This document shows, in pieces, positions 1 to 64,000 of a DNA stretch of 64,000 nt. This DNA is from Streptomyces aquilus (GTDB lineage Bacteria > Actinomycetota > Actinomycetes > Streptomycetales > Streptomycetaceae). The translations under genes were made by a program, and so were the position numbers. Numbering within the stretch: position 1 is the stretch's first letter; every line of letters begins with the position of its first letter. The stretch spans positions 9,176,001 through 9,240,000 of the forward strand of contig NZ_CP034463.1 in the NCBI RefSeq assembly GCF_003955715.1, given 5' to 3'. The notes under the pieces were generated by a model, which saw only the letters and a program-made list of their open reading frames with translations, did no database searches and was not told where the DNA came from.

Positions 1-167
1 ATCCGCAGCTCCTGCCCGGGGTGCGCGCCGAGCTGCACCGGCTGAGCTGGCCCACCGAGGTCGTCAGCAGCACGCTCGGCGAGCTGGGCACCGTCGTGGG
101 GGCCGCACGGCTCGCGGTGGCGCGGGGAGTCCAAACCGTGACCCACACCGTGCGGACGAAGGATTGA
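1..167 (+). CDS. ROK-family protein, C-terminal fragment
   Basis: The window opens inside a plus-strand gene whose last 54 codons are read from base 3 and stop at TGA 165-167. The tail contains a run like VVSSTLGELGTVVGAARLAV. This G-x-VGAA-x-L-A pattern is typical of the last helix and strand of ROK-family kinases and regulators. Most of the gene, including any N-terminal DNA-binding domain, lies outside the window, so sugar kinase and transcriptional repressor cannot be told apart. It lies directly upstream of, and co-oriented with, a sugar ABC importer operon. ROK regulators commonly control such transporters, so a regulatory role is a reasonable inference. Confidence 0.6.
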   Translation, partial: PQLLPGVRAELHRLSWPTEVVSSTLGELGTVVGAARLAVARGVQTVTHTVRTKD

Positions 168-198
168 CGGTTTCGCATCGGTCTGCCAATGTCCGGAC

Positions 199-206
199 AA
201 GCGCTT
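199..206. promoter_or_regulatory. LacI-type operator core AAGCGCTT
   Basis: The 8-bp palindrome AAGCGCTT sits in ACAAGCGCTTTCT, about 240 bases upstream of the importer lipoprotein gene. LacI-family repressors of sugar genes in actinobacteria often bind sites with a central CG and flanking AGCGCT. The same core recurs at 29964-29971. Being an operator is inferred from sequence and context; no LacI gene is visible in the window. Confidence 0.4.
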
Positions 207-210
207 TCTA

Positions 211-266
211 AGCCGGTCGGGAACACCGGCTCAGGGTGAGCGTCCCGGCCGTACGTGACGTACGGC
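211..266 (+). promoter_or_regulatory. Leader hairpin and 19-bp palindrome upstream of the importer operon
   Basis: A 7-bp stem (211-217 with 225-231, loop of 7) is followed by the palindrome GCCGTACGTGACGTACGGC at 248-266 (9+1+9, perfect). Both lie between the LacI-like core and the lipoprotein start at 444. They could form a structured 5-prime leader or a second regulator site. The rest of 267-443 shows nothing I can name. Confidence 0.35.
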
Positions 267-443
267 AGCCGCACGGGGGTGAGCTCGTGCGACGACGGCC
301 CTCATGGCCGGGGATCCCACCCGTCAAGGCGACGCGGCCGGGCGAGGCCGCGCCCTGGGAAAGCACCCCTTTCTTGCACAATGCACCCGTGCCGCCTCCG
401 TCGGCGCCGTGCTCCGTCCCCTAACCACGAAATGGGATCGAAG

Positions 444-1766
444 ATGACCACTGTGGGTGTGCGGCGCTCTCGCCGACTCGGCCGCGGCGGTGTGCGCCGC
501 CTGGTTCCCCTCGCTGCCGTGGCCTCGGCAGGTGCCCTGCTGCTGACCGCCTGTGGGGGCGGCTCCGGCTCGGGCGGCACCTCCAAGTCGCTGACGTTCT
601 GGATCTCCACGGTTCCGGGACAGGACGCGGGCTGGAAGAAGATGGTGGCGCAGTACAAGAAGGAGACCGGCGTCGCCGTCAAGCTCGTCAACATTCCCTA
701 CGACGGCTACACCACGAAGCTGCACAACGCTGCGCAGGCGAACTCCCTGCCCGACGTCGCCGCCGTCCCGGCCCTGGACCCGATCTGGTCGAGCAAGCTG
801 CTCGACCTCAAGTCCATCGCCGACAACAAGAGCAACAAGATCAACCAGAACTTCCTGGCGAAGGACTCGTCCGGGAAGGTGCTGTCCATCCCCTCGGACG
901 TCACCGCGTCCGGCATGTTCATCAACAAGTCGCTGTTCGAGAAGGCCGGCGTCGACTTCCCGACCTCGCCCGACAAGACCTGGACCTGGGACGAGTTCAT
1001 CAAGGCGGCCAACAAGGTCCGCGAGAAGACCGACGCCAAGTACTCCCTGACCTTCGACCAGTCGCCGTCGCGACTGCGCGCCATGGTGTACGAGCTGGGC
1101 GGCAAGTACGTCCACGCCGACGACTCCGGCAAGTTCTCGGTGGACGAGGCGACCAAGAAGGCCGTGAACACCTTCGTCGGCTGGAACGACGACAAGACCA
1201 TGCCGAAGTCGGTGTGGACCTCCGGCGCCGACCCGTCCGCCATGTTCCAGAGCGGTGACGTGGTCGCCTACTGGTCCGGCGTCTGGCAGGTCGCCTCCTT
1301 CGCGGACAGCATCAAGAAGTTCGAGTGGGCGAGCGTCCCGACCCCGGCGCAGCCGGTGCAGGCCAGTGACGTCAACAGCGGCGGCATGGTGGTCGGCTTC
1401 AACAACAACGGCGACGCCGCCAAGGCCGCGACGAAGTTCCTGACCTGGCTGTACGAGCCGGCCCACTACAAGGTGCTGTGCGAGACGTCCGGCTTCCTGC
1501 CGGTCGAGAGCGGTCTGAACCCGCAGTACCCCTTCAAGTCCGAGGCGGCGCAGGCGGCGTTCAAGCTCTACAACGAGGAGATCCCGCTCTACGACCCGAT
1601 CTCCGGCTACTTCAACAACGCTCAGACGGAGTGGGTGCTGAAGGGCAAGAGCCTCACCGAGGACCCGACCAAGACGGAGCTCGGCAAGGCGATCAACGGC
1701 CAGCAGTCGGCCGACAAGGCCCTGCAGAACATCGTGGACGGCTACAACCAGCAGGTCGGCGGCTGA
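444..1766 (+). CDS. ABC sugar transporter substrate-binding lipoprotein
   Basis: This 440-residue extracellular solute-binding protein is of the family-1 (maltose-binding-like) type. A positively charged N-region with several arginines leads into a hydrophobic stretch and the lipobox LLTAC, with lipidated Cys at residue 37, so the mature protein should be membrane-anchored outside the cell. The mature part starts with SLTFWIST and contains WTWDEFIKAANKV, both familiar in this family. ATG 444 gives a normal lipoprotein signal; an in-frame ATG at 432 is a possible alternative, and longer readings only add unstructured sequence. Two permease genes follow. As in most Streptomyces CUT1 operons no ATPase gene is present, so a shared MsiK-type ATPase elsewhere is expected. 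The substrate cannot be read from sequence; the downstream lyase-like genes suggest oligosaccharides. Confidence 0.92.
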   Translation: MTTVGVRRSRRLGRGGVRRLVPLAAVASAGALLLTACGGGSGSGGTSKSLTFWISTVPGQDAGWKKMVAQYKKETGVAVKLVNIPYDGYTTKLHNAAQANSLPDVAAVPALDPIWSSKLLDLKSIADNKSNKINQNFLAKDSSGKVLSIPSDVTASGMFINKSLFEKAGVDFPTSPDKTWTWDEFIKAANKVREKTDAKYSLTFDQSPSRLRAMVYELGGKYVHADDSGKFSVDEATKKAVNTFVGWNDDKTMPKSVWTSGADPSAMFQSGDVVAYWSGVWQVASFADSIKKFEWASVPTPAQPVQASDVNSGGMVVGFNNNGDAAKAATKFLTWLYEPAHYKVLCETSGFLPVESGLNPQYPFKSEAAQAAFKLYNEEIPLYDPISGYFNNAQTEWVLKGKSLTEDPTKTELGKAINGQQSADKALQNIVDGYNQQVGG

Positions 1767-1783
1767 GCGCAGGCCACCAGCGC

Positions 1784-1855
1784 CCGGGCGGCGGCGTCCT
1801 GACCCCGCCGCCCGGTCCCGACGCCCGCCTGACGCCGGGCTCAGGGCCTGAGCCC
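1784..1855 (+). terminator. Tandem hairpins between binding-protein and permease genes
   Basis: The 124-base gap holds two strong hairpins: an 11-bp GC stem (1784-1794 with 1805-1815, loop of 10) and a second near-perfect inverted repeat GGGCTCAGG/CCTGAGCCC (1837-1845 with 1847-1855). No T-run follows. Such structures often act as partial terminators or 3-prime stabilisers, so that the binding protein is made in excess over the permeases. That role is inferred. Confidence 0.5.
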
Positions 1856-1890
1856 GCAGCAATCCCTTCCACCAGCACGGAGACAGGAAG

Positions 1891-2811
1891 ATGACAAAAC
1901 GCGCCTCGGTCGTGTCGGTGAGCTCGCCGAGTCCGCCCAGGAGACGCAGCAAGTACACCCTTGCGCCGCTCGTCCTCATCGCGGCCAACGTCGTGCTCTT
2001 CTCGCTGTTCTTCGTCTGGCCGGCGGTGATCGGGCTCCTCTACTCGTTCACGAACTACACGGGCGTGGGGGCGTTCCAGTGGATCGGGCTGGACAACTAC
2101 CACAACCTGTTCGGGGACTCCACGTTCTACGACGCGCTGACCCGGACGCTGCTGTACACCGTCCTGTTCGTCCCGCTGAACTTCGTGGTCTCGCTGCTCG
2201 CCGCCAACCTGGTGGTGAGCAAGCACGCCAAGGGCGGGTCGGTCGCCCGGGTCGTCTTCTTCATCCCGTGGCTGCTGTCGCCCATCGTCGTGGGTGTCCT
2301 GTGGCGGTGGATGTTCGGTGAGAACTTCGGACTGGTCAACTACGTCATCGAGAAGTTCGGCGGAGACGCCGTGCCGTGGCAGTCGAACGCGGACCTCTCG
2401 CTGCTCGTGGTGGTGATGGCGGCGGCCTGGGCCTGGACGGGCTTCACCATGCTGTTGTTCATCGCGGCCATCAAGAACGTACCGGTGTCGTACTACGAGG
2501 CCGCCTCGCTCGACGGCGCCGGCCCCTGGCGTCAGTTCTTCAGCATCACCCTGCCGAGCATCGCCCCGACCTCGTTCATCGTCATCCTGCTCAACACGAT
2601 CAACGCGATGAAGGAGTACCCGGTGTTCGTCGCCCTCAACAACGGCGGACCCGGCACGTCGAACAACCTGCTCGTCCAGTACATCTACGAGACCGGCTTC
2701 AAACGGGGCCAGATCGGCTACGCGAGCGCCGCGTCGTTCGTGCTCATGCTCATCCTGATGGCCGTCGCGATCATCCAGCTGATCGTCAACCGGCGGGTGG
2801 AGAACCGATGA
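1891..2811 (+). CDS. ABC sugar transporter permease (MalF/UgpA-like)
   Basis: This 306-residue polytopic membrane protein has about six transmembrane segments. The binding-protein-dependent permease signature EAASLDGAGPWRQFF lies in the large cytoplasmic loop; it is the coupling helix that docks on the ATPase. The N-terminal extension is short and basic. ATG 1891 has a clear AGGAAG ribosome site. The stop codon overlaps the next permease start as ATGA (2808-2811), so the two subunits are probably made by coupled translation in equal amounts. Confidence 0.93.
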   Translation: MTKRASVVSVSSPSPPRRRSKYTLAPLVLIAANVVLFSLFFVWPAVIGLLYSFTNYTGVGAFQWIGLDNYHNLFGDSTFYDALTRTLLYTVLFVPLNFVVSLLAANLVVSKHAKGGSVARVVFFIPWLLSPIVVGVLWRWMFGENFGLVNYVIEKFGGDAVPWQSNADLSLLVVVMAAAWAWTGFTMLLFIAAIKNVPVSYYEAASLDGAGPWRQFFSITLPSIAPTSFIVILLNTINAMKEYPVFVALNNGGPGTSNNLLVQYIYETGFKRGQIGYASAASFVLMLILMAVAIIQLIVNRRVENR

Positions 2812-3710
2812 CAACCACAGACATCCCGCGCCCGGCAGACGTCGGCTCCAAGGGGAGCATCTCCAAGAAGCGGCCCCGCAAGGTGGCCACCGGCGGGCTC
2901 CGGCAGGCGGTGTCCGCGACGGCACTGCTGTGGTTCATGGCGTTCCTGTACGGCTTTCCGGTGCTGTGGTTCGTCCTCAGCTCCTTCAAGCCGGCCAGCG
3001 ACCTGTTCTCCTATCCGCTGACGCTGGTCCCGCACAACCCCACCCTGTCGGGATTCAAGGCGGCGTGGGACAGCGCCAACTTCTCCCAGTACTTCATCAA
3101 CACGGCCCTCGTGTGCGTGATCACGACGATCCTCACCGTGGGTGTCAGCTGCTGCACCGGCTACGCGCTGGCCAAGTACGACAACAGATGGCTCAAGGCG
3201 TTCTTCATCTGCATCCTGGCCACCACGATGCTGCCGGGCGAGGTCATGCTCGCCCCCGAGTTCCTGGTGGTCCGCAACCTCGGCCTCTACAACTCGTTCG
3301 CCGGCATCATCCTCCCGGCCGTGCTCACCGCGACCGGATGCTTCATGTTCCGCCAGTTCTTCCTGACGGTCCCCGACGAACTCGTGGAGGCGGCCCGCAT
3401 CGACGGCGCCAAGGAGCTGTCGATCTTCCTGCGGATCATGGTGCCGCTGTCCCGGCCGATCATGCTGACCCTCGCCATCCTGTCCTTCCAGTGGCGCTGG
3501 AACGACTACATCTGGCCGCTGCTGATGCTGAACGACCCGAACAAGTTCACCGTCCAGATCGGCATCCAGAGCATCGTCGGCGCGCAGAACATCAACTGGT
3601 CGGTCCTGCTGGGCGCGTCGGTCATCTCCATGATCCCGCTGATCGCGATCTTCCTGGTCTTCCAGAAGTACGTCATGGGTGCCGACATCAACGCCGGACT
3701 GAAGGACTGA
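2808..3710 (+). CDS. ABC sugar transporter permease (MalG/UgpE-like)
   Basis: This 300-residue protein is the second half of the importer channel. It has a cytoplasmic N-terminal tail rich in Lys/Arg, about six membrane segments, and the coupling motif EAARIDGAKELSIFL followed by IMVPLSRP. The C-terminal QKYVMGADINAGLKD resembles the characteristic tail of MalG-type carbohydrate permeases. ATG 2808 lies inside the previous gene's stop (ATGA). The next gene starts two bases after this stop, which keeps the operon tight. Confidence 0.93.
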   Translation: MTTTDIPRPADVGSKGSISKKRPRKVATGGLRQAVSATALLWFMAFLYGFPVLWFVLSSFKPASDLFSYPLTLVPHNPTLSGFKAAWDSANFSQYFINTALVCVITTILTVGVSCCTGYALAKYDNRWLKAFFICILATTMLPGEVMLAPEFLVVRNLGLYNSFAGIILPAVLTATGCFMFRQFFLTVPDELVEAARIDGAKELSIFLRIMVPLSRPIMLTLAILSFQWRWNDYIWPLLMLNDPNKFTVQIGIQSIVGAQNINWSVLLGASVISMIPLIAIFLVFQKYVMGADINAGLKD

Positions 3711-3712
3711 TC

Positions 3713-5404
3713 TTGCCCTCCCCGCTCGACCACGAGTTCGTCCGCGCGGCGGCGCTCGCCGCCGACGGGTCGGCCGACCCGTCGGCGGAGTTCGTCGAGC
3801 CGCACCGCGCCCTCGCCCGGCGGGTGAAGACGCTGGTCGCGGCGTACCGCTCGCCGGAGTCGGCCCTGCACGGCAGCGAGCGGGCCGTCGCCGCCGCGCT
3901 GACCCACCTGCGTGCCCTGCGGTCCGTGCAGACGGCCTCCGGCCTCTTCGCGGGCGGCGACAACGTGCAGTCGCCGCCGGACTCCGCGTTCACCGTCAAC
4001 GACGTGTGCGACGCGCACGTCCTCGCCGCGGGCGCGGGGCCCGAACTGGCCGACGTCACGGCGGCGCTCGCCGAGATCGCCGGCGCCGCCACCGGCGCTC
4101 TCCTGACCGGCGGGGTGCACACCCCGAACCACCGCTGGGAGCTGTCGGCGGCGCTGGCCCGGCTGCACCGGTCGTTTCCCGACGACCGGCTGCTCGCCCG
4201 TGCCGAGGAGTGGCTCGCCGAGGGCGTCGACATCGACGCGGACGGCCTGTACTCGGAACGCAGCGCCGTCTACGCGTCCATCGTGACCAACCCGGCGCTG
4301 CTGTTGCTGGCCGAGGTGCTCGGGCGTACCGACCTGGTGGACGTCGTCGAACGCAACCTCACCGCGACCCTGGACCTGATCAGGCCGGACGGCACGGTGG
4401 AGACCGTCCACTCGCGCCGCCAGGACCAGCGGATGCCGTTCGCGCTGTGGCCCTACCTGCCGCACTACCGGCTGCTCGCGATCCGCACCGGCCGGGGCGA
4501 CTTCGCCCGCGCGGCCCGCCTGGCGGCCGCCGACGGCATCCACGACCCCGACCTGCTCGCCCAGACCCTCCTCACCCCGGATCTGTGCCGCACCCTGCCG
4601 GCTCCGGACGCGGAGCGGCTCCCGCGCGACCGCTACCTCGCCACCGCACGTCTCGCCGCACACGCCTCCGCCGCCGCGCACACCGTGGTGTACGGCGGCT
4701 CCGACGTGCCCGAGCACCGGCGCATCCGCTCGGGCCTGGCCTGCAACCCCACCTTCCTGCGCCTGTTCGCCGGTGCCGCCGTCCTCGACGCGGTCCGCCT
4801 CTCGCGGGTGTTCTTCGACCTGGGCCCGTTCCGCGCCGCCCACATGGAACGGCTCGGCGACCACCGGTACCGGCTCACCCAGACCCTCACCTCCGCCTAC
4901 TACCAGCCGCTCCCGAAGGACCGCAGGCGCGACGACGGCGCCTACCGGCTGGTGGACGAGGGCCGCTTCTCCGCGGCGATGGCCTTTCCCGACCGCCCTC
5001 AGGACGAGGTCTCCCACACCACCCGGGTCGACGTCGACCTGCGGGACGACGGAGCCGACCTGCGGATCGACATCAGCGGCCCCACGGTGCCCTGGGCCCT
5101 CGAACTGACCTTCCGGCCGGGCGGCGAGCCGCAGGGCGCCGTACCGCTGGGCGACGGACGCTGGTGCATGACGACCGAGCCCCTGACCTACCGCGTCGGC
5201 GACGACGAGATCCGGGTCGAGGCCGCCGTCGAGACGGGCGAACCGCTCGCCGGCCCGGACCGGAGCGACGTACTGCGCTACGACCCGGGACAGGACTACA
5301 CCGTGGCCGGCGGCACCGACGCCACGACCGGGAACCGCGTCTACCTCGGTGGGCACGGCCCGCAGACACTGACCCTCACACTGCGCGCCACCTCTCAGGC
5401 ATGA
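3713..5404 (+). CDS. Putative cytoplasmic glycan lyase or toroid-fold protein
   Basis: I do not recognise this 563-residue protein with certainty. It has no signal peptide. The first 330 residues are helix-rich, with spaced aromatic/His motifs (HTPNHRWELSAALARL, GLYSERSAVYASIV) that resemble the (alpha/alpha)-toroid of heparinase-type polysaccharide lyases. The last 200 residues look beta-rich, as in the C-terminal sheets of those enzymes. TTG 3713 is chosen because GAAGGA lies just upstream and it begins two bases after the permease stop. The position behind a sugar importer suggests processing of imported oligosaccharides. Function is inferred; a glycoside hydrolase of unassigned family is the main alternative. 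Confidence 0.6.
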   Translation: MPSPLDHEFVRAAALAADGSADPSAEFVEPHRALARRVKTLVAAYRSPESALHGSERAVAAALTHLRALRSVQTASGLFAGGDNVQSPPDSAFTVNDVCDAHVLAAGAGPELADVTAALAEIAGAATGALLTGGVHTPNHRWELSAALARLHRSFPDDRLLARAEEWLAEGVDIDADGLYSERSAVYASIVTNPALLLLAEVLGRTDLVDVVERNLTATLDLIRPDGTVETVHSRRQDQRMPFALWPYLPHYRLLAIRTGRGDFARAARLAAADGIHDPDLLAQTLLTPDLCRTLPAPDAERLPRDRYLATARLAAHASAAAHTVVYGGSDVPEHRRIRSGLACNPTFLRLFAGAAVLDAVRLSRVFFDLGPFRAAHMERLGDHRYRLTQTLTSAYYQPLPKDRRRDDGAYRLVDEGRFSAAMAFPDRPQDEVSHTTRVDVDLRDDGADLRIDISGPTVPWALELTFRPGGEPQGAVPLGDGRWCMTTEPLTYRVGDDEIRVEAAVETGEPLAGPDRSDVLRYDPGQDYTVAGGTDATTGNRVYLGGHGPQTLTLTLRATSQA

Positions 5405-5417
5405 AGGGCTGATCTCC

Positions 5418-7247
5418 TTGCACCTCCCACGCCAGCTCGGCCCGCTGCACGACCTGCCGGACACCCCCGAGGCGTACGACGCCGTCCTCGCCGACGTCAC
5501 CGAGCAGGCCCTCGCCCGCCTCACCCCCGAGGGCAACCTCGAACACCCCGACTGCGACGACGACATCGGCGACACCTCCCTCGGCATCACCTCACTGCTC
5601 GCCTTCGCCTGGCAGCGCACCAAGGACGACCGACTGCCGGAGGCGGTCCGCCGCAGCCTCGCCTTCCATCTGCGCGAGCGCGTCTACGTCGACGACAACC
5701 CCGGCTACCCGAACCTCAGGGTCCGCAACTCCGGTCTGCCGTACGCCCGTTACACCCTCGCCGCCGGCGCCCACCCCATCGGCGACTGGCCGAGCACGGT
5801 GTGGGCGCTGCTCCAGGCGGTGAACCTCCTGGACACCGCCGACGGTCTGGTCGACGACGCCCAGCGCGCCGAACTCCTCGACGTGGCCCACGGATACTGG
5901 CGCTGGCTCACCGAGGCGACCTTCTTCAACCCGCAGGAGGCCGGCAACCAGGCGATCGGCTGTGTCGTCGGCGGCCTGATGCTCGCCCGCCATCTCCCGC
6001 CGGAGGAAGGCGAGCCGGTCCGCGCCCGCGCGATCGAGCTGTACGTCGAGAAGATCCGCGACCACCGGGTCGCCGACCGGGGCGCGCTGCTGCCGCCCGA
6101 GCACGGCGGGGCGTACGACAACAACTACGGCCCGATCTCCCTGTCCTTCCTCGCCCAGGCCCACCGGGTCAGCGGCGCGGAGATGTTCGCCGAGGACGGC
6201 GAGGCGCTCGCCCGCTACATCGACGCCCGCCTGACGAACGGCGGCTTCGACAACGGCGGCCCGCGCTACAGCGAGCAGCACTCCGCCTTCGAATCGGTCC
6301 TGGGACTGCGCTACTTCGGCGCCCGCATCGGCTCCGACCTCGGCCGCTACCGGGGCGACAGCCGCTGGGCCCGGCACGCGGTCAAGGGCGACGGAGGCGT
6401 CGACGGCCACTTCGCGTGGATGCTGGTCTGGCAGATCCAGGACACCACCCGCTGGCACCGGGAGCCGTCGACCGCCCCCGCCCGGCACCAACTGCGCGCC
6501 GGGACGGTCTCGGTGGCCTTCGACGACCGCATGACCCCGGCGCTGGTCGAGGCCGCCGGGACCTACTACCTCCCCGCCGCCGTCAACCGCCAGCACGGCT
6601 TCGGCCCGGTCGTCGACGGCTTCCTGCTGTGCCGGCCGATGGGCGAGGTCCGCGTCCGCGACCTGCGCACCGACGGCCTCACGGCCAAGCTCGTCACCAA
6701 GCCCGCCGTCGGCCGCGACCACGTCCTGCGCCATGTGCGGTCCCTGTACGTCACCGACGGCACGAGCCTGTGGACGACGGTCGCGGTGGAACGCCTCCCC
6801 GGCACGCCCTATCTGCTCGCCGGGCTGCCGTACGCCGCGGACGACGGCGACCGGGTGCGCCGTACCTCCGACGCCGAGGTCGTCGCCGCCGGTGAACTGC
6901 GGTTGACGCACCCCGAGTCGGAGGGTGTCGACCACTTCGACGCCCGTTCGCACCAGACCCAGGAGCAGGCGGCGTTCGCGCTCGCCGCCGACCCCCGGGG
7001 CTACGGCAACCCGGACGAGGGCTGGCGGCATCTGGTCTCGTCGACGGCCCTGGAGGCCGGGCCGGTGCCGGACGCGCCCGAGGACCTGCACGTCTTCGCG
7101 GTGCGCTACGGACCCGGCCGGCAGTTCCTGCCGACGTTCGAGCAGGGCCCCTCCGGCCTGACCGTCCGCACCGAGGCCTTCACGGCCGTCATCGGCGAGC
7201 CGGCCGGAGACGCCCACGGGGAACCGGAGTTGACGCTGCACGCGTGA
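5418..7247 (+). CDS. Putative cytoplasmic glycan-active toroid protein
   Basis: This 609-residue cytoplasmic protein follows the previous gene after 13 bases and also starts with TTG behind a very similar junction (GGGCTGATCTCCTTG against GGACTGATCTTG). The N-terminal half is helical, with conserved-looking GNQAIG, EHGGAYDNNYGP and GGPRYSEQHSAFE blocks of the kind that supply Asn, His and Tyr to lyase active sites. The C-terminal third is beta-rich. It shares its general layout with the preceding protein but I see no close identity. I infer successive steps in degrading one imported polysaccharide fragment. The exact family cannot be assigned by eye. Confidence 0.6.
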   Translation: MHLPRQLGPLHDLPDTPEAYDAVLADVTEQALARLTPEGNLEHPDCDDDIGDTSLGITSLLAFAWQRTKDDRLPEAVRRSLAFHLRERVYVDDNPGYPNLRVRNSGLPYARYTLAAGAHPIGDWPSTVWALLQAVNLLDTADGLVDDAQRAELLDVAHGYWRWLTEATFFNPQEAGNQAIGCVVGGLMLARHLPPEEGEPVRARAIELYVEKIRDHRVADRGALLPPEHGGAYDNNYGPISLSFLAQAHRVSGAEMFAEDGEALARYIDARLTNGGFDNGGPRYSEQHSAFESVLGLRYFGARIGSDLGRYRGDSRWARHAVKGDGGVDGHFAWMLVWQIQDTTRWHREPSTAPARHQLRAGTVSVAFDDRMTPALVEAAGTYYLPAAVNRQHGFGPVVDGFLLCRPMGEVRVRDLRTDGLTAKLVTKPAVGRDHVLRHVRSLYVTDGTSLWTTVAVERLPGTPYLLAGLPYAADDGDRVRRTSDAEVVAAGELRLTHPESEGVDHFDARSHQTQEQAAFALAADPRGYGNPDEGWRHLVSSTALEAGPVPDAPEDLHVFAVRYGPGRQFLPTFEQGPSGLTVRTEAFTAVIGEPAGDAHGEPELTLHA

Positions 7248-7291
7248 TCCGGAGGATCACCGCGAGTCTCCTCCTGCGGTGATCCTCCGGA
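7248..7291. terminator. 16-bp perfect hairpin, bidirectional terminator
   Basis: Positions 7248-7263 and 7276-7291 are perfect inverted repeats (16 bp, loop of 12) between the convergent ends of the importer operon and the NmrA-type gene. It includes the last bases before both stops and should serve both directions. Confidence 0.8.
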
Positions 7292-7297
7292 GCGGCC

Positions 7298-8143
7298 TCA
7301 GCGGAACGCGGCCGCGTTCCGGCGCGCCCACTCCGCGAACGACCCCGGCGCCCGGCCCGTGACGCGCTCGACGTCGGGGCTGACCCGCTGCTCGACCGCC
7401 GTGGGTGCGCCGAGGACGTCGAGGGTGGTGTCGGCCACCGGCTCGGGCATGAACCGCAGCAGCCGCGCCCGGGCCTCGTCCCGGCCCAGCTCGACGAACC
7501 GGACCGGCTCGCCCACCGCCTCCCCGAGGGCCGCCGCCTGCTGACGGGGCGTCACGATCGCGGGGCCGGTCAACTCGTAGGCCTGGCCCGCGTGTCCGTC
7601 CTCGCGCAGGGCCACCGCGGCCACGGCCGCGATGTCGGCCGGGTCGACCGTGGGCAGCCCGGTGTCGCCGAACGGCGCGGCGACGGTGCGCTGTTCGCGT
7701 ACGGACTCCGCCCACTGGAACGCGTTGGAGTGGAAACCGCCCGGTCGCAGCAGCGTCCAGTCCAGGCCCGACTGCCGTACGGCCTCCTCGATGGCACGGC
7801 CGGTGCCGCCGTGCGAGGCCGACTCCGGCCTGGTCAGCACGCCCAGCGAGGACAGCAGCACGATCCGCCGTACCCCGCCGGCCTTGGCCACGTCCAGCAG
7901 ATGCGGCACGTCGAGCAGATGCGCGACGGGACCGCCGTCGTGCAGGAACAGCGCCTCCGCGCCGTCGAACACGGCCCTGAGACTCTCGGGGTCCGTCAAC
8001 TCCGCCCGCCGCACCCGGACTCCGTCCGGCACCTCCCCCTCGGCGATCCGCCGGGACGTCGCCGTCACCCGGGCACCGGATGCGGCCAGATTCCGGACGA
8101 GCTCCCGGCCGACGTTCCCCGTCGCCCCCGTCACCACGATCAT
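7298..8143 (-). CDS. NmrA-like NAD(P)-binding reductase
   Basis: This 281-residue atypical short-chain dehydrogenase starts with IVVTGATGNVGRELV, the GxxGxxG nucleotide-binding loop. It lacks the classical YxxxK pair, as in NmrA and NAD(P)H:quinone reductase QOR2-like proteins. Later segments ILLSSLG and WTLLRPGGFHSNAFQW fit this family. ATG at 8143 is preferred over TTG 8149 because AGGGAG lies six bases before it. It is divergent from an HxlR regulator, a very common pairing in which the regulator senses electrophiles or quinones. A role in reducing such compounds is inferred. Confidence 0.85.
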   Translation of the reverse strand: MIVVTGATGNVGRELVRNLAASGARVTATSRRIAEGEVPDGVRVRRAELTDPESLRAVFDGAEALFLHDGGPVAHLLDVPHLLDVAKAGGVRRIVLLSSLGVLTRPESASHGGTGRAIEEAVRQSGLDWTLLRPGGFHSNAFQWAESVREQRTVAAPFGDTGLPTVDPADIAAVAAVALREDGHAGQAYELTGPAIVTPRQQAAALGEAVGEPVRFVELGRDEARARLLRFMPEPVADTTLDVLGAPTAVEQRVSPDVERVTGRAPGSFAEWARRNAAAFR

Positions 8144-8206
8144 GAGCAACTCCCTTGTGAAACCGGCCTTGTCGCCGGTGAAGGGACGCTAACACCGTGG
8201 ATATAG

Positions 8207-8233
8207 TAGGTACCTAGAGGAAAGTGACTACCT
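8207..8233. promoter_or_regulatory. Probable HxlR operator in divergent promoter region
   Basis: The palindrome TAGGTACCTA at 8207-8216 is followed by TACCT at 8229-8233, giving AGGTA/TACCT inverted halves. It lies between the NmrA-type gene and the HxlR gene, just upstream of the latter. HxlR proteins usually bind TA-GTA-rich inverted repeats in their own divergent promoters. Confidence 0.5.
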
Positions 8234-8246
8234 CGGAGGGATGCGG

Positions 8247-8615
8247 ATGCGGGTCGCGGACACCGCCACGGAACCTGAACTCGCCTGCCCCATAGGCCCG
8301 GTCGTGGACATCGTGTTCAGTCGCTGGACCACGCCGATCCTGTGGAGCCTGCACGCCCACGGCCGGCAGCGCTTCGTCGAGCTGGAGCGGCGCATCACCA
8401 GGATCACGCCGAAGGTGCTGACCCAGCGGCTGCGCCAGCTGGAACGGGACGGGCTGGTCGTGCGGACGTACCACCCGGAAGTGCCGCCGCGCGTCGAGTA
8501 CGAGATCAGCGAGCTGGGCCGCAGCCTCGCCCCGCTCTTCGCGCACCTGGCCGAGTGGTCGACCGAGCACCTCGGCGAGGTGGAGGAGGCCAGACAGGCC
8601 TACGACACCGCCTGA
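8247..8615 (+). CDS. HxlR-family transcriptional regulator
   Basis: This protein of about 122 residues is a winged-helix regulator. The pattern CPIGPVVDIVFSRWTTPILWSL, then RFVELERRI, ITPKVLTQRLRQLERDGLV and YEISELGRSL is diagnostic of HxlR. The early Cys (of CPIG) is at the position that senses thiol stress in several homologues. The 8247 ATG has GGAGGG six bases upstream; ATG 8241 abuts the ribosome site and is less likely. It probably represses itself and the divergent reductase. The 3-prime end overlaps the convergent kinase gene by 16 bases. Confidence 0.9.
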   Translation: MRVADTATEPELACPIGPVVDIVFSRWTTPILWSLHAHGRQRFVELERRITRITPKVLTQRLRQLERDGLVVRTYHPEVPPRVEYEISELGRSLAPLFAHLAEWSTEHLGEVEEARQAYDTA

Positions 8616-9271
8616 CGCCCCGGTGTGTCGAGGGTGGCGACCGGCACGATCAGGTCCGCCCGGTCCCGGGTCGTCGCGACCAGCTCGGCGTTGCGCTGGT
8701 CCGTGCGCAGCACCCAGGCCACGGCCTCCTCGTGCCCCTTGCCGAACTCCTCGTGCCGGGCCACCAGGCGCCGGATCCGCTCGCCCTCCTCCAGCTCGCA
8801 GAACCACACCTCGTCCAGCTGCTCCCGCACCCGCGGCCACGCGCCCGTGCCCAGCAGCAGATAGTTCCCCTCGGTCACCACCAGCCGGGCGGACGGCGGC
8901 ACCGGTACCGCCCCGGCGACCGGCTGCTCCAGCACCCGCTCGAAGCCGGGCGCGTACACGACGTCGTCGCCGTCCTCCTCGGCGCGCAACCGCCGCAGCA
9001 GCGCCGCGTAGCCCGCCGCGTCGAAGGTGGGAGGGGCGCCCTTGCGGTCCCGCAGCCCCAGCCGGTCCAGTTCGACGTCGGCCAGATGGAAACCGTCCAT
9101 GGGGACATGCGCCACCCACGGCTCGCCGCCGGCGTTCAGCTCGCGCACCAGCGTCTCGGCGAGCGTCGTCTTGCCCGCGCCGGGGCTGCCCGCGATGCCG
9201 AGGATCGCGCGCCGGTCGCCCCGCGCGAGGGAGCGGGCGCGAACGAGCAGGTCGTCGAATGTCAGCGGCAC
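8600..9271 (-). CDS. Nucleoside/nucleotide kinase family protein (uridine/pantothenate kinase-like)
   Basis: This 223-residue P-loop kinase has Walker A GIAGSPGAGKTTLA near residue 25, followed by the DGFH motif (VPMDGFHLADVEL) and a TEGNYLLL strand. These are features of the uridine kinase/pantothenate kinase superfamily and the fructose-kinase-like FrcK group. Substrate is not predictable. Translation begins at GTG 9271, since upstream sequence lacks a better start. It is convergent with HxlR and divergent from a SnoaL-like gene. Confidence 0.85.
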   Translation of the reverse strand: MPLTFDDLLVRARSLARGDRRAILGIAGSPGAGKTTLAETLVRELNAGGEPWVAHVPMDGFHLADVELDRLGLRDRKGAPPTFDAAGYAALLRRLRAEEDGDDVVYAPGFERVLEQPVAGAVPVPPSARLVVTEGNYLLLGTGAWPRVREQLDEVWFCELEEGERIRRLVARHEEFGKGHEEAVAWVLRTDQRNAELVATTRDRADLIVPVATLDTPGRQAVS

Positions 9272-9352
9272 ACTGGAGAGTGTGCCACCCGGTCATGCGC
9301 CGACCATGGCCCGGGACGCAGGGAGAGGGGGACGTAGGAGGGAGCCGCCACC

Positions 9353-9775
9353 GTGTCCGAGGAGACCGACGAGACCGCCGTGACCGACGACGCCGCGCAG
9401 ATCCGCGCGCTGATCACGAAGTGGGCCGACGCCGTCCACCGGGGCGACCTCGACGGCGTCGTCGCCGACCATGCCGAGGACCTCGTCATGTACGACGTAC
9501 CGGCGCCCCACCACGGCATCCACGGTCTCGCGGCCTACCGCGCCGCCTGGCCGCCGTTCTTCGCCTGGCAGGCGCAGGGCGCCTGCTTCGACATCGACAC
9601 CCTCGACGTCACCGCCGGCCCCGACGTCGCCTGGGCCCACGCCCTGCTGCGCTGCGCGACCCCCGAGGAACTCGCCGAACGCCCCACCCTGCGGCTGCGG
9701 CTGACCTTCGGTCTGCGCAAGGAGAACGGGCGCTGGCTCGTCGCGCACGAGCATCACTCGTTCCCCCACGACTGA
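9353..9775 (+). CDS. SnoaL-like/DUF4440 NTF2-fold protein
   Basis: This 140-residue protein has the NTF2-like cone fold pattern: an N-terminal helix IRALITKWADAVHRGDLDGVVADHAEDLVMYDV, a middle strand region and the terminal RLTFGLRKENGRWLVAHEHHS, as in SgcJ/EcaC-type proteins. Such proteins are ketosteroid-isomerase-like or of unknown function. GTG 9353 is preceded by GGAGGGAG. It stands alone between a divergent kinase and a plus-strand membrane protein gene. Confidence 0.8.
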   Translation: MSEETDETAVTDDAAQIRALITKWADAVHRGDLDGVVADHAEDLVMYDVPAPHHGIHGLAAYRAAWPPFFAWQAQGACFDIDTLDVTAGPDVAWAHALLRCATPEELAERPTLRLRLTFGLRKENGRWLVAHEHHSFPHD

Positions 9776-9800
9776 CCCGCCCCATCCGGAACCCCAACCA

Positions 9801-9817
9801 TATGACCGATCGTCATA
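9801..9817. promoter_or_regulatory. TetR-like inverted repeat
   Basis: TATGACCGATCGTCATA has 6-bp arms and a 5-bp centre. It resembles a TetR-family operator and lies 127 bases upstream of the GT-C-like membrane protein. No TetR gene is in the window, so its regulator is unknown. Confidence 0.35.
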
Positions 9818-9943
9818 CAGGTGGACGAACATCGCGCTGCGCACGGCGCGGCTGCGGGTTAATTTGTCCCTGTTTCTGTTCTTTTTACGGCTCCTGACCA
9901 GGGCCGAACGCCTCCGTGGCATCGACGGGGTAAGGGGTGGACG

Positions 9944-11416
9944 ATGGCGCACGGCATGAATGCCCTGCTCGCCGAAGGACGACGGAGTGACAGGGTGACC
10001 GTGCCCGTCACGTTCCGGCTCTGGCGGGGCGACGCGCTGCTCGCGGCCGTCGCCGGGGTCTTCGTCCTCGCGCAACTGCTGCTCGTACGGCCGGGAATGG
10101 GCCTCGGCTGGGACGAGGCGGTGTACGTCAGCCAGGTCGGCTCCGGCGCGCCGCCCGCCTTCTTCAGTGCCCCGCGCGCCCGCGGCGTCTCCCTGCTGGT
10201 GGCGCCGATCGCCTCCTGGTCGACGTCCACGGAACTGCTGCGCGTGTACCTCGCCGTGCTCTCCGGACTCGGCCTCTACCTCGGCCTGCGGGTGTGGCAC
10301 GGACTGTTCCGGTTCCGCGTCCTGGCGGGCGCGGGGGCGCTGTTCGCCTCCCTGTGGGTGACGCTCTTCTACGGCCCGCAGGCCATGCCCAACTACTGGG
10401 TCGCCATCGGCGCGCTCATCGCCGTGGGCAGCTTCCTGAAGGGCCGCGTGTGGGGTGTCCTGGCCGGCGCCGCCCTCATGGCGTGGATGCGGCCCACGGA
10501 CGCGGTGTGGGTGACGGTGCCCCTGGTCGTGTTCGCGGTCGCGGCCCGGCGGTGGCGGCCGCTCGCCGCGCTCGTCACGGGGCTCGCCCTCGGCGCGGTG
10601 CAGTGGATCATCGAGGCGTACGTCTCCTTCGGCGGCCTGGGCGAGCGGCTGCACGAGGCCTCCCGCATCCAGGGCGGCCTCGGCTGGAACATGGCCGTCG
10701 ACGACCAGCTGCGCAGCCTGGCGGGGCGCGCGCTGTGCCGGCCGTGCACCGGATCGATGCCGAATCCGCTGGTCACCGCGTGGTGGTACGTCCTTCCGGT
10801 GATCGCGGTGCTCGGGCTCGTCATCGCCGTCCGCGCGGGCCGCACCGAGCGCACCCTGGTACCGCTCGCCTGTGCCGTCACGGCGGCCGTCCCGTACCTT
10901 TTCATGATCGGGTACGCCGCACCGCGCTTCCTGCTGCCCGCCTACGCGCTGCTCGCCCTGCCGGTCGCCGACGCGCTGTTCCACCTGGCCACCAGGCCGA
11001 ACGGCACCTGGCGTCCCGTGGCCGCGACCGTGCTGGCCCTCGGCCTCACCCTGCATCTGGCCGTCCAGCTGAGCGTCCTGCACCGCACGGTCTCCAACTC
11101 CACCGCCTCCCGGCAGGGATGGGAGCGCACCGCGGCCGAACTGCACCGCCTCGGCGTCAGCCCGCCGTGTCTGCTCACCGGGCACGAGGCCATCCCCGTC
11201 GCCTACTACACGGGCTGCTCCTCCGCGGCGACCGGCGGCCACAACGCCAACTCCACCGCGGCCGAGATCCGCGACACGGCCCGCCACATCCCGGTCGCCT
11301 ACCTCACCGCACCGGACGGCGCCACGGCCCGGTACGCCCGCCACTGGACGCCGTACCAGACGGACGGGGTACTGGTACGACTGGCACCGCCGGGCCCGGC
11401 CGGTGATGGCAAATGA
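9944..11416 (+). CDS. Polytopic membrane protein, GT-C glycosyltransferase-like
   Basis: This 490-residue protein has about ten hydrophobic segments. The first outside loop carries GWDEAVYVSQV. Acidic residues at this location, after the first membrane segment, are characteristic of GT-C enzymes using polyprenyl-phosphate sugars (ArnT/PMT-like). A soluble C-terminal region holds several Cys residues. ATG 9944 has an AAGGGG ribosome site. Its stop overlaps the start of a small repeat ORF (ATGA at 11413-11416), and a flippase-like gene follows, so a function in building or moving a lipid-linked glycan is plausible but unproven. Confidence 0.75.
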   Translation: MAHGMNALLAEGRRSDRVTVPVTFRLWRGDALLAAVAGVFVLAQLLLVRPGMGLGWDEAVYVSQVGSGAPPAFFSAPRARGVSLLVAPIASWSTSTELLRVYLAVLSGLGLYLGLRVWHGLFRFRVLAGAGALFASLWVTLFYGPQAMPNYWVAIGALIAVGSFLKGRVWGVLAGAALMAWMRPTDAVWVTVPLVVFAVAARRWRPLAALVTGLALGAVQWIIEAYVSFGGLGERLHEASRIQGGLGWNMAVDDQLRSLAGRALCRPCTGSMPNPLVTAWWYVLPVIAVLGLVIAVRAGRTERTLVPLACAVTAAVPYLFMIGYAAPRFLLPAYALLALPVADALFHLATRPNGTWRPVAATVLALGLTLHLAVQLSVLHRTVSNSTASRQGWERTAAELHRLGVSPPCLLTGHEAIPVAYYTGCSSAATGGHNANSTAAEIRDTARHIPVAYLTAPDGATARYARHWTPYQTDGVLVRLAPPGPAGDGK

Positions 11417-11685
11417 CGCCCGTGCCGGTCGGGGCCGGTGAGTGGTGGCGGATGGCGTCCGTGCCGGTCACGGCTGGCGAGCGGTGGCGAGTGATGCCCG
11501 TGCCGGTCGGGGCCGGCGGGTGGTGGCGGATGGCGTCCGTGCCGGTCACGGCCGGAGGTTGGTGGCGGATGGTGTCCGTGCCGGTCCGGTCCGGAGGGCG
11601 GTGGCGAGTGACGTCCGTGCCGGTCGGGGCCGGTGCGGGGCTCGTGCGGTCGGCGTCTCCGGGTTCCGTCGGTGGTGTGCGGTGA
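11413..11685 (+). CDS. Small 13-residue-repeat protein, possibly translated by coupling
   Basis: This 90-codon ORF starts at ATG 11413 inside the stop of the GT-C-like gene (ATGA) and ends inside the GTG start of the flippase-like gene (GTGA, 11682-11685). It consists of six copies of a 13-residue motif close to VPVTAGGWWRMAS, encoded by 39-bp tandem repeats, then a Ser/Gly-rich tail. The overlaps on both sides argue that ribosomes could traverse it. However, the same repeat leaves other frames open too, so the protein may be a by-product of repeat expansion in a linker. I know of no family with this repeat. Confidence 0.4.
   Translation: MTPVPVGAGEWWRMASVPVTAGERWRVMPVPVGAGGWWRMASVPVTAGGWWRMVSVPVRSGGRWRVTSVPVGAGAGLVRSASPGSVGGVR
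11422..11655. repeat. 39-bp tandem repeat, six copies
   Basis: Copies start at 11422, 11461, 11500, 11539, 11578 and 11617, exactly 39 bases apart, each beginning GTGCCGGTC. Internal divergence alternates: copies 1 and 3 are alike (GGGGCCGG) and copies 2 and 4 are alike (ACGGC), suggesting an earlier 78-bp double unit. The unit is a multiple of three, so copy-number change keeps the reading frames and the overlaps with flanking genes. Confidence 0.95.
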
Positions 11686-12617
11686 CGTCCGGTCCGGTCG
11701 TCGTCAGCCCTTCTCGAAGACGCGTCTACGGGCAGACCGTCGTCACCCTCGCCGTCCTGGTCGGCATCGCCTGTCTGGCCCGGCGGCACTGGCCGATGCT
11801 GGAACGCGGGGCCGTGCGGCTCGCCGTCGCCGACCAGGGCTGGCTGCTGGTGGGCGCGGTCGCCGCCGCCGCGACCTGGGTGTGTGCCGCGCTGGCCCAA
11901 CAGGGCGCGGTCGTACCGCGGTTGCCCCAAGGGCGCCTGGTGGCCGCGCAGTTCGCCGCCGGCGCCGCCAACCACCTGCTGCCCGCCGGGCTCGGCGCCG
12001 GTGCGGTGAACCTCCGTTTCCTGATGCGCTGCGGTCTGACCGCGGGGCGCGCCGTGAGCGCCCTCGCCGTGAAGGGGGCCGCCGCCGCGGTCGTCCGGGT
12101 GGTCCTGACCGTCACCCTCGTGGCGGCCTGCCCCGGCATGCTGCGGATGCCGCTGCCGCACCTCGCGGTCCTCGCCGCCCTGTGCGCCGCCGTCGTGTGC
12201 GTGGCCCTCCTGCTGGCCTGGTCCCGGTGCCGGCGCGCGCTCGCGACCGTCCTCGCGGACATCAGGGCCGTACACGCCAACCCGCCCCGGGCGGCGGCGC
12301 TTTGGGGCGGCCAGCTGGCCTTCGCCGCCCTGCACGCCCTCGTCCTGATCGCCGTCTCCCAGGCCGTCGCCCTCTCCCTGGCCCCGGCCCGAGTGGCCCT
12401 CCTTTACATCGCCGCCAGCAGCGCCGCCGCGCTGTTGCCCACGCCCGGCGGCCTCGGTTCGCTCGACGCCGCCCTCGCCTTCGCCCTCACGGCGAGCGGC
12501 GCCCCGGGCGCGGCCGCCGCCTCCGCGGTCCTCGGCTACCGCCTGCTGACGGTGTGGCTGCCGCTGATCCCGGGGCTGGTGGTCCTGGCCGTACTGGTAC
12601 GCCGCAAAGCCCTCTGA
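11682..12617 (+). CDS. Flippase-like integral membrane protein (LPG synthase TM region-like)
   Basis: This 311-residue protein has about eight membrane segments and fits the lysylphosphatidylglycerol synthase transmembrane/UPF0104 family. Typical pieces are GAANHLLPAGLGAGAVNLRF, with its conserved PxGxG, and LLPTPGGLGSLDAALAFAL near the end. Proteins of this group include lipid flippases and mannosyl-lipid biosynthesis partners. GTG 11682 overlaps the stop of the repeat ORF. Paired with the GT-C-like protein upstream, it could move the lipid-linked substrate. No soluble acyltransferase domain follows, so it is not a complete MprF. Confidence 0.85.
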   Translation: MTSGPVVVSPSRRRVYGQTVVTLAVLVGIACLARRHWPMLERGAVRLAVADQGWLLVGAVAAAATWVCAALAQQGAVVPRLPQGRLVAAQFAAGAANHLLPAGLGAGAVNLRFLMRCGLTAGRAVSALAVKGAAAAVVRVVLTVTLVAACPGMLRMPLPHLAVLAALCAAVVCVALLLAWSRCRRALATVLADIRAVHANPPRAAALWGGQLAFAALHALVLIAVSQAVALSLAPARVALLYIAASSAAALLPTPGGLGSLDAALAFALTASGAPGAAAASAVLGYRLLTVWLPLIPGLVVLAVLVRRKAL

Positions 12618-12732
12618 ACCCCACCGGCACAACCCTTTCGGCCCGACCGGTCCGAGCCCAACCCGTGTTTCCGCCCACGGCACTTCAGGTAGGACTCGTT
12701 TGTCGGCCCGGAGACCACCAGGGGGGAACACG

Positions 12733-13587
12733 ATGACGGCGAGTGAGCAAGGCGGGCGGCTGGGGGAGGAGTTCTTCACTCCAGGGACCTCGTCCTTCAC
12801 CGAGTTCCTGACCGCCCACCGCCCGGACCTGCTGCCCACCCGCAAGCCGTTCCCGGACCACGTCCGTGCCGCCCCCGACCGCTTCCCGCACGGCACCACC
12901 GTGCTGGCCCTCGCCTACCGCGACGGCGTGCTCATCGCGGGCGACCGCAGGGCCACGATGGGCAACCTCATCGCCCAGCGCGACCTGGAGAAGGTGCACC
13001 CCGCCGACGACCACACGGCCGTCGCCTTCGCGGGCACTGTCGGTCTCGCCCTCGACATGGTGAAGCTGTACCAGGTCGAGCTGACGCACTTCGAGAAGAT
13101 CGAGGGCATCCCCATGACCCTCAACGCCAAGGCCCGGCGGCTGGCGGGCATGATCCGGCAGAACCTCGGCCAGGCCATGCAGGGCCTCGCGGTCGTACCG
13201 CTGCTCACCGGGTACGACGACGCGGCGCCCGAGGGTGAACGGGGCCGCATCTTCAGCTTCGACGTCGCCGGGGGCCTGTACGAGAAGCAGGACTTCCACG
13301 CCGAGGGGTCCGGTTCGCCGTACGCCCGGGGCGCGCTGAAGAAGCTGTTCCGGCGGGGCATGTCCCGGCGCGATGCCGCGCTCGCCGCCCTCCAGGCGCT
13401 GTACGACGCGGCCGACGACGACTCCGCGACCGGCGGCCCCGACATCGGCCGCCGCATCTTCCCGATCGTGTCGGTCATCACCGAGGACGGCTTCGAGCGG
13501 CTGGCGGAGCCGGAGACGGAGGAGCTCAGCCGGGAGATGGTGGAGCAGCGCCGGTCCCGCCCGGACGGCCCCAACGCGACACCCTGA
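12733..13587 (+). CDS. prcB: 20S proteasome beta subunit, orphan paralog
   Basis: This 284-residue protein is an actinobacterial proteasome beta subunit with a 54-residue propeptide (containing PGTSSFTEFL). Cleavage before Thr55 would expose the catalytic threonine in HG-TTVLALAY. The catalytic Asp and Lys fall at mature positions 17 and 33 (AGDRRATMGN, DLEKV), and DDDSATGGPD carries the later active-site region, so it looks competent. Normally prcB sits beside prcA, pup, dop and the ATPase arc/mpa. Here none is present: neighbours are a flippase-like gene and a nickel permease. It is therefore probably a second, diverged copy that could assemble with PrcA or alone. Compared from memory with the S. 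coelicolor protein it is clearly homologous but not identical. ATG 12733 follows AGGGGGGAA. Confidence 0.92.
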   Translation: MTASEQGGRLGEEFFTPGTSSFTEFLTAHRPDLLPTRKPFPDHVRAAPDRFPHGTTVLALAYRDGVLIAGDRRATMGNLIAQRDLEKVHPADDHTAVAFAGTVGLALDMVKLYQVELTHFEKIEGIPMTLNAKARRLAGMIRQNLGQAMQGLAVVPLLTGYDDAAPEGERGRIFSFDVAGGLYEKQDFHAEGSGSPYARGALKKLFRRGMSRRDAALAALQALYDAADDDSATGGPDIGRRIFPIVSVITEDGFERLAEPETEELSREMVEQRRSRPDGPNATP

Positions 13588-13605
13588 CCCCTGCCACCAC
13601 GCTCT

Positions 13606-13623
13606 TTCCCCTCCCGTGGGGAA
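13606..13623 (+). terminator. Weak hairpin after proteasome gene
   Basis: TTCCCC and GGGGAA (13606-13611, 13618-13623) form a 6-bp stem 18 bases after the stop codon. No T-tract follows, so it is only a possible terminator. Confidence 0.35.
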
Positions 13624-13641
13624 GATCTGCCACGGCCTTTA

Positions 13642-13658
13642 CTGCACATGAGTTGCAG
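13642..13658. promoter_or_regulatory. Nur-like nickel operator
   Basis: CTGCACATGAGTTGCAG keeps the TGC-N9-GCA spacing and the tTGCaa-N5-ttGCAA layout that I recall for the Streptomyces nickel regulator Nur. It lies 62 bases before a nickel/cobalt permease start, where repression by Nur with nickel would make sense. Assignment rests on pattern and context. Confidence 0.55.
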
Positions 13659-13720
13659 TTACCGGAGGATGGCACAAGGCTGCTTGTCGCGGCCGCTTCA
13701 CCGAACGAAAGATCCTCCCG

Positions 13721-14860
13721 ATGCCGGTCGCCCCTGACTCCGCTCCGCCCCTCCCCGCCTCGGCCACCGGAAACACCGGGGCATGGCAGCGCGTCCGCGG
13801 CTCCATGACGCGTGAGGAGTGGATCAGGGTCGGGGGGATGGCCGCGTTCATCCTCGCCCTGCACGTCATCGGCTGGTTCACCCTGGTCGTCCTCGTGGCG
13901 CCCGAGCACTACAGCGTCGGCACGAAGTCCTTCGGCATCGGCATCGGCGTCACCGCGTACACGCTCGGCATGCGGCACGCGTTCGACGCCGACCACATCG
14001 CCGCGATCGACAACACCACCCGCAAGCTGATGGGGGAGGGGAAGCGGCCGCTGTCGGTCGGCTTCTGGTTCTCGCTGGGCCACTCCAGCGTCGTCTTCGG
14101 CCTGACCTTCCTGCTCTCGCTGGGCGTGAAGGCCCTCGCGGGCCCGGTCCGCGACGACGACTCCTCGCTGCACGACGTCACGGGCCTGATCGGTACGACG
14201 GTCTCCGGGACCTTCCTGTACGTCATCGCCGGCATCAACCTCGTGATCCTGGCCGGGATCTGGAAGGTGTTCCGCCGGATGCGCTCGGGAGACTTCGACG
14301 AGGCCGCTCTGGAGGAGCACCTGAACAACCGGGGCTTCATGAACCGGCTCCTGGGCCGTGTGATGGGGTCGGTCACCAAGCCGTGGCAGATGTACCCGCT
14401 CGGCCTCCTCTTCGGCCTCGGTTTCGACACCGCCACCGAGGTCGCCCTGCTCGTGCTGGCCGGCTCGGGCGCCGCTTCCGGACTGCCCTGGTACGCGATC
14501 CTGTGCCTGCCCGTGCTGTTCGCGGCCGGCATGTCCCTGCTGGACACGATCGACGGCACGTTCATGAACTTCGCCTACGGCTGGGCCTTCTCCCAGCCGG
14601 TCCGCAAGGTCTACTACAACCTCACCATCACCGGCCTGTCCGTCGCCGTCGCCCTGCTCATCGGCACGGTCGAACTCCTCGGCCTGCTCGCCGAGAAGCT
14701 CGACCTGCACGGCCCGTTCTGGACCTGGATCGCCGGCCTCGACCTCAACACCCTCGGCTTCGCCGTCGTAGGCCTGTTCGTGCTGACCTGGATCGTCGCG
14801 CTGGTGGTGTGGAAGGCCGGCCGGATCGAGGAGAAGTGGACGGCGGACCTGGCCGACTGA
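13721..14860 (+). CDS. HoxN/NixA-type nickel/cobalt transporter
   Basis: This 379-residue membrane permease has eight or so membrane segments. The signature GMRHAFDADHIAAIDNTTR contains the metal-recognising HX4DH motif in the second helix. Further family blocks are GFWFSLGHSSVVF and LGFDTATEVALL. It imports Ni(II) or Co(II) through the cytoplasmic membrane, supplying Ni-superoxide dismutase, urease or cobalamin-dependent enzymes. ATG 13721 is used; the first 30 residues are low in complexity. A Nur-like site upstream suggests nickel repression. It converges on the next gene with a six-base gap. Confidence 0.95.
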   Translation: MPVAPDSAPPLPASATGNTGAWQRVRGSMTREEWIRVGGMAAFILALHVIGWFTLVVLVAPEHYSVGTKSFGIGIGVTAYTLGMRHAFDADHIAAIDNTTRKLMGEGKRPLSVGFWFSLGHSSVVFGLTFLLSLGVKALAGPVRDDDSSLHDVTGLIGTTVSGTFLYVIAGINLVILAGIWKVFRRMRSGDFDEAALEEHLNNRGFMNRLLGRVMGSVTKPWQMYPLGLLFGLGFDTATEVALLVLAGSGAASGLPWYAILCLPVLFAAGMSLLDTIDGTFMNFAYGWAFSQPVRKVYYNLTITGLSVAVALLIGTVELLGLLAEKLDLHGPFWTWIAGLDLNTLGFAVVGLFVLTWIVALVVWKAGRIEEKWTADLAD

Positions 14861-14866
14861 CCCCGC

Positions 14867-15817
14867 TCACGGCCGAAGTTCCTTGCGCCACTTGAGGATC
14901 TGTTTCTCCGGATCTCCCGTGTACGACCACGGGGTACGTGTGGCGAGGGCGCCCTGGACGCGCAGCAGCGGGCCCGCGATGTCCGTCAGGCCCGCGTAAC
15001 AGGCAGCGTGGGTCAGGTAGTTGAGGTCGCGCAGTTCGCCGGGGGCGACGCCCCGCGGGCGGTCGGCGAACCAGCGCTGCCAGGTGCGGCGTACGTCGCT
15101 GACGGCGCCGTCGTGGGTCCAGTGCTCGGCGAGGCCGACCGCGGACCGGCGCCCCTGGGCCGCGTCCAGCGCGTAGCGGTACTCCTCCACGCGGGCGTAC
15201 TGGACGAGGACCGGCAGCGCACATCCCGGCGGTGCCACCCCGGCGGCGTCGCGGGCGAAGTCGTACATCAGGCCGTGCGTGCCGTGCCAGCGGGACGAGT
15301 AGTAGTGGAGTATCTGGAGGTGGCCCTCCACGCTGTACGGGTCGCGGCGGTGCAACTCGTCCCACCAGCGCGCCAGTTCCTGTCTGCGCACCCCGGACGG
15401 ATAGAGCCGGGCGACGGAGATCAGGGAGATCCACGGCGTCGGATCGTCGAGGTAGGCGTCGGCGGCCTGGAGGCAGGCGAGCACGGCGGTGTCGATGCGC
15501 TGCTGGTCGATCGGCACGCCACGGCCCGCGGCGATCGCCAGGTTGAACGCCCGGGCCGTCTCCGTCGCCGCCCGCAGCACCAGCGCGTCGGCGCTGTGCG
15601 GTTCGGCGGCCAGCCAGGACTCGGACGTCGAACTGCTCGCGCAGGCCTGCGCGAGCAGCCGGACGCGGTGGCCGCGGCTGAGCCAGTCCGGGCCGGTCGC
15701 GCGCAGCAGCTCTCGCAGTCCCTGCCAGCGGCCGATGACGATGTCGTGGCGGGCGTCGGTGAGGGCCCTGTCGCCGCAGTCGGGGTCGAAGTCGAGGGTG
15801 AAGCGGTCTCGCGCCAT
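14867..15817 (-). CDS. Conserved hypothetical helical protein, paired with permease
   Basis: This 316-residue cytoplasmic protein has no recognised domain. It is helix-rich, with TPR-like alternation (ADALVLRAATETARAFNLA, RGVPIDQQRIDTAVLACLQAADAYLDDPTPW, EGHLQILHYYSSRWHGTHGLMYDF), so a helical-repeat fold is likely. ATG 15817 lies 11 bases after the amino-acid permease stop and they should share a transcript. Longer upstream frames just read through the permease in another frame. It could be a regulator or accessory of the permease, but that is guesswork. Confidence 0.75.
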   Translation of the reverse strand: MARDRFTLDFDPDCGDRALTDARHDIVIGRWQGLRELLRATGPDWLSRGHRVRLLAQACASSSTSESWLAAEPHSADALVLRAATETARAFNLAIAAGRGVPIDQQRIDTAVLACLQAADAYLDDPTPWISLISVARLYPSGVRRQELARWWDELHRRDPYSVEGHLQILHYYSSRWHGTHGLMYDFARDAAGVAPPGCALPVLVQYARVEEYRYALDAAQGRRSAVGLAEHWTHDGAVSDVRRTWQRWFADRPRGVAPGELRDLNYLTHAACYAGLTDIAGPLLRVQGALATRTPWSYTGDPEKQILKWRKELRP

Positions 15818-15828
15818 TACCGGCTCCC

Positions 15829-17301
15829 TCAGAAGTCGGTGGGGAGACCCTCGTGGGCACGGGACTGCGCGACCACGAGGCGGTCGGGGACGTAGTCCGT
15901 CTCGACGGTGCGCGTGGCGTCGAGTGCGGCGGGCCGGTAGTAGTCGCTGCCCTGTCGCCAGTACCAGAGCATCGGCAGCAGTCCGACGGCGAGACCGCCG
16001 ATGCCGATGGTGATCGCGGCGGCGCTCAGCTCGCTCAGCGACTCCACGAAGACCCAGAACATGAACACGGCGCCCAGCAGCGGCCACAGGCCGCCGAGCA
16101 GGAAGTGGGCGGCCGATCTCAGCAGCGTCTTGCGGTAGGCGACGACCGCCGCGAGGCCCGCGAGCCCGTAGTACACGGCGATCTGGAGGCCGATCGCCGA
16201 GATCGCGTCGGAGAGGATGTCGCCCACCGTGCCCAGCAGGTTGGAGGCGATCAGCATCACCAGCGCCACCACGCCGACCACGCCGATGGCCACCGACGGC
16301 GTGTTCCAGCTGCGGTGCACCTTGCCGAGCGCGGACGGCATCGTACGGTCGCGGCCCATCGCGAACAGCGAGCGCGTGACCTGGATGAGGGTGGTCTCCA
16401 GTGTGGCGATGGTCGACAGCATCACCGCGACGATCAGCAGCTTGCCGCCCCAGCCCGGCCAGATCTCCTCGCCCAGCACGGCCAGCACATTGGCGTCGTT
16501 CTCCTCGATCTGCCGCGACGACAGCACCACGTTCACGGCGATGGTGAACGCCTCGAACAGCAGGAAGACGACGCCCACTCCGATCAGGCCCGCGAGTCCG
16601 GTCGTACGACGGCTGTTGCGGGTCTCCTCGGAGAGGTTGCTGGTGACATCCCAACCCCAGTAGTAGAAGGCGGCGATGAGCGCCCCGGACGCGAAGCCGG
16701 AGACCCCGTCGAACTGGCCGAAGCCGAACCAGGACCAGTCGAAGGCGCGGGCGTTGTCCGAGTGGAAGAGGGCCAGCACCGCGAACAGGGCGAGTATCGC
16801 GAGTTCGATGCCGGACATGAGCAACTGGGCGCGGACGGTGAGCCGGGCGCCGCCGAGCACCACCAGCAGCATCACCACGAACCAGCCCGCGCCGACCAGC
16901 GTCGACAGCGCGGTGTTGTCGGCGAGTCCCTCGTCGAACAGGGCCAGCGTCATCGATCCCGCGGGCAGCGAGCCGGCCACCATGAAGAGGGTCGCCGACA
17001 CCACCAGCGCCCAGCCGCTGAGAAAGCCCAGGAACGGGTGGAGAGTTCGGCCCACCCACGAGTAACTGGCGCCCGCGTTCACGTCGATACGGCTGAGCCG
17101 GCTGAACGCCAGGGCGATGCCCAGCATGGGGACCGCGCAGTACAGGAGGGCGGCCGGGCTGGCGAGGCCCACCGCACCGACGAGGACGGCGGTGGTGGCG
17201 GCGATCGAGTACGCCGGGGCGCTGCCCGCGACGGCCATCACCACCGTGTCGAAGGTTCCGAGGGCGCCTGCTTGCAGCCCTCTGCCCCTGTTGTTGCTCA
17301 T
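15829..17301 (-). CDS. APC-family amino acid permease
   Basis: This 490-residue transporter of the amino acid-polyamine-organocation family has about twelve membrane segments. It opens with LGTFDTVVMAVAGSAPAYSIAATTA, the broken first helix of the fold, and contains GASYSWVGRTLHPFLGFLSGW and GWDVTSNLSEETRNSRR, the conserved loop after helix 6. ATG 17301 gives a short charged N-terminus. Substrate is unknown. It leads a two-gene unit with the downstream hypothetical gene. Confidence 0.92.
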   Translation of the reverse strand: MSNNRGRGLQAGALGTFDTVVMAVAGSAPAYSIAATTAVLVGAVGLASPAALLYCAVPMLGIALAFSRLSRIDVNAGASYSWVGRTLHPFLGFLSGWALVVSATLFMVAGSLPAGSMTLALFDEGLADNTALSTLVGAGWFVVMLLVVLGGARLTVRAQLLMSGIELAILALFAVLALFHSDNARAFDWSWFGFGQFDGVSGFASGALIAAFYYWGWDVTSNLSEETRNSRRTTGLAGLIGVGVVFLLFEAFTIAVNVVLSSRQIEENDANVLAVLGEEIWPGWGGKLLIVAVMLSTIATLETTLIQVTRSLFAMGRDRTMPSALGKVHRSWNTPSVAIGVVGVVALVMLIASNLLGTVGDILSDAISAIGLQIAVYYGLAGLAAVVAYRKTLLRSAAHFLLGGLWPLLGAVFMFWVFVESLSELSAAAITIGIGGLAVGLLPMLWYWRQGSDYYRPAALDATRTVETDYVPDRLVVAQSRAHEGLPTDF

Positions 17302-17591
17302 GACTTGCTGCTTTCCGTCGTGCACGACGCGGGGGCGACCAGGACCCCGACGGCGTAGGGGGGTGGGGGGTGGAACCCGCCTCCCACGGCGAGGGATGGC
17401 CTCGGGCAAGGGGCGGCACAAAGGGGGGCGGCAGACACCGTTCAGCACTGCGTCGGCAGACGGTCACACCGTGTGTGCGAGTGATGATAGCCCTACCCGT
17501 CGGCCTTTCAAGATTGGCCGGAGGGGAATCTCCCGCTTCCAACTCCGCCGCAGGTCAGGAGCGTTGCCCGGGGCGGAGCCGGAGGCTGCGG

Positions 17592-19001
17592 TCAGTCGCC
17601 GATGCGGTCGATCTGGCGGAGCTTGTTGGTGGCGTCCAGGGCGGCGACCTTGTAGGACTCCGCGAGCGTCGGGTAGTTGAACACCGCGTCGACGAGATAG
17701 TCGACCGTGCCGCCGCAGCCCATCACGGACTGGCCGATGTGGATGAGCTCGGTGGCGCCCGTCCCGAAGCAGTGCACGCCGAGCAGGGTGCGGTCCGCGG
17801 GGGACACCAGCAGCTTCAGCATGCCGTGCGAGTCGCCGATGATCTGCCCGCGGGCCAGCTCCCGATAACGGGAGATACCGACCTCGAACGGCACGCTGTC
17901 CTCGGTGAGTTGGTCCTCCGTCCGGCCCACGAAGCTGATCTCGGGAATGGTGTAGATGCCGATGGGCTGGAGGTGGTGCATCCGCCCGACCGGCTCCCCG
18001 AAGGCGTGGTACGCGGCCGAGCGGCCCTGCTCCATCGACGTCGCGGCCAGCGCCGGGAAGCCGATGACATCGCCGACGGCGTAGATGTGCGGCACCTCGG
18101 TGCGGTAGAACTCGTCGACCGTGATCCGGCCGCGCCGGTCCGCCGACAGACCGGCCTTGTCCAGGTCGAGGTCGTCGGTGAGGCCCTGCCGGCCCGCCGA
18201 GTACATCACGGCGTCGGCGGGGATCTTCTTGCCGCTCTCCAGGATCGTCAGCGTGCCGCGCGGATGCCGCTCCACCGCGGCCACCGTCTCCCCGAACCGG
18301 AAGGTCACGGCGAGGTCCCGCAGGTGGTACTTGAGCGACTCGATCACCTCGACGTCGCACAGGTCGAGCATCCCGGCGCGCTTCTCCACCACGGTGACCT
18401 TGCTGCCGAGCGCGGCGAACATCGACGCGTACTCCATGCCGATGACGCCCGCACCGACGATGACCATCGAGCGCGGCACGTGCTCCAGGGCGAGGACGTT
18501 GTCGGAGTCCATGATGGTGCGCCCGTCGAACTCGACACTGTCCGGCCGGGCCGGCCGGGTGCCGGTGGCGATGACGATGTGCTCGGCGCTCAGCAGACGT
18601 TCGTGACCGGTCACCTCGCGCAGGGCGACGGTGTGGGCGTCGACGAAACGGCCGGTTCCGGCGTAGAGGGAGACATGGTTGCGGGAGAGCTGGCTGCGGA
18701 TGACGTCCACCTCGCGGCTGACCACGTGCTGGGTGCGGGCGGTCAGATCGGCGACGGTGATGTCCTCCTTCAGCCGGTAGCTCTGCCCGTACAGATCGCG
18801 CTGGGTGAGACCGGTGAGGTACAGCACCGCCTCGCGCAGGGTCTTGGAGGGAATGGTGCCGGTGTGGATGGAGACCCCGCCGACCATGTCGGGGCGGTCG
18901 ACGACGGCCACCCGGCGGCCCAGTTTGGCCGCGGCGATGGCGGCCTTCTGGCCACCCGGGCCGGATCCGATGACGAGCAGGTCAAAGTCGAAGTCGGGCA
19001 C
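17592..19001 (-). CDS. sthA: Si-specific NAD(P)+ transhydrogenase
   Basis: This 469-residue flavoprotein interconverts NADPH and NADH in the cytoplasm. Order of parts: FAD-binding [14 protein letters not shown] (residues 12-25), [18 protein letters not shown], in which the disulfide of related dihydrolipoamide dehydrogenases is replaced and TIPSK is kept as in SthA, a second dinucleotide site [16 protein letters not shown] near residue 180, FAD contact [13 protein letters not shown], and the dimer-interface end [30 protein letters not shown]. Start is GTG 19001. A monocistronic gene, divergent from a sulfite-oxidase-like gene. Confidence 0.93.
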
Positions 19002-19116
19002 CCTCAGGAGTGTGACAGTTCAACGGCCCGCTCCGGAAGAGCGGACAACTCCCTGGCGCTGATGATCAGTTGAGCGGCGGGGTGCCGAGTCCGCCGCGCG
19101 GCGCGACAATGCCGTC

Positions 19117-20247
19117 ATGGGCCATCGACTCGACGACGTGAGCGCCCCCGCCCGGCTGGCCGCCCCCGACGAGGGCATCGGCCGGGACGAACTCGCCCTC
19201 GCGACCCGCAACCACGGACTCCCGCTGGAAGCCCTCCGCTACGACATCACCCCGCCGGGCCTGCACTACGTACTGACGCACTACGACATCCCGTACGTCC
19301 CCGACGACACGGAGTGGCAGCTCACCGTCGGCGGCCTGGTCCGCCGCCCGCTCCGCCTCACCCCCGCCGACCTGCGGGCGTTCCCGCGGGTCACCACCCG
19401 GGTGACGCTGGAGTGCGCGGGCAACGGCCGGGCCCTGCTGACGCCCCGCCCGGTCAGCCAGCCCTGGCTGGTCGAAGCCGTCGGCACCGCCGACTGGACC
19501 GGAGTGCCGCTGCGGCTGCTCCTGGAAGAGGCCGGCGTCGAACCGGGCGCCGTGGACGTGGTGTTCACCGGTGCGGACCACGGCGTGGAGCGCGGCGTCG
19601 AGCAGGACTACCAACGCGCCCTGCCGATCGGTACGGCCACCGGCACCGAGCCGGAGGTGCTGGTGGCGTACGCGATGAACGGCGCCCCGCTGCCACCGCA
19701 GCACGGCCGCCCACTGCGCCTGGTCGTGCCCGGCTGGTACGGCATGGCGCACGTGAAGTGGCTGCGCGAGGTCACCGTCACCGACACCGCGTTCGAGGGA
19801 TTCCAGCAGTCCGTCGCCTACCGGCTGCGCCAGCACCCCGGCGACGCGGGCGAACCCGTCACCCGGATCGTGCCGCGCGCCCTGCTGGTGCCGCCGGGGT
19901 TCCCGGACTTCATGTCCCGGACCCGCGTGGTCCGGCCCGGTCCGCTGCCGCTGGAAGGACGCGCCTGGTCGGGGCGGGCGCCCGTGACCCGCGTCGAGGT
20001 GAGCGCGGACGCCGGCCGGACCTGGCAGGAGGCCGAACTGGAGCCGGCCGCAGGACACCGCTGGGCCTGGCGCCACTGGCGCTCCACCTGGACGGCGACA
20101 CCGGGCGAGCACACGCTGACCGCGCGGGCCACCGACGCGGACGGCCACACCCAGCCACTGGCCCAGCCGTGGAACCGCGGCGGCTTCGCCGTCAACCTCG
20201 TCCAGCGGGTGCCGGTCCGCTGCCTCGACGAGGACGCGCACGGCTGA
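19117..20247 (+). CDS. Sulfite oxidase-like molybdopterin oxidoreductase
   Basis: This 376-residue protein has the SUOX fold: a Moco domain, with the predicted molybdenum-ligand cysteine at residue 100 in LECAGNGR and the GWYGMAHVKWLREVTV segment, followed by the Mo-co dimerisation domain (TRVEVSADAGRTWQEAEL). No twin-arginine or Sec signal and no haem domain is visible, so it would be cytoplasmic, unlike many bacterial sulfite dehydrogenases. Physiological substrate is unknown. ATG 19117 is supported by the usual N-terminal linker length. Confidence 0.9.
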   Translation: MGHRLDDVSAPARLAAPDEGIGRDELALATRNHGLPLEALRYDITPPGLHYVLTHYDIPYVPDDTEWQLTVGGLVRRPLRLTPADLRAFPRVTTRVTLECAGNGRALLTPRPVSQPWLVEAVGTADWTGVPLRLLLEEAGVEPGAVDVVFTGADHGVERGVEQDYQRALPIGTATGTEPEVLVAYAMNGAPLPPQHGRPLRLVVPGWYGMAHVKWLREVTVTDTAFEGFQQSVAYRLRQHPGDAGEPVTRIVPRALLVPPGFPDFMSRTRVVRPGPLPLEGRAWSGRAPVTRVEVSADAGRTWQEAELEPAAGHRWAWRHWRSTWTATPGEHTLTARATDADGHTQPLAQPWNRGGFAVNLVQRVPVRCLDEDAHG

Positions 20248-20249
20248 AG

Positions 20250-20264
20250 GGCCCGACGCGGGCC
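20250..20264. terminator. Short GC hairpin between convergent genes
   Basis: GGCCCG-ACG-CGGGCC sits right after the molybdopterin gene stop and before the end of the small convergent gene. A weak terminator at best. Confidence 0.35.
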
Positions 20265-20284
20265 GGGCCCGGAAGGTCGTACGG

Positions 20285-20491
20285 CTACGGCAGCAGCTTC
20301 TCCAGCGCGGCCGGCCCCTCGGACTCCAGCTTGCGCCTCGCCCACTCCAGGTTGCGCGGGGTCAGGTCGCGACCGGCGGCGAGCACCACGTCCTCGGCGG
20401 ACACCTCGGTACCGGTCCGGGTGTGCAGCAGGTCGTCGGGGGTGGCGCGGTCCTCGGAGGGCCCGGCCGCTTCGGGCTGTGACGTCGGCAT
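20285..20491 (-). CDS. Small hypothetical protein, 68 residues
   Basis: A short acidic protein starting MPTSQPEAAGPSED and ending with a helix ARRKLESEGPAALEKLLP. ATG 20491 has GAGGAG about ten bases upstream; a longer reading from 20533 lacks such a site. The central DLTPRNLEWARRKLE block looks like a real folded helix. I do not recognise a family. It sits between a sulfite-oxidase-like gene and an MMPL transporter. Confidence 0.6.
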   Translation of the reverse strand: MPTSQPEAAGPSEDRATPDDLLHTRTGTEVSAEDVVLAAGRDLTPRNLEWARRKLESEGPAALEKLLP

Positions 20492-20632
20492 GATGTGTGC
20501 TCCTCGGGTCGTCGTCGGGTCCGATATCACCATTCACCCGGGGAGCGCCGTCTGCATCCGGAGAGACCCAGCCCCGGGTGCCGACGGGATCGCGCGGGCG
20601 TCTAATGGGGGTAGCGAGCAAAGGCGAACGCC

Positions 20633-22882
20633 ATGGCACCCACCCGCAGCACGCCAGGGGACGGGGGGCCCGCCGCCACCGGGGGACTGCGGCGGCTGGG
20701 ACAGTGGTGCGCCCGCCATTTCGTGATCGTCCTCGTCGCCTGGCTCGTCGCGATCGTCGCCCTCCAGGTCCTCAACCGGTCCGTCGGCGGCGAGTACGAG
20801 GACAACTTCTCCCTTCCGGACGTGCAGTCGCAGCAAGGTCTGGACGTCCTGAAGAAGCACGACCCGGCCGCGGGCGGCTACAGCAGCCAGATCGTCGTGC
20901 ACGACGCGCAGAAGCCGCTGACCTCGCTGGACTCCCAGATGTCCACGACGGTCGGTGATCTGCAGAAGCTGCCGCACGTCCTGGCCGTCCAGAACCCCCT
21001 GACCGTCTCCACCTCGCCGGTCGGACCGCTGTCGAAGGACGCGAAGACGGCGTACGTCACCGTCCGCTTCGCCGTCCAGCCCTCCACCCTCGGCGACGAC
21101 TACCTCCACGGCGTGGACAGCGCGGTGCACCCGCTGCGGGCCGCCGGCGCCGACGTCGAGTACGGCGGACCGCTCGGCGAACTGGCGCGGCCCGCCGCCG
21201 ACGACCGGGTGAGCGAACTGATCGGCTTCGCGGTCGCGATCGTCGTCCTGCTCATCGGCTTCGGCAGCGTGATCGCCGCCGGACTGCCCCTGGTGACGGC
21301 GCTGCTCAGCGCGATCGGCGGGCTGGCCTGTCTGGGGCTGCTCGCCGCCGCGTTCACCTTCGCCACCGTCTCGCCGACCCTGGCCACGATGATCGGACTC
21401 GGGGTCGGCATCGACTACGCCCTGTTCCAGATCACCCGGCACCGGCAGAACCTCATGGACGGCGCCGACCCGGTGACCTCCGCGGGCCGCGCCAACGCCA
21501 CCAGCGGCCGCGCGGTGCTCGTCTCCGGCTGCACGGTCATCGTCGCCCTGGCGGGCCTGTCCGCGTCCGGCGTGACCTTCATCAGCAAACTGGGCCTGGC
21601 CGCCGCCGTGACGGTCGTCTCCGCGGTGCTCGGCGCGCTCACACTGGTGCCCGCCCTGCTCGGGCTGATCGGCACCCGCATCGACCGCTACCGGGTGCGC
21701 CGTCCCGTCGCCGAGACCGACGCCGCCGCCGGGGAGACCCCGCAGGGCACCTGGCACCGCTACGCCCAGCGCGTCGAACACCATCCGCTGCGCTATCTGG
21801 CCGCGGGCGTGGTGACGGTGGCCGTCCTCGCCATCCCGGTGTTCTCGATCCAGCTCGGCCACATCGGCGACGGCGCCGACCCGACCTCCTTCACCGACCG
21901 GCGCGCCTACGACCTGATGACGGACGCGTTCGGCCCCGGATCCAACGGCCCGCTGACCATCGTCGTCGACCAGACCTCCGTACCGTCCTCGCAGCGCTCC
22001 GCCCTCGCCACCCAGGCCGGGAAGACCCTCGACGGGGTCTCCGGGGCGTCCTTCGTCACCCCGCTCACCCCCACCAAGGACGGCGACGTCCTCATCGGCA
22101 CGGTCTACTCGAAGGAGTCACCGCAGAGCGCCGCCACCACGGACCTGACGAACCGTCTCATCGACGACACCCTGCCCGCCGCGGTCTCCGGCACCGACGC
22201 CCAGGGATACGTCACCGGCACCACGGCGGCCCAGGTCGACTTCCGCGACATCGTCGCGAGCCGGCTCCCGCTGATCATCGGCGTGGTGGTCGCCCTGGCC
22301 TTCCTCATCATCCTCGCCGTGTTCCGCGGCCTGCTCGTCGCCCTCAAGGCCGCCGTCCTCAACGTCCTGTCGATCGCGGCCTCCTACGGTGTCGTCGTCG
22401 CCGTCTTCCAGTGGGGCTGGGGCGGGCCCGCGCTCGGCGTCTCGGGCAAGGTGCCCATCGAGAGCTATGTGCCCATGATGATGTTCGCGATCATCTTCGG
22501 GCTGAGCATGGACTACGAGATCTTCCTGCTGTCCCGCGTCCACGAGGCCTGGCTGCGCACGGGGGACGCCAAGGCGTCGGTCGCGCACGCGCTGGAGATC
22601 ACCGCGCGGGTCATCACCTGCGCGGCGCTGATCATGGTGAGCGTGTTCGCCGCGTTCATCGTCAGCGACAACATCGTGGTCAAGATGCTCGGGTTGGGCC
22701 TCGCGGTGAGCGTGTTGATCGACGCGACCGTGGTGCGGCTGCTGATGGTGCCGGCCGTGATGACACTGCTCGGCCCGCACGCCTGGTGGACACCCCGGTG
22801 GCTGGACCGGATGCTGCCGCACATCGACGCCGAGGGGGAGCAGGAGCCGGCCGAGGAGCGGCCCAGGGTCATGCAGGGCTGA
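20633..22882 (+). CDS. MMPL-family RND transporter
   Basis: This 749-residue membrane protein has the two-fold layout of MMPL exporters: a membrane helix at the N-terminus, a soluble outside domain, a five-helix bundle with [20 protein letters not shown], then a second outside domain and a second bundle with [20 protein letters not shown]. The paired GxDYALF/MDYEIF motifs supply the proton-relay aspartate-tyrosine. It probably exports lipids or hydrophobic compounds. ATG 20633. Its 3-prime end overlaps the convergent phosphatase gene by 14 bases, and no regulator is adjacent. Confidence 0.93.
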
Positions 22883-23927
22883 GGACGAGCATCGTCACGT
22901 CGTCGACAGCGGTCCCGCAGTGGCCGGTCAGATCCCGCCACACGCGCTCCACCAGGACCGCCGGCTCCAGATCCAGGAAGCCGGTGAGCCGCTCGGTGAG
23001 CGGATAGAACGCCCCGCCCGCGTTCCTGGCCTCGGTGACCCCGTCGGACGCCAGGAAGAGCCGGTCACCGCTCAGCAGCGGCAGGGTGAGCCCGGCCGGA
23101 GACCCGGCGTCGCCCAGCCCCAGCCCCAACGGCACGCCCGCCGCCACCTCCAGCTCGACGGCCCGTCCCTCGCGCAACAGCACGGGTGCCGGATGCCCGC
23201 ACACCACGATCCGTACGGACCGGGCGTCGGCGGCGAAGTCCAGCAGTGCGGCGGTCGCGAACAGCTCGGCGTGCGGCACGTCCGCCGAGTCCACCACCAG
23301 CCGGCGATCGAGGCGCGCCGCCACCGACTCCGGGTCCGGCTCGTCCAGCACCGCCTCCCGGAACGCACCCAGCAGCGAGGCGACGGTGGCGACGGCCGCC
23401 AGCCCGTGCCCCTGGACGTCTCCCATGACCACCCGCACGCCGTGCGGCCCCCGGCGTACGTCGAAGAAGTCGCCGCCGACGAGCGTGCCGCGCTGAGCCG
23501 CCCGGTACAGCCCCGCACACCCCACGGACCCCACCCGCGCGGGCAACGGCGGTACGACCGCCCGCTGCGCCGCCTCGGCCACCGCCCGCTCGGTGACCAG
23601 CTGGGCGTCACGGTGGCTGCGGACGTAGGACACGACCACGCTCAGTGCCGCGACGAAGCCCACGGTGAGCAGGTCGGCGTTTCCGGGGTCGTCGAGCCGG
23701 AACGCCGGCGCGACCAGCACGGCGACGACGAGGCCACCGAGGACCGCCGTCGCCGCGGGCCCGTACGACAGCACGGCCAACGGGGGGATCGCGCCCAGCA
23801 GAAAGCCGATGTCCAGCGGCTCGGGGCTCGCCAGGGTCGCCCCGCACACCCCCGCCAGCAGCGCGACAGGCAACACCCGCACCCACCTGGGCGGCGGCGC
23901 CCCGCGCAACCAGCCCTCCTGCTCCAC
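22869..23927 (-). CDS. SpoIIE-type PP2C phosphatase with N-terminal membrane region
   Basis: This protein of about 352 residues starts with four or five membrane segments ([15 protein letters not shown] onward) and ends with a SpoIIE-type phosphatase. Metal-binding motifs are present: [25 protein letters not shown] and VDDVTMLVL. It should dephosphorylate an anti-sigma-factor antagonist in response to a membrane signal. GTG 23927 is chosen since AAGGAG is six bases before it. The frame stays open far upstream through a repeat tract and another gene; that extension is not supported. Confidence 0.88.
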
Positions 23928-24002
23928 CTCCCGCTCCTTACCCACGCCTCCACGGTCCTCCGTACGGGGGTGGGACGCACGCCGAGGCGGGAGGGGCGGC
24001 GG

Positions 24003-24265
24003 GGGCGTGTGGCCGCGTAAGCCGGTCCTGGTGGTCGGGCGGCGGGGGCGTGTGGCCGCGTAAGCCGGTCCTTGTGGTCGGGCGGCGGGGGCGTGTGGCG
24101 CGCATGCAGGCCCTTGTGGCCGGGCGGCAGGGGCGTGTGGCGCGTACGCAGGCCCTCGCGGTCGGGCGGCAGGGATGTGTGGCGCGCACGCGGGCCCTTG
24201 TGGTCGGGCGGCGGGGCATGTGGCGCGCACGCGGGCCCTTGTGGTCCGGCGGCAGGGGTGGCCGG
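24003..24265. repeat. Degenerate 41-43-bp tandem repeat, about six copies
   Basis: Units with CGTGTGG-type starts begin near 24006, 24049, 24092, 24134, 24176 and 24217, with spacings 43, 43, 42, 42 and 41, and end in a partial copy. The first two copies are nearly identical and then the units drift. The tract fills most of the 362 bases between the phosphatase gene and the next minus-strand gene, so it lies upstream of the phosphatase start and may be transcribed in its leader. Nothing else is evident in 23928-24289. Confidence 0.9.
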
Positions 24266-24289
24266 CGCGTGATCCGGCTCCGGTGGGCG

Positions 24290-24838
24290 TCAGGACGCCG
24301 GGCGCTCCGTGGTCCGGGGATGGAGCCGGAACACCTGGACGACGGCCCTGGCGTGCAGGGAGTCCAGGGTCCGGATCTGCTGCTCCGCCCTGCGCAGCAG
24401 CTGTTCGAGCCGGTCGGCGTCCAGGCGTGGCTCCAGCGCCGACACCGGCAGCAGCGCGCGCCAGAGCGACGCCTTGCCCTGCGCACCCAGCCGCAGGGCC
24501 TCCAGCTCGACCAGCACGGCGAGGCCGGAGCGGCGCAGCAGCCGGCCGTTGGGCTTCACCCGCGCGATCCGTTCCGCCAGCCAGGCGAGGCCCCGTTTGT
24601 AGCGCCGCACGGGAATGTCGAGGTCCCTGAGCAGTGCGGCCAACGCCCGGCGGTCCTGGGCGATCTCCGTCGCCAGTTTGTCCAGGTCGTTGCCGTACGC
24701 CGACGCGTGATGCTCCTGGGCCATGCGGCGGACGAGCGCCGTACCGCTCGTGGCGCCGGCCAGATGATCGTTGAGGTAGACGCCCAGCCTCCTGTGCCGC
24801 GCCGGGCCGTCGACGGAATTCCCTGTCGGCACGTTCAT
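24290..24838 (-). CDS. Conserved hypothetical helical protein, 182 residues
   Basis: The predicted structure is all-alpha: RLGVYLNDHLAGATSGTALVRRMAQEH, LDKLATEIAQDRRALAALLRDL, RYKRGLAWLAERIAR and SGLAVLVELEALRLGAQGKASLWRAL could pack as a four-helix ferritin-like bundle. ATG 24838 has GGAGGG ideally placed. I know no function. Whether it shares a transcript with the phosphatase downstream is unclear because the 362-base repeat region intervenes. Confidence 0.8.
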   Translation of the reverse strand: MNVPTGNSVDGPARHRRLGVYLNDHLAGATSGTALVRRMAQEHHASAYGNDLDKLATEIAQDRRALAALLRDLDIPVRRYKRGLAWLAERIARVKPNGRLLRRSGLAVLVELEALRLGAQGKASLWRALLPVSALEPRLDADRLEQLLRRAEQQIRTLDSLHARAVVQVFRLHPRTTERPAS

Positions 24839-25017
24839 GGTGTCCCTCCCGGGCCTGGATTTCTCCGACCGTCACCGAGTGCCCCTCTCGCCCTTGAACA
24901 CGAGCCGCGATCCCGGCGAACGGCGAGCGGCACGGAAAAACCGCTGGCGTGTTGCCCGTTGGATCTTCTAGCGTGTCCTCGTCACGCCCCAGGACCCGAC
25001 GGAAGGAGGCGAGTGCC

Positions 25018-25074
25018 ATGCAGTCCACCGACATCCAGCGCTCCCTTCCCGTTGCCCCGGGCGTGCACGTCTGA
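25018..25074 (+). CDS. Possible 18-residue leader peptide upstream of GNAT gene
   Basis: ATG 25018 follows a strong AAGGAGG ribosome site and opens an 18-residue ORF (MQSTDIQRSLPVAPGVHV) that stops 43 bases before the acetyltransferase start. The excellent ribosome site argues it is translated. It could be a regulatory upstream ORF. No amino-acid run typical of classical attenuators is visible. Confidence 0.4.
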   Translation: MQSTDIQRSLPVAPGVHV

Positions 25075-25117
25075 GTTCCCGGGAGCGCTGCACGCAGCCT
25101 GTATCCCGGAGGAACCC

Positions 25118-26017
25118 ATGACCGGTCTGGTCATCCGCGCGCTCGACGAGAGCACCGCCCACGAATTCGACACGCTTCCCGACCCCCTCGGCGTGCGCGC
25201 CGCGCACCCGCTGACCCGGCACCGCCCCGACTGGCAGCGGATCGCCCTGCGCGACGGCCGGATCGTCGCCCGCGCCGCCTGGTGGGGTGGCCCCGACGAC
25301 ACCGAGCCGCTCTGCGTCGACCGCCTCGACCTGGCCGAGGGGGAGACCGAGGCGGCGGCGGAACTGCTGCGCACGGCGCCCTGGCGCGTCGACATCGACT
25401 TCAGCCTGCCGCCCGGCTGGCGCGAGGACCCGGCCCTGCGCCCCGCCGTCGAGGCCCGCTTCGACGCCGCGCGCGCCGCCGGGTACGAACTCCTCGTAGA
25501 GCGCTTCCACTACCGCTGGACCCCCGACTGCGGCCTGCCCGAGCGGACCGGCCGCCTCATCTACGGCCCCGAGCCCGACGACGCCGTCTTCTTCGACGCC
25601 CTGCGCCGCATCCACTCCGTCACCCTCGACGCGCACAGCGCGAAGGCCGCCGAGGAAGGAGGCCTCGACCGAGCGGCCCAGGAGGAACTGGACTTCTTCC
25701 GCTGGTGTCCCTCCCCGCGCGAGTGGTGGCAGGTCGCCCGCACACCGGACGGCGAGCTGGCCGGCATCCACATCCCCGCCCGCAACCACCAGGCCCCGAT
25801 CGTCGCCTTCATCGGCGTCGTCCCGGAACAGCGCGGCCACGGCTACGCCTACGACCTGCTGACGGAGTGCACCCACTATCTCGTCGAGCAGAGCGCCGAG
25901 TACATCGTCGCGGCGACCGACCAGGGCAACTTCCCCATGGCCGCGCACTTCGCCAAGGCCGGCTATCCCGTGACCCGGGAGCGGGTCAACTTCCATCTCC
26001 CGGCGGACGCGCGGTAG
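25118..26017 (+). CDS. GNAT-family N-acetyltransferase
   Basis: This 299-residue protein seems to have two GNAT modules. The C-terminal one has AGIHIPARNHQAPIVAFIGVVPEQRGHGYAYDLLTE, including the acetyl-CoA pyrophosphate loop Q-R-G-H-G, then ATDQGNFPMAAHFAKAGYPV. The N-terminal half is degenerate. ATG 25118 is preceded by GGAGG. Substrate unknown. A short leader ORF lies upstream. Confidence 0.88.
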   Translation: MTGLVIRALDESTAHEFDTLPDPLGVRAAHPLTRHRPDWQRIALRDGRIVARAAWWGGPDDTEPLCVDRLDLAEGETEAAAELLRTAPWRVDIDFSLPPGWREDPALRPAVEARFDAARAAGYELLVERFHYRWTPDCGLPERTGRLIYGPEPDDAVFFDALRRIHSVTLDAHSAKAAEEGGLDRAAQEELDFFRWCPSPREWWQVARTPDGELAGIHIPARNHQAPIVAFIGVVPEQRGHGYAYDLLTECTHYLVEQSAEYIVAATDQGNFPMAAHFAKAGYPVTRERVNFHLPADAR

Positions 26018-26087
26018 ACACGACGGCCTCTGTCAGTGCCGGATGACAAGGTGAACGGAAACATCGGCACCGGGTGACGGAGGCGCA

Positions 26088-26414
26088 GTGGGGTTCGACG
26101 GCCAGGTCTGGCAGGTGCGCGGCGGCGACGATCCGGTGGGGGAGATCCTCATCGACGAAGCCGACTTCCCCTGGCTGTCGGGCCACTTCACGGCAGGGCC
26201 CGGCTACGACGCCGTACGAGAACTGTTCGCGCGGGAACTCGCCCTGGCCGAACGGGACGACGACGGGCACTGGGTGGAGTGGGAGCGGGTCTACGACGAG
26301 ATCCGGCGGCGGGTGTCGCTGGTCTCGCCGGACGGCCCGGTCCCCGAGTTCCTGCTGCACATCGAGGGGGACCGGGCCTGGTTTCGGTGGAGCGACAATC
26401 CGTTCGACGACTAG
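26088..26414 (+). CDS. Hypothetical protein, 108 residues
   Basis: A small acidic cytoplasmic protein with many Trp residues (QVWQVRGG, FPWLSGHF, DRAWFRWSDNPF). The pattern of a beta hairpin, helix and terminal strand LLHIEGDRAWFRW is conserved-looking but I cannot assign a family. GTG 26088 has GGAGG upstream. The next gene begins 51 bases later on the same strand. Confidence 0.7.
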   Translation: MGFDGQVWQVRGGDDPVGEILIDEADFPWLSGHFTAGPGYDAVRELFARELALAERDDDGHWVEWERVYDEIRRRVSLVSPDGPVPEFLLHIEGDRAWFRWSDNPFDD

Positions 26415-26465
26415 CCGCCGTACCTGGGATCCTGGGTGGTCGTCGTGAACGTGGAGAGGACCCCT

Positions 26466-27428
26466 GTGCAGCGAGCAGCCGATGCCGTCGCCGACCACTA
26501 CGGACTCGGCGGCGGACCGTGGACCATGACCCCCGTCGCCCGCGGGGCGCTGGGACAGATCTGGAAGGTGTCGGGGCGCGGCACCACCTGGGCGGTGAAG
26601 GAACTGCTCTTCGGCTGCGACGAGGGACAGGTGCGGCGCGAAGCCGCACTGCGGGACGCAGCGGAGGAGCTGGGGATCTCCGCGCCCCGGCTGCTGCCCA
26701 ACCGTGACGGCTCCCACGTCACGCGACTCGATGGTTCCTGCGTCAAGGTCTACGACTGGGTCGGCGGCAGCCCGGCCGATCCCACCGACCCGGCGACGCT
26801 CAGCTGGTGCGGGCGGACGCTGGCCCTCCTGCACCGGGCCGGGGAAGGGGCCACGGAGATGCCGGACGCCTGGTACGAGGAGTGTCCTCAAGAGGCCGAC
26901 TGGGCATGCCTGTTGAAGGAAGTACGTCAGGCCGGGACGGAGTGGTCGGAGGACTTGGCCCGGTTGCTCGACACCCGAGTACCGGAGCTGGCGCGGCACG
27001 TCACGCCGTCCGGCCCCGACGGTCTGGTGACCTCCCACCTCGACGTGCAGCCCCCGAACGTCCTGGTCGGCCCGGACGGCCCCACCCTCATCGACTGGGA
27101 CAACGCAGGCGTCATCTCGGCGGAACGCGAACTCGCCCGCGCGCTCTACGTATGGGCGGGCGGGAACGACTTCTCCGCCGAGGCCGCCCGGCGCCTCACC
27201 CACGCCTACGCGGACGCCGGAGGCCCCGCCCGGATCACGGGCCTCGACTCCTTCTCGATGCTCTTCGCCACGGACCTGAACTTCGTGTACGTCCAGGCCG
27301 AGTGCGCGATCGACCCCAAAGTGACCGCGGAACAACGCGAGTTCGCGAGCACCAGGGTCATCGACACCTTGGCGACCCTGCCGGACCCGGCCGCGGTGGC
27401 CCACCTCGCGACGACCGTGGCGACCTGA
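26466..27428 (+). CDS. Aminoglycoside phosphotransferase-like kinase
   Basis: This protein of about 320 residues has a protein-kinase-like fold of the APH/choline kinase group. Visible parts are a P-loop-like GALGQIWKV, the ATP-lysine in TWAVKELLF, the catalytic loop SHLDVQPPNVLV (HxDxxxxN) and the metal loop LIDWDNAG. GTG 26466 is preferred because GAGAGGA precedes it; GTG 26436 is a possible longer start. The natural substrate may be a small alcohol or amino sugar; resistance is only one option. Confidence 0.85.
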   Translation: MQRAADAVADHYGLGGGPWTMTPVARGALGQIWKVSGRGTTWAVKELLFGCDEGQVRREAALRDAAEELGISAPRLLPNRDGSHVTRLDGSCVKVYDWVGGSPADPTDPATLSWCGRTLALLHRAGEGATEMPDAWYEECPQEADWACLLKEVRQAGTEWSEDLARLLDTRVPELARHVTPSGPDGLVTSHLDVQPPNVLVGPDGPTLIDWDNAGVISAERELARALYVWAGGNDFSAEAARRLTHAYADAGGPARITGLDSFSMLFATDLNFVYVQAECAIDPKVTAEQREFASTRVIDTLATLPDPAAVAHLATTVAT

Positions 27429-27932
27429 GCCTCAGCCGTGGCGTGGCTGCCGTGACGTGAGCGTCATCTGAGGGCTGACTGCGAGCCGCGAAGTGACCCT
27501 CAGCCGCGGCCGGGTTGTCAGCCGTCACCGGAGTTCCGTCCGCGGGATCGGCCGTACGGCCGCGCCTGGAGCGTCTCCGCGGGCTGACTGTGAGCCGCGA
27601 GTCGGACCTCAGCCGCGGCCCGCCCGCCGCCAGCTGAGCGTCATCTGCGGCATGGCTGCCTCACGCGTCGCGATGCGTCAGGTGCGGGTGGGCTTGCCTG
27701 CCGCTCCCCGGGCGTCATCCGCGGAATGGCTGCCTCACGCGCCGCGAAGCCTCAGCCCTCGCCCGACCGTCAGCCGCCACTTGAGCCTCAGCCGCGGGAC
27801 GGCCGCCTGCCGCGCCATGAGCCCCAGCCGCGTCCCGGCCCCAACGGTCGCGCTATGAGCCCCAGCCGCTTCCCGACCCCAACCGCCGCGCCATGAGCCC
27901 CAGCCGCGTCCCGCCCCCAACCGCCGCGCGCG
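27429..27932. repeat. Degenerate CTCAGCCGC-rich tract with 38-bp tandem repeat
   Basis: This 504-base gap between convergent genes has no credible gene. It is full of variants of CTCAGCCGCG, GAGCCGCGA and GCGTCATC spaced irregularly. At its right end is a clear 38-bp tandem repeat in three copies, starting with ATGAGCCCCAGCCGC at 27817, 27855 and 27893. The origin looks like serial duplication and decay. No promoter or terminator stands out. Confidence 0.85.
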
Positions 27933-28820
27933 TCAGGGGCGTTCCTCGCTCAGCAGGCCCTCGGCCGTGGCCAGGATCTCGGTGACTCGCAGTGCGAACG
28001 CGGCGTCGCACGGGTGCGGGCGGCCGGTGCGGGCCGCGGCGAGGAGAGCGTCCGCCGCGCGGATCAGGGCGGGCACCGCGCCCTCCGGGCTGCGCGGCAG
28101 CAGCGCGGCCCCCGCCTCGCCGCGCAGTTCGACGGCCGCGCCCGCCGCCGCGGGCGGCGCGGTCAGGCTCAGGGTGAGCGTGCTCGACGCGCCACCGGTG
28201 TGTTCGAGGACGAGGTGCACGGTGTCCGCGGGACCGTGCGCGGCCGCCGCGACCCGTCGTACGTCGCCGAGGACCGGCAGCAGCACCGACAGCGCGTGCG
28301 GGCCCACGTCCCACAGCGCGCCCTTCTCGCGCCGCCACGGTGACGCCCCGAAGGGGCTGTCGGTGGTGAACACCGCGCCCAGCCACTCGGCGCGCGCGGT
28401 GAACCAGCCCTCCACCGCCGCCTGTTCGGTGATCCACGCCTCGGTCACGGCCTGGAAGCGCGTCGTGAAGAACACGACCGAGGCGACCCCAGCCTCCCGT
28501 ACCGCGTCCACCACGGCCCGGCCCTGCTCGACCGTCGGCGCGAGGGGCTTGTCCAGCAGCAGATGGCAGCCCGCCCGCGCGGCCCGTACCGCCAACTCGG
28601 ACTGCACCCCGGGCGGCAACGCCACCGCGACGGCGTCCACGTCGGCGAAGAGCGCGTCGACGTCGTCGTAGGCCCGGGTGCCGAACCGGCCCGCCAACTC
28701 CTTCGCGGCGTCCGGACGGCGGCCCCACACCCCGGCGAAGTCCAGTTCCGTGTGCTCGCTCAGGGCGGGCGCGTGCGCCCCCTCGGCCCATGGGCCGGTG
28801 CCGAGCAGTCCGATGCGCAT
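27933..28820 (-). CDS. Gfo/Idh/MocA-family oxidoreductase
   Basis: This 295-residue NAD(P)-dependent dehydrogenase starts with MRIGLLGTGPWAEGAHAPAL (Rossmann GxGxxA-like loop) and has the family EKP-like motif as LLLDKPLAPTVEQG, with the catalytic lysine of KPLAP near residue 93. ALWDVGPHALSVLLPVLGDV supplies the conserved D-x-G-x-H region. It may oxidise a sugar or cyclitol. ATG 28820 fits; the long upstream frame reads noncoding DNA. Confidence 0.9.
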   Translation of the reverse strand: MRIGLLGTGPWAEGAHAPALSEHTELDFAGVWGRRPDAAKELAGRFGTRAYDDVDALFADVDAVAVALPPGVQSELAVRAARAGCHLLLDKPLAPTVEQGRAVVDAVREAGVASVVFFTTRFQAVTEAWITEQAAVEGWFTARAEWLGAVFTTDSPFGASPWRREKGALWDVGPHALSVLLPVLGDVRRVAAAAHGPADTVHLVLEHTGGASSTLTLSLTAPPAAAGAAVELRGEAGAALLPRSPEGAVPALIRAADALLAAARTGRPHPCDAAFALRVTEILATAEGLLSEERP

Positions 28821-29085
28821 GCCGCCGCCTCTCACCGTCGTTGCTGGTCGAGGGCGAGCGTGCCACACGTACCCGAAGCCCGCGCAAGCGGATCGGGAAG
28901 ACGGGGCGCACACCGGTCGACGTGCCGCGCAATTCAGTCCTCGCAGTGCTGAATGCGTTCTCTTTCTTCTATTGGACCTGCGGGCCCGGACCGGTTCAGG
29001 CTGAGACGCGGGTCCGGCCGGACGTCTGCCTGTCGATCCACCGGACATCCGCACCCGTACGGCAGCCGCAGAGAGGTCACACCCC

Positions 29086-29943
29086 ATGCACACGCGACGC
29101 ATCGGTGACGTCGAGGTCAGCGCCATCGGCCTGGGCGGAATGCCCATGTCCATCGAGGGACGCCCGGACGAGGCGCGTTCCCTCGCCACCCTGCACGCCG
29201 CCCTCGATGCCGGCGTGACGCTCATCGACACCGCGGACGCCTATCACCTGCGCGCCGACGAGGTCGGCCACAACGAGACCCTGATCGCGAAGGCCCTCGC
29301 CTCCCACGACCGGGGCGGGGACGTCCTCGTCGCCACCAAGGGCGGTCATCTGCGGCCCGGCGACGGCAGTTGGACCCTCGACGGCCGTCCGGAGCATCTG
29401 AAGGCGGCCTGCGAGGCGTCGCTGCGCCGGCTCGGCGTGGAGGCCATCGGGCTCTACCAGTTCCACCGCCCCGACCCGCGGGTCCCGTACGCCGACTCGG
29501 TCGGTGCGGTGCGGGACCTGCTGGACGAGGGCAAGATCCGGATGGCGGGGATCTCCAACGCGAACCCGGAGCAGATCCGGCAGGCGAACGACATCCTCGG
29601 CGGACGGCTCGTCTCCGTGCAGAACCAGTTCTCCCCGGCCTTCCGCTCCAGCGAGCCGGAGCTGGAGCTGTGCGACGAGCTCGGCATCGCGTTCCTGCCC
29701 TGGAGCCCGCTCGGCGGTATCTCCCGGGCGGGTGAACTGGGCTCCGCGTACGCGCCGTTCGCCCGGATCGCCGAGGCGCACGGAGTGAGCCCGCAGCGGG
29801 TGTGCCTGGCCTGGATGCTCGCCAAGTCGCCGGTCGTCGTACCGATCCCGGGGGCCAGCCGGCCCGAGACCATCCTCGACTCCTTCGCCGCGGCCGACCT
29901 CACCCTGAGCGCCACGGAGATTGCCACGCTCGACCAGGTGTAG
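29086..29943 (+). CDS. Aldo/keto reductase
   Basis: This 285-residue NADPH-dependent TIM-barrel reductase has the intact catalytic tetrad Asp48, Tyr53, Lys85 and His127 (DTADAY, ATKGG, YQFHRP). SGSQNQFSP-like strand VQNQFSPAF and the cofactor clamp VPIPGASRPETILDSFAA close the barrel. ATG 29086 follows AGAGAGGT. The 265 bases upstream hold no gene and probably carry the promoters of both divergent oxidoreductases. Confidence 0.93.
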   Translation: MHTRRIGDVEVSAIGLGGMPMSIEGRPDEARSLATLHAALDAGVTLIDTADAYHLRADEVGHNETLIAKALASHDRGGDVLVATKGGHLRPGDGSWTLDGRPEHLKAACEASLRRLGVEAIGLYQFHRPDPRVPYADSVGAVRDLLDEGKIRMAGISNANPEQIRQANDILGGRLVSVQNQFSPAFRSSEPELELCDELGIAFLPWSPLGGISRAGELGSAYAPFARIAEAHGVSPQRVCLAWMLAKSPVVVPIPGASRPETILDSFAAADLTLSATEIATLDQV

Positions 29944-29963
29944 CGCCAGGGCGCACGGGCAGA

Positions 29964-29971
29964 AAGCGCTT
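29964..29971. promoter_or_regulatory. LacI-type operator core AAGCGCTT
   Basis: GAAAGCGCTTGC lies just after the aldo/keto reductase stop and 118 bases before the ABC exporter start. It has the same 8-bp core as the importer operon site at 199-206. Possible regulation of the exporter by a LacI-family protein is inferred. Confidence 0.35.
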
Positions 29972-29989
29972 GCCCAGTCGGGCGGGCCC

Positions 29990-30040
29990 GATGGAGTGCC
30001 CCGATGGAGTGCCGTGATGAGTGCACCGACGGAGTGCCCT
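29990..30040. repeat. 12-13-bp microrepeat in exporter leader
   Basis: Four near-copies of GATGGAGTGCC start at 29990, 30003, 30016 and 30028 in the presumed 5-prime leader of the ABC exporter gene. Confidence 0.7.
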
Positions 30041-30089
30041 GACGCGGCGCCCGCCCGACCAGCCGAACCCCTGGGAAGGACCACCACCA

Positions 30090-31862
30090 ATGGCCTCGCC
30101 GTTGGAGAGACCGCTCGACCACCGCTACCGGGGCGAGCACCCCATCCGCACCCTCGCCTACCTGTTCCGTGCCGACCGTCACCGCCTCGCCGTGGCGGTC
30201 GGCGTCTTCACGGTCAAGCACAGCCCCATCTGGCTGCTGCCGCTGATCACCGCGTCCATCATCGACACGGTCGTCCAGCACGGTCCGATCGGCGACCTCT
30301 GGCTGAGCACCGGGATCATCCTGCTGATCCTGCTCGTCAACTACCCGTTGCACGTGCTGTACGTCCGCCTGCTGTACGGCAGCGTGCGCCGCATGGGCAC
30401 CTCGCTGCGCTCCGCGCTGTGCACCCGCATGCAGCAGCTGTCCATCGGCTACCACTCCCGGGTCAGCGCCGGTGTGTTGCAGGCCAAGGTCGTCCGGGAC
30501 GTCGAGACCGTCGAGCAGATGGTGCAGCAGACCGCCGAGACCGGCCTCGGCGCGGGCACCGTGCTCATCGGCGGGCTCGTCATCATCGGCATCCGCACCC
30601 CGGAGTTCCTGCCGGTGTTCCTGGTCGTCGTCCCGGCCGCCGCGCTCGTCGTGGCCCGCCTCAGGGCCCGGCTGCGCACCCACAACGAGCACTTCCGCCA
30701 CGAGGTCGAGACCCTGTCGTCCCGCGTCACCGAGATGACCCGGCTGATCCCCGTCACCCGCGCCCACGGCCTGGAGCGCAAGGCGCTGCGCCGCATCGAC
30801 GGCACCCTGCACCGCCTGCTGACTTCCGGCAACCGCCTCGACCTCGTCAACGGCCGCTTCGGCTCGCTGGCCTGGGTGGTGCTCAACGTCGTCGGCGTGC
30901 TCGTCCTCGCGGGCGCCGCGCTGGTGTCGTACTACGGCGTCTGGGGCGTCACCGCCGGTGACGTGGTGATGCTCAGCGCGTTCCTCACCACCCTCACCAA
31001 CTCCACGACGACGCTGGCGGGGCTCGCCCCGGTCATCACCAAGGGCCTGGAGTCGGTGCGTTCGGTGGGCGAGGTGCTCCAGGCGCCCGAACTGGAGGAC
31101 AACGCGGGCAAGTCCGAGGTCGGCGAGGTCCGCGGGGCCGTCGCCTTCGAGGGGGTCGGCCATGTGTACGGGGACGGGGAGCGGCCCGCCGTGCACGACT
31201 TCACCCTCACCGTGCGGCCCGGCGAGACCATCGCCCTGGTCGGTGCCTCCGGCGCGGGCAAGTCCACCGTCCTCAACCTCGTCATCGGCTTCATCCGCCC
31301 CACCTCGGGCCGGCTGCTGCTCGACGGCACCGACATGAACGACCTCGACCTGCGCACCTACCGGCGGTTCGTGTCGGTGGTGCCGCAGGAGTCGATCCTG
31401 TTCGACGGCACGATCCGGGAGAACGTCGCCTACGGCATGGAGGACGAGGCCGACGAGGAGACCGTGCGGGCGGCCCTGCGGGACGCCAACGCGCTGGAGT
31501 TCGTCGACCGGCTGCCGCAGGGCCTGGACACGGTCGTCGGTGAGCGCGGGGCCCGGCTGTCCGGCGGCCAGCGCCAGCGCCTCGCGATCGCCCGCGCCCT
31601 CATCCGGGACCCCCGGGTCCTCGTCCTCGACGAGGCCACCTCGGCGCTGGACACCCGCTCGGAGGCCCTGGTCCAGGAGGCCCTCGCCCGGCTCCTGCAC
31701 GGCCGTACCACCTTCGTGGTGGCCCACCGGCTGTCCACCGTGCGCGGCGCGGACCGGATCGTCGTGCTGGGCGACGGCCGCATCCAGGAGATCGGCACGC
31801 ACGAGGAACTCCTGCGCCGGGGCGGTGCGTACACGGCGCTGCACAGCGGGCAGGTGGCCTGA
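30090..31862 (+). CDS. ABC exporter, fused membrane and ATPase domains
   Basis: This 590-residue half-transporter has six membrane segments (residues about 30-320) and a C-terminal nucleotide-binding domain with Walker A GASGAGKST, Q-loop VPQESILFDGTIREN, signature LSGGQRQRLAIARAL, Walker B VLVLDEATSALD and the H-loop VVAHRL. It should work as a dimer and export lipids, peptides or drugs. ATG 30090 follows GGGAAGGA. A perfect hairpin terminator comes right after the stop, so the gene is monocistronic. Confidence 0.93.
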   Translation: MASPLERPLDHRYRGEHPIRTLAYLFRADRHRLAVAVGVFTVKHSPIWLLPLITASIIDTVVQHGPIGDLWLSTGIILLILLVNYPLHVLYVRLLYGSVRRMGTSLRSALCTRMQQLSIGYHSRVSAGVLQAKVVRDVETVEQMVQQTAETGLGAGTVLIGGLVIIGIRTPEFLPVFLVVVPAAALVVARLRARLRTHNEHFRHEVETLSSRVTEMTRLIPVTRAHGLERKALRRIDGTLHRLLTSGNRLDLVNGRFGSLAWVVLNVVGVLVLAGAALVSYYGVWGVTAGDVVMLSAFLTTLTNSTTTLAGLAPVITKGLESVRSVGEVLQAPELEDNAGKSEVGEVRGAVAFEGVGHVYGDGERPAVHDFTLTVRPGETIALVGASGAGKSTVLNLVIGFIRPTSGRLLLDGTDMNDLDLRTYRRFVSVVPQESILFDGTIRENVAYGMEDEADEETVRAALRDANALEFVDRLPQGLDTVVGERGARLSGGQRQRLAIARALIRDPRVLVLDEATSALDTRSEALVQEALARLLHGRTTFVVAHRLSTVRGADRIVVLGDGRIQEIGTHEELLRRGGAYTALHSGQVA

Positions 31863-31865
31863 GCG

Positions 31866-31900
31866 GTGCCCTCCGGGCGGTACCGGCGCCCGGAGGGCAC
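31866..31900. terminator. 14-bp perfect hairpin terminator
   Basis: Positions 31866-31879 and 31887-31900 pair perfectly (loop of 7), starting four bases after the exporter stop and ending before a convergent small gene. Confidence 0.8.
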
Positions 31901-31918
31901 GCGCGCGACGGAGGTCCG

Positions 31919-32266
31919 TCAGGCGGCGCTGCTGCGCGGGACGCGGCGTGCGCAGCGGGTGTCGTGGTCCGTGCCGCAACTCGTCCACCAGCGCTCGCAG
32001 CACGCGGCGTCGAGCTCGGCCTGTACGACGTCGTCGGCGGCCTCGGCGATGTCGAGGCCGACCGTGTACCCGGCCGGGACGGCCGCCGTCCGCTGCTCGT
32101 GCCACTCGGCCTCGCGGACGACGGCGATGACCGGGACGAGGCTCGCGGCGGCGAGGAGATACACGGCCCACATGGGGCCGTGACGGTACTGCAGGACCGA
32201 GGTCCAGGCGAGTCCGGCGCTCGTGGCGACGTAGATCGCGCAGAGCAGACGGGGGAGGCAGTTCAT
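31919..32266 (-). CDS. Small membrane-associated hypothetical protein
   Basis: This 115-residue protein has two N-terminal membrane segments (LLCAIYVATSAGLAWTSVL and MWAVYLLAAASLVPVIAVV), then an acidic cytoplasmic helix (AEAADDVVQAELDAACCERWW) with a Cys-rich end. ATG 32266 has no strong ribosome site. Function unknown. The 237 bases upstream to 32503 contain nothing I can support. Confidence 0.6.
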   Translation of the reverse strand: MNCLPRLLCAIYVATSAGLAWTSVLQYRHGPMWAVYLLAAASLVPVIAVVREAEWHEQRTAAVPAGYTVGLDIAEAADDVVQAELDAACCERWWTSCGTDHDTRCARRVPRSSAA

Positions 32267-32503
32267 GGCGTACACCGTTCGTGCGAGGGGATGCCCCCTG
32301 TTCAACTGCCGACGGCCCGTGGGGAAGCGGGTCGGTTCCACGCTCGCCGGAACGTCACTCCTGTGGGTCTCCCGCAGGCCGGATTCGAGCGGCACTCGGG
32401 CACGGAGCGCCAGGATTCCGTCAAATGCGGGCCGCGGTGCGGGAGATGTGAGCATGCCGGAACCAGGCCCGTGGACCGATCCGTCGTGAGAGGGGCTTTT
32501 GTC

Positions 32504-32692
32504 GTGTTGGTGCCGGACCCGAAGGTCGTCAGGAAGCTGCTCACGCAGTACGCGTCGCTTCAGATCGCCCACGCCGAGCGCGGCGACGCCATGGTCGCGC
32601 GGGAGTTGGAGGACGTGAGCTACACCCTGTGCGTCCTGATGGGCGCCAACGCCGTACCCGACGCCGTCGCCAAGGCGGACGCCCTGCTCTGA
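32504..32692 (+). CDS. DUF5133-like small protein
   Basis: This 62-residue protein (LVPDPKVVRKLLTQYASLQIAHAE onward, ending AVAKADALL) matches my memory of DUF5133, a small streptomycete family of unknown function predicted to be helical. GTG 32504 is preceded by AGAGGGG at eight bases. In-frame GTG at 32486 is a less likely start. Confidence 0.7.
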   Translation: MLVPDPKVVRKLLTQYASLQIAHAERGDAMVARELEDVSYTLCVLMGANAVPDAVAKADALL

Positions 32693-32714
32693 GCCGCTTC
32701 TGTCCGAGCCGCTT

Positions 32715-33692
32715 TCAGTGGGTCACCGGAGTGCGTGAACTCCCGTGGAACGCGGCGCGGTAGGCCTGCGGAGTGGTTCCGGCGACGCGCCGGAACCGCT
32801 CGCGGAACGCGGTCGGGGAACCGAACCCGGCCTGCCGCGCGATGCGTTCGATCGGGTGGTCGCTGTTCTCCAGCAGGTACTGGGCGCGCCGCACCCGCGC
32901 CCGCAGCAGCCACTGCAACGGAGTGGTGCCGGTCTGCTCGCGGAAGCGGCGGCTGAAGGTGCGCTCGCTCATCCCCGACCGGGCCGCCATCGCGCCCAGG
33001 GTGATCTCGCGGGCCAGGTTGTCCTCGATCCACTCCAGAACCGGTTCGAGGGTCGAGCCGCGCGGCACCGGCGGATGGTCCAGCACGATGAACTGGGCCT
33101 GGCCGCCCTCCCGTTCGAGGGGCATGACCGACATCCGCGCGGCATCGGCGGCGACGGCCGACCCGAAGTCGCGCCGGATCATGTGCAGACACAGGTCGAG
33201 GCCGGCGGCGGCACCCGCCGAGGTGAGGATCTTGCCGTTGTCGACGTAGAGGACGTCCGGCTCCACCCGGACCCGGGGGAAACGGCGGGCCAGTTCGCCC
33301 GCGGCCACCCAGTGCGTGGTGGCGCGCAGCCCGTCCAGCAGCCCGGCCTCCGCCAGCACGAACGCGCCCGCGCACACCGAGGCGATCCGGGTGCCCGCCG
33401 CCGCGGCCTGCCGCAGCGCGTCGAGGACGGGGGCGGGGGTGGGACCGGCCTCGGGGGAGCAGCCGGGCACGATGACCGTGTCCGCGTCCGCCAGCGTCTC
33501 GAGGCCGTGTTCGACGCGGAGCGAGAAGCCGCCGTCGGCCCGCACCTCAGGGGACTCGGCGCACAGCCGGACCCGGTAGGGCCCGCGGCCGTCGGGCAGC
33601 CGCGTCCAGTCGAAGACCTGCATCGGCGCCGCCATGTCGAACGGCACCACCTGGTCGAGGACCAGGATCGCCACGGTGTGCATGAAGGCCAC
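32715..33692 (-). CDS. GlxA-type AraC-family transcriptional regulator
   Basis: This 325-residue protein has an N-terminal DJ-1/PfpI-like domain (VAILVLDQVVPFDMAAPMQVF; nucleophile-elbow-like ASVCAGAFVLAEAGLLDG) and a C-terminal AraC double helix-turn-helix (LGAMAARSGMSERTFSRRFREQTG, IERIARQAGFGSPTAFRERFRRVAGTTPQAYR). GTG 33692 or ATG 33683 could start it; no clear ribosome site, so leaderless translation is possible. It is divergent from a small membrane protein gene, with a 22-bp palindrome just upstream of it. Confidence 0.92.
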   Translation of the reverse strand: MAFMHTVAILVLDQVVPFDMAAPMQVFDWTRLPDGRGPYRVRLCAESPEVRADGGFSLRVEHGLETLADADTVIVPGCSPEAGPTPAPVLDALRQAAAAGTRIASVCAGAFVLAEAGLLDGLRATTHWVAAGELARRFPRVRVEPDVLYVDNGKILTSAGAAAGLDLCLHMIRRDFGSAVAADAARMSVMPLEREGGQAQFIVLDHPPVPRGSTLEPVLEWIEDNLAREITLGAMAARSGMSERTFSRRFREQTGTTPLQWLLRARVRRAQYLLENSDHPIERIARQAGFGSPTAFRERFRRVAGTTPQAYRAAFHGSSRTPVTH

Positions 33693-33712
33693 GATAAGCG
33701 GGTTCCCGCCAG

Positions 33713-33734
33713 CCTCTGTACCGGGGTACAGAGG
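33713..33734. promoter_or_regulatory. 22-bp perfect palindrome in GlxA regulator promoter
   Basis: Arms CCTCTGTACC and GGTACAGAGG are separated by GG, centred between 33723 and 33724, 21 bases upstream of the GlxA-type start. A likely operator, perhaps for autoregulation, although AraC proteins more often use direct repeats. Confidence 0.55.
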
Positions 33735-33861
33735 GAAAGGCTGATGTCAGGGCGGTTGGCGGGAATCCGTTGGCTCCTGTCGTTCCGGCCTCTGTGCGAC
33801 GGTCGCGAAGATCCCTAACGTGGGCCGCCGACCACCCACGACCGACCCTGGACCTCACTCG

Positions 33862-34317
33862 ATGACCAAGCTCCTGCTGTCCCTCCATGTCCTCGCGGCC
33901 ATCGTCGCCGTCGGCCCCGTCACCGTCGCGGCCAGCATGTTCCCGCCCGCGGCCCGCCGCTCGGGCGACGACGGGGCGGGCACGGGCACCGTCGCCCTGC
34001 TGCACCGCATCTGCCGCGTCTACGCGGGCCTGGGACTGGCCGTCCCGCTCCTCGGCTTCGCCACGGCCGCCGCGATGGGGGTGCTGGGCAGCGGCTGGCT
34101 GATCACGTCCATGGCGCTGACCGCCGCGGCGGCGGGCGTCCTGGTGGCCTTCGTGCTGCCCCGGCAGTCGGAACTCCTCGAACAACTCGACGCGGGGCAG
34201 CCCGTCGACCGGTCCGGCACCGCCCAACTCGCCATGTTCACCGGTGTCTTCAACCTGCTGTGGGCCACCGTCACCGTGCTCATGATCGTCCGGCCCGGCT
34301 CCACGACGGGAGCGTGA
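33862..34317 (+). CDS. Small integral membrane protein (DUF2269-like)
   Basis: This 151-residue protein has four membrane segments (KLLLSLHVLAAIVAVGPVTVAASMF; GLGLAVPLLGFATAAAMGVLG; ITSMALTAAAAGVLVAFVL; FTGVFNLLWATVTVLMIV), with an intrahelical His in the first, like the DUF2269 group. ATG 33862 gives the natural N-terminus. It is divergent from the GlxA regulator and may be its target. Function unknown. Confidence 0.75.
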   Translation: MTKLLLSLHVLAAIVAVGPVTVAASMFPPAARRSGDDGAGTGTVALLHRICRVYAGLGLAVPLLGFATAAAMGVLGSGWLITSMALTAAAAGVLVAFVLPRQSELLEQLDAGQPVDRSGTAQLAMFTGVFNLLWATVTVLMIVRPGSTTGA

Positions 34318-34419
34318 GTCAAGCCGAACGGAGGAATTCACCCCGCAGGGTGCAGGGACGCCTAGACTCGACAGCCGTGCCCATACCTGTGGGCCGTGAC
34401 ACGAAAGGCACGTTGACGG

Positions 34420-34641
34420 GTGTTCCAGGATTCCCCCATCTATGACCGACTCATCGCGGAGCGCGGCGACATACCCACTCAGGTTCGCAGGGAGGCCGAG
34501 CGAGTCAGCAGGGAACTGGAGTTCGCCATGCAGCCCCTCCAGTCCATCGGCCGTTCCCAGCTCGGCGAGCTGCCCCCGCCGCCTCCGCCGCCCCCGGGCT
34601 GGCAGCGCAACGCGCTCATGCCCGGCCCCGGACAGCTGTGA
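34420..34641 (+). CDS. Small hypothetical protein at graspetide locus, 73 residues
   Basis: The N-terminal 45 residues form an amphipathic, charged helix (SPIYDRLIAERGDIPTQVRREAERVSRELEF), followed by a run of eight prolines and a short Gly/Pro tail. GTG 34420. A TAGACT -10-like element lies near 34361. It converges on the ATP-grasp maturase with only three bases between stop codons. It resembles small proteins that I remember beside such maturases in Streptomyces, but that is unverified. Function unknown. Confidence 0.7.
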   Translation: MFQDSPIYDRLIAERGDIPTQVRREAERVSRELEFAMQPLQSIGRSQLGELPPPPPPPPGWQRNALMPGPGQL

Positions 34642-34644
34642 CCC

Positions 34645-35622
34645 TCAGGTGAGCGCGGTGTTCGCGCCGTTGACCTGTGCCCCCTCACCCGGCACCGGAC
34701 GGGCCAGCCACTCGGCGATGGTGCGCGCGATCGGCTGACCCGTCTCCACCTCCACGAAGCCGAACTGCCCCGACTGGTTGCACTCCAGGAACCACCACGT
34801 CCCGTCCGCGTCCTCCGCGAAGTCGAAGGCGCCGTAGGCCAGTTCGGCACCCCGCAGATAGGCGCGCACCGCGTCGGCGACCCGCGGCGGCACCTCGGCG
34901 GCCTGCCACGGATGGGTGGCGGAGGCGAAGCGGACGTCGACCTCGTCCGGATCCGCCGCCGTGGACTTGCGCGCGGCCAGCATCCGCTCACCCACCACCG
35001 TGAGCCGGATGTCCGCCCGCTTGGCTATCCGGCGCTGAAGCAGCGTCGGACCGTACGCCACGGCCCCGAAGTCCGCGTCCGGCGCCACCCTGCTGGTCGG
35101 CACCGCCCGCGGCGGGTCCTGCGGATGGGCCCCCGACACCGGCTTGACCACCAGATCCGGGTACCGCTCGGCGAACTCCCGGGCGGCCTGCGGAAAGGTC
35201 GTGATCAGCGTGGCCGGCACGGGCAGCCCGGAGCGCTGGGCCAGCCGCAGCTGCCAGGGCTTGTGACGGGCCCGACGGGCCGCGTCCGGGTGGTTCATCC
35301 ACCGCGCCTGCGAGCTGCGGAGCATGCCGTAGAGCGCCTGCGACGACTCCTCCGTCAGCCACTCGGACGGCTCGGCGGCCCGGGTGGCGGCCGTGCCCGG
35401 CCGGCGCACCCACACGGACCGCAGTCCGTTGATGCTCACCAGCCGCCCCCCGGACGACAGATGGCCGCGGAAGGAGCCGTGCACGTACTCCCCGGACAGC
35501 GCCGCGCTCCCCGTCAGGTCGGCCGGGTCGAGCCGCACCACCGGCACCCCGGACGCGTTGAGGTGGACGACCACCATGTCGGCCGTCACGTCGGCCTCAC
35601 AGGTCAGGATCAACACGGTCAT
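34645..35622 (-). CDS. tgmB: ATP-grasp RiPP maturase (SAV_5884-type)
   Basis: This 325-residue ATP-grasp ligase should form omega-ester (or amide) bonds between Thr/Ser and Asp side chains of a precursor peptide. The N-terminal pre-ATP-grasp domain is MTVLILTCEADVTADMVV. It has adenine/phosphate contacts DLVVKPVSGAHP (residues about 175-186), the R-rich segment LLQRRIAKRADIRLTVVGERMLAARK, and metal-binding YGAFDFAEDADG and FLECNQSGQFGF. It starts 16 bases after the precursor gene's stop with a weak ribosome site of its own, so translation is probably coupled. Family name follows my memory of the SAV_5884 group. Confidence 0.9.
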   Translation of the reverse strand: MTVLILTCEADVTADMVVVHLNASGVPVVRLDPADLTGSAALSGEYVHGSFRGHLSSGGRLVSINGLRSVWVRRPGTAATRAAEPSEWLTEESSQALYGMLRSSQARWMNHPDAARRARHKPWQLRLAQRSGLPVPATLITTFPQAAREFAERYPDLVVKPVSGAHPQDPPRAVPTSRVAPDADFGAVAYGPTLLQRRIAKRADIRLTVVGERMLAARKSTAADPDEVDVRFASATHPWQAAEVPPRVADAVRAYLRGAELAYGAFDFAEDADGTWWFLECNQSGQFGFVEVETGQPIARTIAEWLARPVPGEGAQVNGANTALT

Positions 35623-35638
35623 GTACGCCGACCCGTGT

Positions 35639-35830
35639 TCAGTCGTCGAAGTGGGTCTTCGAACCGGCAGTTGACGTCGTCGTTCCGAGCTCTCTCAGCA
35701 ACGCCAGGTCGTGGGCGGCTATCCGCCCGTCCGAGAGCACGTTCAACTGCCGTCCGGAGTCGTACACATACGGAGTGGTGTCCTCCGACTGTGCTGCCGG
35801 GCGGGCGTAGTTGAGCGCGAACGGTTGCAT
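35639..35830 (-). CDS. tgmA: ATP-grasp-modified RiPP (graspetide) precursor
   Basis: This 63-residue peptide has the leader pattern known for the ATP-grasp target family: PFALNYARPAA at residues 3-13, PYVYD at 20-24, QLNVLSDGR at 28-36. The C-terminal core is GTTTSTAGSKTHFDD, residues 49-63, with seven Thr/Ser donors and two terminal Asp acceptors, allowing at most two side-chain esters if only these acids are used. ATG 35828-35830 has a GGGAGAG ribosome site. The maturase gene follows directly. Confidence 0.92.
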   Translation of the reverse strand: MQPFALNYARPAAQSEDTTPYVYDSGRQLNVLSDGRIAAHDLALLRELGTTTSTAGSKTHFDD

Positions 35831-35919
35831 CGTCTCTCCCTCGTGGATGCTGCGCCGAGCCGGCGGCGGTCACTCGCACCGTCGCCCGGGTCGCCGACTG
35901 CCGTCGGCCTCCTAGGACT

Positions 35920-35948
35920 TATACGAATCGAACGGGTGATTGGTTTCC
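35920..35948 (-). promoter_or_regulatory. Possible ECF-type promoter of the graspetide operon
   Basis: On the minus strand GGAAAC (35948-35943) is followed after 17 bases by CGTATA (35925-35920), resembling an ECF-sigma promoter with GGAAC-type -35 and CGT -10. It lies 90 bases before the precursor start. TATAAG also fits a general -10, so sigma type is uncertain. Confidence 0.35.
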
Positions 35949-36020
35949 TTACTGTGTGTAACCAGAGGCGGCGGGGGATGCGGGGACGGGGGAGACAGAT
36001 GGGGACGTCGAGGCGTGTGA

Positions 36021-36305
36021 TCAGGCCGTATCGGTGAATTGGTCACGCTCCGCGTACGCGCGCATGCTGCGCAGAGCGAGCAGCAGAACACCGATGTCGT
36101 CCAGATACACAGGGTCGACCAACAGGTCGGCCGGCAGCAGGAAGTAGGCGAGGGCGCCCCAGAAGACCCACCGCGGACCGGTCGGCAGCCCGGCCCGCCT
36201 CAAGTCCCGCCGGGTGCGCAGGAGTCGTGCGAAGACGACCACGGCCGCGGCCAGCAGGACCGCCGCGATCACCGCGGCGACGACGATCACGGTGCGGGTG
36301 TCCAC
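36021..36305 (-). CDS. YkvA/DUF1232-like membrane protein
   Basis: This 94-residue protein has an N-terminal membrane anchor (IVVAAVIAAVLLAAAVVVFARLL) and the DUF1232 core WGALAYFLLPADLLVDPVYLDDIGVLLLALR, a helical pair with conserved P-D-x-(I/L)-P-D-like turns. Function is unknown in the family. GTG 36305 has GGAGGG eight bases upstream. It precedes the graspetide genes on the same strand but is 190 bases away with its own likely signals. Confidence 0.85.
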   Translation of the reverse strand: MDTRTVIVVAAVIAAVLLAAAVVVFARLLRTRRDLRRAGLPTGPRWVFWGALAYFLLPADLLVDPVYLDDIGVLLLALRSMRAYAERDQFTDTA

Positions 36306-36358
36306 AGGCCCTCCTCGAATCGGGACGTGCCGTATCAGGGTGTGTGCATCTCTTCACG

Positions 36359-36382
36359 GATTCCCGTTCCCGCCCCGGGTAT
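36359..36382 (+). promoter_or_regulatory. SigB-like stress promoter
   Basis: GATT-N14-GGGTAT matches the GNNT-N14-16-GGGTAY consensus used by SigB-group factors in Streptomyces. It points toward the repeat-containing membrane protein at 36580, about 190 bases downstream. Confidence 0.4.
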
Positions 36383-36579
36383 GGCCGACAAGGCTCGAAC
36401 CGGTGCCATCGAACACCAGTGGGAGTGCAGGGGTGTGGGCCGCCGGGAGTCCGTCATACCCGTGGCCCATCCGAGTGGCACGGTCGGGCGCGGGCCCCTA
36501 GTAATGGTCACCGTAACGTTGCGTGTCGCGCGTCGGGGGCGCAGCAGCGGCCGCATCTCATCCGCTTGGAGAGCCGCGC

Positions 36580-37617
36580 ATGACCAGTAGTCCGTCAACA
36601 CCTCAGTCGAACGAACCCGCCATATCCGTCACGGAGCCGATCAGCCCCTTCGCGCCGACCGGCGACCGAGGGGACGGGAGCGTCCCGGCGTACGGCGATC
36701 CGGTCGACGGACTGGTCCGTGCCGCCGTGGCCGATCGCCCCCTGGACGAGGTGGCCCAGCTCATCACACTGCTCGAACAGTCACCCCGGTACGCCCGGGC
36801 CACCGCCGACGCGCTCCGCGCGGTCGGGCTGAACCGCTCCGTGGACGACGTCACCCGGCTGGTGGTCCTGCTGACCCGGCCGCCGCGAGACGCGTCCGGA
36901 GCCGACGAGGCGATCCGTGCCGCGGCCGAGTCCCGCCCGGTCGAGGAGGTGACCCGGCTGATGGCCCTCCTCCGGCAGGCACCGCTGGAACCCCACTGCG
37001 GACAGGAGGCGGTGCGGGCGGCCGCCACCGGCCGACCCGTCGAGGACCTCGTGGAGCTGATCGGCCGCCTGGCCGACGAACGCGGCGGCACCCACCCGCC
37101 GCGGCAGCCGGAGGAGACCGCCGCGACACCGCCCGCGGCGCCTCGGGAGGGAACCCCGGTGCCGCGCGCGGCACGCGTGCGCTTCCGCAGCGCCACCCCG
37201 CCCGCCTGGCCCGGCCGGCTGGCCGCACTGGCGCTGTTCGGCTGCGCCGCCGCGTACTTCCCGGCCCACCAGGACGGTGTCTCCCTGCGCCGCTACGGCT
37301 TCGTCCTCGGCCTGTCCGGCGTGTGCCTGCTCCTCGCCCTGCTGGTGACGCTGCGCCCGACGGCGCCGCCGCTCACCCTCGCGGTCCTGGTGCCGGCCGC
37401 CCTGGCCGCGACCCAGCTGTACGCGGCCCGCTTCGACTCGGGCCGGCTGTCCCGCGCCCTCGACCTCACCCTCGCCCCGGCCTGGGCCGCCGGACTGGCC
37501 GCCGTGTGCGCGGCCCTCGCCGCGCTGACCGCCCTGGTCGTACGGCTGGCCTCCCCACCGCCCCACCTGAACACGACGGAACGCCTGCTCGCCGAGGCCC
37601 AGCGCACGACGGACTGA
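36580..37617 (+). CDS. Membrane protein with four N-terminal helical repeats
   Basis: This 345-residue protein begins with about four copies of a 34-36-residue helical repeat (motifs LDEVAQLITLLEQSP, VDDVTRLVVLLTRPP, VEEVTRLMALLRQAP, VEDLVELIGRLADER, each preceded by an RAA-rich helix). A Pro-rich linker follows, then four to five membrane segments. The repeats resemble a small solenoid for protein contact. ATG 36580 follows TTGGAGAG. Function unknown; a SigB-like promoter upstream suggests stress expression. Confidence 0.8.
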   Translation: MTSSPSTPQSNEPAISVTEPISPFAPTGDRGDGSVPAYGDPVDGLVRAAVADRPLDEVAQLITLLEQSPRYARATADALRAVGLNRSVDDVTRLVVLLTRPPRDASGADEAIRAAAESRPVEEVTRLMALLRQAPLEPHCGQEAVRAAATGRPVEDLVELIGRLADERGGTHPPRQPEETAATPPAAPREGTPVPRAARVRFRSATPPAWPGRLAALALFGCAAAYFPAHQDGVSLRRYGFVLGLSGVCLLLALLVTLRPTAPPLTLAVLVPAALAATQLYAARFDSGRLSRALDLTLAPAWAAGLAAVCAALAALTALVVRLASPPPHLNTTERLLAEAQRTTD

Positions 37618-37699
37618 CACTCCGTCGCCCTGACGCCCTGACGCCCTGACGCCACCGGCCGAGGGCCGGACGTGGCGACGGGGCGCCTACGCTGGCGTC

Positions 37700-38386
37700 A
37701 TGACCGACGTGTCCGCGGACCCCACGGCGCCGTCCGAGGTGCTGCGTGCCGCCTACACCGCCTTCGCGGCGGTGGTGCGGCCGTTGGAGGACGAGGAGTC
37801 CTGGCGGCCGACCGGCTGCACGGGCTGGGCGGTGCGCGACCTGATCCTGCACTGTGTCTCCGACTGTCAGCGGGCCCTGGTCGCCCTGCACACGCCGGCC
37901 GCCGGACCCGCCGACCGTGACGCCGTCACCTACTGGCAGGACTGGCGGCCCGATCCCGTCGGCGCGGCCAACGGGCGGCGCTGGAGCCGGGTGGGCGCCA
38001 GCATGTTCCTGGACTTCCGTCAGCTGCGGGAGCTGTATCTGGAGACCGCGGCGGCCACGGTCACGGCCGCCGCGGCGACAGCCCGGGACCGCCTCGTCGC
38101 CACGCAGGGCCATGTGCTCACCGCCGGGGACCTCATGACGACCCTGGCCGTCGAGGCCACGATCCACCACCTCGACCTCGTCGTGGACCTGCCCGGCGTG
38201 CCGGGGCCGTCGTCCGTGGGCCTGGCCGCGGTGCGCGCCACCCTGGACGGGCTGCTGGGCCGTCCCGTCCCGGTGGCGTGGAGCGACGAGCACTACGCCC
38301 GCGCCGCCACCGGCCGCGCGCCCCTCACGGATGCCGACCGCCGCCTGCTGGGAGCCGACGCCGAACACATCCCGCTGTTCAGCTGA
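37700..38386 (+). CDS. Maleylpyruvate isomerase-like, mycothiol-dependent (DinB fold)
   Basis: This 228-residue protein fits the actinobacterial TIGR03083 group: PTGCTGWAVRDLILHCVSDCQRAL supplies a conserved His (of the H-x-H metal site) and VEATIHHLDLVVDL supplies the other histidines. Members are mycothiol-dependent isomerases or transferases, many uncharacterised. ATG 37700. Its end overlaps the convergent gene by eight bases. Confidence 0.85.
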   Translation: MTDVSADPTAPSEVLRAAYTAFAAVVRPLEDEESWRPTGCTGWAVRDLILHCVSDCQRALVALHTPAAGPADRDAVTYWQDWRPDPVGAANGRRWSRVGASMFLDFRQLRELYLETAAATVTAAAATARDRLVATQGHVLTAGDLMTTLAVEATIHHLDLVVDLPGVPGPSSVGLAAVRATLDGLLGRPVPVAWSDEHYARAATGRAPLTDADRRLLGADAEHIPLFS

Positions 38387-39476
38387 CGCCGTCGCCGTCC
38401 TTCGGGGGCCGGCGCTTGAGGCGTTCGAAGGTCCGGGTGAGCTGGTGCAGCGGGGATGCGGGCTGCTGCTCGGCGGGCGGCGCCGTCGGTTCGGCGGCGC
38501 GGCCCTCGCGGTAGGCGGCCAGCGCCTCGTTGGCGCGTTCGGCGGCCTCCCGGTACAGATCCCGGGACTTGGTCATGGCGTCGAGCGCCTCCGCGTACAT
38601 GGCGACGAGCTCGCGCTGCCGGGCGAGCTCCTCCTCCAGGGTCAGCAGCCCCCACTTCTCCCGCAGGTCGGTGACCGCTTCCACGGCGTCGCCGGGCAAC
38701 GGCCTGGGGAGCGCGGCGAACCGGGTCAGGACGTCGACCAGCTCCGTGGGCGGCGTCCCGTCGAGGAAGACGCTGCGTACGGAGAACTCGTCGGCGTCGT
38801 GACCGGACGGCAGCGGCGGCAGGACGACGGCGCCGCCGCGCGGCACCTGCACGTCGAGGTCCTTCAACGCCCAGTTGACGGCCCGCAGTTGGTGCGGCGC
38901 GGCGCGGTGCTCCACCACGCGGTGCTCAAGTCCCGGCGGCAGCAGCCCGGACAGCGGGCGCAGGCCGCGCTCGTCAGGGGTCATGGCTTCGTGCACGACC
39001 ACATGGACCGCCCACGACTCGCGCGCGCAGCTCTTCAGCAGGCGCCGCATCTCCTTGTCGTCCTCGGTGAGCCGGTTGACCTCCCGGAAGCGCACACCGG
39101 CGACCGTGTCGTGGTCCCACTGCGCCTCCGGACCGAGCGCCCAGAACATGCCGACGGGGGAGGGCCAGGACATGTTCCAGGCACGCTCCGCCTCCGCCAC
39201 CAGCACCCACTCCTCGTCGGTGAGGGTCAGCCGGGCCCGCACGGTCACCTCGTCCTCGACCCGCCAGCGGGCCTCGAAGACCCGTTCCTCCGGAAGTTCC
39301 TGGAAGTCGTCGACGACCCCGTCGTCCTTCAGCTGCCGCAGGTGCGAGGCGCGGAGCACGTCCACCGCGGCGGAGTCGGCATGACGGCCGCGCAGCTGCC
39401 ACACGGTGGCGGAGGTCGTGGTGGACGAGGCGGTGGTGGCGGAGATCGGCATGAGTCCATCTGTGGGCGGGGGCAC
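38379..39476 (-). CDS. Hypothetical protein with C-terminal coiled coil
   Basis: This 365-residue protein has no family I can name. The first 300 residues look mixed alpha/beta (EARWRVEDEVTVRARLTLTDEEW, WDHDTVAGVRFREV), and the end, EEELARQRELVAMYAEALDAMTKSRDLYREAAERANEALAAYREG, is a probable coiled coil before a Pro-rich tail. GTG 39476 has GGGAGG upstream. It stands alone. Confidence 0.75.
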   Translation of the reverse strand: MPPPTDGLMPISATTASSTTTSATVWQLRGRHADSAAVDVLRASHLRQLKDDGVVDDFQELPEERVFEARWRVEDEVTVRARLTLTDEEWVLVAEAERAWNMSWPSPVGMFWALGPEAQWDHDTVAGVRFREVNRLTEDDKEMRRLLKSCARESWAVHVVVHEAMTPDERGLRPLSGLLPPGLEHRVVEHRAAPHQLRAVNWALKDLDVQVPRGGAVVLPPLPSGHDADEFSVRSVFLDGTPPTELVDVLTRFAALPRPLPGDAVEAVTDLREKWGLLTLEEELARQRELVAMYAEALDAMTKSRDLYREAAERANEALAAYREGRAAEPTAPPAEQQPASPLHQLTRTFERLKRRPPKDGDGVS

Positions 39477-39641
39477 GGGTACCTCCCAGTATCGTCACCG
39501 CAGGCGGCACGAGGTCGGGCGGGGTCGACAGACGAGACGAGCCCCCGGTGGTCCGGATCACTCGGGGTGTGCGGGGCGCGCTTCGGGTGGGCGTCGTTCA
39601 CCCGTGTCGCTCGGCCCACGCGACCACCACAATGACCGGCA

Positions 39642-39686
39642 CGAACAGGGCCCGCCCACCATCCGCATCGGGGCGGGTCCTGTTCG
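39642..39686. other. Strong 16-bp hairpin upstream of SDR gene
   Basis: Positions 39642-39657 and 39671-39686 pair with a single G-U (loop of 13), 41 bases before the SDR ATG. No gene ends upstream on the plus strand, so it is not an ordinary terminator; it may be an attenuator or relic. A 32-residue ORF (39632-39730) spans it and overlaps the SDR start as ATGA. Otherwise 39477-39726 shows nothing. Confidence 0.6.
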
Positions 39687-39726
39687 CCGTGGCGCGTGCC
39701 GGCCCCGGCGGGGGAAGGATGGGGTC

Positions 39727-40392
39727 ATGACCACCATCGCCATCATCGGAGCCGGCCCCGGACTCGGCGCGGCCGTGGCCCGGCGGTTCGGCGGCGAGGG
39801 CTTCGACGTCGCCCTCGTCGCCCGCACCCCCGAGCGCGTCGCGGCCCTCGCGGCCGGCCTGACCGGCCAGGGCGTCACCGCCCGTGCCTTCACCGCCGAC
39901 GTACGCGACCCGAAGGCCCTGGCGGCCGCCCTCGACGAGGCGCGGGCGGCGCTGGGCCCGATCGAGGTCCTCCAGTACAGCCCGGTCCCGCAGCCCGGCT
40001 TCATGCGCCACGTCCTGGAGACCACCCATGCCGACCTCGCCGGCCCGGTCGAGTTCTCGGTCTACGGCCCGGTCGCCGCGGTCCAGCGGGTCCTGCCCGG
40101 CATGCGCGAACTCGGCCGCGGCACCATCCTGTTCGTCAACGGCGGCACCGCCGTCGTCCCGCACCCGGACCGCGCGGGTACGTCGATCGCGTTCGCCGCG
40201 GAGAGCGCGTACGGGCATCTGCTGCACGACACCCTCGCGCCCGAGGGCATCCATGTCGCCCAGCTGGTCATCCCCGGCGCGATCATCCCAGGACACCCCC
40301 GCAAGGACCCGGCCGCCCTGGCGGACACCCTGTGGGAACTGCACCGGGACCGGCACGGGTTCCGGCACTTCGCCGACGACCTGGACTCCTGA
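39727..40392 (+). CDS. Short-chain dehydrogenase/reductase-like protein
   Basis: This 221-residue protein has the Rossmann start TIAIIGAGPGLGAAVARRFGGEGFDVALVAR and the NAG-equivalent strand ending in VLQYSPVPQPG, but the usual YxxxK catalytic pair is not clear (SAYGHLLHD instead). It may be a non-classical or inactive SDR. ATG 39727. The final codons belong to a 33-bp sequence duplicated in tandem. Confidence 0.88.
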   Translation: MTTIAIIGAGPGLGAAVARRFGGEGFDVALVARTPERVAALAAGLTGQGVTARAFTADVRDPKALAAALDEARAALGPIEVLQYSPVPQPGFMRHVLETTHADLAGPVEFSVYGPVAAVQRVLPGMRELGRGTILFVNGGTAVVPHPDRAGTSIAFAAESAYGHLLHDTLAPEGIHVAQLVIPGAIIPGHPRKDPAALADTLWELHRDRHGFRHFADDLDS

Positions 40393-40443
40393 AGCCCGGC
40401 CTCAGCGGCCGACCTGGACTCCTGAAGCCCGGCCTCAGCGGCC
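40378..40443. repeat. Perfect 33-bp tandem duplication across convergent gene ends
   Basis: Units 40378-40410 and 40411-40443 are identical. Unit 1 carries the last residues and stop of the SDR gene; unit 2 carries the stop of the ArsR-type gene on the other strand. Each unit includes GGCCTCAGCGGCC, a short hairpin, so a terminator-like structure is also doubled. Confidence 0.95.
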
Positions 40444-40788
40444 GGCGGGGTGCCGGTCCTCCCGGGCCGAGGCCTCCACCAGCGCCGTCAGCAGACCGGG
40501 GAAGCGCTCCTGCATCTCGTCGGTGCGCAGGGCGTTCATCTTGGTGGTGCCGACGTAGTACTGCCGGATCAGCCCGGCCTCGCGCAGCACGTTGAAGTGG
40601 TGGGTCAGCGTGGACCGGGACACCGCCACGTCGAAGGTGCCGCAGCTCATCTCCGTGCCTGCACCTGCGAGTTGGGAGACCACGGCCCGTCGTACCGGGT
40701 CCACCAGGGCCTCCAGCACCTGCTGGAGCGACACGTCCCCCACGGCGGGGTGCTCCACCGTCCGTGGGGCGGTGCGGGGGCGGGCCAT
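40435..40788 (-). CDS. ArsR-family transcriptional regulator
   Basis: This 117-residue winged-helix protein has LQQVLEALVDPVRRAVVSQLAGAG and VSRSTLTHHFNVLREAGLIRQYYVGTTKMNALR, the ArsR recognition helix and wing. No ELCVCDL metal-binding box is seen, although one Cys is present (MSCGTF). It probably senses something other than metal. ATG 40788 has GAGGGAG upstream. It is convergent with the SDR gene, which may be a target. Confidence 0.9.
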   Translation of the reverse strand: MARPRTAPRTVEHPAVGDVSLQQVLEALVDPVRRAVVSQLAGAGTEMSCGTFDVAVSRSTLTHHFNVLREAGLIRQYYVGTTKMNALRTDEMQERFPGLLTALVEASAREDRHPAGR

Positions 40789-40860
40789 GGGACTCCCTCG
40801 GGGCGACTGCGGTCCGGTCATGGTAAGGCGGTCGCCCCGGAGGGCCGGCGGGGCTCCGGG

Positions 40861-43248
40861 TCAGGCGCCCACGTAGTCCGCGAGGTGCTCGCCGGTGAGC
40901 GTGGAGCGGGCGGCGACCAGGTCGGCCGGGGTGCCCTCGAAGACGATCCGGCCGCCGTCGTGGCCCGCCCCCGGGCCGAGGTCTATGATCCAGTCGGCGT
41001 GGGCCATGACGGCCTGGTGGTGCTCGACGACGATGACGGACTTGCCGGAGTCCACCAACCGGTCGAGCAGACCCAGCAGTTGCTCGACGTCGGCCAGGTG
41101 CAGACCGGTCGTCGGCTCGTCGAGGACGTAGACGCCACCCTTGTCGCCCATGTGCGTGGCCAGCTTCAGGCGCTGCCGCTCACCGCCGGACAGCGTGGTC
41201 AGCGGCTGGCCGATGGTGAGATAGCCGAGGCCGACGTCGACGAGCCGCTCCAGGATCCTGTGCGCGGCCGGGGTGTGCGCCTCGCCGGAGCCGAAGAACT
41301 CCTCCGCGTCCGTCACCGACATCCCCAGCACCTCGCTGATGTCCCGGCCACCGAGCCGGTACTCCAGGACCGAGGCGTCGAACCGCTTGCCGTCGCAGTC
41401 CTCGCAGGTGGTGGAGACACCGGCCATCATCCCGAGGTCGGTGTAGACGACGCCGGCGCCGTTGCAGGTGGGGCATGCGCCCTCGGAGTTGGCGCTGAAC
41501 AGGGCCGGCTTGACGCCGTTGACCTTGGCGAAGGCCTTGCGGATCGGGTCGAGCAAACCGGTGTAGGTGGCCGGGTTGCTGCGTCGCGAGCCCTTGATCG
41601 GGCTCTGGTCCACCGACACGACGCCCGCGTCGAGCGGGACCGAGCCGTGCACCAGCGAGCTCTTGCCGGACCCGGCGACGCCGGTGATGACGGTGAGGAC
41701 GCCGAGCGGGATGTCGACGTCGACGCCCTGGAGGTTGTTCGCGGTCGCGCCCCGGATCTCCAGCGCGCCGGTGGGCTTGCGCACGTTCTCCTTGACGGTG
41801 GCCCGGTCGTCGAGATGCCGGCCGGTGATGGTGCCGGAGGCCCGCAGCCCTTCCAGGGTGCCCTCGTAGCAGACGGCGCCGCCCGCGACGCCGGCGCCGG
41901 GACCGAGGTCCACCACATGGTCGGCGATCGCGATCATCTCGGGCTTGTGCTCCACGACGAGCACGGTGTTGCCCTTGTCGCGCAGGCGCAGCAGCAGGTC
42001 GTTCATCCGCTGGATGTCGTGCGGGTGCAGCCCCGCCGTCGGCTCGTCGAAGACGTAGGTGACGTCGGTGAGCGAGGAGCCGAGGTGGCGGATCATCTTC
42101 ACGCGCTGCGCCTCACCGCCCGACAGTGTGCCGGCCGGCCGGTCGAGGGCGAGATAGCCGAGGCCGATCTCGACGAACGAGTCGAGGGTGTGCTGGAGCG
42201 CGGTGAGGAGCGGGGCCACGGAGGGCTCGTCGAGGGCGCGGGCCCAGTCGGCCAGGTCCCGGATCTCCATCGCACAGGCGTCGGCGATGCTGATTCCCTC
42301 GATCTTCGAGGAGCGGGCGCCCTCGGTCAGGCGGGTGCCGTCGCACTCGGGACACACGGCGAACGTGACGGCGCGCTCCACGAACGCCCGGATGTGCGGC
42401 TGCATCGCCTCGGGGTCCTTGGACAGCATCGACTTCTGGAGCTTCGGGATCAGGCCCTCGTAGGTGAGGTTGACGCCGTTGATCTTGACCTTGACCGGCT
42501 CGCGGTACAGGAAGTCGTGCCGCTCCTTCTTGGTGTACTTGCGGATCGGTTTGTCCGGGTCGAAGAAGCCGGACTCCCTGATGACCCGCACCACCCAGCC
42601 GTCCCCGGTGTAGGTGGGGATGGTGAACGGGTCCTCGTTGAGCGACTTGGAGTCGTCGAAGAGCTGGGCGAGGTCGATGTCGGTGACCGTGCCGCGGCCC
42701 TCGCAGCGGGTGCACATGCCGCCGGTGCGGTTGAAGGTGACCTTCTCGGTCTTGGTCTTCTCGCTGCCCCGGTCCACGGTGAGGCCGCCCTGCGCAGAGA
42801 CCGAGGCGACATTGAACGAGTACGCGCTCGGCGGGCCGATGTGCGGCTTGCCGAGCCGGCTGAACAGGATGCGCAGCATCGCGTTGGCGTCCGTGGCGGT
42901 GCCGACGGTCGAGCGCGGGTCGGCGCCCATCCGGCTCTGGTCCACGCTGATCGCGGTCGTCAGACCGTCGAGGACGTCCACCTCGGGACGGGCCAGCGTC
43001 GGCATGAACCCCTGCACGAAGGCGCTGTACGTCTCGTTGATCAGCCGCTGCGACTCCGCGGCGATGGTGTCGAAGACGAGCGAGCTCTTGCCGGAGCCGG
43101 ACACCCCGGTGAACACCGTCAGCCGGCGCTTGGGGATCTCGATGCTGACGTCCTTCAGATTGTTCTCGCGCGCCCCGTGCACGCGGATCAGATCGTGGCT
43201 GTCGGCAACGTGCGGCGCGGCGGGCTGCGGGTCCGTCTTCCTGGCCAT
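40861..43248 (-). CDS. UvrA-like ABC ATPase (UvrA paralog)
   Basis: This 795-residue protein has two ABC units with Walker A GVSGSGKSS (residues about 48-56) and GVAGSGKSS (about 520), signatures LSGGEAQRVKMIRHL and LSGGERQRLKLATHM, and Walker B YVFDEPTAGLH and YVLDEPTTGLH. CxxC pairs CTRCEGRG/CPECDGTRL and CPTCNGAG/CEDCDG form zinc modules. It is about 150 residues shorter than housekeeping UvrA and lacks the UvrB-binding region, so it is not the nucleotide-excision protein. Such paralogs are tied to resistance to DNA-binding drugs. ATG 43248; divergent from a PadR regulator. Confidence 0.92.
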   Translation of the reverse strand: MARKTDPQPAAPHVADSHDLIRVHGARENNLKDVSIEIPKRRLTVFTGVSGSGKSSLVFDTIAAESQRLINETYSAFVQGFMPTLARPEVDVLDGLTTAISVDQSRMGADPRSTVGTATDANAMLRILFSRLGKPHIGPPSAYSFNVASVSAQGGLTVDRGSEKTKTEKVTFNRTGGMCTRCEGRGTVTDIDLAQLFDDSKSLNEDPFTIPTYTGDGWVVRVIRESGFFDPDKPIRKYTKKERHDFLYREPVKVKINGVNLTYEGLIPKLQKSMLSKDPEAMQPHIRAFVERAVTFAVCPECDGTRLTEGARSSKIEGISIADACAMEIRDLADWARALDEPSVAPLLTALQHTLDSFVEIGLGYLALDRPAGTLSGGEAQRVKMIRHLGSSLTDVTYVFDEPTAGLHPHDIQRMNDLLLRLRDKGNTVLVVEHKPEMIAIADHVVDLGPGAGVAGGAVCYEGTLEGLRASGTITGRHLDDRATVKENVRKPTGALEIRGATANNLQGVDVDIPLGVLTVITGVAGSGKSSLVHGSVPLDAGVVSVDQSPIKGSRRSNPATYTGLLDPIRKAFAKVNGVKPALFSANSEGACPTCNGAGVVYTDLGMMAGVSTTCEDCDGKRFDASVLEYRLGGRDISEVLGMSVTDAEEFFGSGEAHTPAAHRILERLVDVGLGYLTIGQPLTTLSGGERQRLKLATHMGDKGGVYVLDEPTTGLHLADVEQLLGLLDRLVDSGKSVIVVEHHQAVMAHADWIIDLGPGAGHDGGRIVFEGTPADLVAARSTLTGEHLADYVGA

Positions 43249-43366
43249 GGTGGTCGTCTCTCCTCCGTCGGGCCGAGGCGGCGTGGCTCTCAGGCTAGGT
43301 CCGGACCCGTGACCCGCGCTTCTCCATTCCTGACCGCCCGGAAATTCCCGGCGTGTACGACTCGCA

Positions 43367-43391
43367 GAATATATCGGCAGCCGATATATTC
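43367..43391. promoter_or_regulatory. 25-bp palindromic PadR operator
   Basis: Arms GAATATATCGGC and GCCGATATATTC flank a single A at 43379. It ends seven bases before the PadR start and also lies in the promoter region of the divergent UvrA-like gene. Low-GC symmetric sites of this kind are classic PadR operators; autoregulation is likely. Confidence 0.8.
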
Positions 43392-43397
43392 AGTTTC

Positions 43398-43775
43398 ATG
43401 GCACCGAGGAACATGACACAGGCGGCGTTCTTCGTCCTGACCGCCCTGGCCGACGAGCCGCGACACGGGTACGGCATCCTGCGCGAGGTCGAGGAACTGT
43501 CCGACGGCACGGTCCAGCTGCGCGTCGGCACGCTGTACGGCGTACTCGACCGGCTCACCGCGGACGGACTGATCGTCCTGGACCGTGAGGAGGTGCAGCA
43601 GGGCCGGCTCCGGCGCTACTACCGCCTCACCGACGAGGGGATGCGGGCCCTCGACGCCGAGGCGGAGCGGATGGCCGCGGGCGCCAGCGCCGCCAAGCAG
43701 CGCATCGCCGAGGGCCGCAAGGCCGGCGGCACCCCGCCCGTCACCGGACCCGGACTCGCGGGAGGCCTCGCATGA
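43398..43775 (+). CDS. PadR-family transcriptional regulator
   Basis: This 125-residue protein has the PadR winged helix (AAFFVLTALADEPRHGYGILREVEELSDGTVQLRVGTLYGVLDRLTADGLI, then QGRLRRYYRLTDEG) and a C-terminal helix for dimerisation. ATG 43398 comes right after the palindrome, so a bound dimer would block both transcription and translation start. The next gene overlaps by ATGA. Its ligand may be a drug or lipid. Confidence 0.95.
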   Translation: MAPRNMTQAAFFVLTALADEPRHGYGILREVEELSDGTVQLRVGTLYGVLDRLTADGLIVLDREEVQQGRLRRYYRLTDEGMRALDAEAERMAAGASAAKQRIAEGRKAGGTPPVTGPGLAGGLA

Positions 43776-44773
43776 CGACCCTGCTCGAAGCGCGCTACCG
43801 CACCGTGCTGCGGCTCCTGCCCGCCTACTACCGCGAGGCCCGCGAGGAGGAGATGGTCGAGGTCTATCTCTGGGACGTCGACCAGGAGACCCAGGACCAG
43901 AGCAGGCCCACCCTCGGCGAGGTCGCCAGCATCGCCGCCCTCGCCGTACGCAGCAGGCTGGCCACCACCGGGGCGCCCCGGCGCTACGCCGTGTTCGGCT
44001 CGGCCGTCCGGAACTTCGCGCTGTACGCCGTACTGCTCCAGGCGGCGGTCATCGTCTCCGACGAGGTCCTGCGGGTCACCTGGTCGGCCACCCGCGGCCC
44101 CCGGGAATGGGACCTGTTCCTGACCGGCTTCACCGGCAGCGGCCCGCTGCCGACCGTCGTCGCGATCGCCGGATGGGTGCTGCCGCTGCTGTGGACGGTC
44201 GGGTTCTTCGCCCTCGTCCACGACCGCCGGCGGCTCGCCCGGGCCGCCGTGCTGCTGGCCGCGCTGCCCTCGCTGTGGCCGCTCATCGAGCCGCTGGTGA
44301 CCGAGTGGCCGATGTCCGCGCCCTATTTCGCCACGGCCAACGCGCTGTTCGCCTGGCTGCCCGCCCTCGCCGTGTGCGCCGCGTACCACCGCGACGCCCC
44401 ATCCGCCGCACTGCCCGTCGGCACTCCCGGCCTCGCCTTTCTGGCCTGCTGTGTCGTCACCGGCGGCTCCGTCGCCCTGCTGCCCACCCTGGCCGACATC
44501 GCCTGGGCGCCCGCCACCTGCTTCGTCCTCGCCGCCCTCGGCTGGCTGCTGCTGCGCACCCGCCGCGCGGAACCGGGCGCCGGCAGCGGGGCGCTGGCCC
44601 TGGCGGTGCTCGGCCTGCTGGTCCTCGCGGTCCGGGCGGCGTCGCTGCTCCTGTGGAGCGGCCTTCCGCTGCCCGCCGTCTACCTCGCCGGCGCGTACGC
44701 CCAGGCGGCCGCGCTGACCCTGCTGGTCCTGGTGCTGGGTGCGGTGGCCAGGCGCGACCTCGCCCCCCGCTGA
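43772..44773 (+). CDS. Polytopic membrane protein coupled to PadR
   Basis: This 333-residue protein starts with a cytoplasmic helix TTLLEARYRTVLRLLPAYYREAREEEMVEVYLWD, common in membrane proteins paired with PadR, and continues with about eight membrane segments. ATG 43772 overlaps the PadR stop. Function unknown; perhaps a membrane sensor or lipid-stress protein under the same operator. Confidence 0.85.
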   Translation: MTTLLEARYRTVLRLLPAYYREAREEEMVEVYLWDVDQETQDQSRPTLGEVASIAALAVRSRLATTGAPRRYAVFGSAVRNFALYAVLLQAAVIVSDEVLRVTWSATRGPREWDLFLTGFTGSGPLPTVVAIAGWVLPLLWTVGFFALVHDRRRLARAAVLLAALPSLWPLIEPLVTEWPMSAPYFATANALFAWLPALAVCAAYHRDAPSAALPVGTPGLAFLACCVVTGGSVALLPTLADIAWAPATCFVLAALGWLLLRTRRAEPGAGSGALALAVLGLLVLAVRAASLLLWSGLPLPAVYLAGAYAQAAALTLLVLVLGAVARRDLAPR

Positions 44774-44791
44774 CGGGGCCGCGCCGCGCGC

Positions 44792-45295
44792 TCAGCTGTG
44801 GAACTTGATGTAACCGTTGCCGTCCGGGTCGGACCCGCTCTTGGTGTAGGAGTGGACGTCGGCCCGGCTGCCGGCCGGCTTGAACAGGTAGATCGTGTCC
44901 TTGTCGTTGTTCCACAGGAAGTTGCAGTTGTCGCGGTACACGACGTTCTTCGCGTCCGAGTCGGTGCCGTGGCCGCCGCGCAGCTTCACGTAGTCACCGG
45001 GCTGGAGGTAGTGGTTCGCGGTGAACTCGAAGTGGTTCCCGGCCGCGTCCTCGACCCAGTACCCCTTGAGGTTCACGGTCTTGGTCGACGAGTAGTTCTT
45101 GATCGTCACGTACTCCTCGTCGGTGTTCCCGGTGGCGCAGTTGTTGGAGTCACGGCCGGGCGCGTCGTACTGGACGCCGCGGATCTTCAGCGCGGACGTG
45201 TACTCGGTGGCCTGCGCGGGCACGGCGGTGAGCGCTATGAGCGTCCCGGCGGCGGTGGCGGCAGCGGCCGTGGTGGCGGCCAGACGTATCCGCAT
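44792..45295 (-). CDS. Secreted lamin-tail-domain protein
   Basis: This 167-residue exported protein has a signal peptide of about 29 residues (basic start, Ala/Thr-rich core, cleavage near AQATE), then a lamin tail domain: KIRGVQYDAPGRDSNNCATGNTDEEYVTIKNYSS, LKGYWVEDAAGNHFEF and LQPGDYVKLRGGHGTD, with two Cys likely paired. Such domains bind ligands or partners outside the cell. ATG 45295. Monocistronic. Confidence 0.9.
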   Translation of the reverse strand: MRIRLAATTAAAATAAGTLIALTAVPAQATEYTSALKIRGVQYDAPGRDSNNCATGNTDEEYVTIKNYSSTKTVNLKGYWVEDAAGNHFEFTANHYLQPGDYVKLRGGHGTDSDAKNVVYRDNCNFLWNNDKDTIYLFKPAGSRADVHSYTKSGSDPDGNGYIKFHS

Positions 45296-45391
45296 GAGAA
45301 AGCCCCCCTTGTGATGGTTCGGTGAAGAAGAACCTGGAGCGTATACAACCTTCTTGCGCGGTCACGGCCGATTCCCCGAACTGTGACCACG

Positions 45392-46357
45392 TCAGTGCGG
45401 GTAGGCACGCGGCGGCCGCTGTCGGGGCAGTGCGTCGCGGAACTCCGCGATGACGGAGTGGACCTGGCGCATCAGCGCGGTGTCCTCCAGCCGGTCGAGG
45501 TAGAGGTTGCGGCGGGCCAGGGCGGGCGCGTCCACGCAGAAGTACAGGGACATCAGCGGGTTGATGAACAGCTCGCTGCCCCGGGTGCGTTCGGTGAAGC
45601 GCACATCTCCGAAGTCGCCGCGCACGGCCGCCGCGACGGAGCCGTTGACGATGCTCGGATGGTCCGGCGTGCACTCCTGGGCGTGCGCCACAGCGTCCAG
45701 GTACAGGGCGCCCTCGCGGCTCTCGCGCGGCAGCGAGAAGGCGCCCAGGTAACCGCCCTCGCGGTCCAGCGCGGCCAGGTTCTCCAGGACCAGGGAGTGG
45801 TTCACGCCGTGATGCGCGTCCACCCCGAACCCCAGGCAGGCGACCAGTCGTTCGGGTACGTCGTCCAGTCCGGCCACCGCCGCCAGGCTCGCCATGTCCT
45901 CCTCCGGGGTGCCGAGCCCGTGCTCGTCGCCGCGCAGCAGGATGTCGGTGCCGCCGTCCACCAGCACGATCGCGTCCACCGGGCCCAGGTGGTCGAGGAG
46001 CGTGCGATAGGCGGCCCGCAGCGGGGCCACCCCGATGAGCGGGAAGGCGTACACCGTCGCGGGCAGGCCCCGCCGCTCCAGCCAGCGGGCGAGGGTGCGC
46101 TCGGGGAAGTAGTCGCCGCGGGCGGCGGTGTCGGGGCGAACGGCCGCGACGTCCTGGTCGAGCCACGCGTCCAGGTCCAGGCCGTAGAGGTCCGCGAACG
46201 ACAGGTTGGCCAGGTGCACCTCCTTCCCGGCGGCCTGGAGGGCGAGCGCCAGCGGCAGACCGGCGTAGACGTCGAAACCGCCGCCCGCGCCCGCGACGAG
46301 AACCCGCCGCGCGTCGCGCAGCCGGGTGAAGAGGGCAGGCTCGTGGAGGGAGAACAT
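45392..46357 (-). CDS. DUF1152-domain protein
   Basis: This 321-residue cytoplasmic protein belongs to DUF1152: RRVLVAGAGGGFDVYAGLPLALALQAAGKEVHLANLSF at the N-terminus and VDAIVLVDGGTDILLRGDEHGLGTPEEDMASL in the middle. The glycine-rich start and second acidic loop suggest a nucleotide- or sugar-binding Rossmann-like fold. Function unknown. ATG 46357. The divergent GNAT gene shares the promoter region, which contains a CebR-type box. Confidence 0.9.
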   Translation of the reverse strand: MFSLHEPALFTRLRDARRVLVAGAGGGFDVYAGLPLALALQAAGKEVHLANLSFADLYGLDLDAWLDQDVAAVRPDTAARGDYFPERTLARWLERRGLPATVYAFPLIGVAPLRAAYRTLLDHLGPVDAIVLVDGGTDILLRGDEHGLGTPEEDMASLAAVAGLDDVPERLVACLGFGVDAHHGVNHSLVLENLAALDREGGYLGAFSLPRESREGALYLDAVAHAQECTPDHPSIVNGSVAAAVRGDFGDVRFTERTRGSELFINPLMSLYFCVDAPALARRNLYLDRLEDTALMRQVHSVIAEFRDALPRQRPPRAYPH

Positions 46358-46417
46358 CGCAGGACGCTAACAGGCGATCTTCCGCCCCCGGCGGGCGTGT
46401 TGGGGCCGGAAGGCTTG

Positions 46418-46431
46418 TGGGAGCGCTCCCA
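46418..46431. promoter_or_regulatory. Perfect CebR-type operator TGGGAGCGCTCCCA
   Basis: This perfect 14-bp palindrome is identical to the site I know for the streptomycete cellulose-utilisation repressor CebR. It lies 18 bases before the GNAT start and 60 bases upstream of the divergent DUF1152 gene. Neither is a cellulolytic gene and no cebR is nearby. Confidence 0.75.
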
Positions 46432-46449
46432 ACAGGTCAGGATGCTGCG

Positions 46450-47082
46450 ATGACTTCGCCAGCAGTGATCCGCCGGTACCGCCCCGGCGACCGGGCCGCC
46501 CTCGACGACATCTGCATCCGCACCGCCCACAACGGCCTGGACGCCAGGCCGGTTTACGCCGACCCCGCCATCCTCCCGGCGATCTTCGCGCAGCCGTACG
46601 CCGAACTGGAGCCGGACCTCGCCTTCGTGCTCGACGACGGTCGGGGACAGGCCGTCGGCTACATCCTCGGCGTCGCCGACACCCCCCGCTTCGCCGCGGA
46701 GTTCCGCACCAAGTGGCTCCCGCTCGTCGCCGACCGGTACCCGGAGGGCAGCGCCGCCCCCGGCACCCCGGACGAGCTGATGATCCGGCTCCTGCACGAC
46801 CCCGAGCGGATGATCGTCCCCGAACTCGCCGCATACCCGGCCCACTTGCACATCGACCTGCTCCCCGAGTGGCAGGGCCGCGGACACGGCAGGGAGCTGA
46901 TGCGCACGCTCCTGACGGCCCTGCGGGACCGCGGGATTCCGGCGGTCCACCTGGTCATGGCGACGGCCAACGTCCCGGCCCGCGCCTTCTACGACCGGCT
47001 GGGCTTCCGGGAGATCCCGGTACCGGACATGGAGTCGGTCGCCTGCCTGGGGCGTACGACCGGGGATCTCGACCAGCTGTAG
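46450..47082 (+). CDS. GNAT-family N-acetyltransferase
   Basis: This 210-residue acetyltransferase has AHLHIDLLPEWQGRGHGRELMRTLLTALRDRG, with the Q-G-R-G-H-G acetyl-CoA loop, and ATANVPARAFYDRLGFREI. The layout resembles the GNAT domain found fused to hexosaminidase-type enzymes, so an amino-sugar substrate is possible. ATG 46450 has CAGGA upstream; a GTG at 46417 would overlap the operator. Cellobiose-linked control through the CebR box is inferred. Confidence 0.88.
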   Translation: MTSPAVIRRYRPGDRAALDDICIRTAHNGLDARPVYADPAILPAIFAQPYAELEPDLAFVLDDGRGQAVGYILGVADTPRFAAEFRTKWLPLVADRYPEGSAAPGTPDELMIRLLHDPERMIVPELAAYPAHLHIDLLPEWQGRGHGRELMRTLLTALRDRGIPAVHLVMATANVPARAFYDRLGFREIPVPDMESVACLGRTTGDLDQL

Positions 47083-47108
47083 ACGTCCCTCTATTACGAT
47101 GGCCATCG

Positions 47109-47130
47109 AAGTTCGACGCGCGTCGAACTT
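47109..47130. promoter_or_regulatory. 22-bp perfect palindrome before quinone oxidoreductase
   Basis: Arms AAGTTCGACGC and GCGTCGAACTT meet without spacer, 27 bases before the ATG. A TATTAC -10-like element is just upstream, so a bound repressor would cover the start of transcription. No regulator gene is adjacent. Confidence 0.65.
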
Positions 47131-47157
47131 GTATGCCCGGTCGAAGGGGGAAGAGCC

Positions 47158-48159
47158 ATGGTCAGGACGGTGCGGTTCCACGAGGTCGGCGGGCCCGAGG
47201 TGCTCCGGCTCGAAGAGGTTCCGGTCGGCGAGCCCGGCCCGGGCGAACTGCTCATCCGGGTGGACGCGATCGGCCTCAACCGGGCCGAGGTGCTGTTCCG
47301 CGGCGGCCACTACATCGAGCCCGTCAAGGAGTTCCCCGCCCGCCTCGGCACCGAGGCCGCCGGCGTCGTCGAGGCCCTCGGCCCCGGCGTGACGGGCTTC
47401 GCGGCCGGGCAACCGGTCAGCGTGGTGCCCGCGTTCTCGATGAACGAGTACGGCGTCTACGCCGAGCGCGCGATCGTCCCCGCCCGGGCGGTCCTGAGCC
47501 GCCCCGAAGGGCTCGACGCGGTGGCGGGGGCCGCCGTGTGGATGCCGTACGTGACGGCGTACGGGGCACTGGTGGAGGTCGGCGGGATGCGGGCCGGGGA
47601 CACGGTCGTCCTGACGGCCGCCTCCAGCAGCGTCGGCCTGGCCGCGATCCAGGTCGCCCGCAGCGTCGGCGCCGTCCCCGTCGCCACGACGCGCACCCGC
47701 GCCAAGGCGGCGGCGCTGCGGAAGGCGGGCGCGGCCGACGTGATCGTGACCGAGGAGGAGGACGTCACCGAACGCGTCCTCGACCGCACGGCCGGGCGTG
47801 GCGCCGAGTTCGTCTTCGACGCCGTGGCCGGCCCCGGGGTGGTCGGCCTGGCCCGGGCGGTCGCTCCTGGCGGCACGCTGCTGCTGTACGGGGCGCTCAG
47901 CGGGCAGCCGACCCCGTACCCGGGCTTCGACCTGGGCATGCCCGCCCTGAACATGCGGACGTACACCCTCCACGAGACGACCCGCGATCCCGAACGGCTG
48001 CGCCGCGCCGAGGCGTTCGTCGCGTCCGGGCTGCGCACGGGAGTCTTCGCGCCGGTCGTCGACCGGACCTTCGCCCTGGAGGACATCGCCGAGGCGCACC
48101 GCTACATGGAGGCGGGCTCACAGATCGGGAAGATCGTCGTCACCGTCGACCACCGCTGA
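47158..48159 (+). CDS. Zinc-independent quinone oxidoreductase-like MDR dehydrogenase
   Basis: This 333-residue member of the medium-chain dehydrogenase superfamily has PGELLIRVDAIGLNRAEVLFR, the NADPH site VVLTAASSSVGLAAIQVARSVGA and no structural-zinc cysteine cluster, as in quinone reductases. It probably reduces quinones or enones. ATG 47158. A strong bidirectional hairpin follows. Confidence 0.9.
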   Translation: MVRTVRFHEVGGPEVLRLEEVPVGEPGPGELLIRVDAIGLNRAEVLFRGGHYIEPVKEFPARLGTEAAGVVEALGPGVTGFAAGQPVSVVPAFSMNEYGVYAERAIVPARAVLSRPEGLDAVAGAAVWMPYVTAYGALVEVGGMRAGDTVVLTAASSSVGLAAIQVARSVGAVPVATTRTRAKAAALRKAGAADVIVTEEEDVTERVLDRTAGRGAEFVFDAVAGPGVVGLARAVAPGGTLLLYGALSGQPTPYPGFDLGMPALNMRTYTLHETTRDPERLRRAEAFVASGLRTGVFAPVVDRTFALEDIAEAHRYMEAGSQIGKIVVTVDHR

Positions 48160-48163
48160 ACGC

Positions 48164-48201
48164 GCGAAGGGGCCGGGGAGCGCACCTCCCGGCCCCTTCG
48201 C
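48164..48201. terminator. 14-bp perfect bidirectional hairpin terminator
   Basis: Positions 48164-48177 and 48188-48201 form a 14-bp stem with loop of 10 between the convergent quinone reductase and FprA-like genes. Confidence 0.8.
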
Positions 48202-48220
48202 CTCGCCCACGGCAACTCGC

Positions 48221-49585
48221 TCAGGCGCCGCTGGCCTTGAGCATGTCCTCGCGCTCGACGATCTTCACGCGCTCGCGGCCCTGCGGCTCGCCCAGCGCCT
48301 TCTCGGCGGCGTCCAGCTGGTACCAGCCCTCCCAGGTGGTGAAGCGGATCTCGCGCTCGGCGAGGAACTCCTCCACGGCCTCGGGGGCGGGTGAAGCCGG
48401 CGTCTGGAGACGCTCGTTGGCGAAGTCGTCCAGGAGGTTGGCGACCGTCTCGTTGGCGTCGCCCTTGGTGTGGCCGATGAGACCCACCGGGCCACGCCGG
48501 ATCCAGCCGGTCACGTACGTCGACGGGAAGTGCTCGCCGTTCTCCTGGAGGACCCGGCCGCCCTCGTCCGGGACGGTGCCCGAGTCGATGTCCCAGGGCA
48601 GCTTGGGCAGCTTGTCGGAGAGGTAACCGACCGCGCGGTAGACCGCGTCGACGTCCCAGTCGGTGAACTGGCCGGTGCCCTTGACGTTGCCGGTGCCGTC
48701 CAGCTCGGTGCGCTCGGTGCGCAGGCCGACGACCTTGCCGTCCTCGCCGAGGATCTCGGTCGGGGACTCGAAGAAGTGCAGGAAGAGCTTGTGCGGGCGG
48801 TCGCCGACGTCGCGGATCGCCCAGTTCTCCAGGGTCTTGGCGACCATGTCGACCTGCTTGTTGCCCCGGCGCTCGGCGATCGAGCCCTCGTCGTAGTCGA
48901 TGTCCTCGGGGTTGACGATGACCTCGATGTTGGGCGAGTGGTCCAGCTCGCGCAGCTCCATCGGGGAGAACTTCGCCTGCGCCGGGCCACGGCGGCCGAA
49001 CACGTGTATTTCGACGGCCTTGTTCGCCTTCAGGCCCTCGTAGACGTTCGGCGGGATCTCCGTCGGCAGCAGCTCGTCCGCCGTCTTCGCGAGGATGCGG
49101 GAGATGTCGAGGGCCACGTTGCCCACGCCCAGGACGGCGACCTTCTCCGCCTCCAGCGGCCAGGTGCGCGGGACGTCCGGGTGGCCGTCGTACCAGGAGG
49201 CGAAGTCGGCGGCGCCGTAGGAGCCGTCGAGCTCGACACCCGGGATCTTCAGCTCGCGGTCCGCCATGGCGCCGGTCGAGAAGATCACCGCGTCGTAGAA
49301 GGCGCGCAGGTCGTCCAGGTGGAGGTCCGTGCCGTAGTCCACGTTGCCGAAGAGGCGGACCTGCGGCTTGTCGAGGACCTGGTGGAGGGCCTTGACGATG
49401 CCCTTGATGCGGGGGTGGTCGGGGGCGACGCCGTACCGGATCAGCCCGAACGGGGCGGGCATCCGCTCGAAGAGGTCGATGGACACACCGGGCTCGGCGG
49501 CCACGTCGGACTTGAGCAGAGCGTCGGCGGCGTAGATGCCGGCCGGGCCGGCGCCGACGATGGCTACCCGCAGGGGGCGGGGCAT
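48221..49585 (-). CDS. fprA: Ferredoxin-NADP+ reductase, adrenodoxin-reductase type
   Basis: This 454-residue flavoprotein has FAD site RVAIVGAGPAGIYAADALL, the FPGLIRYGVAPDHPRIK-like strand, NADP site KVAVLGVGNVALDISRIL, RRGPAQAKFSPMELREL and the late GWIRRGPVGLIGHTKGDANETVANLL. It resembles mycobacterial FprA and passes electrons from NADPH to ferredoxins for P450s or other partners. ATG 49585 follows GAAGGGAAC. An iron-box-like element lies upstream. Confidence 0.93.
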   Translation of the reverse strand: MPRPLRVAIVGAGPAGIYAADALLKSDVAAEPGVSIDLFERMPAPFGLIRYGVAPDHPRIKGIVKALHQVLDKPQVRLFGNVDYGTDLHLDDLRAFYDAVIFSTGAMADRELKIPGVELDGSYGAADFASWYDGHPDVPRTWPLEAEKVAVLGVGNVALDISRILAKTADELLPTEIPPNVYEGLKANKAVEIHVFGRRGPAQAKFSPMELRELDHSPNIEVIVNPEDIDYDEGSIAERRGNKQVDMVAKTLENWAIRDVGDRPHKLFLHFFESPTEILGEDGKVVGLRTERTELDGTGNVKGTGQFTDWDVDAVYRAVGYLSDKLPKLPWDIDSGTVPDEGGRVLQENGEHFPSTYVTGWIRRGPVGLIGHTKGDANETVANLLDDFANERLQTPASPAPEAVEEFLAEREIRFTTWEGWYQLDAAEKALGEPQGRERVKIVEREDMLKASGA

Positions 49586-49635
49586 GATCAGGTTCCCTTC
49601 GAGAGGCGACAAGCGATCTCGACGGGAAGCCTAAA

Positions 49636-49651
49636 CTAAGGCAAGCCTAAG
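49636..49651 (-). promoter_or_regulatory. DmdR/IdeR-like iron box
   Basis: CTAAGGCAAGCCTAAG, preceded by GCCTAAA, has the TAAGG/GCCTAA character of actinobacterial iron boxes recognised by DmdR1/IdeR. It lies 50 bases upstream of the ferredoxin reductase gene, where iron control makes sense. The match is partial. Confidence 0.45.
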
Positions 49652-49670
49652 CTGGTACGCGGGTCCGATC

Positions 49671-49695
49671 TATGAGCTCATAAAGCTGCTTTATG
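49671..49695. promoter_or_regulatory. Overlapping palindromes between FprA and ECF sigma genes
   Basis: TATGAGCTCATA (49671-49682) overlaps CATAAAGCTGCTTTATG (49679-49695, 8+1+8). The AT-rich symmetric pair lies midway between the divergent genes, about 100 bases before the sigma factor start. Regulator unknown. Confidence 0.5.
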
Positions 49696-49797
49696 GGCCG
49701 GACGGGCCGTGCGAGCACTCTCTCATGCGGCGCGGGAACCCGATCACGGGCATCGGCCAACAGCAGTCGACCATGCCCGTGACCACGAGGGGACCGC

Positions 49798-50454
49798 ATG
49801 AAACCGACAGGCGATGCGTATGTCGAGGAGTGCCCTGCCGTCGCCTCCGACGACGTGCTCTCCGACGCCTCGGTCGTCGAACGGTCCTGGGAGGAACCCG
49901 ACGCGTTCGAGCTCCTCTTCCACCGGTACGCCGACGACATCCACCGGTACGTGTCCCGGCGGCTCGGCACCGAGACCGCCGACGACCTCATGGCCGAGAC
50001 CTTCGTCGTCGCGTTCCAGCAGCGCCGCCGCTACGACCTGACGCGACCGCACGCCCGCCCGTGGCTGTACGGGATCGTCACCAACCTCGTCGGCCAGCAC
50101 CGGCGTGCCGAGGCGCGCCGGCTCAGGGCGCTCGCGCGTGCCGCCGCGACGGGGACCGCGGACGGCGACGGCGGCGAGACCCTGGCGGACCGCGTGACGG
50201 CCCGGGTGGGCGCCGAGCGCACCCGGGCCGAACTGGCGGGCGCCCTCGCCACGTTGCCCGCCCGCTACCGGGACGTACTGCTGGTGATCGCCTGGGGCGA
50301 CCTCGACTACGCGGAGGCCGCGGAGGCGCTCGGCGTACCGGTGGGCACGGTGCGTTCACGACTGCACCGGGCGCGGGCCGGACTGCGTGCGGCGCTGGGC
50401 GGTTCCGATCCCACAGCCCCGCACGACGACACCGAGGAGACCGACCGTGGATGA
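49798..50454 (+). CDS. ECF-subfamily RNA polymerase sigma factor
   Basis: This 218-residue sigma factor has region 2 (FELLFHRYADDIHRYVSRRL; TADDLMAETFVVAFQQRRRYD) and region 4 (LATLPARYRDVLLVIAWGDLDYAEAAEALGVPVGTVRSRLHRARAGL). It belongs to the group usually followed by a CU044_5270-type gene. ATG 49798 follows a GAGGGG-like site. The next gene overlaps its end by eight bases, so the products are translationally linked. Confidence 0.93.
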   Translation: MKPTGDAYVEECPAVASDDVLSDASVVERSWEEPDAFELLFHRYADDIHRYVSRRLGTETADDLMAETFVVAFQQRRRYDLTRPHARPWLYGIVTNLVGQHRRAEARRLRALARAAATGTADGDGGETLADRVTARVGAERTRAELAGALATLPARYRDVLLVIAWGDLDYAEAAEALGVPVGTVRSRLHRARAGLRAALGGSDPTAPHDDTEETDRG

Positions 50455-51370
50455 CCTCACCGCCGTACGCGAACTGGCGGCCGACGTGCCACCGCCCACC
50501 GACGAGGCCCGCTCCGCCGCCCGGGCCCGCCTGCGTCGCGCCGTCGTCCAGGAGGGCCGCCCGGGCGCGCTGCTGTCGCGGCGTCTGATGTTCCGGGTCG
50601 CCGTCGCCGGGACGGCCGCTGCGGCCGTCGCGGGCGGGGTGGTCGTCGCCACCCGGAGCGAGCGGGACCCCGACAGTCCGCGGATGGCCACCCTCAGTGC
50701 GGCTGAAGTGCTGCACCGGGCCGCGGACCGGTCACGGGCCGACGCAACGGGCCTGCCGGTCCCGCGCGGCGACCAGTACTTCTACACCAGGACGCGCACC
50801 GTCCGGACCTACGACAAGGGCGGGAAGGTGCGCACCTGGACGGACGAGAGCTGGACCTCGGTGGACGGCTCCAGGCCCTCCAGGCGCCAGGAGTACGGCA
50901 AGGTCCACATCGACCCTCCGCTGGGCGAGGACGAGGTCAGGTGGCCGCCGACCGCGTACACCGCCCTGGCGAAGTGGCCGACGGACCCGGCTGAGCTCCT
51001 TGACCGGCTGCGGATGGGCGGGGCCGCGGACGAGCACGCGTTCATGAACGCCGTCCAGCTCTTCGTGGTACCCCGGGCCATGCCGCCCGGACTGGAGGCC
51101 GCCACCTTCGAGGCCGTGGCGCGGATTCCGGGCATCCGGATCGACCGGCGCGTCGTGGACGCACTGGGCCGCAGGGGTGTCGCCGTCGCCCACCCGAAGT
51201 TCGACTTCGCGTTCGTCTTCGAGGCCCAGGGCTACGGCTTCGTGGGGCTGAGTCTGAAGGGCAGCACCGGGTACCTGGTCGACGGCCGGATGAAGTATCG
51301 CGACCCGTACGACGAGGAGCGGGCCCGGCAGGAGACGGGCGTTGTCGACCGCATCGGACAACGCCCGTAG
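50447..51370 (+). CDS. CU044_5270-family protein, probable anti-sigma partner
   Basis: This 307-residue protein has an acidic/Ala-rich cytoplasmic N-terminal region, one membrane segment (RLMFRVAVAGTAAAAVAGGVVVATR) and an extracellular domain with LHRAADRSRADATGLPVPRGDQYFYTRTR, typical of CU044_5270 proteins. These are encoded after ECF sigma genes and are thought to regulate them from the membrane. GTG 50447 lies within the sigma gene. Confidence 0.85.
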   Translation: MDDLTAVRELAADVPPPTDEARSAARARLRRAVVQEGRPGALLSRRLMFRVAVAGTAAAAVAGGVVVATRSERDPDSPRMATLSAAEVLHRAADRSRADATGLPVPRGDQYFYTRTRTVRTYDKGGKVRTWTDESWTSVDGSRPSRRQEYGKVHIDPPLGEDEVRWPPTAYTALAKWPTDPAELLDRLRMGGAADEHAFMNAVQLFVVPRAMPPGLEAATFEAVARIPGIRIDRRVVDALGRRGVAVAHPKFDFAFVFEAQGYGFVGLSLKGSTGYLVDGRMKYRDPYDEERARQETGVVDRIGQRP

Positions 51371-51388
51371 GCGACTGCCGGCTCCCGG

Positions 51389-52207
51389 TCAGCCGATGTG
51401 GTAACTGTCGCCGTACACCTTCCAGTCCAGCGGCGGGTTCAGGTCGAGGTTGCCCTTGCGCAGGAACACCCGCTGGGCCGTGTCGACGCGGCTGGTGTCG
51501 CTGTGGGCCTCCTCCTGCTTCATGGCCCACACCCGGGCGTCCAGGAAGGCGTTGAGGTAGGTGACCTCGTCGCCGCCCTGGGCCGGGGGCCGGGCCCGGT
51601 TGAGGGCCCGCGCCCGGATGTTGCGGAAGCTGGTCGGGTCGTCGCCGTCGCCGTGCATGACGATGGCGTCGTAGTACGCGAACTGGCCGAGCACCCGCAG
51701 CCCGTCGGTCTTGCCCTGCCGGACCGCGGGGTTGAAGTACACGCGGTCGCGCTCGTCGTCCTGGGCCCGCCGGAACTCCGCGTCCTGTGCGGCCCGGCGC
51801 CAGTCCGCCGGGAAGTTCGGGTCCAGACCGGAGTGCGAGTCGCTGCCGTTGACCCGGCGGAGCGCCGGCAGATAGCGGGCGAGGACGTTGCCGGGCTTGC
51901 GGTCGGTGTAGAGCTCGACGAGGTCGAGCATGTCGCCGGTGCCCGAGCAGAACCCGATGATGCCCGCGGTGTAGCCGCGGCCGTCGCCGATGTCCTCGAT
52001 GTACTTGTACTGGGCCTTCCAGTCGAGCGAGGAGTTCTCCGCGCTCGACACGAGTTTCATGGCGATCTCCTTCTTCGCCGGGTCGTCGAGACCGACCGCC
52101 GCGGAAAGGGCGGCGGCACCGTGGGAGTTGAGGAGCGGGACCGACGCCACGGACGCGCCGATCAGGGCGAGGAGGGTGCGGCGCGAGGTGCGCGCGGGGT
52201 GCTTCAC
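51389..52207 (-). CDS. csn: GH46 chitosanase, Tat-exported
   Basis: This 272-residue enzyme hydrolyses chitosan outside the cell. The signal starts with a twin-arginine-like SRRTLLALIG and ends near HGAAAL. Catalytic Glu57 (SSAENSSLDW) and Asp75 (EDIGDGRGYT) keep the 18-residue spacing of Glu22 and Asp40 in the classical Streptomyces chitosanase. GFCSGTGDML, NDERDRVYF-like DDERDRVYFNPAV and QFAYYDAIVMHGDGDDPTSF follow. GTG 52207 has GGAG upstream. A CsnR-like palindrome lies upstream. Confidence 0.95.
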   Translation of the reverse strand: MKHPARTSRRTLLALIGASVASVPLLNSHGAAALSAAVGLDDPAKKEIAMKLVSSAENSSLDWKAQYKYIEDIGDGRGYTAGIIGFCSGTGDMLDLVELYTDRKPGNVLARYLPALRRVNGSDSHSGLDPNFPADWRRAAQDAEFRRAQDDERDRVYFNPAVRQGKTDGLRVLGQFAYYDAIVMHGDGDDPTSFRNIRARALNRARPPAQGGDEVTYLNAFLDARVWAMKQEEAHSDTSRVDTAQRVFLRKGNLDLNPPLDWKVYGDSYHIG

Positions 52208-52255
52208 GGCAGCTCCAAAGGGAGGTGGGGGGTGGAGAGTTGGCCGTACGTGACA

Positions 52256-52278
52256 CTGATAGGAAGGTTTCCTATCAG
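52256..52278. promoter_or_regulatory. CsnR-like palindrome upstream of chitosanase
   Basis: Arms CTGATAGGAA and TTCCTATCAG flank GGT, 49 bases before the chitosanase start. The centre AGGAAGGTTTCCT is close to the palindrome I recall for CsnR, the ROK repressor of chitosanase genes in S. lividans. No csnR is in this window. Confidence 0.65.
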
Positions 52279-52341
52279 ACACCGCGCGCGAAGAACAGCC
52301 TTTCGGTAGAAGGTTCGTACCAACGAACGAGAGGGGCCGGA

Positions 52342-55017
52342 TTACGGCAGCGGCTGCTCCGCCCAGATGACCTTGCCCCCGGGCGTGTAGCGGGTGCCCC
52401 AGCGGTCGGCCAGCTGGGCGACCAGGAACAGGCCGCGGCCGCCCTCGTCCGTCATCGCCGCGTAGCGCAGATGGGGCGAGGTGCTGCTGCTGTCGAAGAC
52501 CTCGCAGATCAGGCTGCGGTCGTACAGCATCCGGACCCGGATGGGCTCACCGCCGTAACGGATCGCGTTGGTCACCAGCTCGCTCAGGATCAGCTCGGTG
52601 GTGAACTCCAGGTCCGCCAGGCCCCATTGAGTCAGCTGCCGGGTGACGTCGGCCCGTACCCGACCGACCGCCGCCGGGTCGGACGGCACCTGCCACTCGG
52701 CCACCTTCGCGGGGTCGAGGGCGCGGGTGCGGGCCACGATCAGGGCGATGTCGTCGCTGGGGCGGGCCGTCAGCTTGGAGTCCAGCACCACCTGGCAGGT
52801 CTCCTCGGGCGTCTCCCCGGCCCGCTCCAGCGCGGCGGCCAGCAGCTCCAGACCCACGTCGATGTCGCGCTCCCGGTCCTCGACCAGCCCGTCCGTGTAC
52901 AGCACCAGCCTGCTTCCCTCGGCGAGTTCGAGGTCGATGGTCTCGAACGGCAGGCCGCCCAGGCCCAGCGGGGGACCGGCGGGCACGTCGGGGAACTCCA
53001 CGCTGCCGTCGGGGTGGATCAGCGCGGGCGGCGGATGGCCGGCGCGGGCCAGGGTGCAGCGCCGGGAGACGGGGTCGTAGACGGCGTACAGACAGGTCGC
53101 GCCGGTCACCGGGGCGCTGTCGCCCTCCTGGGTCTCGTCCTGGTCGATGCGGCCGACCAATTCGTCCAGCAGCGCCAGCAGTTCGTCGGGCGGCAGGTCG
53201 AGCGAGGAGAAGTTGTGGACCGCGGTGCGCAGCCGGCCCATCGTCGCCGCCGCGTGCAGCCCGTGGCCGACGACGTCACCGACGACCAGCGCGACCCGGG
53301 CGCCGGACAGGGGCAGGACGTCGAACCAGTCGCCGCCCACGCCCGCCTGCGCGGGCAGGTAGCGGTAGGCGATGTCCAGGGCGTTCTGCTCGGGCAGGCT
53401 GCGGGGCAGCAGGCTGCGCTGGAGCGTGACCGCCATGGTGTGCTCGCGCGTGTAGCGGCGGGAGTTGTCGATGGAGACCGCCGCCCGTGCCACCAGCTCC
53501 TCCGCCAGGGCCACTTCGTCGGTGTCGAAGGGCTCCGCCTTCTGCGAACGCCAGAAGTTGACCACGCCCAGGACCAGCGCGCCCGCCCGCAGCGGCACGG
53601 CGATCAGCGAGTGGATGCCGAACTCCAGGACCTGCGAGGTGCGTTCCAGATCCTGGGCCCGCCAGCCCGGCGACTCCGCCAGCCGGGATTCGAGGACCGC
53701 CTGACCGGAGCGCAGGGCACGGGCCTGCGGAGCGGACGCGACCAGCCGCATCCGCTCGCCCACCGGGTACAGCGGCGCGTCCTTGCGGATGCCGCTGAAC
53801 GCCGTACGCCGCAGCTCGGTCCCGGCCTCCGGCTGCCCGCCGCCGAGCACCGCGTCGAACAGGTCCACGGTGGCGAAGTCCGCGAACCGGGGCACGACCA
53901 GCTCCGCCAGCTCCTCGGCGGTACGGGTGACGTCCAGGCTGGTGCCGATGCCCACCCCGGCGTCGTAGAGCATGTTCAGCCGCTCCCGCGCCGCCTCCGC
54001 CCGGCCCGACAGGGCGCGCAGCTCCGTGGAGTCGCGCAGGGTCGCCACGGTGCCCGCCGGGCCGCCCTCCAGCTCCGTGGCCCGCTGGTTGATCGCCAGC
54101 AGCCGGTCGCCGACCAGGTGCACCTCGTCCGTCGCCACCCGCCCGGAGGCCAGCAGATCCGCCGTGTCCGGCGGCAGCCCCAGGTCGACGACCTGCCGGC
54201 CCTCGGCGTCCGCCGGCAGATGCAGCAGCCGCTGTGCCTCGTCGTTGGCGAGCAGGAGCCGGCCCTCGCCGTCCGCTATGAGCACGCCCTCGCGCACGGC
54301 GTGCAGCACCGCGTCGTGGTGTTCGTACATGCGGGTCATCTCGTGCGGCCCCAGGCCGTGCGTCTGGCGCTGCAACCGCCGGCTGACCAGGGCCGTGCCC
54401 GCCGTGGCCACCGCGAGCCCGACGGCCGCCATGGCGATCAGCAACGGCAGCTGCTCGTCCGCGGTGCCGCCCACGTGCGCCGTGGTGATACCGGCCGACA
54501 CCGCGCCGACGACCTTCCCGTCCGGGTCCTTGATCGGCACGACCGCCTGCACCAGCGGCCCGATGGTCCCGTTGATCTGCTCGGTCACCACCTGCCCGGC
54601 CAGCGCGGGCGCGAGATTGCCGACGAACTTCTTCCCGATCCGGTCCGGCTTGGGGTGCGTGTAGCGGATGCCGTCGGTGTTGAGTACGACGATGAAGTCG
54701 ACGCCGGTCGCCTTGCGCGCGGCCTCGGCCCGGGGCTGGAGCACCGCGGTCGGATCGGGGTCGTCCAGCGCCTCGCGGGTGCCCGGCGCGTTGGCGAAGG
54801 CCTCGGCGACGGCGACCGACCGGTTGCGGGCCTCGGTCGTGCTGTCGTGCCGCACCTGGAGCACCAGGGCCACCACGGCGGCCACCACCAGCAGCAGCAC
54901 GATCACGACCTGGAGGACGAACACCTGTCCGGCGACGCTGCGTCCGCCCAGCGCCGACCGCACCTCCGCCCGCGCGCGCCGCGACGGGCCTGCGTCACGC
55001 TGCGAGAGTCGGCCCAT
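52342..55017 (-). CDS. Multidomain sensor phosphatase: Cache, PAS, GAF, SpoIIE, HATPase
   Basis: This 891-residue membrane signalling protein has two membrane segments around residues 35-55 and 195-215 bracketing an outside Cache-type domain (TGVDFIVVLNTDGIRYTHPKPDRIGKKF). Then come PAS (HHDAVLHAVREGVLIADGEGRLLLANDEAQRLL), GAF, a SpoIIE phosphatase (GGDWFDVLPL, VGDVVGHG, YTDGLVEDRE, SDDIALIV) and a C-terminal anti-sigma-like kinase (ELILSELVTNAIRYGG, DEGGRGLFLVAQLADRWG). It could act on both sides of a partner switch. ATG 55017. Confidence 0.93.
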   Translation of the reverse strand: MGRLSQRDAGPSRRARAEVRSALGGRSVAGQVFVLQVVIVLLLVVAAVVALVLQVRHDSTTEARNRSVAVAEAFANAPGTREALDDPDPTAVLQPRAEAARKATGVDFIVVLNTDGIRYTHPKPDRIGKKFVGNLAPALAGQVVTEQINGTIGPLVQAVVPIKDPDGKVVGAVSAGITTAHVGGTADEQLPLLIAMAAVGLAVATAGTALVSRRLQRQTHGLGPHEMTRMYEHHDAVLHAVREGVLIADGEGRLLLANDEAQRLLHLPADAEGRQVVDLGLPPDTADLLASGRVATDEVHLVGDRLLAINQRATELEGGPAGTVATLRDSTELRALSGRAEAARERLNMLYDAGVGIGTSLDVTRTAEELAELVVPRFADFATVDLFDAVLGGGQPEAGTELRRTAFSGIRKDAPLYPVGERMRLVASAPQARALRSGQAVLESRLAESPGWRAQDLERTSQVLEFGIHSLIAVPLRAGALVLGVVNFWRSQKAEPFDTDEVALAEELVARAAVSIDNSRRYTREHTMAVTLQRSLLPRSLPEQNALDIAYRYLPAQAGVGGDWFDVLPLSGARVALVVGDVVGHGLHAAATMGRLRTAVHNFSSLDLPPDELLALLDELVGRIDQDETQEGDSAPVTGATCLYAVYDPVSRRCTLARAGHPPPALIHPDGSVEFPDVPAGPPLGLGGLPFETIDLELAEGSRLVLYTDGLVEDRERDIDVGLELLAAALERAGETPEETCQVVLDSKLTARPSDDIALIVARTRALDPAKVAEWQVPSDPAAVGRVRADVTRQLTQWGLADLEFTTELILSELVTNAIRYGGEPIRVRMLYDRSLICEVFDSSSTSPHLRYAAMTDEGGRGLFLVAQLADRWGTRYTPGGKVIWAEQPLP

Positions 55018-55185
55018 GTGCCATGTCTACACTGCACGGCCCCAGGAGGCGAGGGGCGTCACAGTCTGTGACGCGACCTGCACGACACTTCCGCACCGCA
55101 GGTCCGGTGGGCCGGGTGCGGGGGCTCGCCGGTAGCGGCGTGGTTCCGGCTGCCGCGGCCACGGTCTCGGGGCGGCCGTGACGGG

Positions 55186-57666
55186 TCATCGCTGGCGCCG
55201 CCTTCGCTCCGGGCGCCGGGTCGCCAGCAGCAGGGCGATGTCGTCCGGCCGTTCGACCGTGTGCCGGGCCGCCGTGGTGAGGCGGTCGGCGAGGTCCGCG
55301 AGGCGGGTCGAGGGGTTGCCGGCCCGGGTCAGGGCCACCCGCAGGGCGCTGATGCCGTCGTCGATGTCGATGCCGGGCCGCTCGACGAGACCGTCGGTGT
55401 AGAGCGCGAGGACGGCGCCGGGCTCCACCTGCAACTCGGTGACCGGGTAACGGGCCCCGGGATCGACGCCGAGGACGACACCGCCGGGCAGGTCGAGGAC
55501 GCGGGTGCTGCCGTCGGGGTTGCGCAGCAGGGGCGGGGGATGGCCGGCCCGGGCGGCGCGGGCGATTCCGGTGGCCGGGTCGAGCCGGATGTAGCAGCAG
55601 CTCGCGAACTGACCGGGATCGAGGTCGATGAGGAGATGGTTCGTGCCGCTCATGACCTCGTCGGGCGGCCGGTCGCCGAGCGCGAACGCCCGCACCGCGC
55701 TGCGCAGTTGCCCCATCGTGGCGGCGGCCTGCACACCGTGTCCCTGCACGTCCCCGATGACCAGGGCCAGGCCGTCCCCCGACTCGACGACGTCGTACCA
55801 GTCGCCGCCGACCTCCATGCCCTGGGTCCCCGGCAGATAGCGTCCGGCGGTCTCCACCAGCGGATGGTCCGTCAGCCGCCGGGGCAGCAGCGCCTGCTGG
55901 AGCCCGCGGGCCAGCGAGGCCTCGCTCTCGTAGCGCTGGGCCTTCTCCATGGCGTGGGCGATCAGCCCGGCGAGCGCGGTCAGCACCGAACGCTCCTCGC
56001 CGCTGAAGCTGCGCTGCCGGTCGAAGCCCAGGATGCAGGAGCCGACCGGGCGCCCCGAGGCGATCAGCGGCAGGAAGGCACGGGCGCCCTCCGTCGCGTC
56101 CAGCGCGATGCCCGGGTAGGCGGCGGAGAGCTGTTCCATCGAGTCGAAGAAGAGCGGCCGGCCGGTGGTGAGCGTCTCGACGCCGGGCAGCCGCGCGTCG
56201 AGGCCCACGCCGTCGAACGGGGCGAGGAACCCCGGCGGGAAACCGGACTCCCAGGCCAGGAACAGATGCCGGTCCTGAAGGAGGTACAGCGCGAACCGCC
56301 GGCCGCCGAACGCCGGCAGCAGCTCCCGCATCACCACGGCCGAGACCTGACGGGCGGTGACGGCCTCCGTCAGGGCGATGGCGAGGACGATCGGCCGGTA
56401 CAGCGGGGCCAGTGAGGACGCGCCGGCCGTATCGGCGCCGTCCGCGGCCTCCGCCGCGTCCGGCATCCGGCTCGTGGGCTGGACCGTGCAGGTCAGCACG
56501 TCCGGGCCCGGATACACCGACAGTGCCAGCCAGTCGCCCTCGTACGAGTCGTTCGCCGGGCCGGGCGGCCGTCGCACATGCAGATGCACCGGGTCCGGCG
56601 ACAGCAGGGCGCCGCGCAGATGGTCCTCGACGTCGGGCTGGTTCAGCCAGGGCACGCTCTCCCACAGCGAGCGCCCGAGGAGCAGATCGCGCGGCCGTTG
56701 CAGCAGCTGGGCCGCGCGCGGGTTGGCGTAGGCGACCAGCCCCAGCCGGTCCAGACAGAACACGCCCTCCGGCAGCAGGTCGGCGGCCGCGTCTCCCGCC
56801 ACCGAGGGGCCCGGATCGAGCACGAACCCCCGCACGGGCCGGGTGTCCGAGTCGGACGGACCGGGGTCCGGGGTCCAGAACTCCATGAGCCGCAGGCCGC
56901 CGTCCGGGGCCCGCACATACAGCGGCAGCGACGGTGGGGGCCGGCTCGCCGCGGTCTCCTGGAGCGCCGCCAGCACCCGTTCCGTGTCGGCCGGGGACAG
57001 TGCCTCCGCGAGCGCCTGGACCGTGCCGTCGAACTCGGTCGGCGCCACGCCGAGCAGCGCGTGCAGCGGCGCGTCGGCGGTGACGACGCCGCTCGCCGGG
57101 TCCCAGGCGAACCGCCCCAGCCGCCCCTCGGACGGGTGCGCGGTCGGTGGCCGTACGCACAGGGGCTCGCCTTCCCAGGCGACCGCCTCCCGGTGGTCGT
57201 CCAGACGTGCGGCCAGCTCCTCGGCCACCCGTGTCAGCCGCTCGCGCGCGGGCAGCACCTCGGCGGCGTCCGGGACCGCGGGCCGCAGCACCGTCAGCAC
57301 GCCGTACGTCTCCGACGCCCCGACCACGGGCACGTACAGCGACCCGAACTGGAAGGGCAGGCCCGCCGCGAACTGCGGATAGCGGCGCATCGTCTCCGTG
57401 GCGTTCGGCAGCACCACGTGCACCCCGAGCCGGTAGGCGTCGGCCACGGGGAAAGGCCGGTCGGCGTGCAGCCGCCACCAGGGCTTGAACAGCGGCCCCG
57501 GCAGTCCGGCGAGGACCGCCAGCCGCAGCACCCCCGGGGTGTGCGAGCGCAGGTAGACACCGCCGGCGTGACCCCCGGCCGCGCCGATCGCCTCCGTCGA
57601 GGCGTCGATCAGCAGTGCGGCCAGCCGTCCCGGCGCCCGGTGCGCGTCCTCGCCGCTCCCAGTCAT
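55186..57666 (-). CDS. GAF/PAS/SpoIIE PP2C phosphatase
   Basis: This 826-residue cytoplasmic protein has an N-terminal GAF-like region (LIDASTEAIGAAGGHAGGVYL), a PAS segment (LLPEGVFCLDRLGLVAYANPRAAQLL), a second GAF region (ALYLLQDRHLFLAWESGFPPGF) and a complete SpoIIE phosphatase (GGDWYDVVESGD, IGDVQGHG, YTDGLVERPG, PDDIALLL). Start ATG 57666 is likely; GTG 57705 is possible. It follows another phosphatase gene on the same strand 168 bases away, with separate promoters likely. Confidence 0.9.
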   Translation of the reverse strand: MTGSGEDAHRAPGRLAALLIDASTEAIGAAGGHAGGVYLRSHTPGVLRLAVLAGLPGPLFKPWWRLHADRPFPVADAYRLGVHVVLPNATETMRRYPQFAAGLPFQFGSLYVPVVGASETYGVLTVLRPAVPDAAEVLPARERLTRVAEELAARLDDHREAVAWEGEPLCVRPPTAHPSEGRLGRFAWDPASGVVTADAPLHALLGVAPTEFDGTVQALAEALSPADTERVLAALQETAASRPPPSLPLYVRAPDGGLRLMEFWTPDPGPSDSDTRPVRGFVLDPGPSVAGDAAADLLPEGVFCLDRLGLVAYANPRAAQLLQRPRDLLLGRSLWESVPWLNQPDVEDHLRGALLSPDPVHLHVRRPPGPANDSYEGDWLALSVYPGPDVLTCTVQPTSRMPDAAEAADGADTAGASSLAPLYRPIVLAIALTEAVTARQVSAVVMRELLPAFGGRRFALYLLQDRHLFLAWESGFPPGFLAPFDGVGLDARLPGVETLTTGRPLFFDSMEQLSAAYPGIALDATEGARAFLPLIASGRPVGSCILGFDRQRSFSGEERSVLTALAGLIAHAMEKAQRYESEASLARGLQQALLPRRLTDHPLVETAGRYLPGTQGMEVGGDWYDVVESGDGLALVIGDVQGHGVQAAATMGQLRSAVRAFALGDRPPDEVMSGTNHLLIDLDPGQFASCCYIRLDPATGIARAARAGHPPPLLRNPDGSTRVLDLPGGVVLGVDPGARYPVTELQVEPGAVLALYTDGLVERPGIDIDDGISALRVALTRAGNPSTRLADLADRLTTAARHTVERPDDIALLLATRRPERRRRQR

Positions 57667-57807
57667 CAGCCCTGCCTCGTCGCTGTGCCGCCACGCGGGC
57701 GACACAGCAAGAATGCGCCACGAGACACCTGCGGCGCACCCGGACGGACGGGGAGGGGGCGCGCCCGACCTGCCCGGCCGGAGTGTGTCCGGCGTACCTG
57801 GTCGGGA

Positions 57808-57830
57808 ACACCGGACGGGGGCTCCGGTGT
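57808..57830 (-). terminator. 8-bp hairpin after serine hydrolase
   Basis: ACACCGGA and TCCGGTGT pair with a loop of seven, eight bases beyond the minus-strand serine hydrolase stop and upstream of the GAF phosphatase gene. Confidence 0.5.
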
Positions 57831-57838
57831 CTCCGATG

Positions 57839-58945
57839 TCAGGTGGACAGGCCCTGGAGGCCCTCGTAGGCCGCCGAGACGATCTCCAGGCCCCGCTGGT
57901 CGTTCGCCGGCTCGCGCATCTGGCTGGTCACGTACGCGACCGCCATGCGGGCCGAGGGATCGACCATGACGACCGAGCCGCCCCACCCGCCCCAGCCGTA
58001 CGCCGTGCCGAACAGGCCGTACCCCAGGCCCCAGCGCATCGGCATGCCGAGGGTGCGGTCCTCACCGGCGAACTGCTCCTCCCACGCCACCCCGCACCCG
58101 CCCGGGGACAGCAGCCGGACCGGGCCGATCCCACCCGCGCAGGCCATCACGGACTGCACCAGGGCGACGGAGCGGGCATTGCCGTAGCCGTTGGCCGCGG
58201 GGATCTCGGCCCGGCGCCAGGCCATGCTGTTGGCGTCCCGGACCCGGAGCGCGGTCGCGGCGGCCGGCCGGGGCGCCGCGTTCGGGGCGCTCGCGGTGTA
58301 GTCCTCGTCGTGCCCGGGCGGCGGGACGGCGAGCGCCACGCGGTGGTCGTCCTCGGGGCCCACGCCGATGCGGAAGTCGGCTCCGATCGGCCCCGCCACC
58401 TCCTCGGCGAAGAACGTGCCCAGGGTGCGGCCGGTGATCCGGCGCACCACCTCGCCCACCAGGAAGCCCTGCGTGAGGGAGTGGTAGCCGGCCGCGGTCC
58501 CCGGCTCCCACTGCGGGGCCAGCGCCGCGAGCCGGGCCGTCACGGCGGGCCAGTCGTAGATCTCGGCGACGGGCCCGTCGTAGTCGGGCAGGCCCGCGGT
58601 GTGCGACAGCAGATGCCGTACGAGCACCTTGTCCTTGCCCGCCGCGGCGAACTCGGGCCAGTAGCGGGCGACCGGCGCGTCCAGGTCGAGTTCGAGGCGG
58701 TCCACCAGGATGATCGCGGCCAGAGCCGTCATCGTCTTGGTCACCGAGAAGACGTTCGTGACGGTGTCCCGCTCCCAGGGCCTGCTCCGCCCGGCGTCCG
58801 CGTACCCGCCCCACACGTCCACCACGGGCTTGCCGTCGACGAACACCGCCGCCGATCCGCCGGTGTCGCCCTCGTCCAGAAAGGCGGCCAGCGCGTTGGG
58901 CACCGCCATGAACAGGTCGTCGTACGAGCCCCGGATGTCTGCCAT
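57839..58945 (-). CDS. Serine hydrolase, class C beta-lactamase/EstB-like
   Basis: This 368-residue protein has the S-x-x-K pair at Ser67-Lys70 (VFSVTKTMTAL), LLSHTAGLPDYDG, the Y-x-S motif in AAGYHSLTQGFLVGEVV and WGGSVVMVD near the end. No signal peptide is evident, so it is probably an intracellular esterase or amide hydrolase rather than a true beta-lactamase. ATG 58945. Confidence 0.9.
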   Translation of the reverse strand: MADIRGSYDDLFMAVPNALAAFLDEGDTGGSAAVFVDGKPVVDVWGGYADAGRSRPWERDTVTNVFSVTKTMTALAAIILVDRLELDLDAPVARYWPEFAAAGKDKVLVRHLLSHTAGLPDYDGPVAEIYDWPAVTARLAALAPQWEPGTAAGYHSLTQGFLVGEVVRRITGRTLGTFFAEEVAGPIGADFRIGVGPEDDHRVALAVPPPGHDEDYTASAPNAAPRPAAATALRVRDANSMAWRRAEIPAANGYGNARSVALVQSVMACAGGIGPVRLLSPGGCGVAWEEQFAGEDRTLGMPMRWGLGYGLFGTAYGWGGWGGSVVMVDPSARMAVAYVTSQMREPANDQRGLEIVSAAYEGLQGLST

Positions 58946-59131
58946 GCGCGGAATCTAGCCCCCGGCGAGGGGCGGGCAGCAACCGAATTTCCGGGCTTTG
59001 GGCGGGGTGCAGCGTCCGCGCCCTGCCAGGGGCGGCGTGCCGGGCCCCGTTTCAGCGGCAGACCCACCGGGCGGACCCCGGGGCCCATATCGTGGGAAGT
59101 GAGGCGATATCGGCAGTGAGGCGGCAGAGCC

Positions 59132-60361
59132 ATGGCGGACGCTGGGATCGACTACGCAGCGGTGTTCCAGGCCCTGCCCGGGATGGTGGCGGTCCTGACC
59201 CCCGAGCTGGTGTACGTGGACGCCAACGAGGAGTTCGTCCGCATGTCCGGACGCAGCAGACAGCAGCTCGTCGGCCACTACCTCTTCGACGTCTTCCCCG
59301 ACAACCCGGGCGACCCGGCCGCCTCCGGCATGCGCAACCTCGCCGCCTCCCTCCAGCGCGTCCTGGCCACCGGCGAGCGCGACACCATGGCCGTCCAGCG
59401 CTACGACGTCCAGTCCCTGGAGCAGCCGGGGTGCTGGGAGGAGCGCTACTGGAGCCCCGTCAACGCCCCCGTGTTCGGGCCGGACGGGAAGGTCGCCCTG
59501 TTGGTGCACCGGGTGGAGGAGGTCACCGAGTTCATCCGCGACCGCGGCGGCCCCGTCGACACCCGGGCCCGCGCGCTGGAGGCCGAACTGTACCTTCGCG
59601 CCCGGGAGTTGCAGCAGGTCAACGAACGGCTGAGAAAGGCCCACGCCCGCGAGCGCGAGGTCGCCCTGGCCCTCCAGGAGGCGATGCTCCCGGCGCCGCG
59701 GCAGGTCCGCGACCACCGGGCCGCCGTACGCTACCGGCCCGCCGTCGGCGCGCTGAACGTCTGCGGCGACTGGTACGACCTGGTGGAACGGATCGGCGGC
59801 GACCGCATCTGTGTGGCGGTCGGCGACGTCGTCGGGCACGGACTGGCGGCGGCCTGTGTGATGGGCCAGCTGCGCAGCGCGCTGAGCGCCGCGTCCCGGG
59901 TGGCCGAGGGGCCGGCGCAGGCCCTCGACGTCCTGGGCCGGTACGCGAACGTCGTCCCCGGCGCCGAGTCCGCGACGGTGGTCACCACGTTCGTCGACTT
60001 CGACGTCCGGACCGTCACCTACAGCAGCGCCGGCCACCTCCCGCCGGCACTCGTCCACGCCGACGGCCGGGTGGAGTTCCTCGACGCGGCCACGGACCCG
60101 CCGCTGGACGCCAGCCCCGACCCCGTCTCACGCCCCGAGGCGACGGCCGGCTTCCGCGAGGGCGACACCCTGGTCCTGTACACCGACGGGCTGGTGGAAC
60201 GCCGCCGCGAGGACATCGACGCGGGCCTGGCACGCCTGGCGGACTCCCTCGCCCGCAACCGCAGGGCTGATCCGGCGGCGATGGCGGACGCGGTCCTCCA
60301 GGAACTGCTGCCGCCGGAAGGCGCGACGGACGACACAGCGTTGATCGTCGTACGGCTGTGA
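59132..60361 (+). CDS. PAS/SpoIIE PP2C phosphatase
   Basis: This 409-residue cytoplasmic protein begins with PAS (YAAVFQALPGMVAVLTPELVYVDANEEFVRMSGRS), a coiled helix (ELYLRARELQQVNERLRKAHAREREVAL) and the SpoIIE phosphatase (CGDWYDLVERIGG, VGDVVGHG, YTDGLVERRR, TDDTALIVV). The first Gly of the usual GGDW is Cys. ATG 59132 follows GCGGCAGAG. An ATATCG-N12-CGATAT inverted repeat lies upstream (59087-59110). Confidence 0.92.
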   Translation: MADAGIDYAAVFQALPGMVAVLTPELVYVDANEEFVRMSGRSRQQLVGHYLFDVFPDNPGDPAASGMRNLAASLQRVLATGERDTMAVQRYDVQSLEQPGCWEERYWSPVNAPVFGPDGKVALLVHRVEEVTEFIRDRGGPVDTRARALEAELYLRARELQQVNERLRKAHAREREVALALQEAMLPAPRQVRDHRAAVRYRPAVGALNVCGDWYDLVERIGGDRICVAVGDVVGHGLAAACVMGQLRSALSAASRVAEGPAQALDVLGRYANVVPGAESATVVTTFVDFDVRTVTYSSAGHLPPALVHADGRVEFLDAATDPPLDASPDPVSRPEATAGFREGDTLVLYTDGLVERRREDIDAGLARLADSLARNRRADPAAMADAVLQELLPPEGATDDTALIVVRL

Positions 60362-60371
60362 GGCGACCCGG

Positions 60372-61673
60372 TCAGCGCGCGGCCGTGAGTGACGGGTCCG
60401 AACGGTCGTCCCCGTCGTCCCCATCATCTCCGTCATCCCCTTCCTCCCCGTCGGCCTCGCCCACGCGCAGCGCTCGCCGCGGCAGCAGGAACGGTGTCGC
60501 GAGGAGCAGCAGCCCGGCGGTGGCGATGGCGACGCGCGGGCCCGTGGCGGCGGCGAGCAGGCCCCACAGCGCGGTGAGCGCGGCGATGGACAGCTTGACC
60601 GTGATGGACCAGGCGGACAGCGTGCGGGCGAGGCGGTCGGTCGGGGTGCGCTCCAGCCGGTAGGTCGACAGGACGGGCGTGAACACGGCCGCGCAGATGA
60701 TCAGCCCGAACTCCACGGCCATGACGAGCAGCAGCCCCGCCGCTCCGGGCCCGACGAAGGCCAGCCCCAGTCCCCAGCACGCCCGCAGCGTCCCGGCGAC
60801 GAGCAGGACCCTGCGCTGCCCGAACCGGGTGACCAGGCGCCGGGACAGCCGCGACCCGATCAGCCCGCCCAGGCACGGCACGGCGAAGGCGAGCCCGTAC
60901 TGCCAGGGCGCGAAGTGGAGACGGCCGAGCATGAGGACGGCGAGGGGCGGCTGGGCCGCCATGATCAGACCGTTCACGAGGGCGTTGTTGAGGAACAGGG
61001 GGCGCAGCGTCGCGTGGGTGAGGAGGAAGCGCCAGCCGTGGAGGAGGTCACCGGTCCGGAGCTTCGCGTGGACCGAGGGGCGTGCGGGCCGGGGCTCGGT
61101 GCCGCCCATGGCGCGGATTCCGCCGGCCGAGAGCAGGAAGCTGACCGCGTTGGCGGCGATGGTCGTCACCGGCCCGAACACGGCGATCACGGCGCCGCCG
61201 AGCGGCGGGCCCACCATGGTGGTGCTCCAGGTCGTCGCCTCGAACCGCCCGTTGGCGACGAGCAGATCCTCCCGCGGCACCAGCGCCTTGAGGCACGCGC
61301 CGGACGCGGCGGTGAAGGTGATGTCGGCCGCGGAGACGACCACCGACACAACCAGGAGTTGTCCGAACGTCAGCCGGTCGAGGGCGAACGCGACCGGGAT
61401 CGTCATCAGCGCGGCGCACCGGACCAGGTCCATCCCGATCATCACCGGCCGTTTCCGGCGGAACTCCACCCACGGCCCCAGTGGCACCGCCACCACCGCC
61501 CCGACCGCGAGCCCGGCCGCCGACAGCGCCGACACCTGGGCCGGCCCGGTGTGCAGGACGAGGATCGCGACCAGCGCGAACGCGTCGAAGGCGAGCCAGG
61601 TGCCGAGCGCGCTGACCCCGTACGCCGCCCACAGCCACCCGAAGGACCGCCCGAGCGAACGTCTCGCCCCCAT
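60372..61673 (-). CDS. MFS transporter
   Basis: This 433-residue protein has twelve membrane segments of the DHA3/MefA-like drug-efflux group (FGWLWAAYGVSALGTWLAFDAFALVAILVLHTGPAQVSALSAAGLAVGAVVAVPLG). The loop WVEFRRKRPVM is the MFS motif A region. An acidic tail contains four Gly-Asp-Asp-like repeats encoded by a 9-bp microrepeat. ATG 61673. It is divergent from a LysR regulator, its likely controller. Confidence 0.9.
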   Translation of the reverse strand: MGARRSLGRSFGWLWAAYGVSALGTWLAFDAFALVAILVLHTGPAQVSALSAAGLAVGAVVAVPLGPWVEFRRKRPVMIGMDLVRCAALMTIPVAFALDRLTFGQLLVVSVVVSAADITFTAASGACLKALVPREDLLVANGRFEATTWSTTMVGPPLGGAVIAVFGPVTTIAANAVSFLLSAGGIRAMGGTEPRPARPSVHAKLRTGDLLHGWRFLLTHATLRPLFLNNALVNGLIMAAQPPLAVLMLGRLHFAPWQYGLAFAVPCLGGLIGSRLSRRLVTRFGQRRVLLVAGTLRACWGLGLAFVGPGAAGLLLVMAVEFGLIICAAVFTPVLSTYRLERTPTDRLARTLSAWSITVKLSIAALTALWGLLAAATGPRVAIATAGLLLLATPFLLPRRALRVGEADGEEGDDGDDGDDGDDRSDPSLTAAR

Positions 61674-61755
61674 GAACCGCACCCGCCTCTCGCCGACCCC
61701 GCACATCCAACCGGGCCGGGCCCGCGCGGATCAAACAACCGCCACGCTGCCCGGA

Positions 61756-61772
61756 CACAACCAAAAGTTGTG
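61756..61772. promoter_or_regulatory. LysR-type operator between MFS and LysR genes
   Basis: CACAAC-N5-GTTGTG is an interrupted palindrome of LysR type in the divergent promoter. A TACGAT -10-like element follows at 61777-61782, so the site overlaps the LysR promoter and could repress it. Confidence 0.55.
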
Positions 61773-61789
61773 GCTCTACGATGGCGGCC

Positions 61790-62719
61790 ATGGACCTCGA
61801 CGGTGTGCGCACGTTCGTGACGGCCGCGGACGCGGGACGCTTCCAGGACGCCGCCGCGACCCTGTCGATCACCCAGCAGGCGGTCTCCAAACGCGTCGCC
61901 GCGCTCGAGAAGGACCTGGCCGTACGGCTGTTCACCCGCACGGCCAGGGGAGTGCGGCTCACCATCGACGGCCAGGCGTTCCTGCCCCACGCCCGGGCCC
62001 TCCTCGACGCCGAGGAACGGGCCGTCGCCTCCGTGCGGCCCGGCCGCCGCGCGCTGCGCGTGGACGTCATCGGGCGCCGGCTGGCCCCGGCGGACGTCCT
62101 GCGCGGCTTCCATCGCGCCCATCCGGACGTCGAACTGGACGTGGTGACCCTCTTCGACGCCAAGGAGGCCTTCGCCGCGGTCCGCTCCGGCACGATCGAC
62201 GCGTCCTTCCGTGCCGTCACCCTCCCCGCCCGCAGGCTCCCCGACGGCATCGCCACCGCCCGCGTCCACGACGAGCCCGTCCAGCTGCTGACCGGCCCCC
62301 GGCACGCGCTCGCCGCGGCCCGCTCCGTGACCCCTGACCGGCTCGTGGGCCACCGGATCTGGATGCCCGGCCTCGTCGACGGCACCGAGTGGGCCGCCTA
62401 CTACGACGACTTCGCCGCCGCGTTCGGCCTCACCATCGAGGCCACCGGACCCGACTTCGGCACCGACCCGCTCCTGGACACCATCGCCGACTCGTCCTCC
62501 CTGGCCACCTTGGTCGGCGCGCAGACCCGCCTCGGCTGGCCCGCCGACCACGACCTGCGGCGCATCGCCCTGCACGACCCGATGCCGGTCTACCCGCACT
62601 CCCTGATCTGGCGCGCCGACAACCCCCACCCGGCCCTCACCGCCCTGCGCGCCCACCTCGACGCCGCCCGGCAGGGGCACGGCACGAGGCAGGTCTGGAC
62701 GCCGCACTGGGCGCGGTGA
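61790..62719 (+). CDS. LysR-family transcriptional regulator
   Basis: This protein of about 309 residues has the LysR helix-turn-helix (MDLDGVRTFVTAADAGRFQDAAATLSITQQAVSKRVAALEKDLAVRLFTRT) and a ligand-binding domain. ATG 61790 would be seven bases past the TACGAT box, giving a leaderless message; ATG 61781 is the alternative. The gene probably controls the divergent MFS transporter. Ligand unknown. Confidence 0.92.
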   Translation: MDLDGVRTFVTAADAGRFQDAAATLSITQQAVSKRVAALEKDLAVRLFTRTARGVRLTIDGQAFLPHARALLDAEERAVASVRPGRRALRVDVIGRRLAPADVLRGFHRAHPDVELDVVTLFDAKEAFAAVRSGTIDASFRAVTLPARRLPDGIATARVHDEPVQLLTGPRHALAAARSVTPDRLVGHRIWMPGLVDGTEWAAYYDDFAAAFGLTIEATGPDFGTDPLLDTIADSSSLATLVGAQTRLGWPADHDLRRIALHDPMPVYPHSLIWRADNPHPALTALRAHLDAARQGHGTRQVWTPHWAR

Positions 62720-62815
62720 ACCTCACTGGGCCGGATGCAGCAGCACAGGAAGCAGGTCACGGCCGGGGGCGGAGAGGCTGGACCGCAGTCCAGCCCACCC
62801 CCCCGGGAGCCCTCG

Positions 62816-63988
62816 ATGCCTCTGCGTTCCAGCCTGCGCGCCGCCTCCGTGGCCGCCCTCTGCGTGGCCGTACTGACCCCGGTCACGGCCTTCAGCCCCG
62901 CGTCCGCGACACCGGCGCGCGGCGACGACCACCGACTCCAGGAACAGCTCGACCGGTTCGTCCGCAGCGAGGGCGGCCCGCCCGGCGTCATCGCCGTCCT
63001 GGACTACGGCCCGAAGACCCGCGTCCTCACCGCGGGCACCGCCGATGTCCGCACCGGCCGCCCACCCCACCCGGACGACCACATGCGCATCGCCAGCACG
63101 GCCAAGGCCTTCAGCGGTGCCGTCGCCCTGGCCCTGGCCGACCGTGGCGCCCTGGACCTCGACGACACCCTGCGCGACCGGCTGCCCCGACTGCCCCAGG
63201 CGTGGGGCGCGGTGACACTGCGCCAGCTGCTCCAGCACACCAGTGGGCTGCCGGACTTCTCCGAGAGCACCGCGTTCCGGGCCGAGATCCTCGCCGACCC
63301 ACGCCACCACTTCGACTCCCGCCGCCTGCTCGACTACGTGGCCGACCAGCCGCTGCGCTTCCCGCCGGGCAGCCGCTACCAGTACTCCAACTCCGACAAC
63401 ATCGCGGTCGCGCTGATGGCGGAGGCGGCGACCGGAAGACCGTACGAACGCCTCCTGCGCGACCTTGTCGACACCCCGCTCGGCCTCCACCGCACGAGCC
63501 TTCCGCAGGGCTACCGCATGCCGAAGCCCTATCTGCACGGCTACGCCGTCGAGCCGGGGGCCGCTCCGGAGGACGTCAGCGAGGTGCTGGGCATGTCCGG
63601 GGTGTGGGCCTCCGGAGGCATCGTCTCCACACCGGCCGACATGACCCGCTTCATCCACGGCTACGTCGGCGGGGCGCTCTTCGGCGGGCGCGAGATCCAC
63701 GCGCAGCGACGGTGGGTCGAGGGCGCGTCCGAGCCCGCGGGGCCGGGACACAACCGGGCGGGGCTGGCGCTCTTCCGGTACGACACCCGGTGCGGTGCCG
63801 TGTTCGGCCACACCGGCAACACCCTCGGCTACACGCAGTTCGTCGCCGCCACCCCGGACGGGCGCCGCTCGGTGACGTTCTCCGCCACCACCCAGATCAA
63901 CAAGGCCATGGACGCCGACCAGGTGGAGCGCATGCGCAAGATCGAGGAGAACCTGGTCTGCGCCCTGGTGCGCGGCCCGCACGCCTAG
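62816..63988 (+). CDS. Secreted serine hydrolase, D-Ala-D-Ala carboxypeptidase-like
   Basis: This 390-residue exported enzyme has a signal peptide (cleavage near residue 31, ASA-TPARG), the S-x-x-K pair Ser94-Lys97 (IASTAKAFSGAVALAL), LLQHTSGLPDFSES, Y-S-N (YQYSNSDNIAVAL) and the H-T-G of VFGHTGNTLGYTQF. It resembles Streptomyces R61-type carboxypeptidases/esterases. ATG 62816 has GGGAG upstream. The window ends after its stop. Confidence 0.92.
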   Translation: MPLRSSLRAASVAALCVAVLTPVTAFSPASATPARGDDHRLQEQLDRFVRSEGGPPGVIAVLDYGPKTRVLTAGTADVRTGRPPHPDDHMRIASTAKAFSGAVALALADRGALDLDDTLRDRLPRLPQAWGAVTLRQLLQHTSGLPDFSESTAFRAEILADPRHHFDSRRLLDYVADQPLRFPPGSRYQYSNSDNIAVALMAEAATGRPYERLLRDLVDTPLGLHRTSLPQGYRMPKPYLHGYAVEPGAAPEDVSEVLGMSGVWASGGIVSTPADMTRFIHGYVGGALFGGREIHAQRRWVEGASEPAGPGHNRAGLALFRYDTRCGAVFGHTGNTLGYTQFVAATPDGRRSVTFSATTQINKAMDADQVERMRKIEENLVCALVRGPHA

Positions 63989-64000
63989 CGAGGTCTGGGA

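Follow-up and report, generated by a model that had tools for sequence, protein, structure and literature searches.

A two-gene graspetide locus lies in the stretch of Streptomyces aquilus DNA analyzed here (64 kb in all, referred to as the window), and the question it raises is what such a pair makes when no methyltransferase gene accompanies it, and whether the pair is anything new. A preliminary description had placed a 63-residue precursor directly before an ATP-grasp ligase. This arrangement was confirmed on the minus strand, with an intergenic gap of 16 bases (Table 1). The same description had called for a search with the TIGR04186 and TIGR04187 models, and both proteins scored above the cut-offs. 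The precursor, MQPFALNYARPAAQSEDTTPYVYDSGRQLNVLSDGRIAAHDLALLRELGTTTSTAGSKTHFDD (63 codons), has the leader and the Thr/Ser/Lys plus Asp/Glu core of a graspetide precursor and reached 45.1 bits on TIGR04186 (cut-off, 25) and 126.4 bits on the Pfam family PF14404, Strep_pep (residues 1 to 63 of 63; cut-off, 25), while the graspetide-type ligase adjoining it downstream reached 395.7 bits on TIGR04187 (profile positions 1 to 311 of 312; cut-off, 350). A profile search of the whole genome (10.39 Mb, one contig) returned a single place for each of the two TIGR models, namely these two genes. Both genes are real and intact.

The leader segment PFALNYARP belongs with the Phhx(1,2)h type of motif known from PMC8939145, where Strep_pep is listed among precursor families dating to a 2009 survey. 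Among 117 distinct 63-residue precursors, Phe4 occurred in all and Pro3 in 115, and the invariant leader residues were Phe4, Tyr21, Gln28, Asn30, Gly35, and Ala38. This segment is likely to be the docking site for the ligase. Judged by sequence, the ligase has a solved orthologue, PDB 9BOU (MvdD-like pre-ATP grasp domain-containing protein), to which it aligned over residues 1 to 323 with 585.5 bits and 268 of 327 aligned positions identical. The structure is from another strain; among the 80 relatives in the matches listed, the enzyme closest to it is that of S. violaceorubidus (317/328). Its source is presumably the 2024 study of a graspetide cyclase with dual function (Rubin 2024); a literature search for 9BOU found no paper.

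Table 1. Features of the locus and its surroundings (window positions). Neighbor counts were obtained by tblastn, up to 6 kb on each side, in 80 relatives among the matches listed.
Feature	Positions	Strand	Basis or occurrence
Precursor peptide gene, PruA-type, 63 aa	35639..35830	(-)	TIGR04186 and PF14404; S. prunicolor orthologue
Leader motif PFALNYARP, residues 3-11	35798..35824	(-)	Residue conservation
Core segment GTTTSTAGSKTHFDD, residues 49-63	35642..35686	(-)	Conservation; donor candidates T50-T59 and K58, acceptors D62 and D63
ATP-grasp graspetide synthetase gene, PruB-type, 325 aa	34645..35622	(-)	TIGR04187; PDB 9BOU
Purine-rich stretch AGGGAGAGACG, just 5' of precursor start	35831..35841	(-)	Conserved in alignment of 81 upstream regions
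Promoter-like 35-base element GTAAGGAAACCAATCACCCGTTCGATTCGTATAAG	35918..35952	(-)	Conserved in relatives; overlaps palindrome
BldD-box-like palindrome TTACACACAGTAA	35949..35961	(-)	Fits TNAC-N5-GTNA
DUF1232-like gene, upstream			56/80 relatives
Small convergent proline-rich gene, downstream, just past ligase	34420-34641		41/80 relatives
DUF2269 gene			40/80 relatives
Gene	38379-39476		39/80 relatives
FtrA-like regulator gene			36/80 relatives
Gene	36523-37617		32/80 relatives
ABC exporter gene			29/80 relatives
Gene	37700-38386		6/80 relatives

As to the product, one locus of S. prunicolor NBRC 13075 (L047) encodes a core identical to that of the window over residues 49 to 63, GTTTSTAGSKTHFDD, and is also close in the rest of the precursor (55/63 residues identical over its full length) and in the ligase (268/328 aligned columns identical). 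Prunipeptin, a peptide from that species, reportedly comes from a cluster of just two genes, carries a single ester and a single isopeptide bond, the latter from Lys, and has a variant named 15HW; counting from Arg46, His60 is residue 15, which is consistent with that variant name. The published title, cited in PMC13097080, presents prunipeptin as novel and bicyclic and as the product of a cryptic S. prunicolor cluster; its MIBiG entry is BGC0002725 (PMC11888242). In the S. prunicolor genome, TIGR04186 and TIGR04187 each match at three places, which form three pairs; two of the pairs adjoin a TIGR04188 methyltransferase above the cut-off, and L047 is the sole pair without one, with no tblastn match to such a gene in 19 kb. 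Since L047 is the only methyltransferase-free locus of the three, published prunipeptin very probably comes from it, as the species name and the reported two-gene cluster also suggest. The window locus, with the same core and, like the reported prunipeptin cluster, two genes and no methyltransferase, would then very probably be the orthologue of the published locus. Thus, the earlier statement that the peptide has no described product is not supported, given the identical core and the published prunipeptin.

The absence of a methyltransferase was borne out. A tblastn search of the 64 kb window with two S. prunicolor graspetide methyltransferases (E ≤ 1e-5), which recovered both source loci as positive controls, found no match, as the preliminary description had stated for the surroundings of the locus. 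That description had also allowed for a partner elsewhere in the genome, and none of nine TIGR04188 matches across the genome (E ≤ 0.001) exceeded the cut-off of 380. One of the nine belongs to the FxLD-system methyltransferase family (TIGR04364, 498.5 bits; cut-off, 320) and was set aside; it lies at L042:12369-13724 (C1, about 3917368-3918723), close to a weakly TIGR04188-like gene (112 bits; L042:5850-7019), and this region is possibly another peptide-modifying cluster. One more match lies at C1:3925897. In S. prunicolor, the graspetide loci L123 and L124, with adjoining methyltransferases above the cut-off, have quite different cores.

The missing methyltransferase had been presented as something special, a view that a survey of related loci did not support. 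In each of the 162 PF14404-type loci examined, a number that includes duplicates between the two genome sets used, the ligase follows immediately downstream on the same strand, and no neighboring methyltransferase match appeared, while two control loci were positive. This test is weak for 49 loci with 1.5 kb of flank and strong for 113 with up to 5 to 6 kb, some of them clipped by contig ends; the latter comprise the 80 relatives among the matches listed and 33 loci picked at the low-scoring end of a 295-genome search, and the count among them was 0/113. Absence of a methyltransferase looks like the norm for prunipeptin-type loci. In the genus sample of 295 genomes, scores above the cut-off were obtained in 210 genomes for TIGR04187 and in 107 for TIGR04188, so that the genus has ligases both with and without the methyltransferase.

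These results bear on whether the locus could instead make an aspartimide-type (group 13) graspetide, with a PIMT-like methyltransferase acting from elsewhere in the genome. The nine TIGR04188 matches, the best at 264 to 269.7 bits, speak for such a partner, but all fall short of the cut-off, and 0/113 relatives with long flanks showed the gene as a neighbor. The best match, a 490-residue PIMT-like protein (L041:9031-10503; C1, about 3859030-3860502), was rejected as the partner and is unlinked, about 5.3 Mb from the locus; no relative of the ATP-grasp ligase or the precursor was found in the 19 kb around it (E ≤ 1e-3), and S. prunicolor has its counterpart (about 69% identical) besides two true graspetide methyltransferases. 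We consider the aspartimide reading highly improbable. That the locus is a decayed or nonfunctional copy is very improbable: nothing was found in its favor, both frames are full length against the models, the alignment of the ligase with PDB 9BOU is nearly complete, and core differences from relatives are almost all synonymous. Indeed, comparison of the window with the 80 relatives among the matches listed gave 582 synonymous and 7 nonsynonymous differences in core codons (residues 49 to 63) versus 858 and 852 in leader codons (residues 1 to 48), and the core ratio indicates that the precursor is conserved by more than chance.

The nature of the two rings is the closer question, and here the alternative is that the same two-gene locus makes both rings as Thr/Ser esters to Asp62 and Asp63, with Lys58 left free. 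In the 117 distinct precursors (relatives L011-L040, L043-L122, and L126-L177), 10 of the 15 core residues (T51, S53, A55, G56, S57, T59, H60, F61, D62, and D63) are invariant; position 50 is T, A, or S in 108, 8, and 1, position 52 is T or A in 114 and 3, position 54 is T or K in 112 and 5, and position 58 is K, Q, or A in 93, 13, and 11, respectively. An all-ester peptide would accord with the invariance of T51, S53, S57, and T59 and with the replacement of Lys58 in 24 precursors, 19 of which lack any core Lys (for example, GTTTSTAGSQTHFDD). On the other hand, Lys58 is kept in the large remainder, all five precursors with Lys54 have Ala58 (for example, GTTTSKAGSATHFDD), as if the Lys donor had moved, and the reported ester plus isopeptide pattern of prunipeptin also argues for a Lys donor. 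Taken together, an all-ester product seems unlikely to us for S. aquilus. Since Gln or Ala replaces Lys58 in 24 of 117 precursors, an amide from Lys58 cannot be formed by every member of the family; cores that are Lys-free or Lys-shifted may represent all-ester or shifted-amide peptides. The preliminary description had proposed two rings with Asp62 and Asp63 as acceptors and bonds from Thr50 to Thr59 only; the acceptors are likely, both being invariant in 117/117, whereas the donor range was drawn too narrowly, for Lys58 is a candidate as well and the ester and Lys isopeptide reported for prunipeptin suggest that donors at the locus are not only Thr.

We conclude with high confidence that this is a prunipeptin-type graspetide locus, with a two-ring product that likely contains an ester and a Lys58 amide. 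By analogy with known graspetides, the adjoining ATP-grasp synthetase would bind the precursor at its N-terminal leader and use ATP to phosphorylate Asp62 and Asp63 on their side chains, in keeping with the phosphorylation of acceptor carboxylates and subsequent donor attack described for graspetide synthetases (PMC13097080). Side-chain nucleophiles of TTTSTAGSKT would then attack and close two rings, each at the cost of one water (-36 Da in all). Of these, one would very likely be an ester formed by Thr or Ser, and for the second an amide of Lys58 is probable; no methyltransferase would be involved. The leader would afterwards be cut off by a protease, and none was recognized among the scanned neighbors of the locus.

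We also compared 81 upstream regions (the window and 80 relatives among the matches listed). The purine-rich stretch is ribosome-binding-site-like and may serve as such a site. The promoter-like 35-base element occurs at one place in the whole genome, and the palindrome forms the left part of the conserved element; no sigma factor was assigned to the 35-base part, and a scan of positions 34400 to 36100 found no sigma-70 promoters or terminators. As a candidate site in the promoter, the window palindrome matches the strict 13-base BldD-box consensus TNAC-N5-GTNA (PMC4151990) and eight of nine positions of the 15-base form given in PMC7374567. At the conserved place, 45 of the 81 regions have the strict form and 36 do not fit it, and 79 fit when the first base may be T or C; the 15-base form scores 9, 8, 7, and 6 of 9 in 17, 34, 20, and 10 regions, respectively. 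The palindrome starts 130 to 152 bases 5' of the start codon in 68 regions and 72 to 73 bases in 13.

How far this pattern points to BldD can be weighed from both sides. Among 200-base upstream regions generated by first-order resampling, which is not exact shuffling, such a site occurred anywhere in 87 of 4,050 in one count and in 247 of 4,050 in another. Because the anchor that locates the conserved place already dictates most of the palindrome's right half, independent evidence comes from the left half. In eight of the 81 regions, the palindrome has the same 13 bases as BldD-box I of S. ghanaensis ssfg_02181, a box described there as the main binding site (PMC7374567). Against BldD, strict 13-base matches are far from unique, with 7 in the 64 kb window; the 15-base form, when one mismatch is allowed, was counted there 4 times versus 5.06 expected. 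A literature search for BldD together with graspetides found no paper, and among the matches listed for the names of the genes and families none was relevant. The conserved promoter element with its BldD-box-like palindrome is possibly a new point, although a modest one.

The neighborhood of the locus is partly conserved in relatives (Table 1), which fits vertical inheritance. The small proline-rich gene beyond the ligase had no family match in profile models or Pfam. Prunipeptin is said to be labeled a group 11 graspetide. Genes for DUF397 and DUF5753 can accompany that group, although this is not a strict feature (PMC13097080), and a Pfam scan detected neither among nine proteins of the locus and its neighbors. 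In the genus sample, PF14404 exceeded its cut-off in 161 of 295 genomes, with 164 matching at E ≤ 0.001; an order-level sample that overlaps this one had matches in 200 of 391 genomes (194 above the cut-off), all but 2 from Streptomyces. At least 120 relatives of the locus were found, and the 80 kept, among the matches listed, were all from Streptomyces; the prunipeptin cluster family is given as 3,589 members, 3,572 of them in Streptomyces (PMC11888242). The locus is an ordinary member of this known and common Streptomyces family, its two-gene pair already known, and the methyltransferase-free state, which looks normal for the family, makes the locus itself ordinary.

What the locus adds is one more member, and it is the regulation and conservation that could matter. 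That over half of the genomes in the genus sample encode a nearly unchanged peptide, with a BldD-box-like site in its promoter, points to a role in the life cycle of the producer. We tentatively suggest, as a possibility that we ourselves hold to be doubtful, that prunipeptin-type peptides are conserved developmental peptides and not weapons of competition: BldD with c-di-GMP would hold the operon off during vegetative growth through the palindrome and release it at differentiation, the nearly unchanging core would be directed at a conserved target that the producer itself carries, and the variants that lack or have moved the Lys would keep the fold with other donors. Lys-free and Lys-shifted cores offer natural tests of what an ester/amide cyclase requires, and the natural occurrence of cores in which the Lys is lost or shifted is possibly a further new point of modest weight.

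Compared with known systems, the ligase shares a superfamily with the microviridin ligases MvdC/MvdD and MdnB/MdnC, scoring 132.5 and 118.4 bits on TIGR04185 and TIGR04184, far under their cut-offs (425 and 475), and 102 bits against PDB 5IG8; unlike microviridin systems, the locus has one ligase, and its core differs. The graspimiditides (group 13: fuscimiditide and amycolimiditide) have, like this locus and the two other graspetide loci of S. prunicolor, a TIGR04186-type precursor and a TIGR04187-type ligase, but they carry an adjoining PIMT-like methyltransferase (PMC13097080), a TIGR04188-type gene found neither in the window nor in the genome above the cut-off, and their core is different. 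The closest likeness is to S. prunicolor L047, which has the same two-gene order, likewise without a methyltransferase, and departs from the window locus in eight leader residues and the ligase tail.
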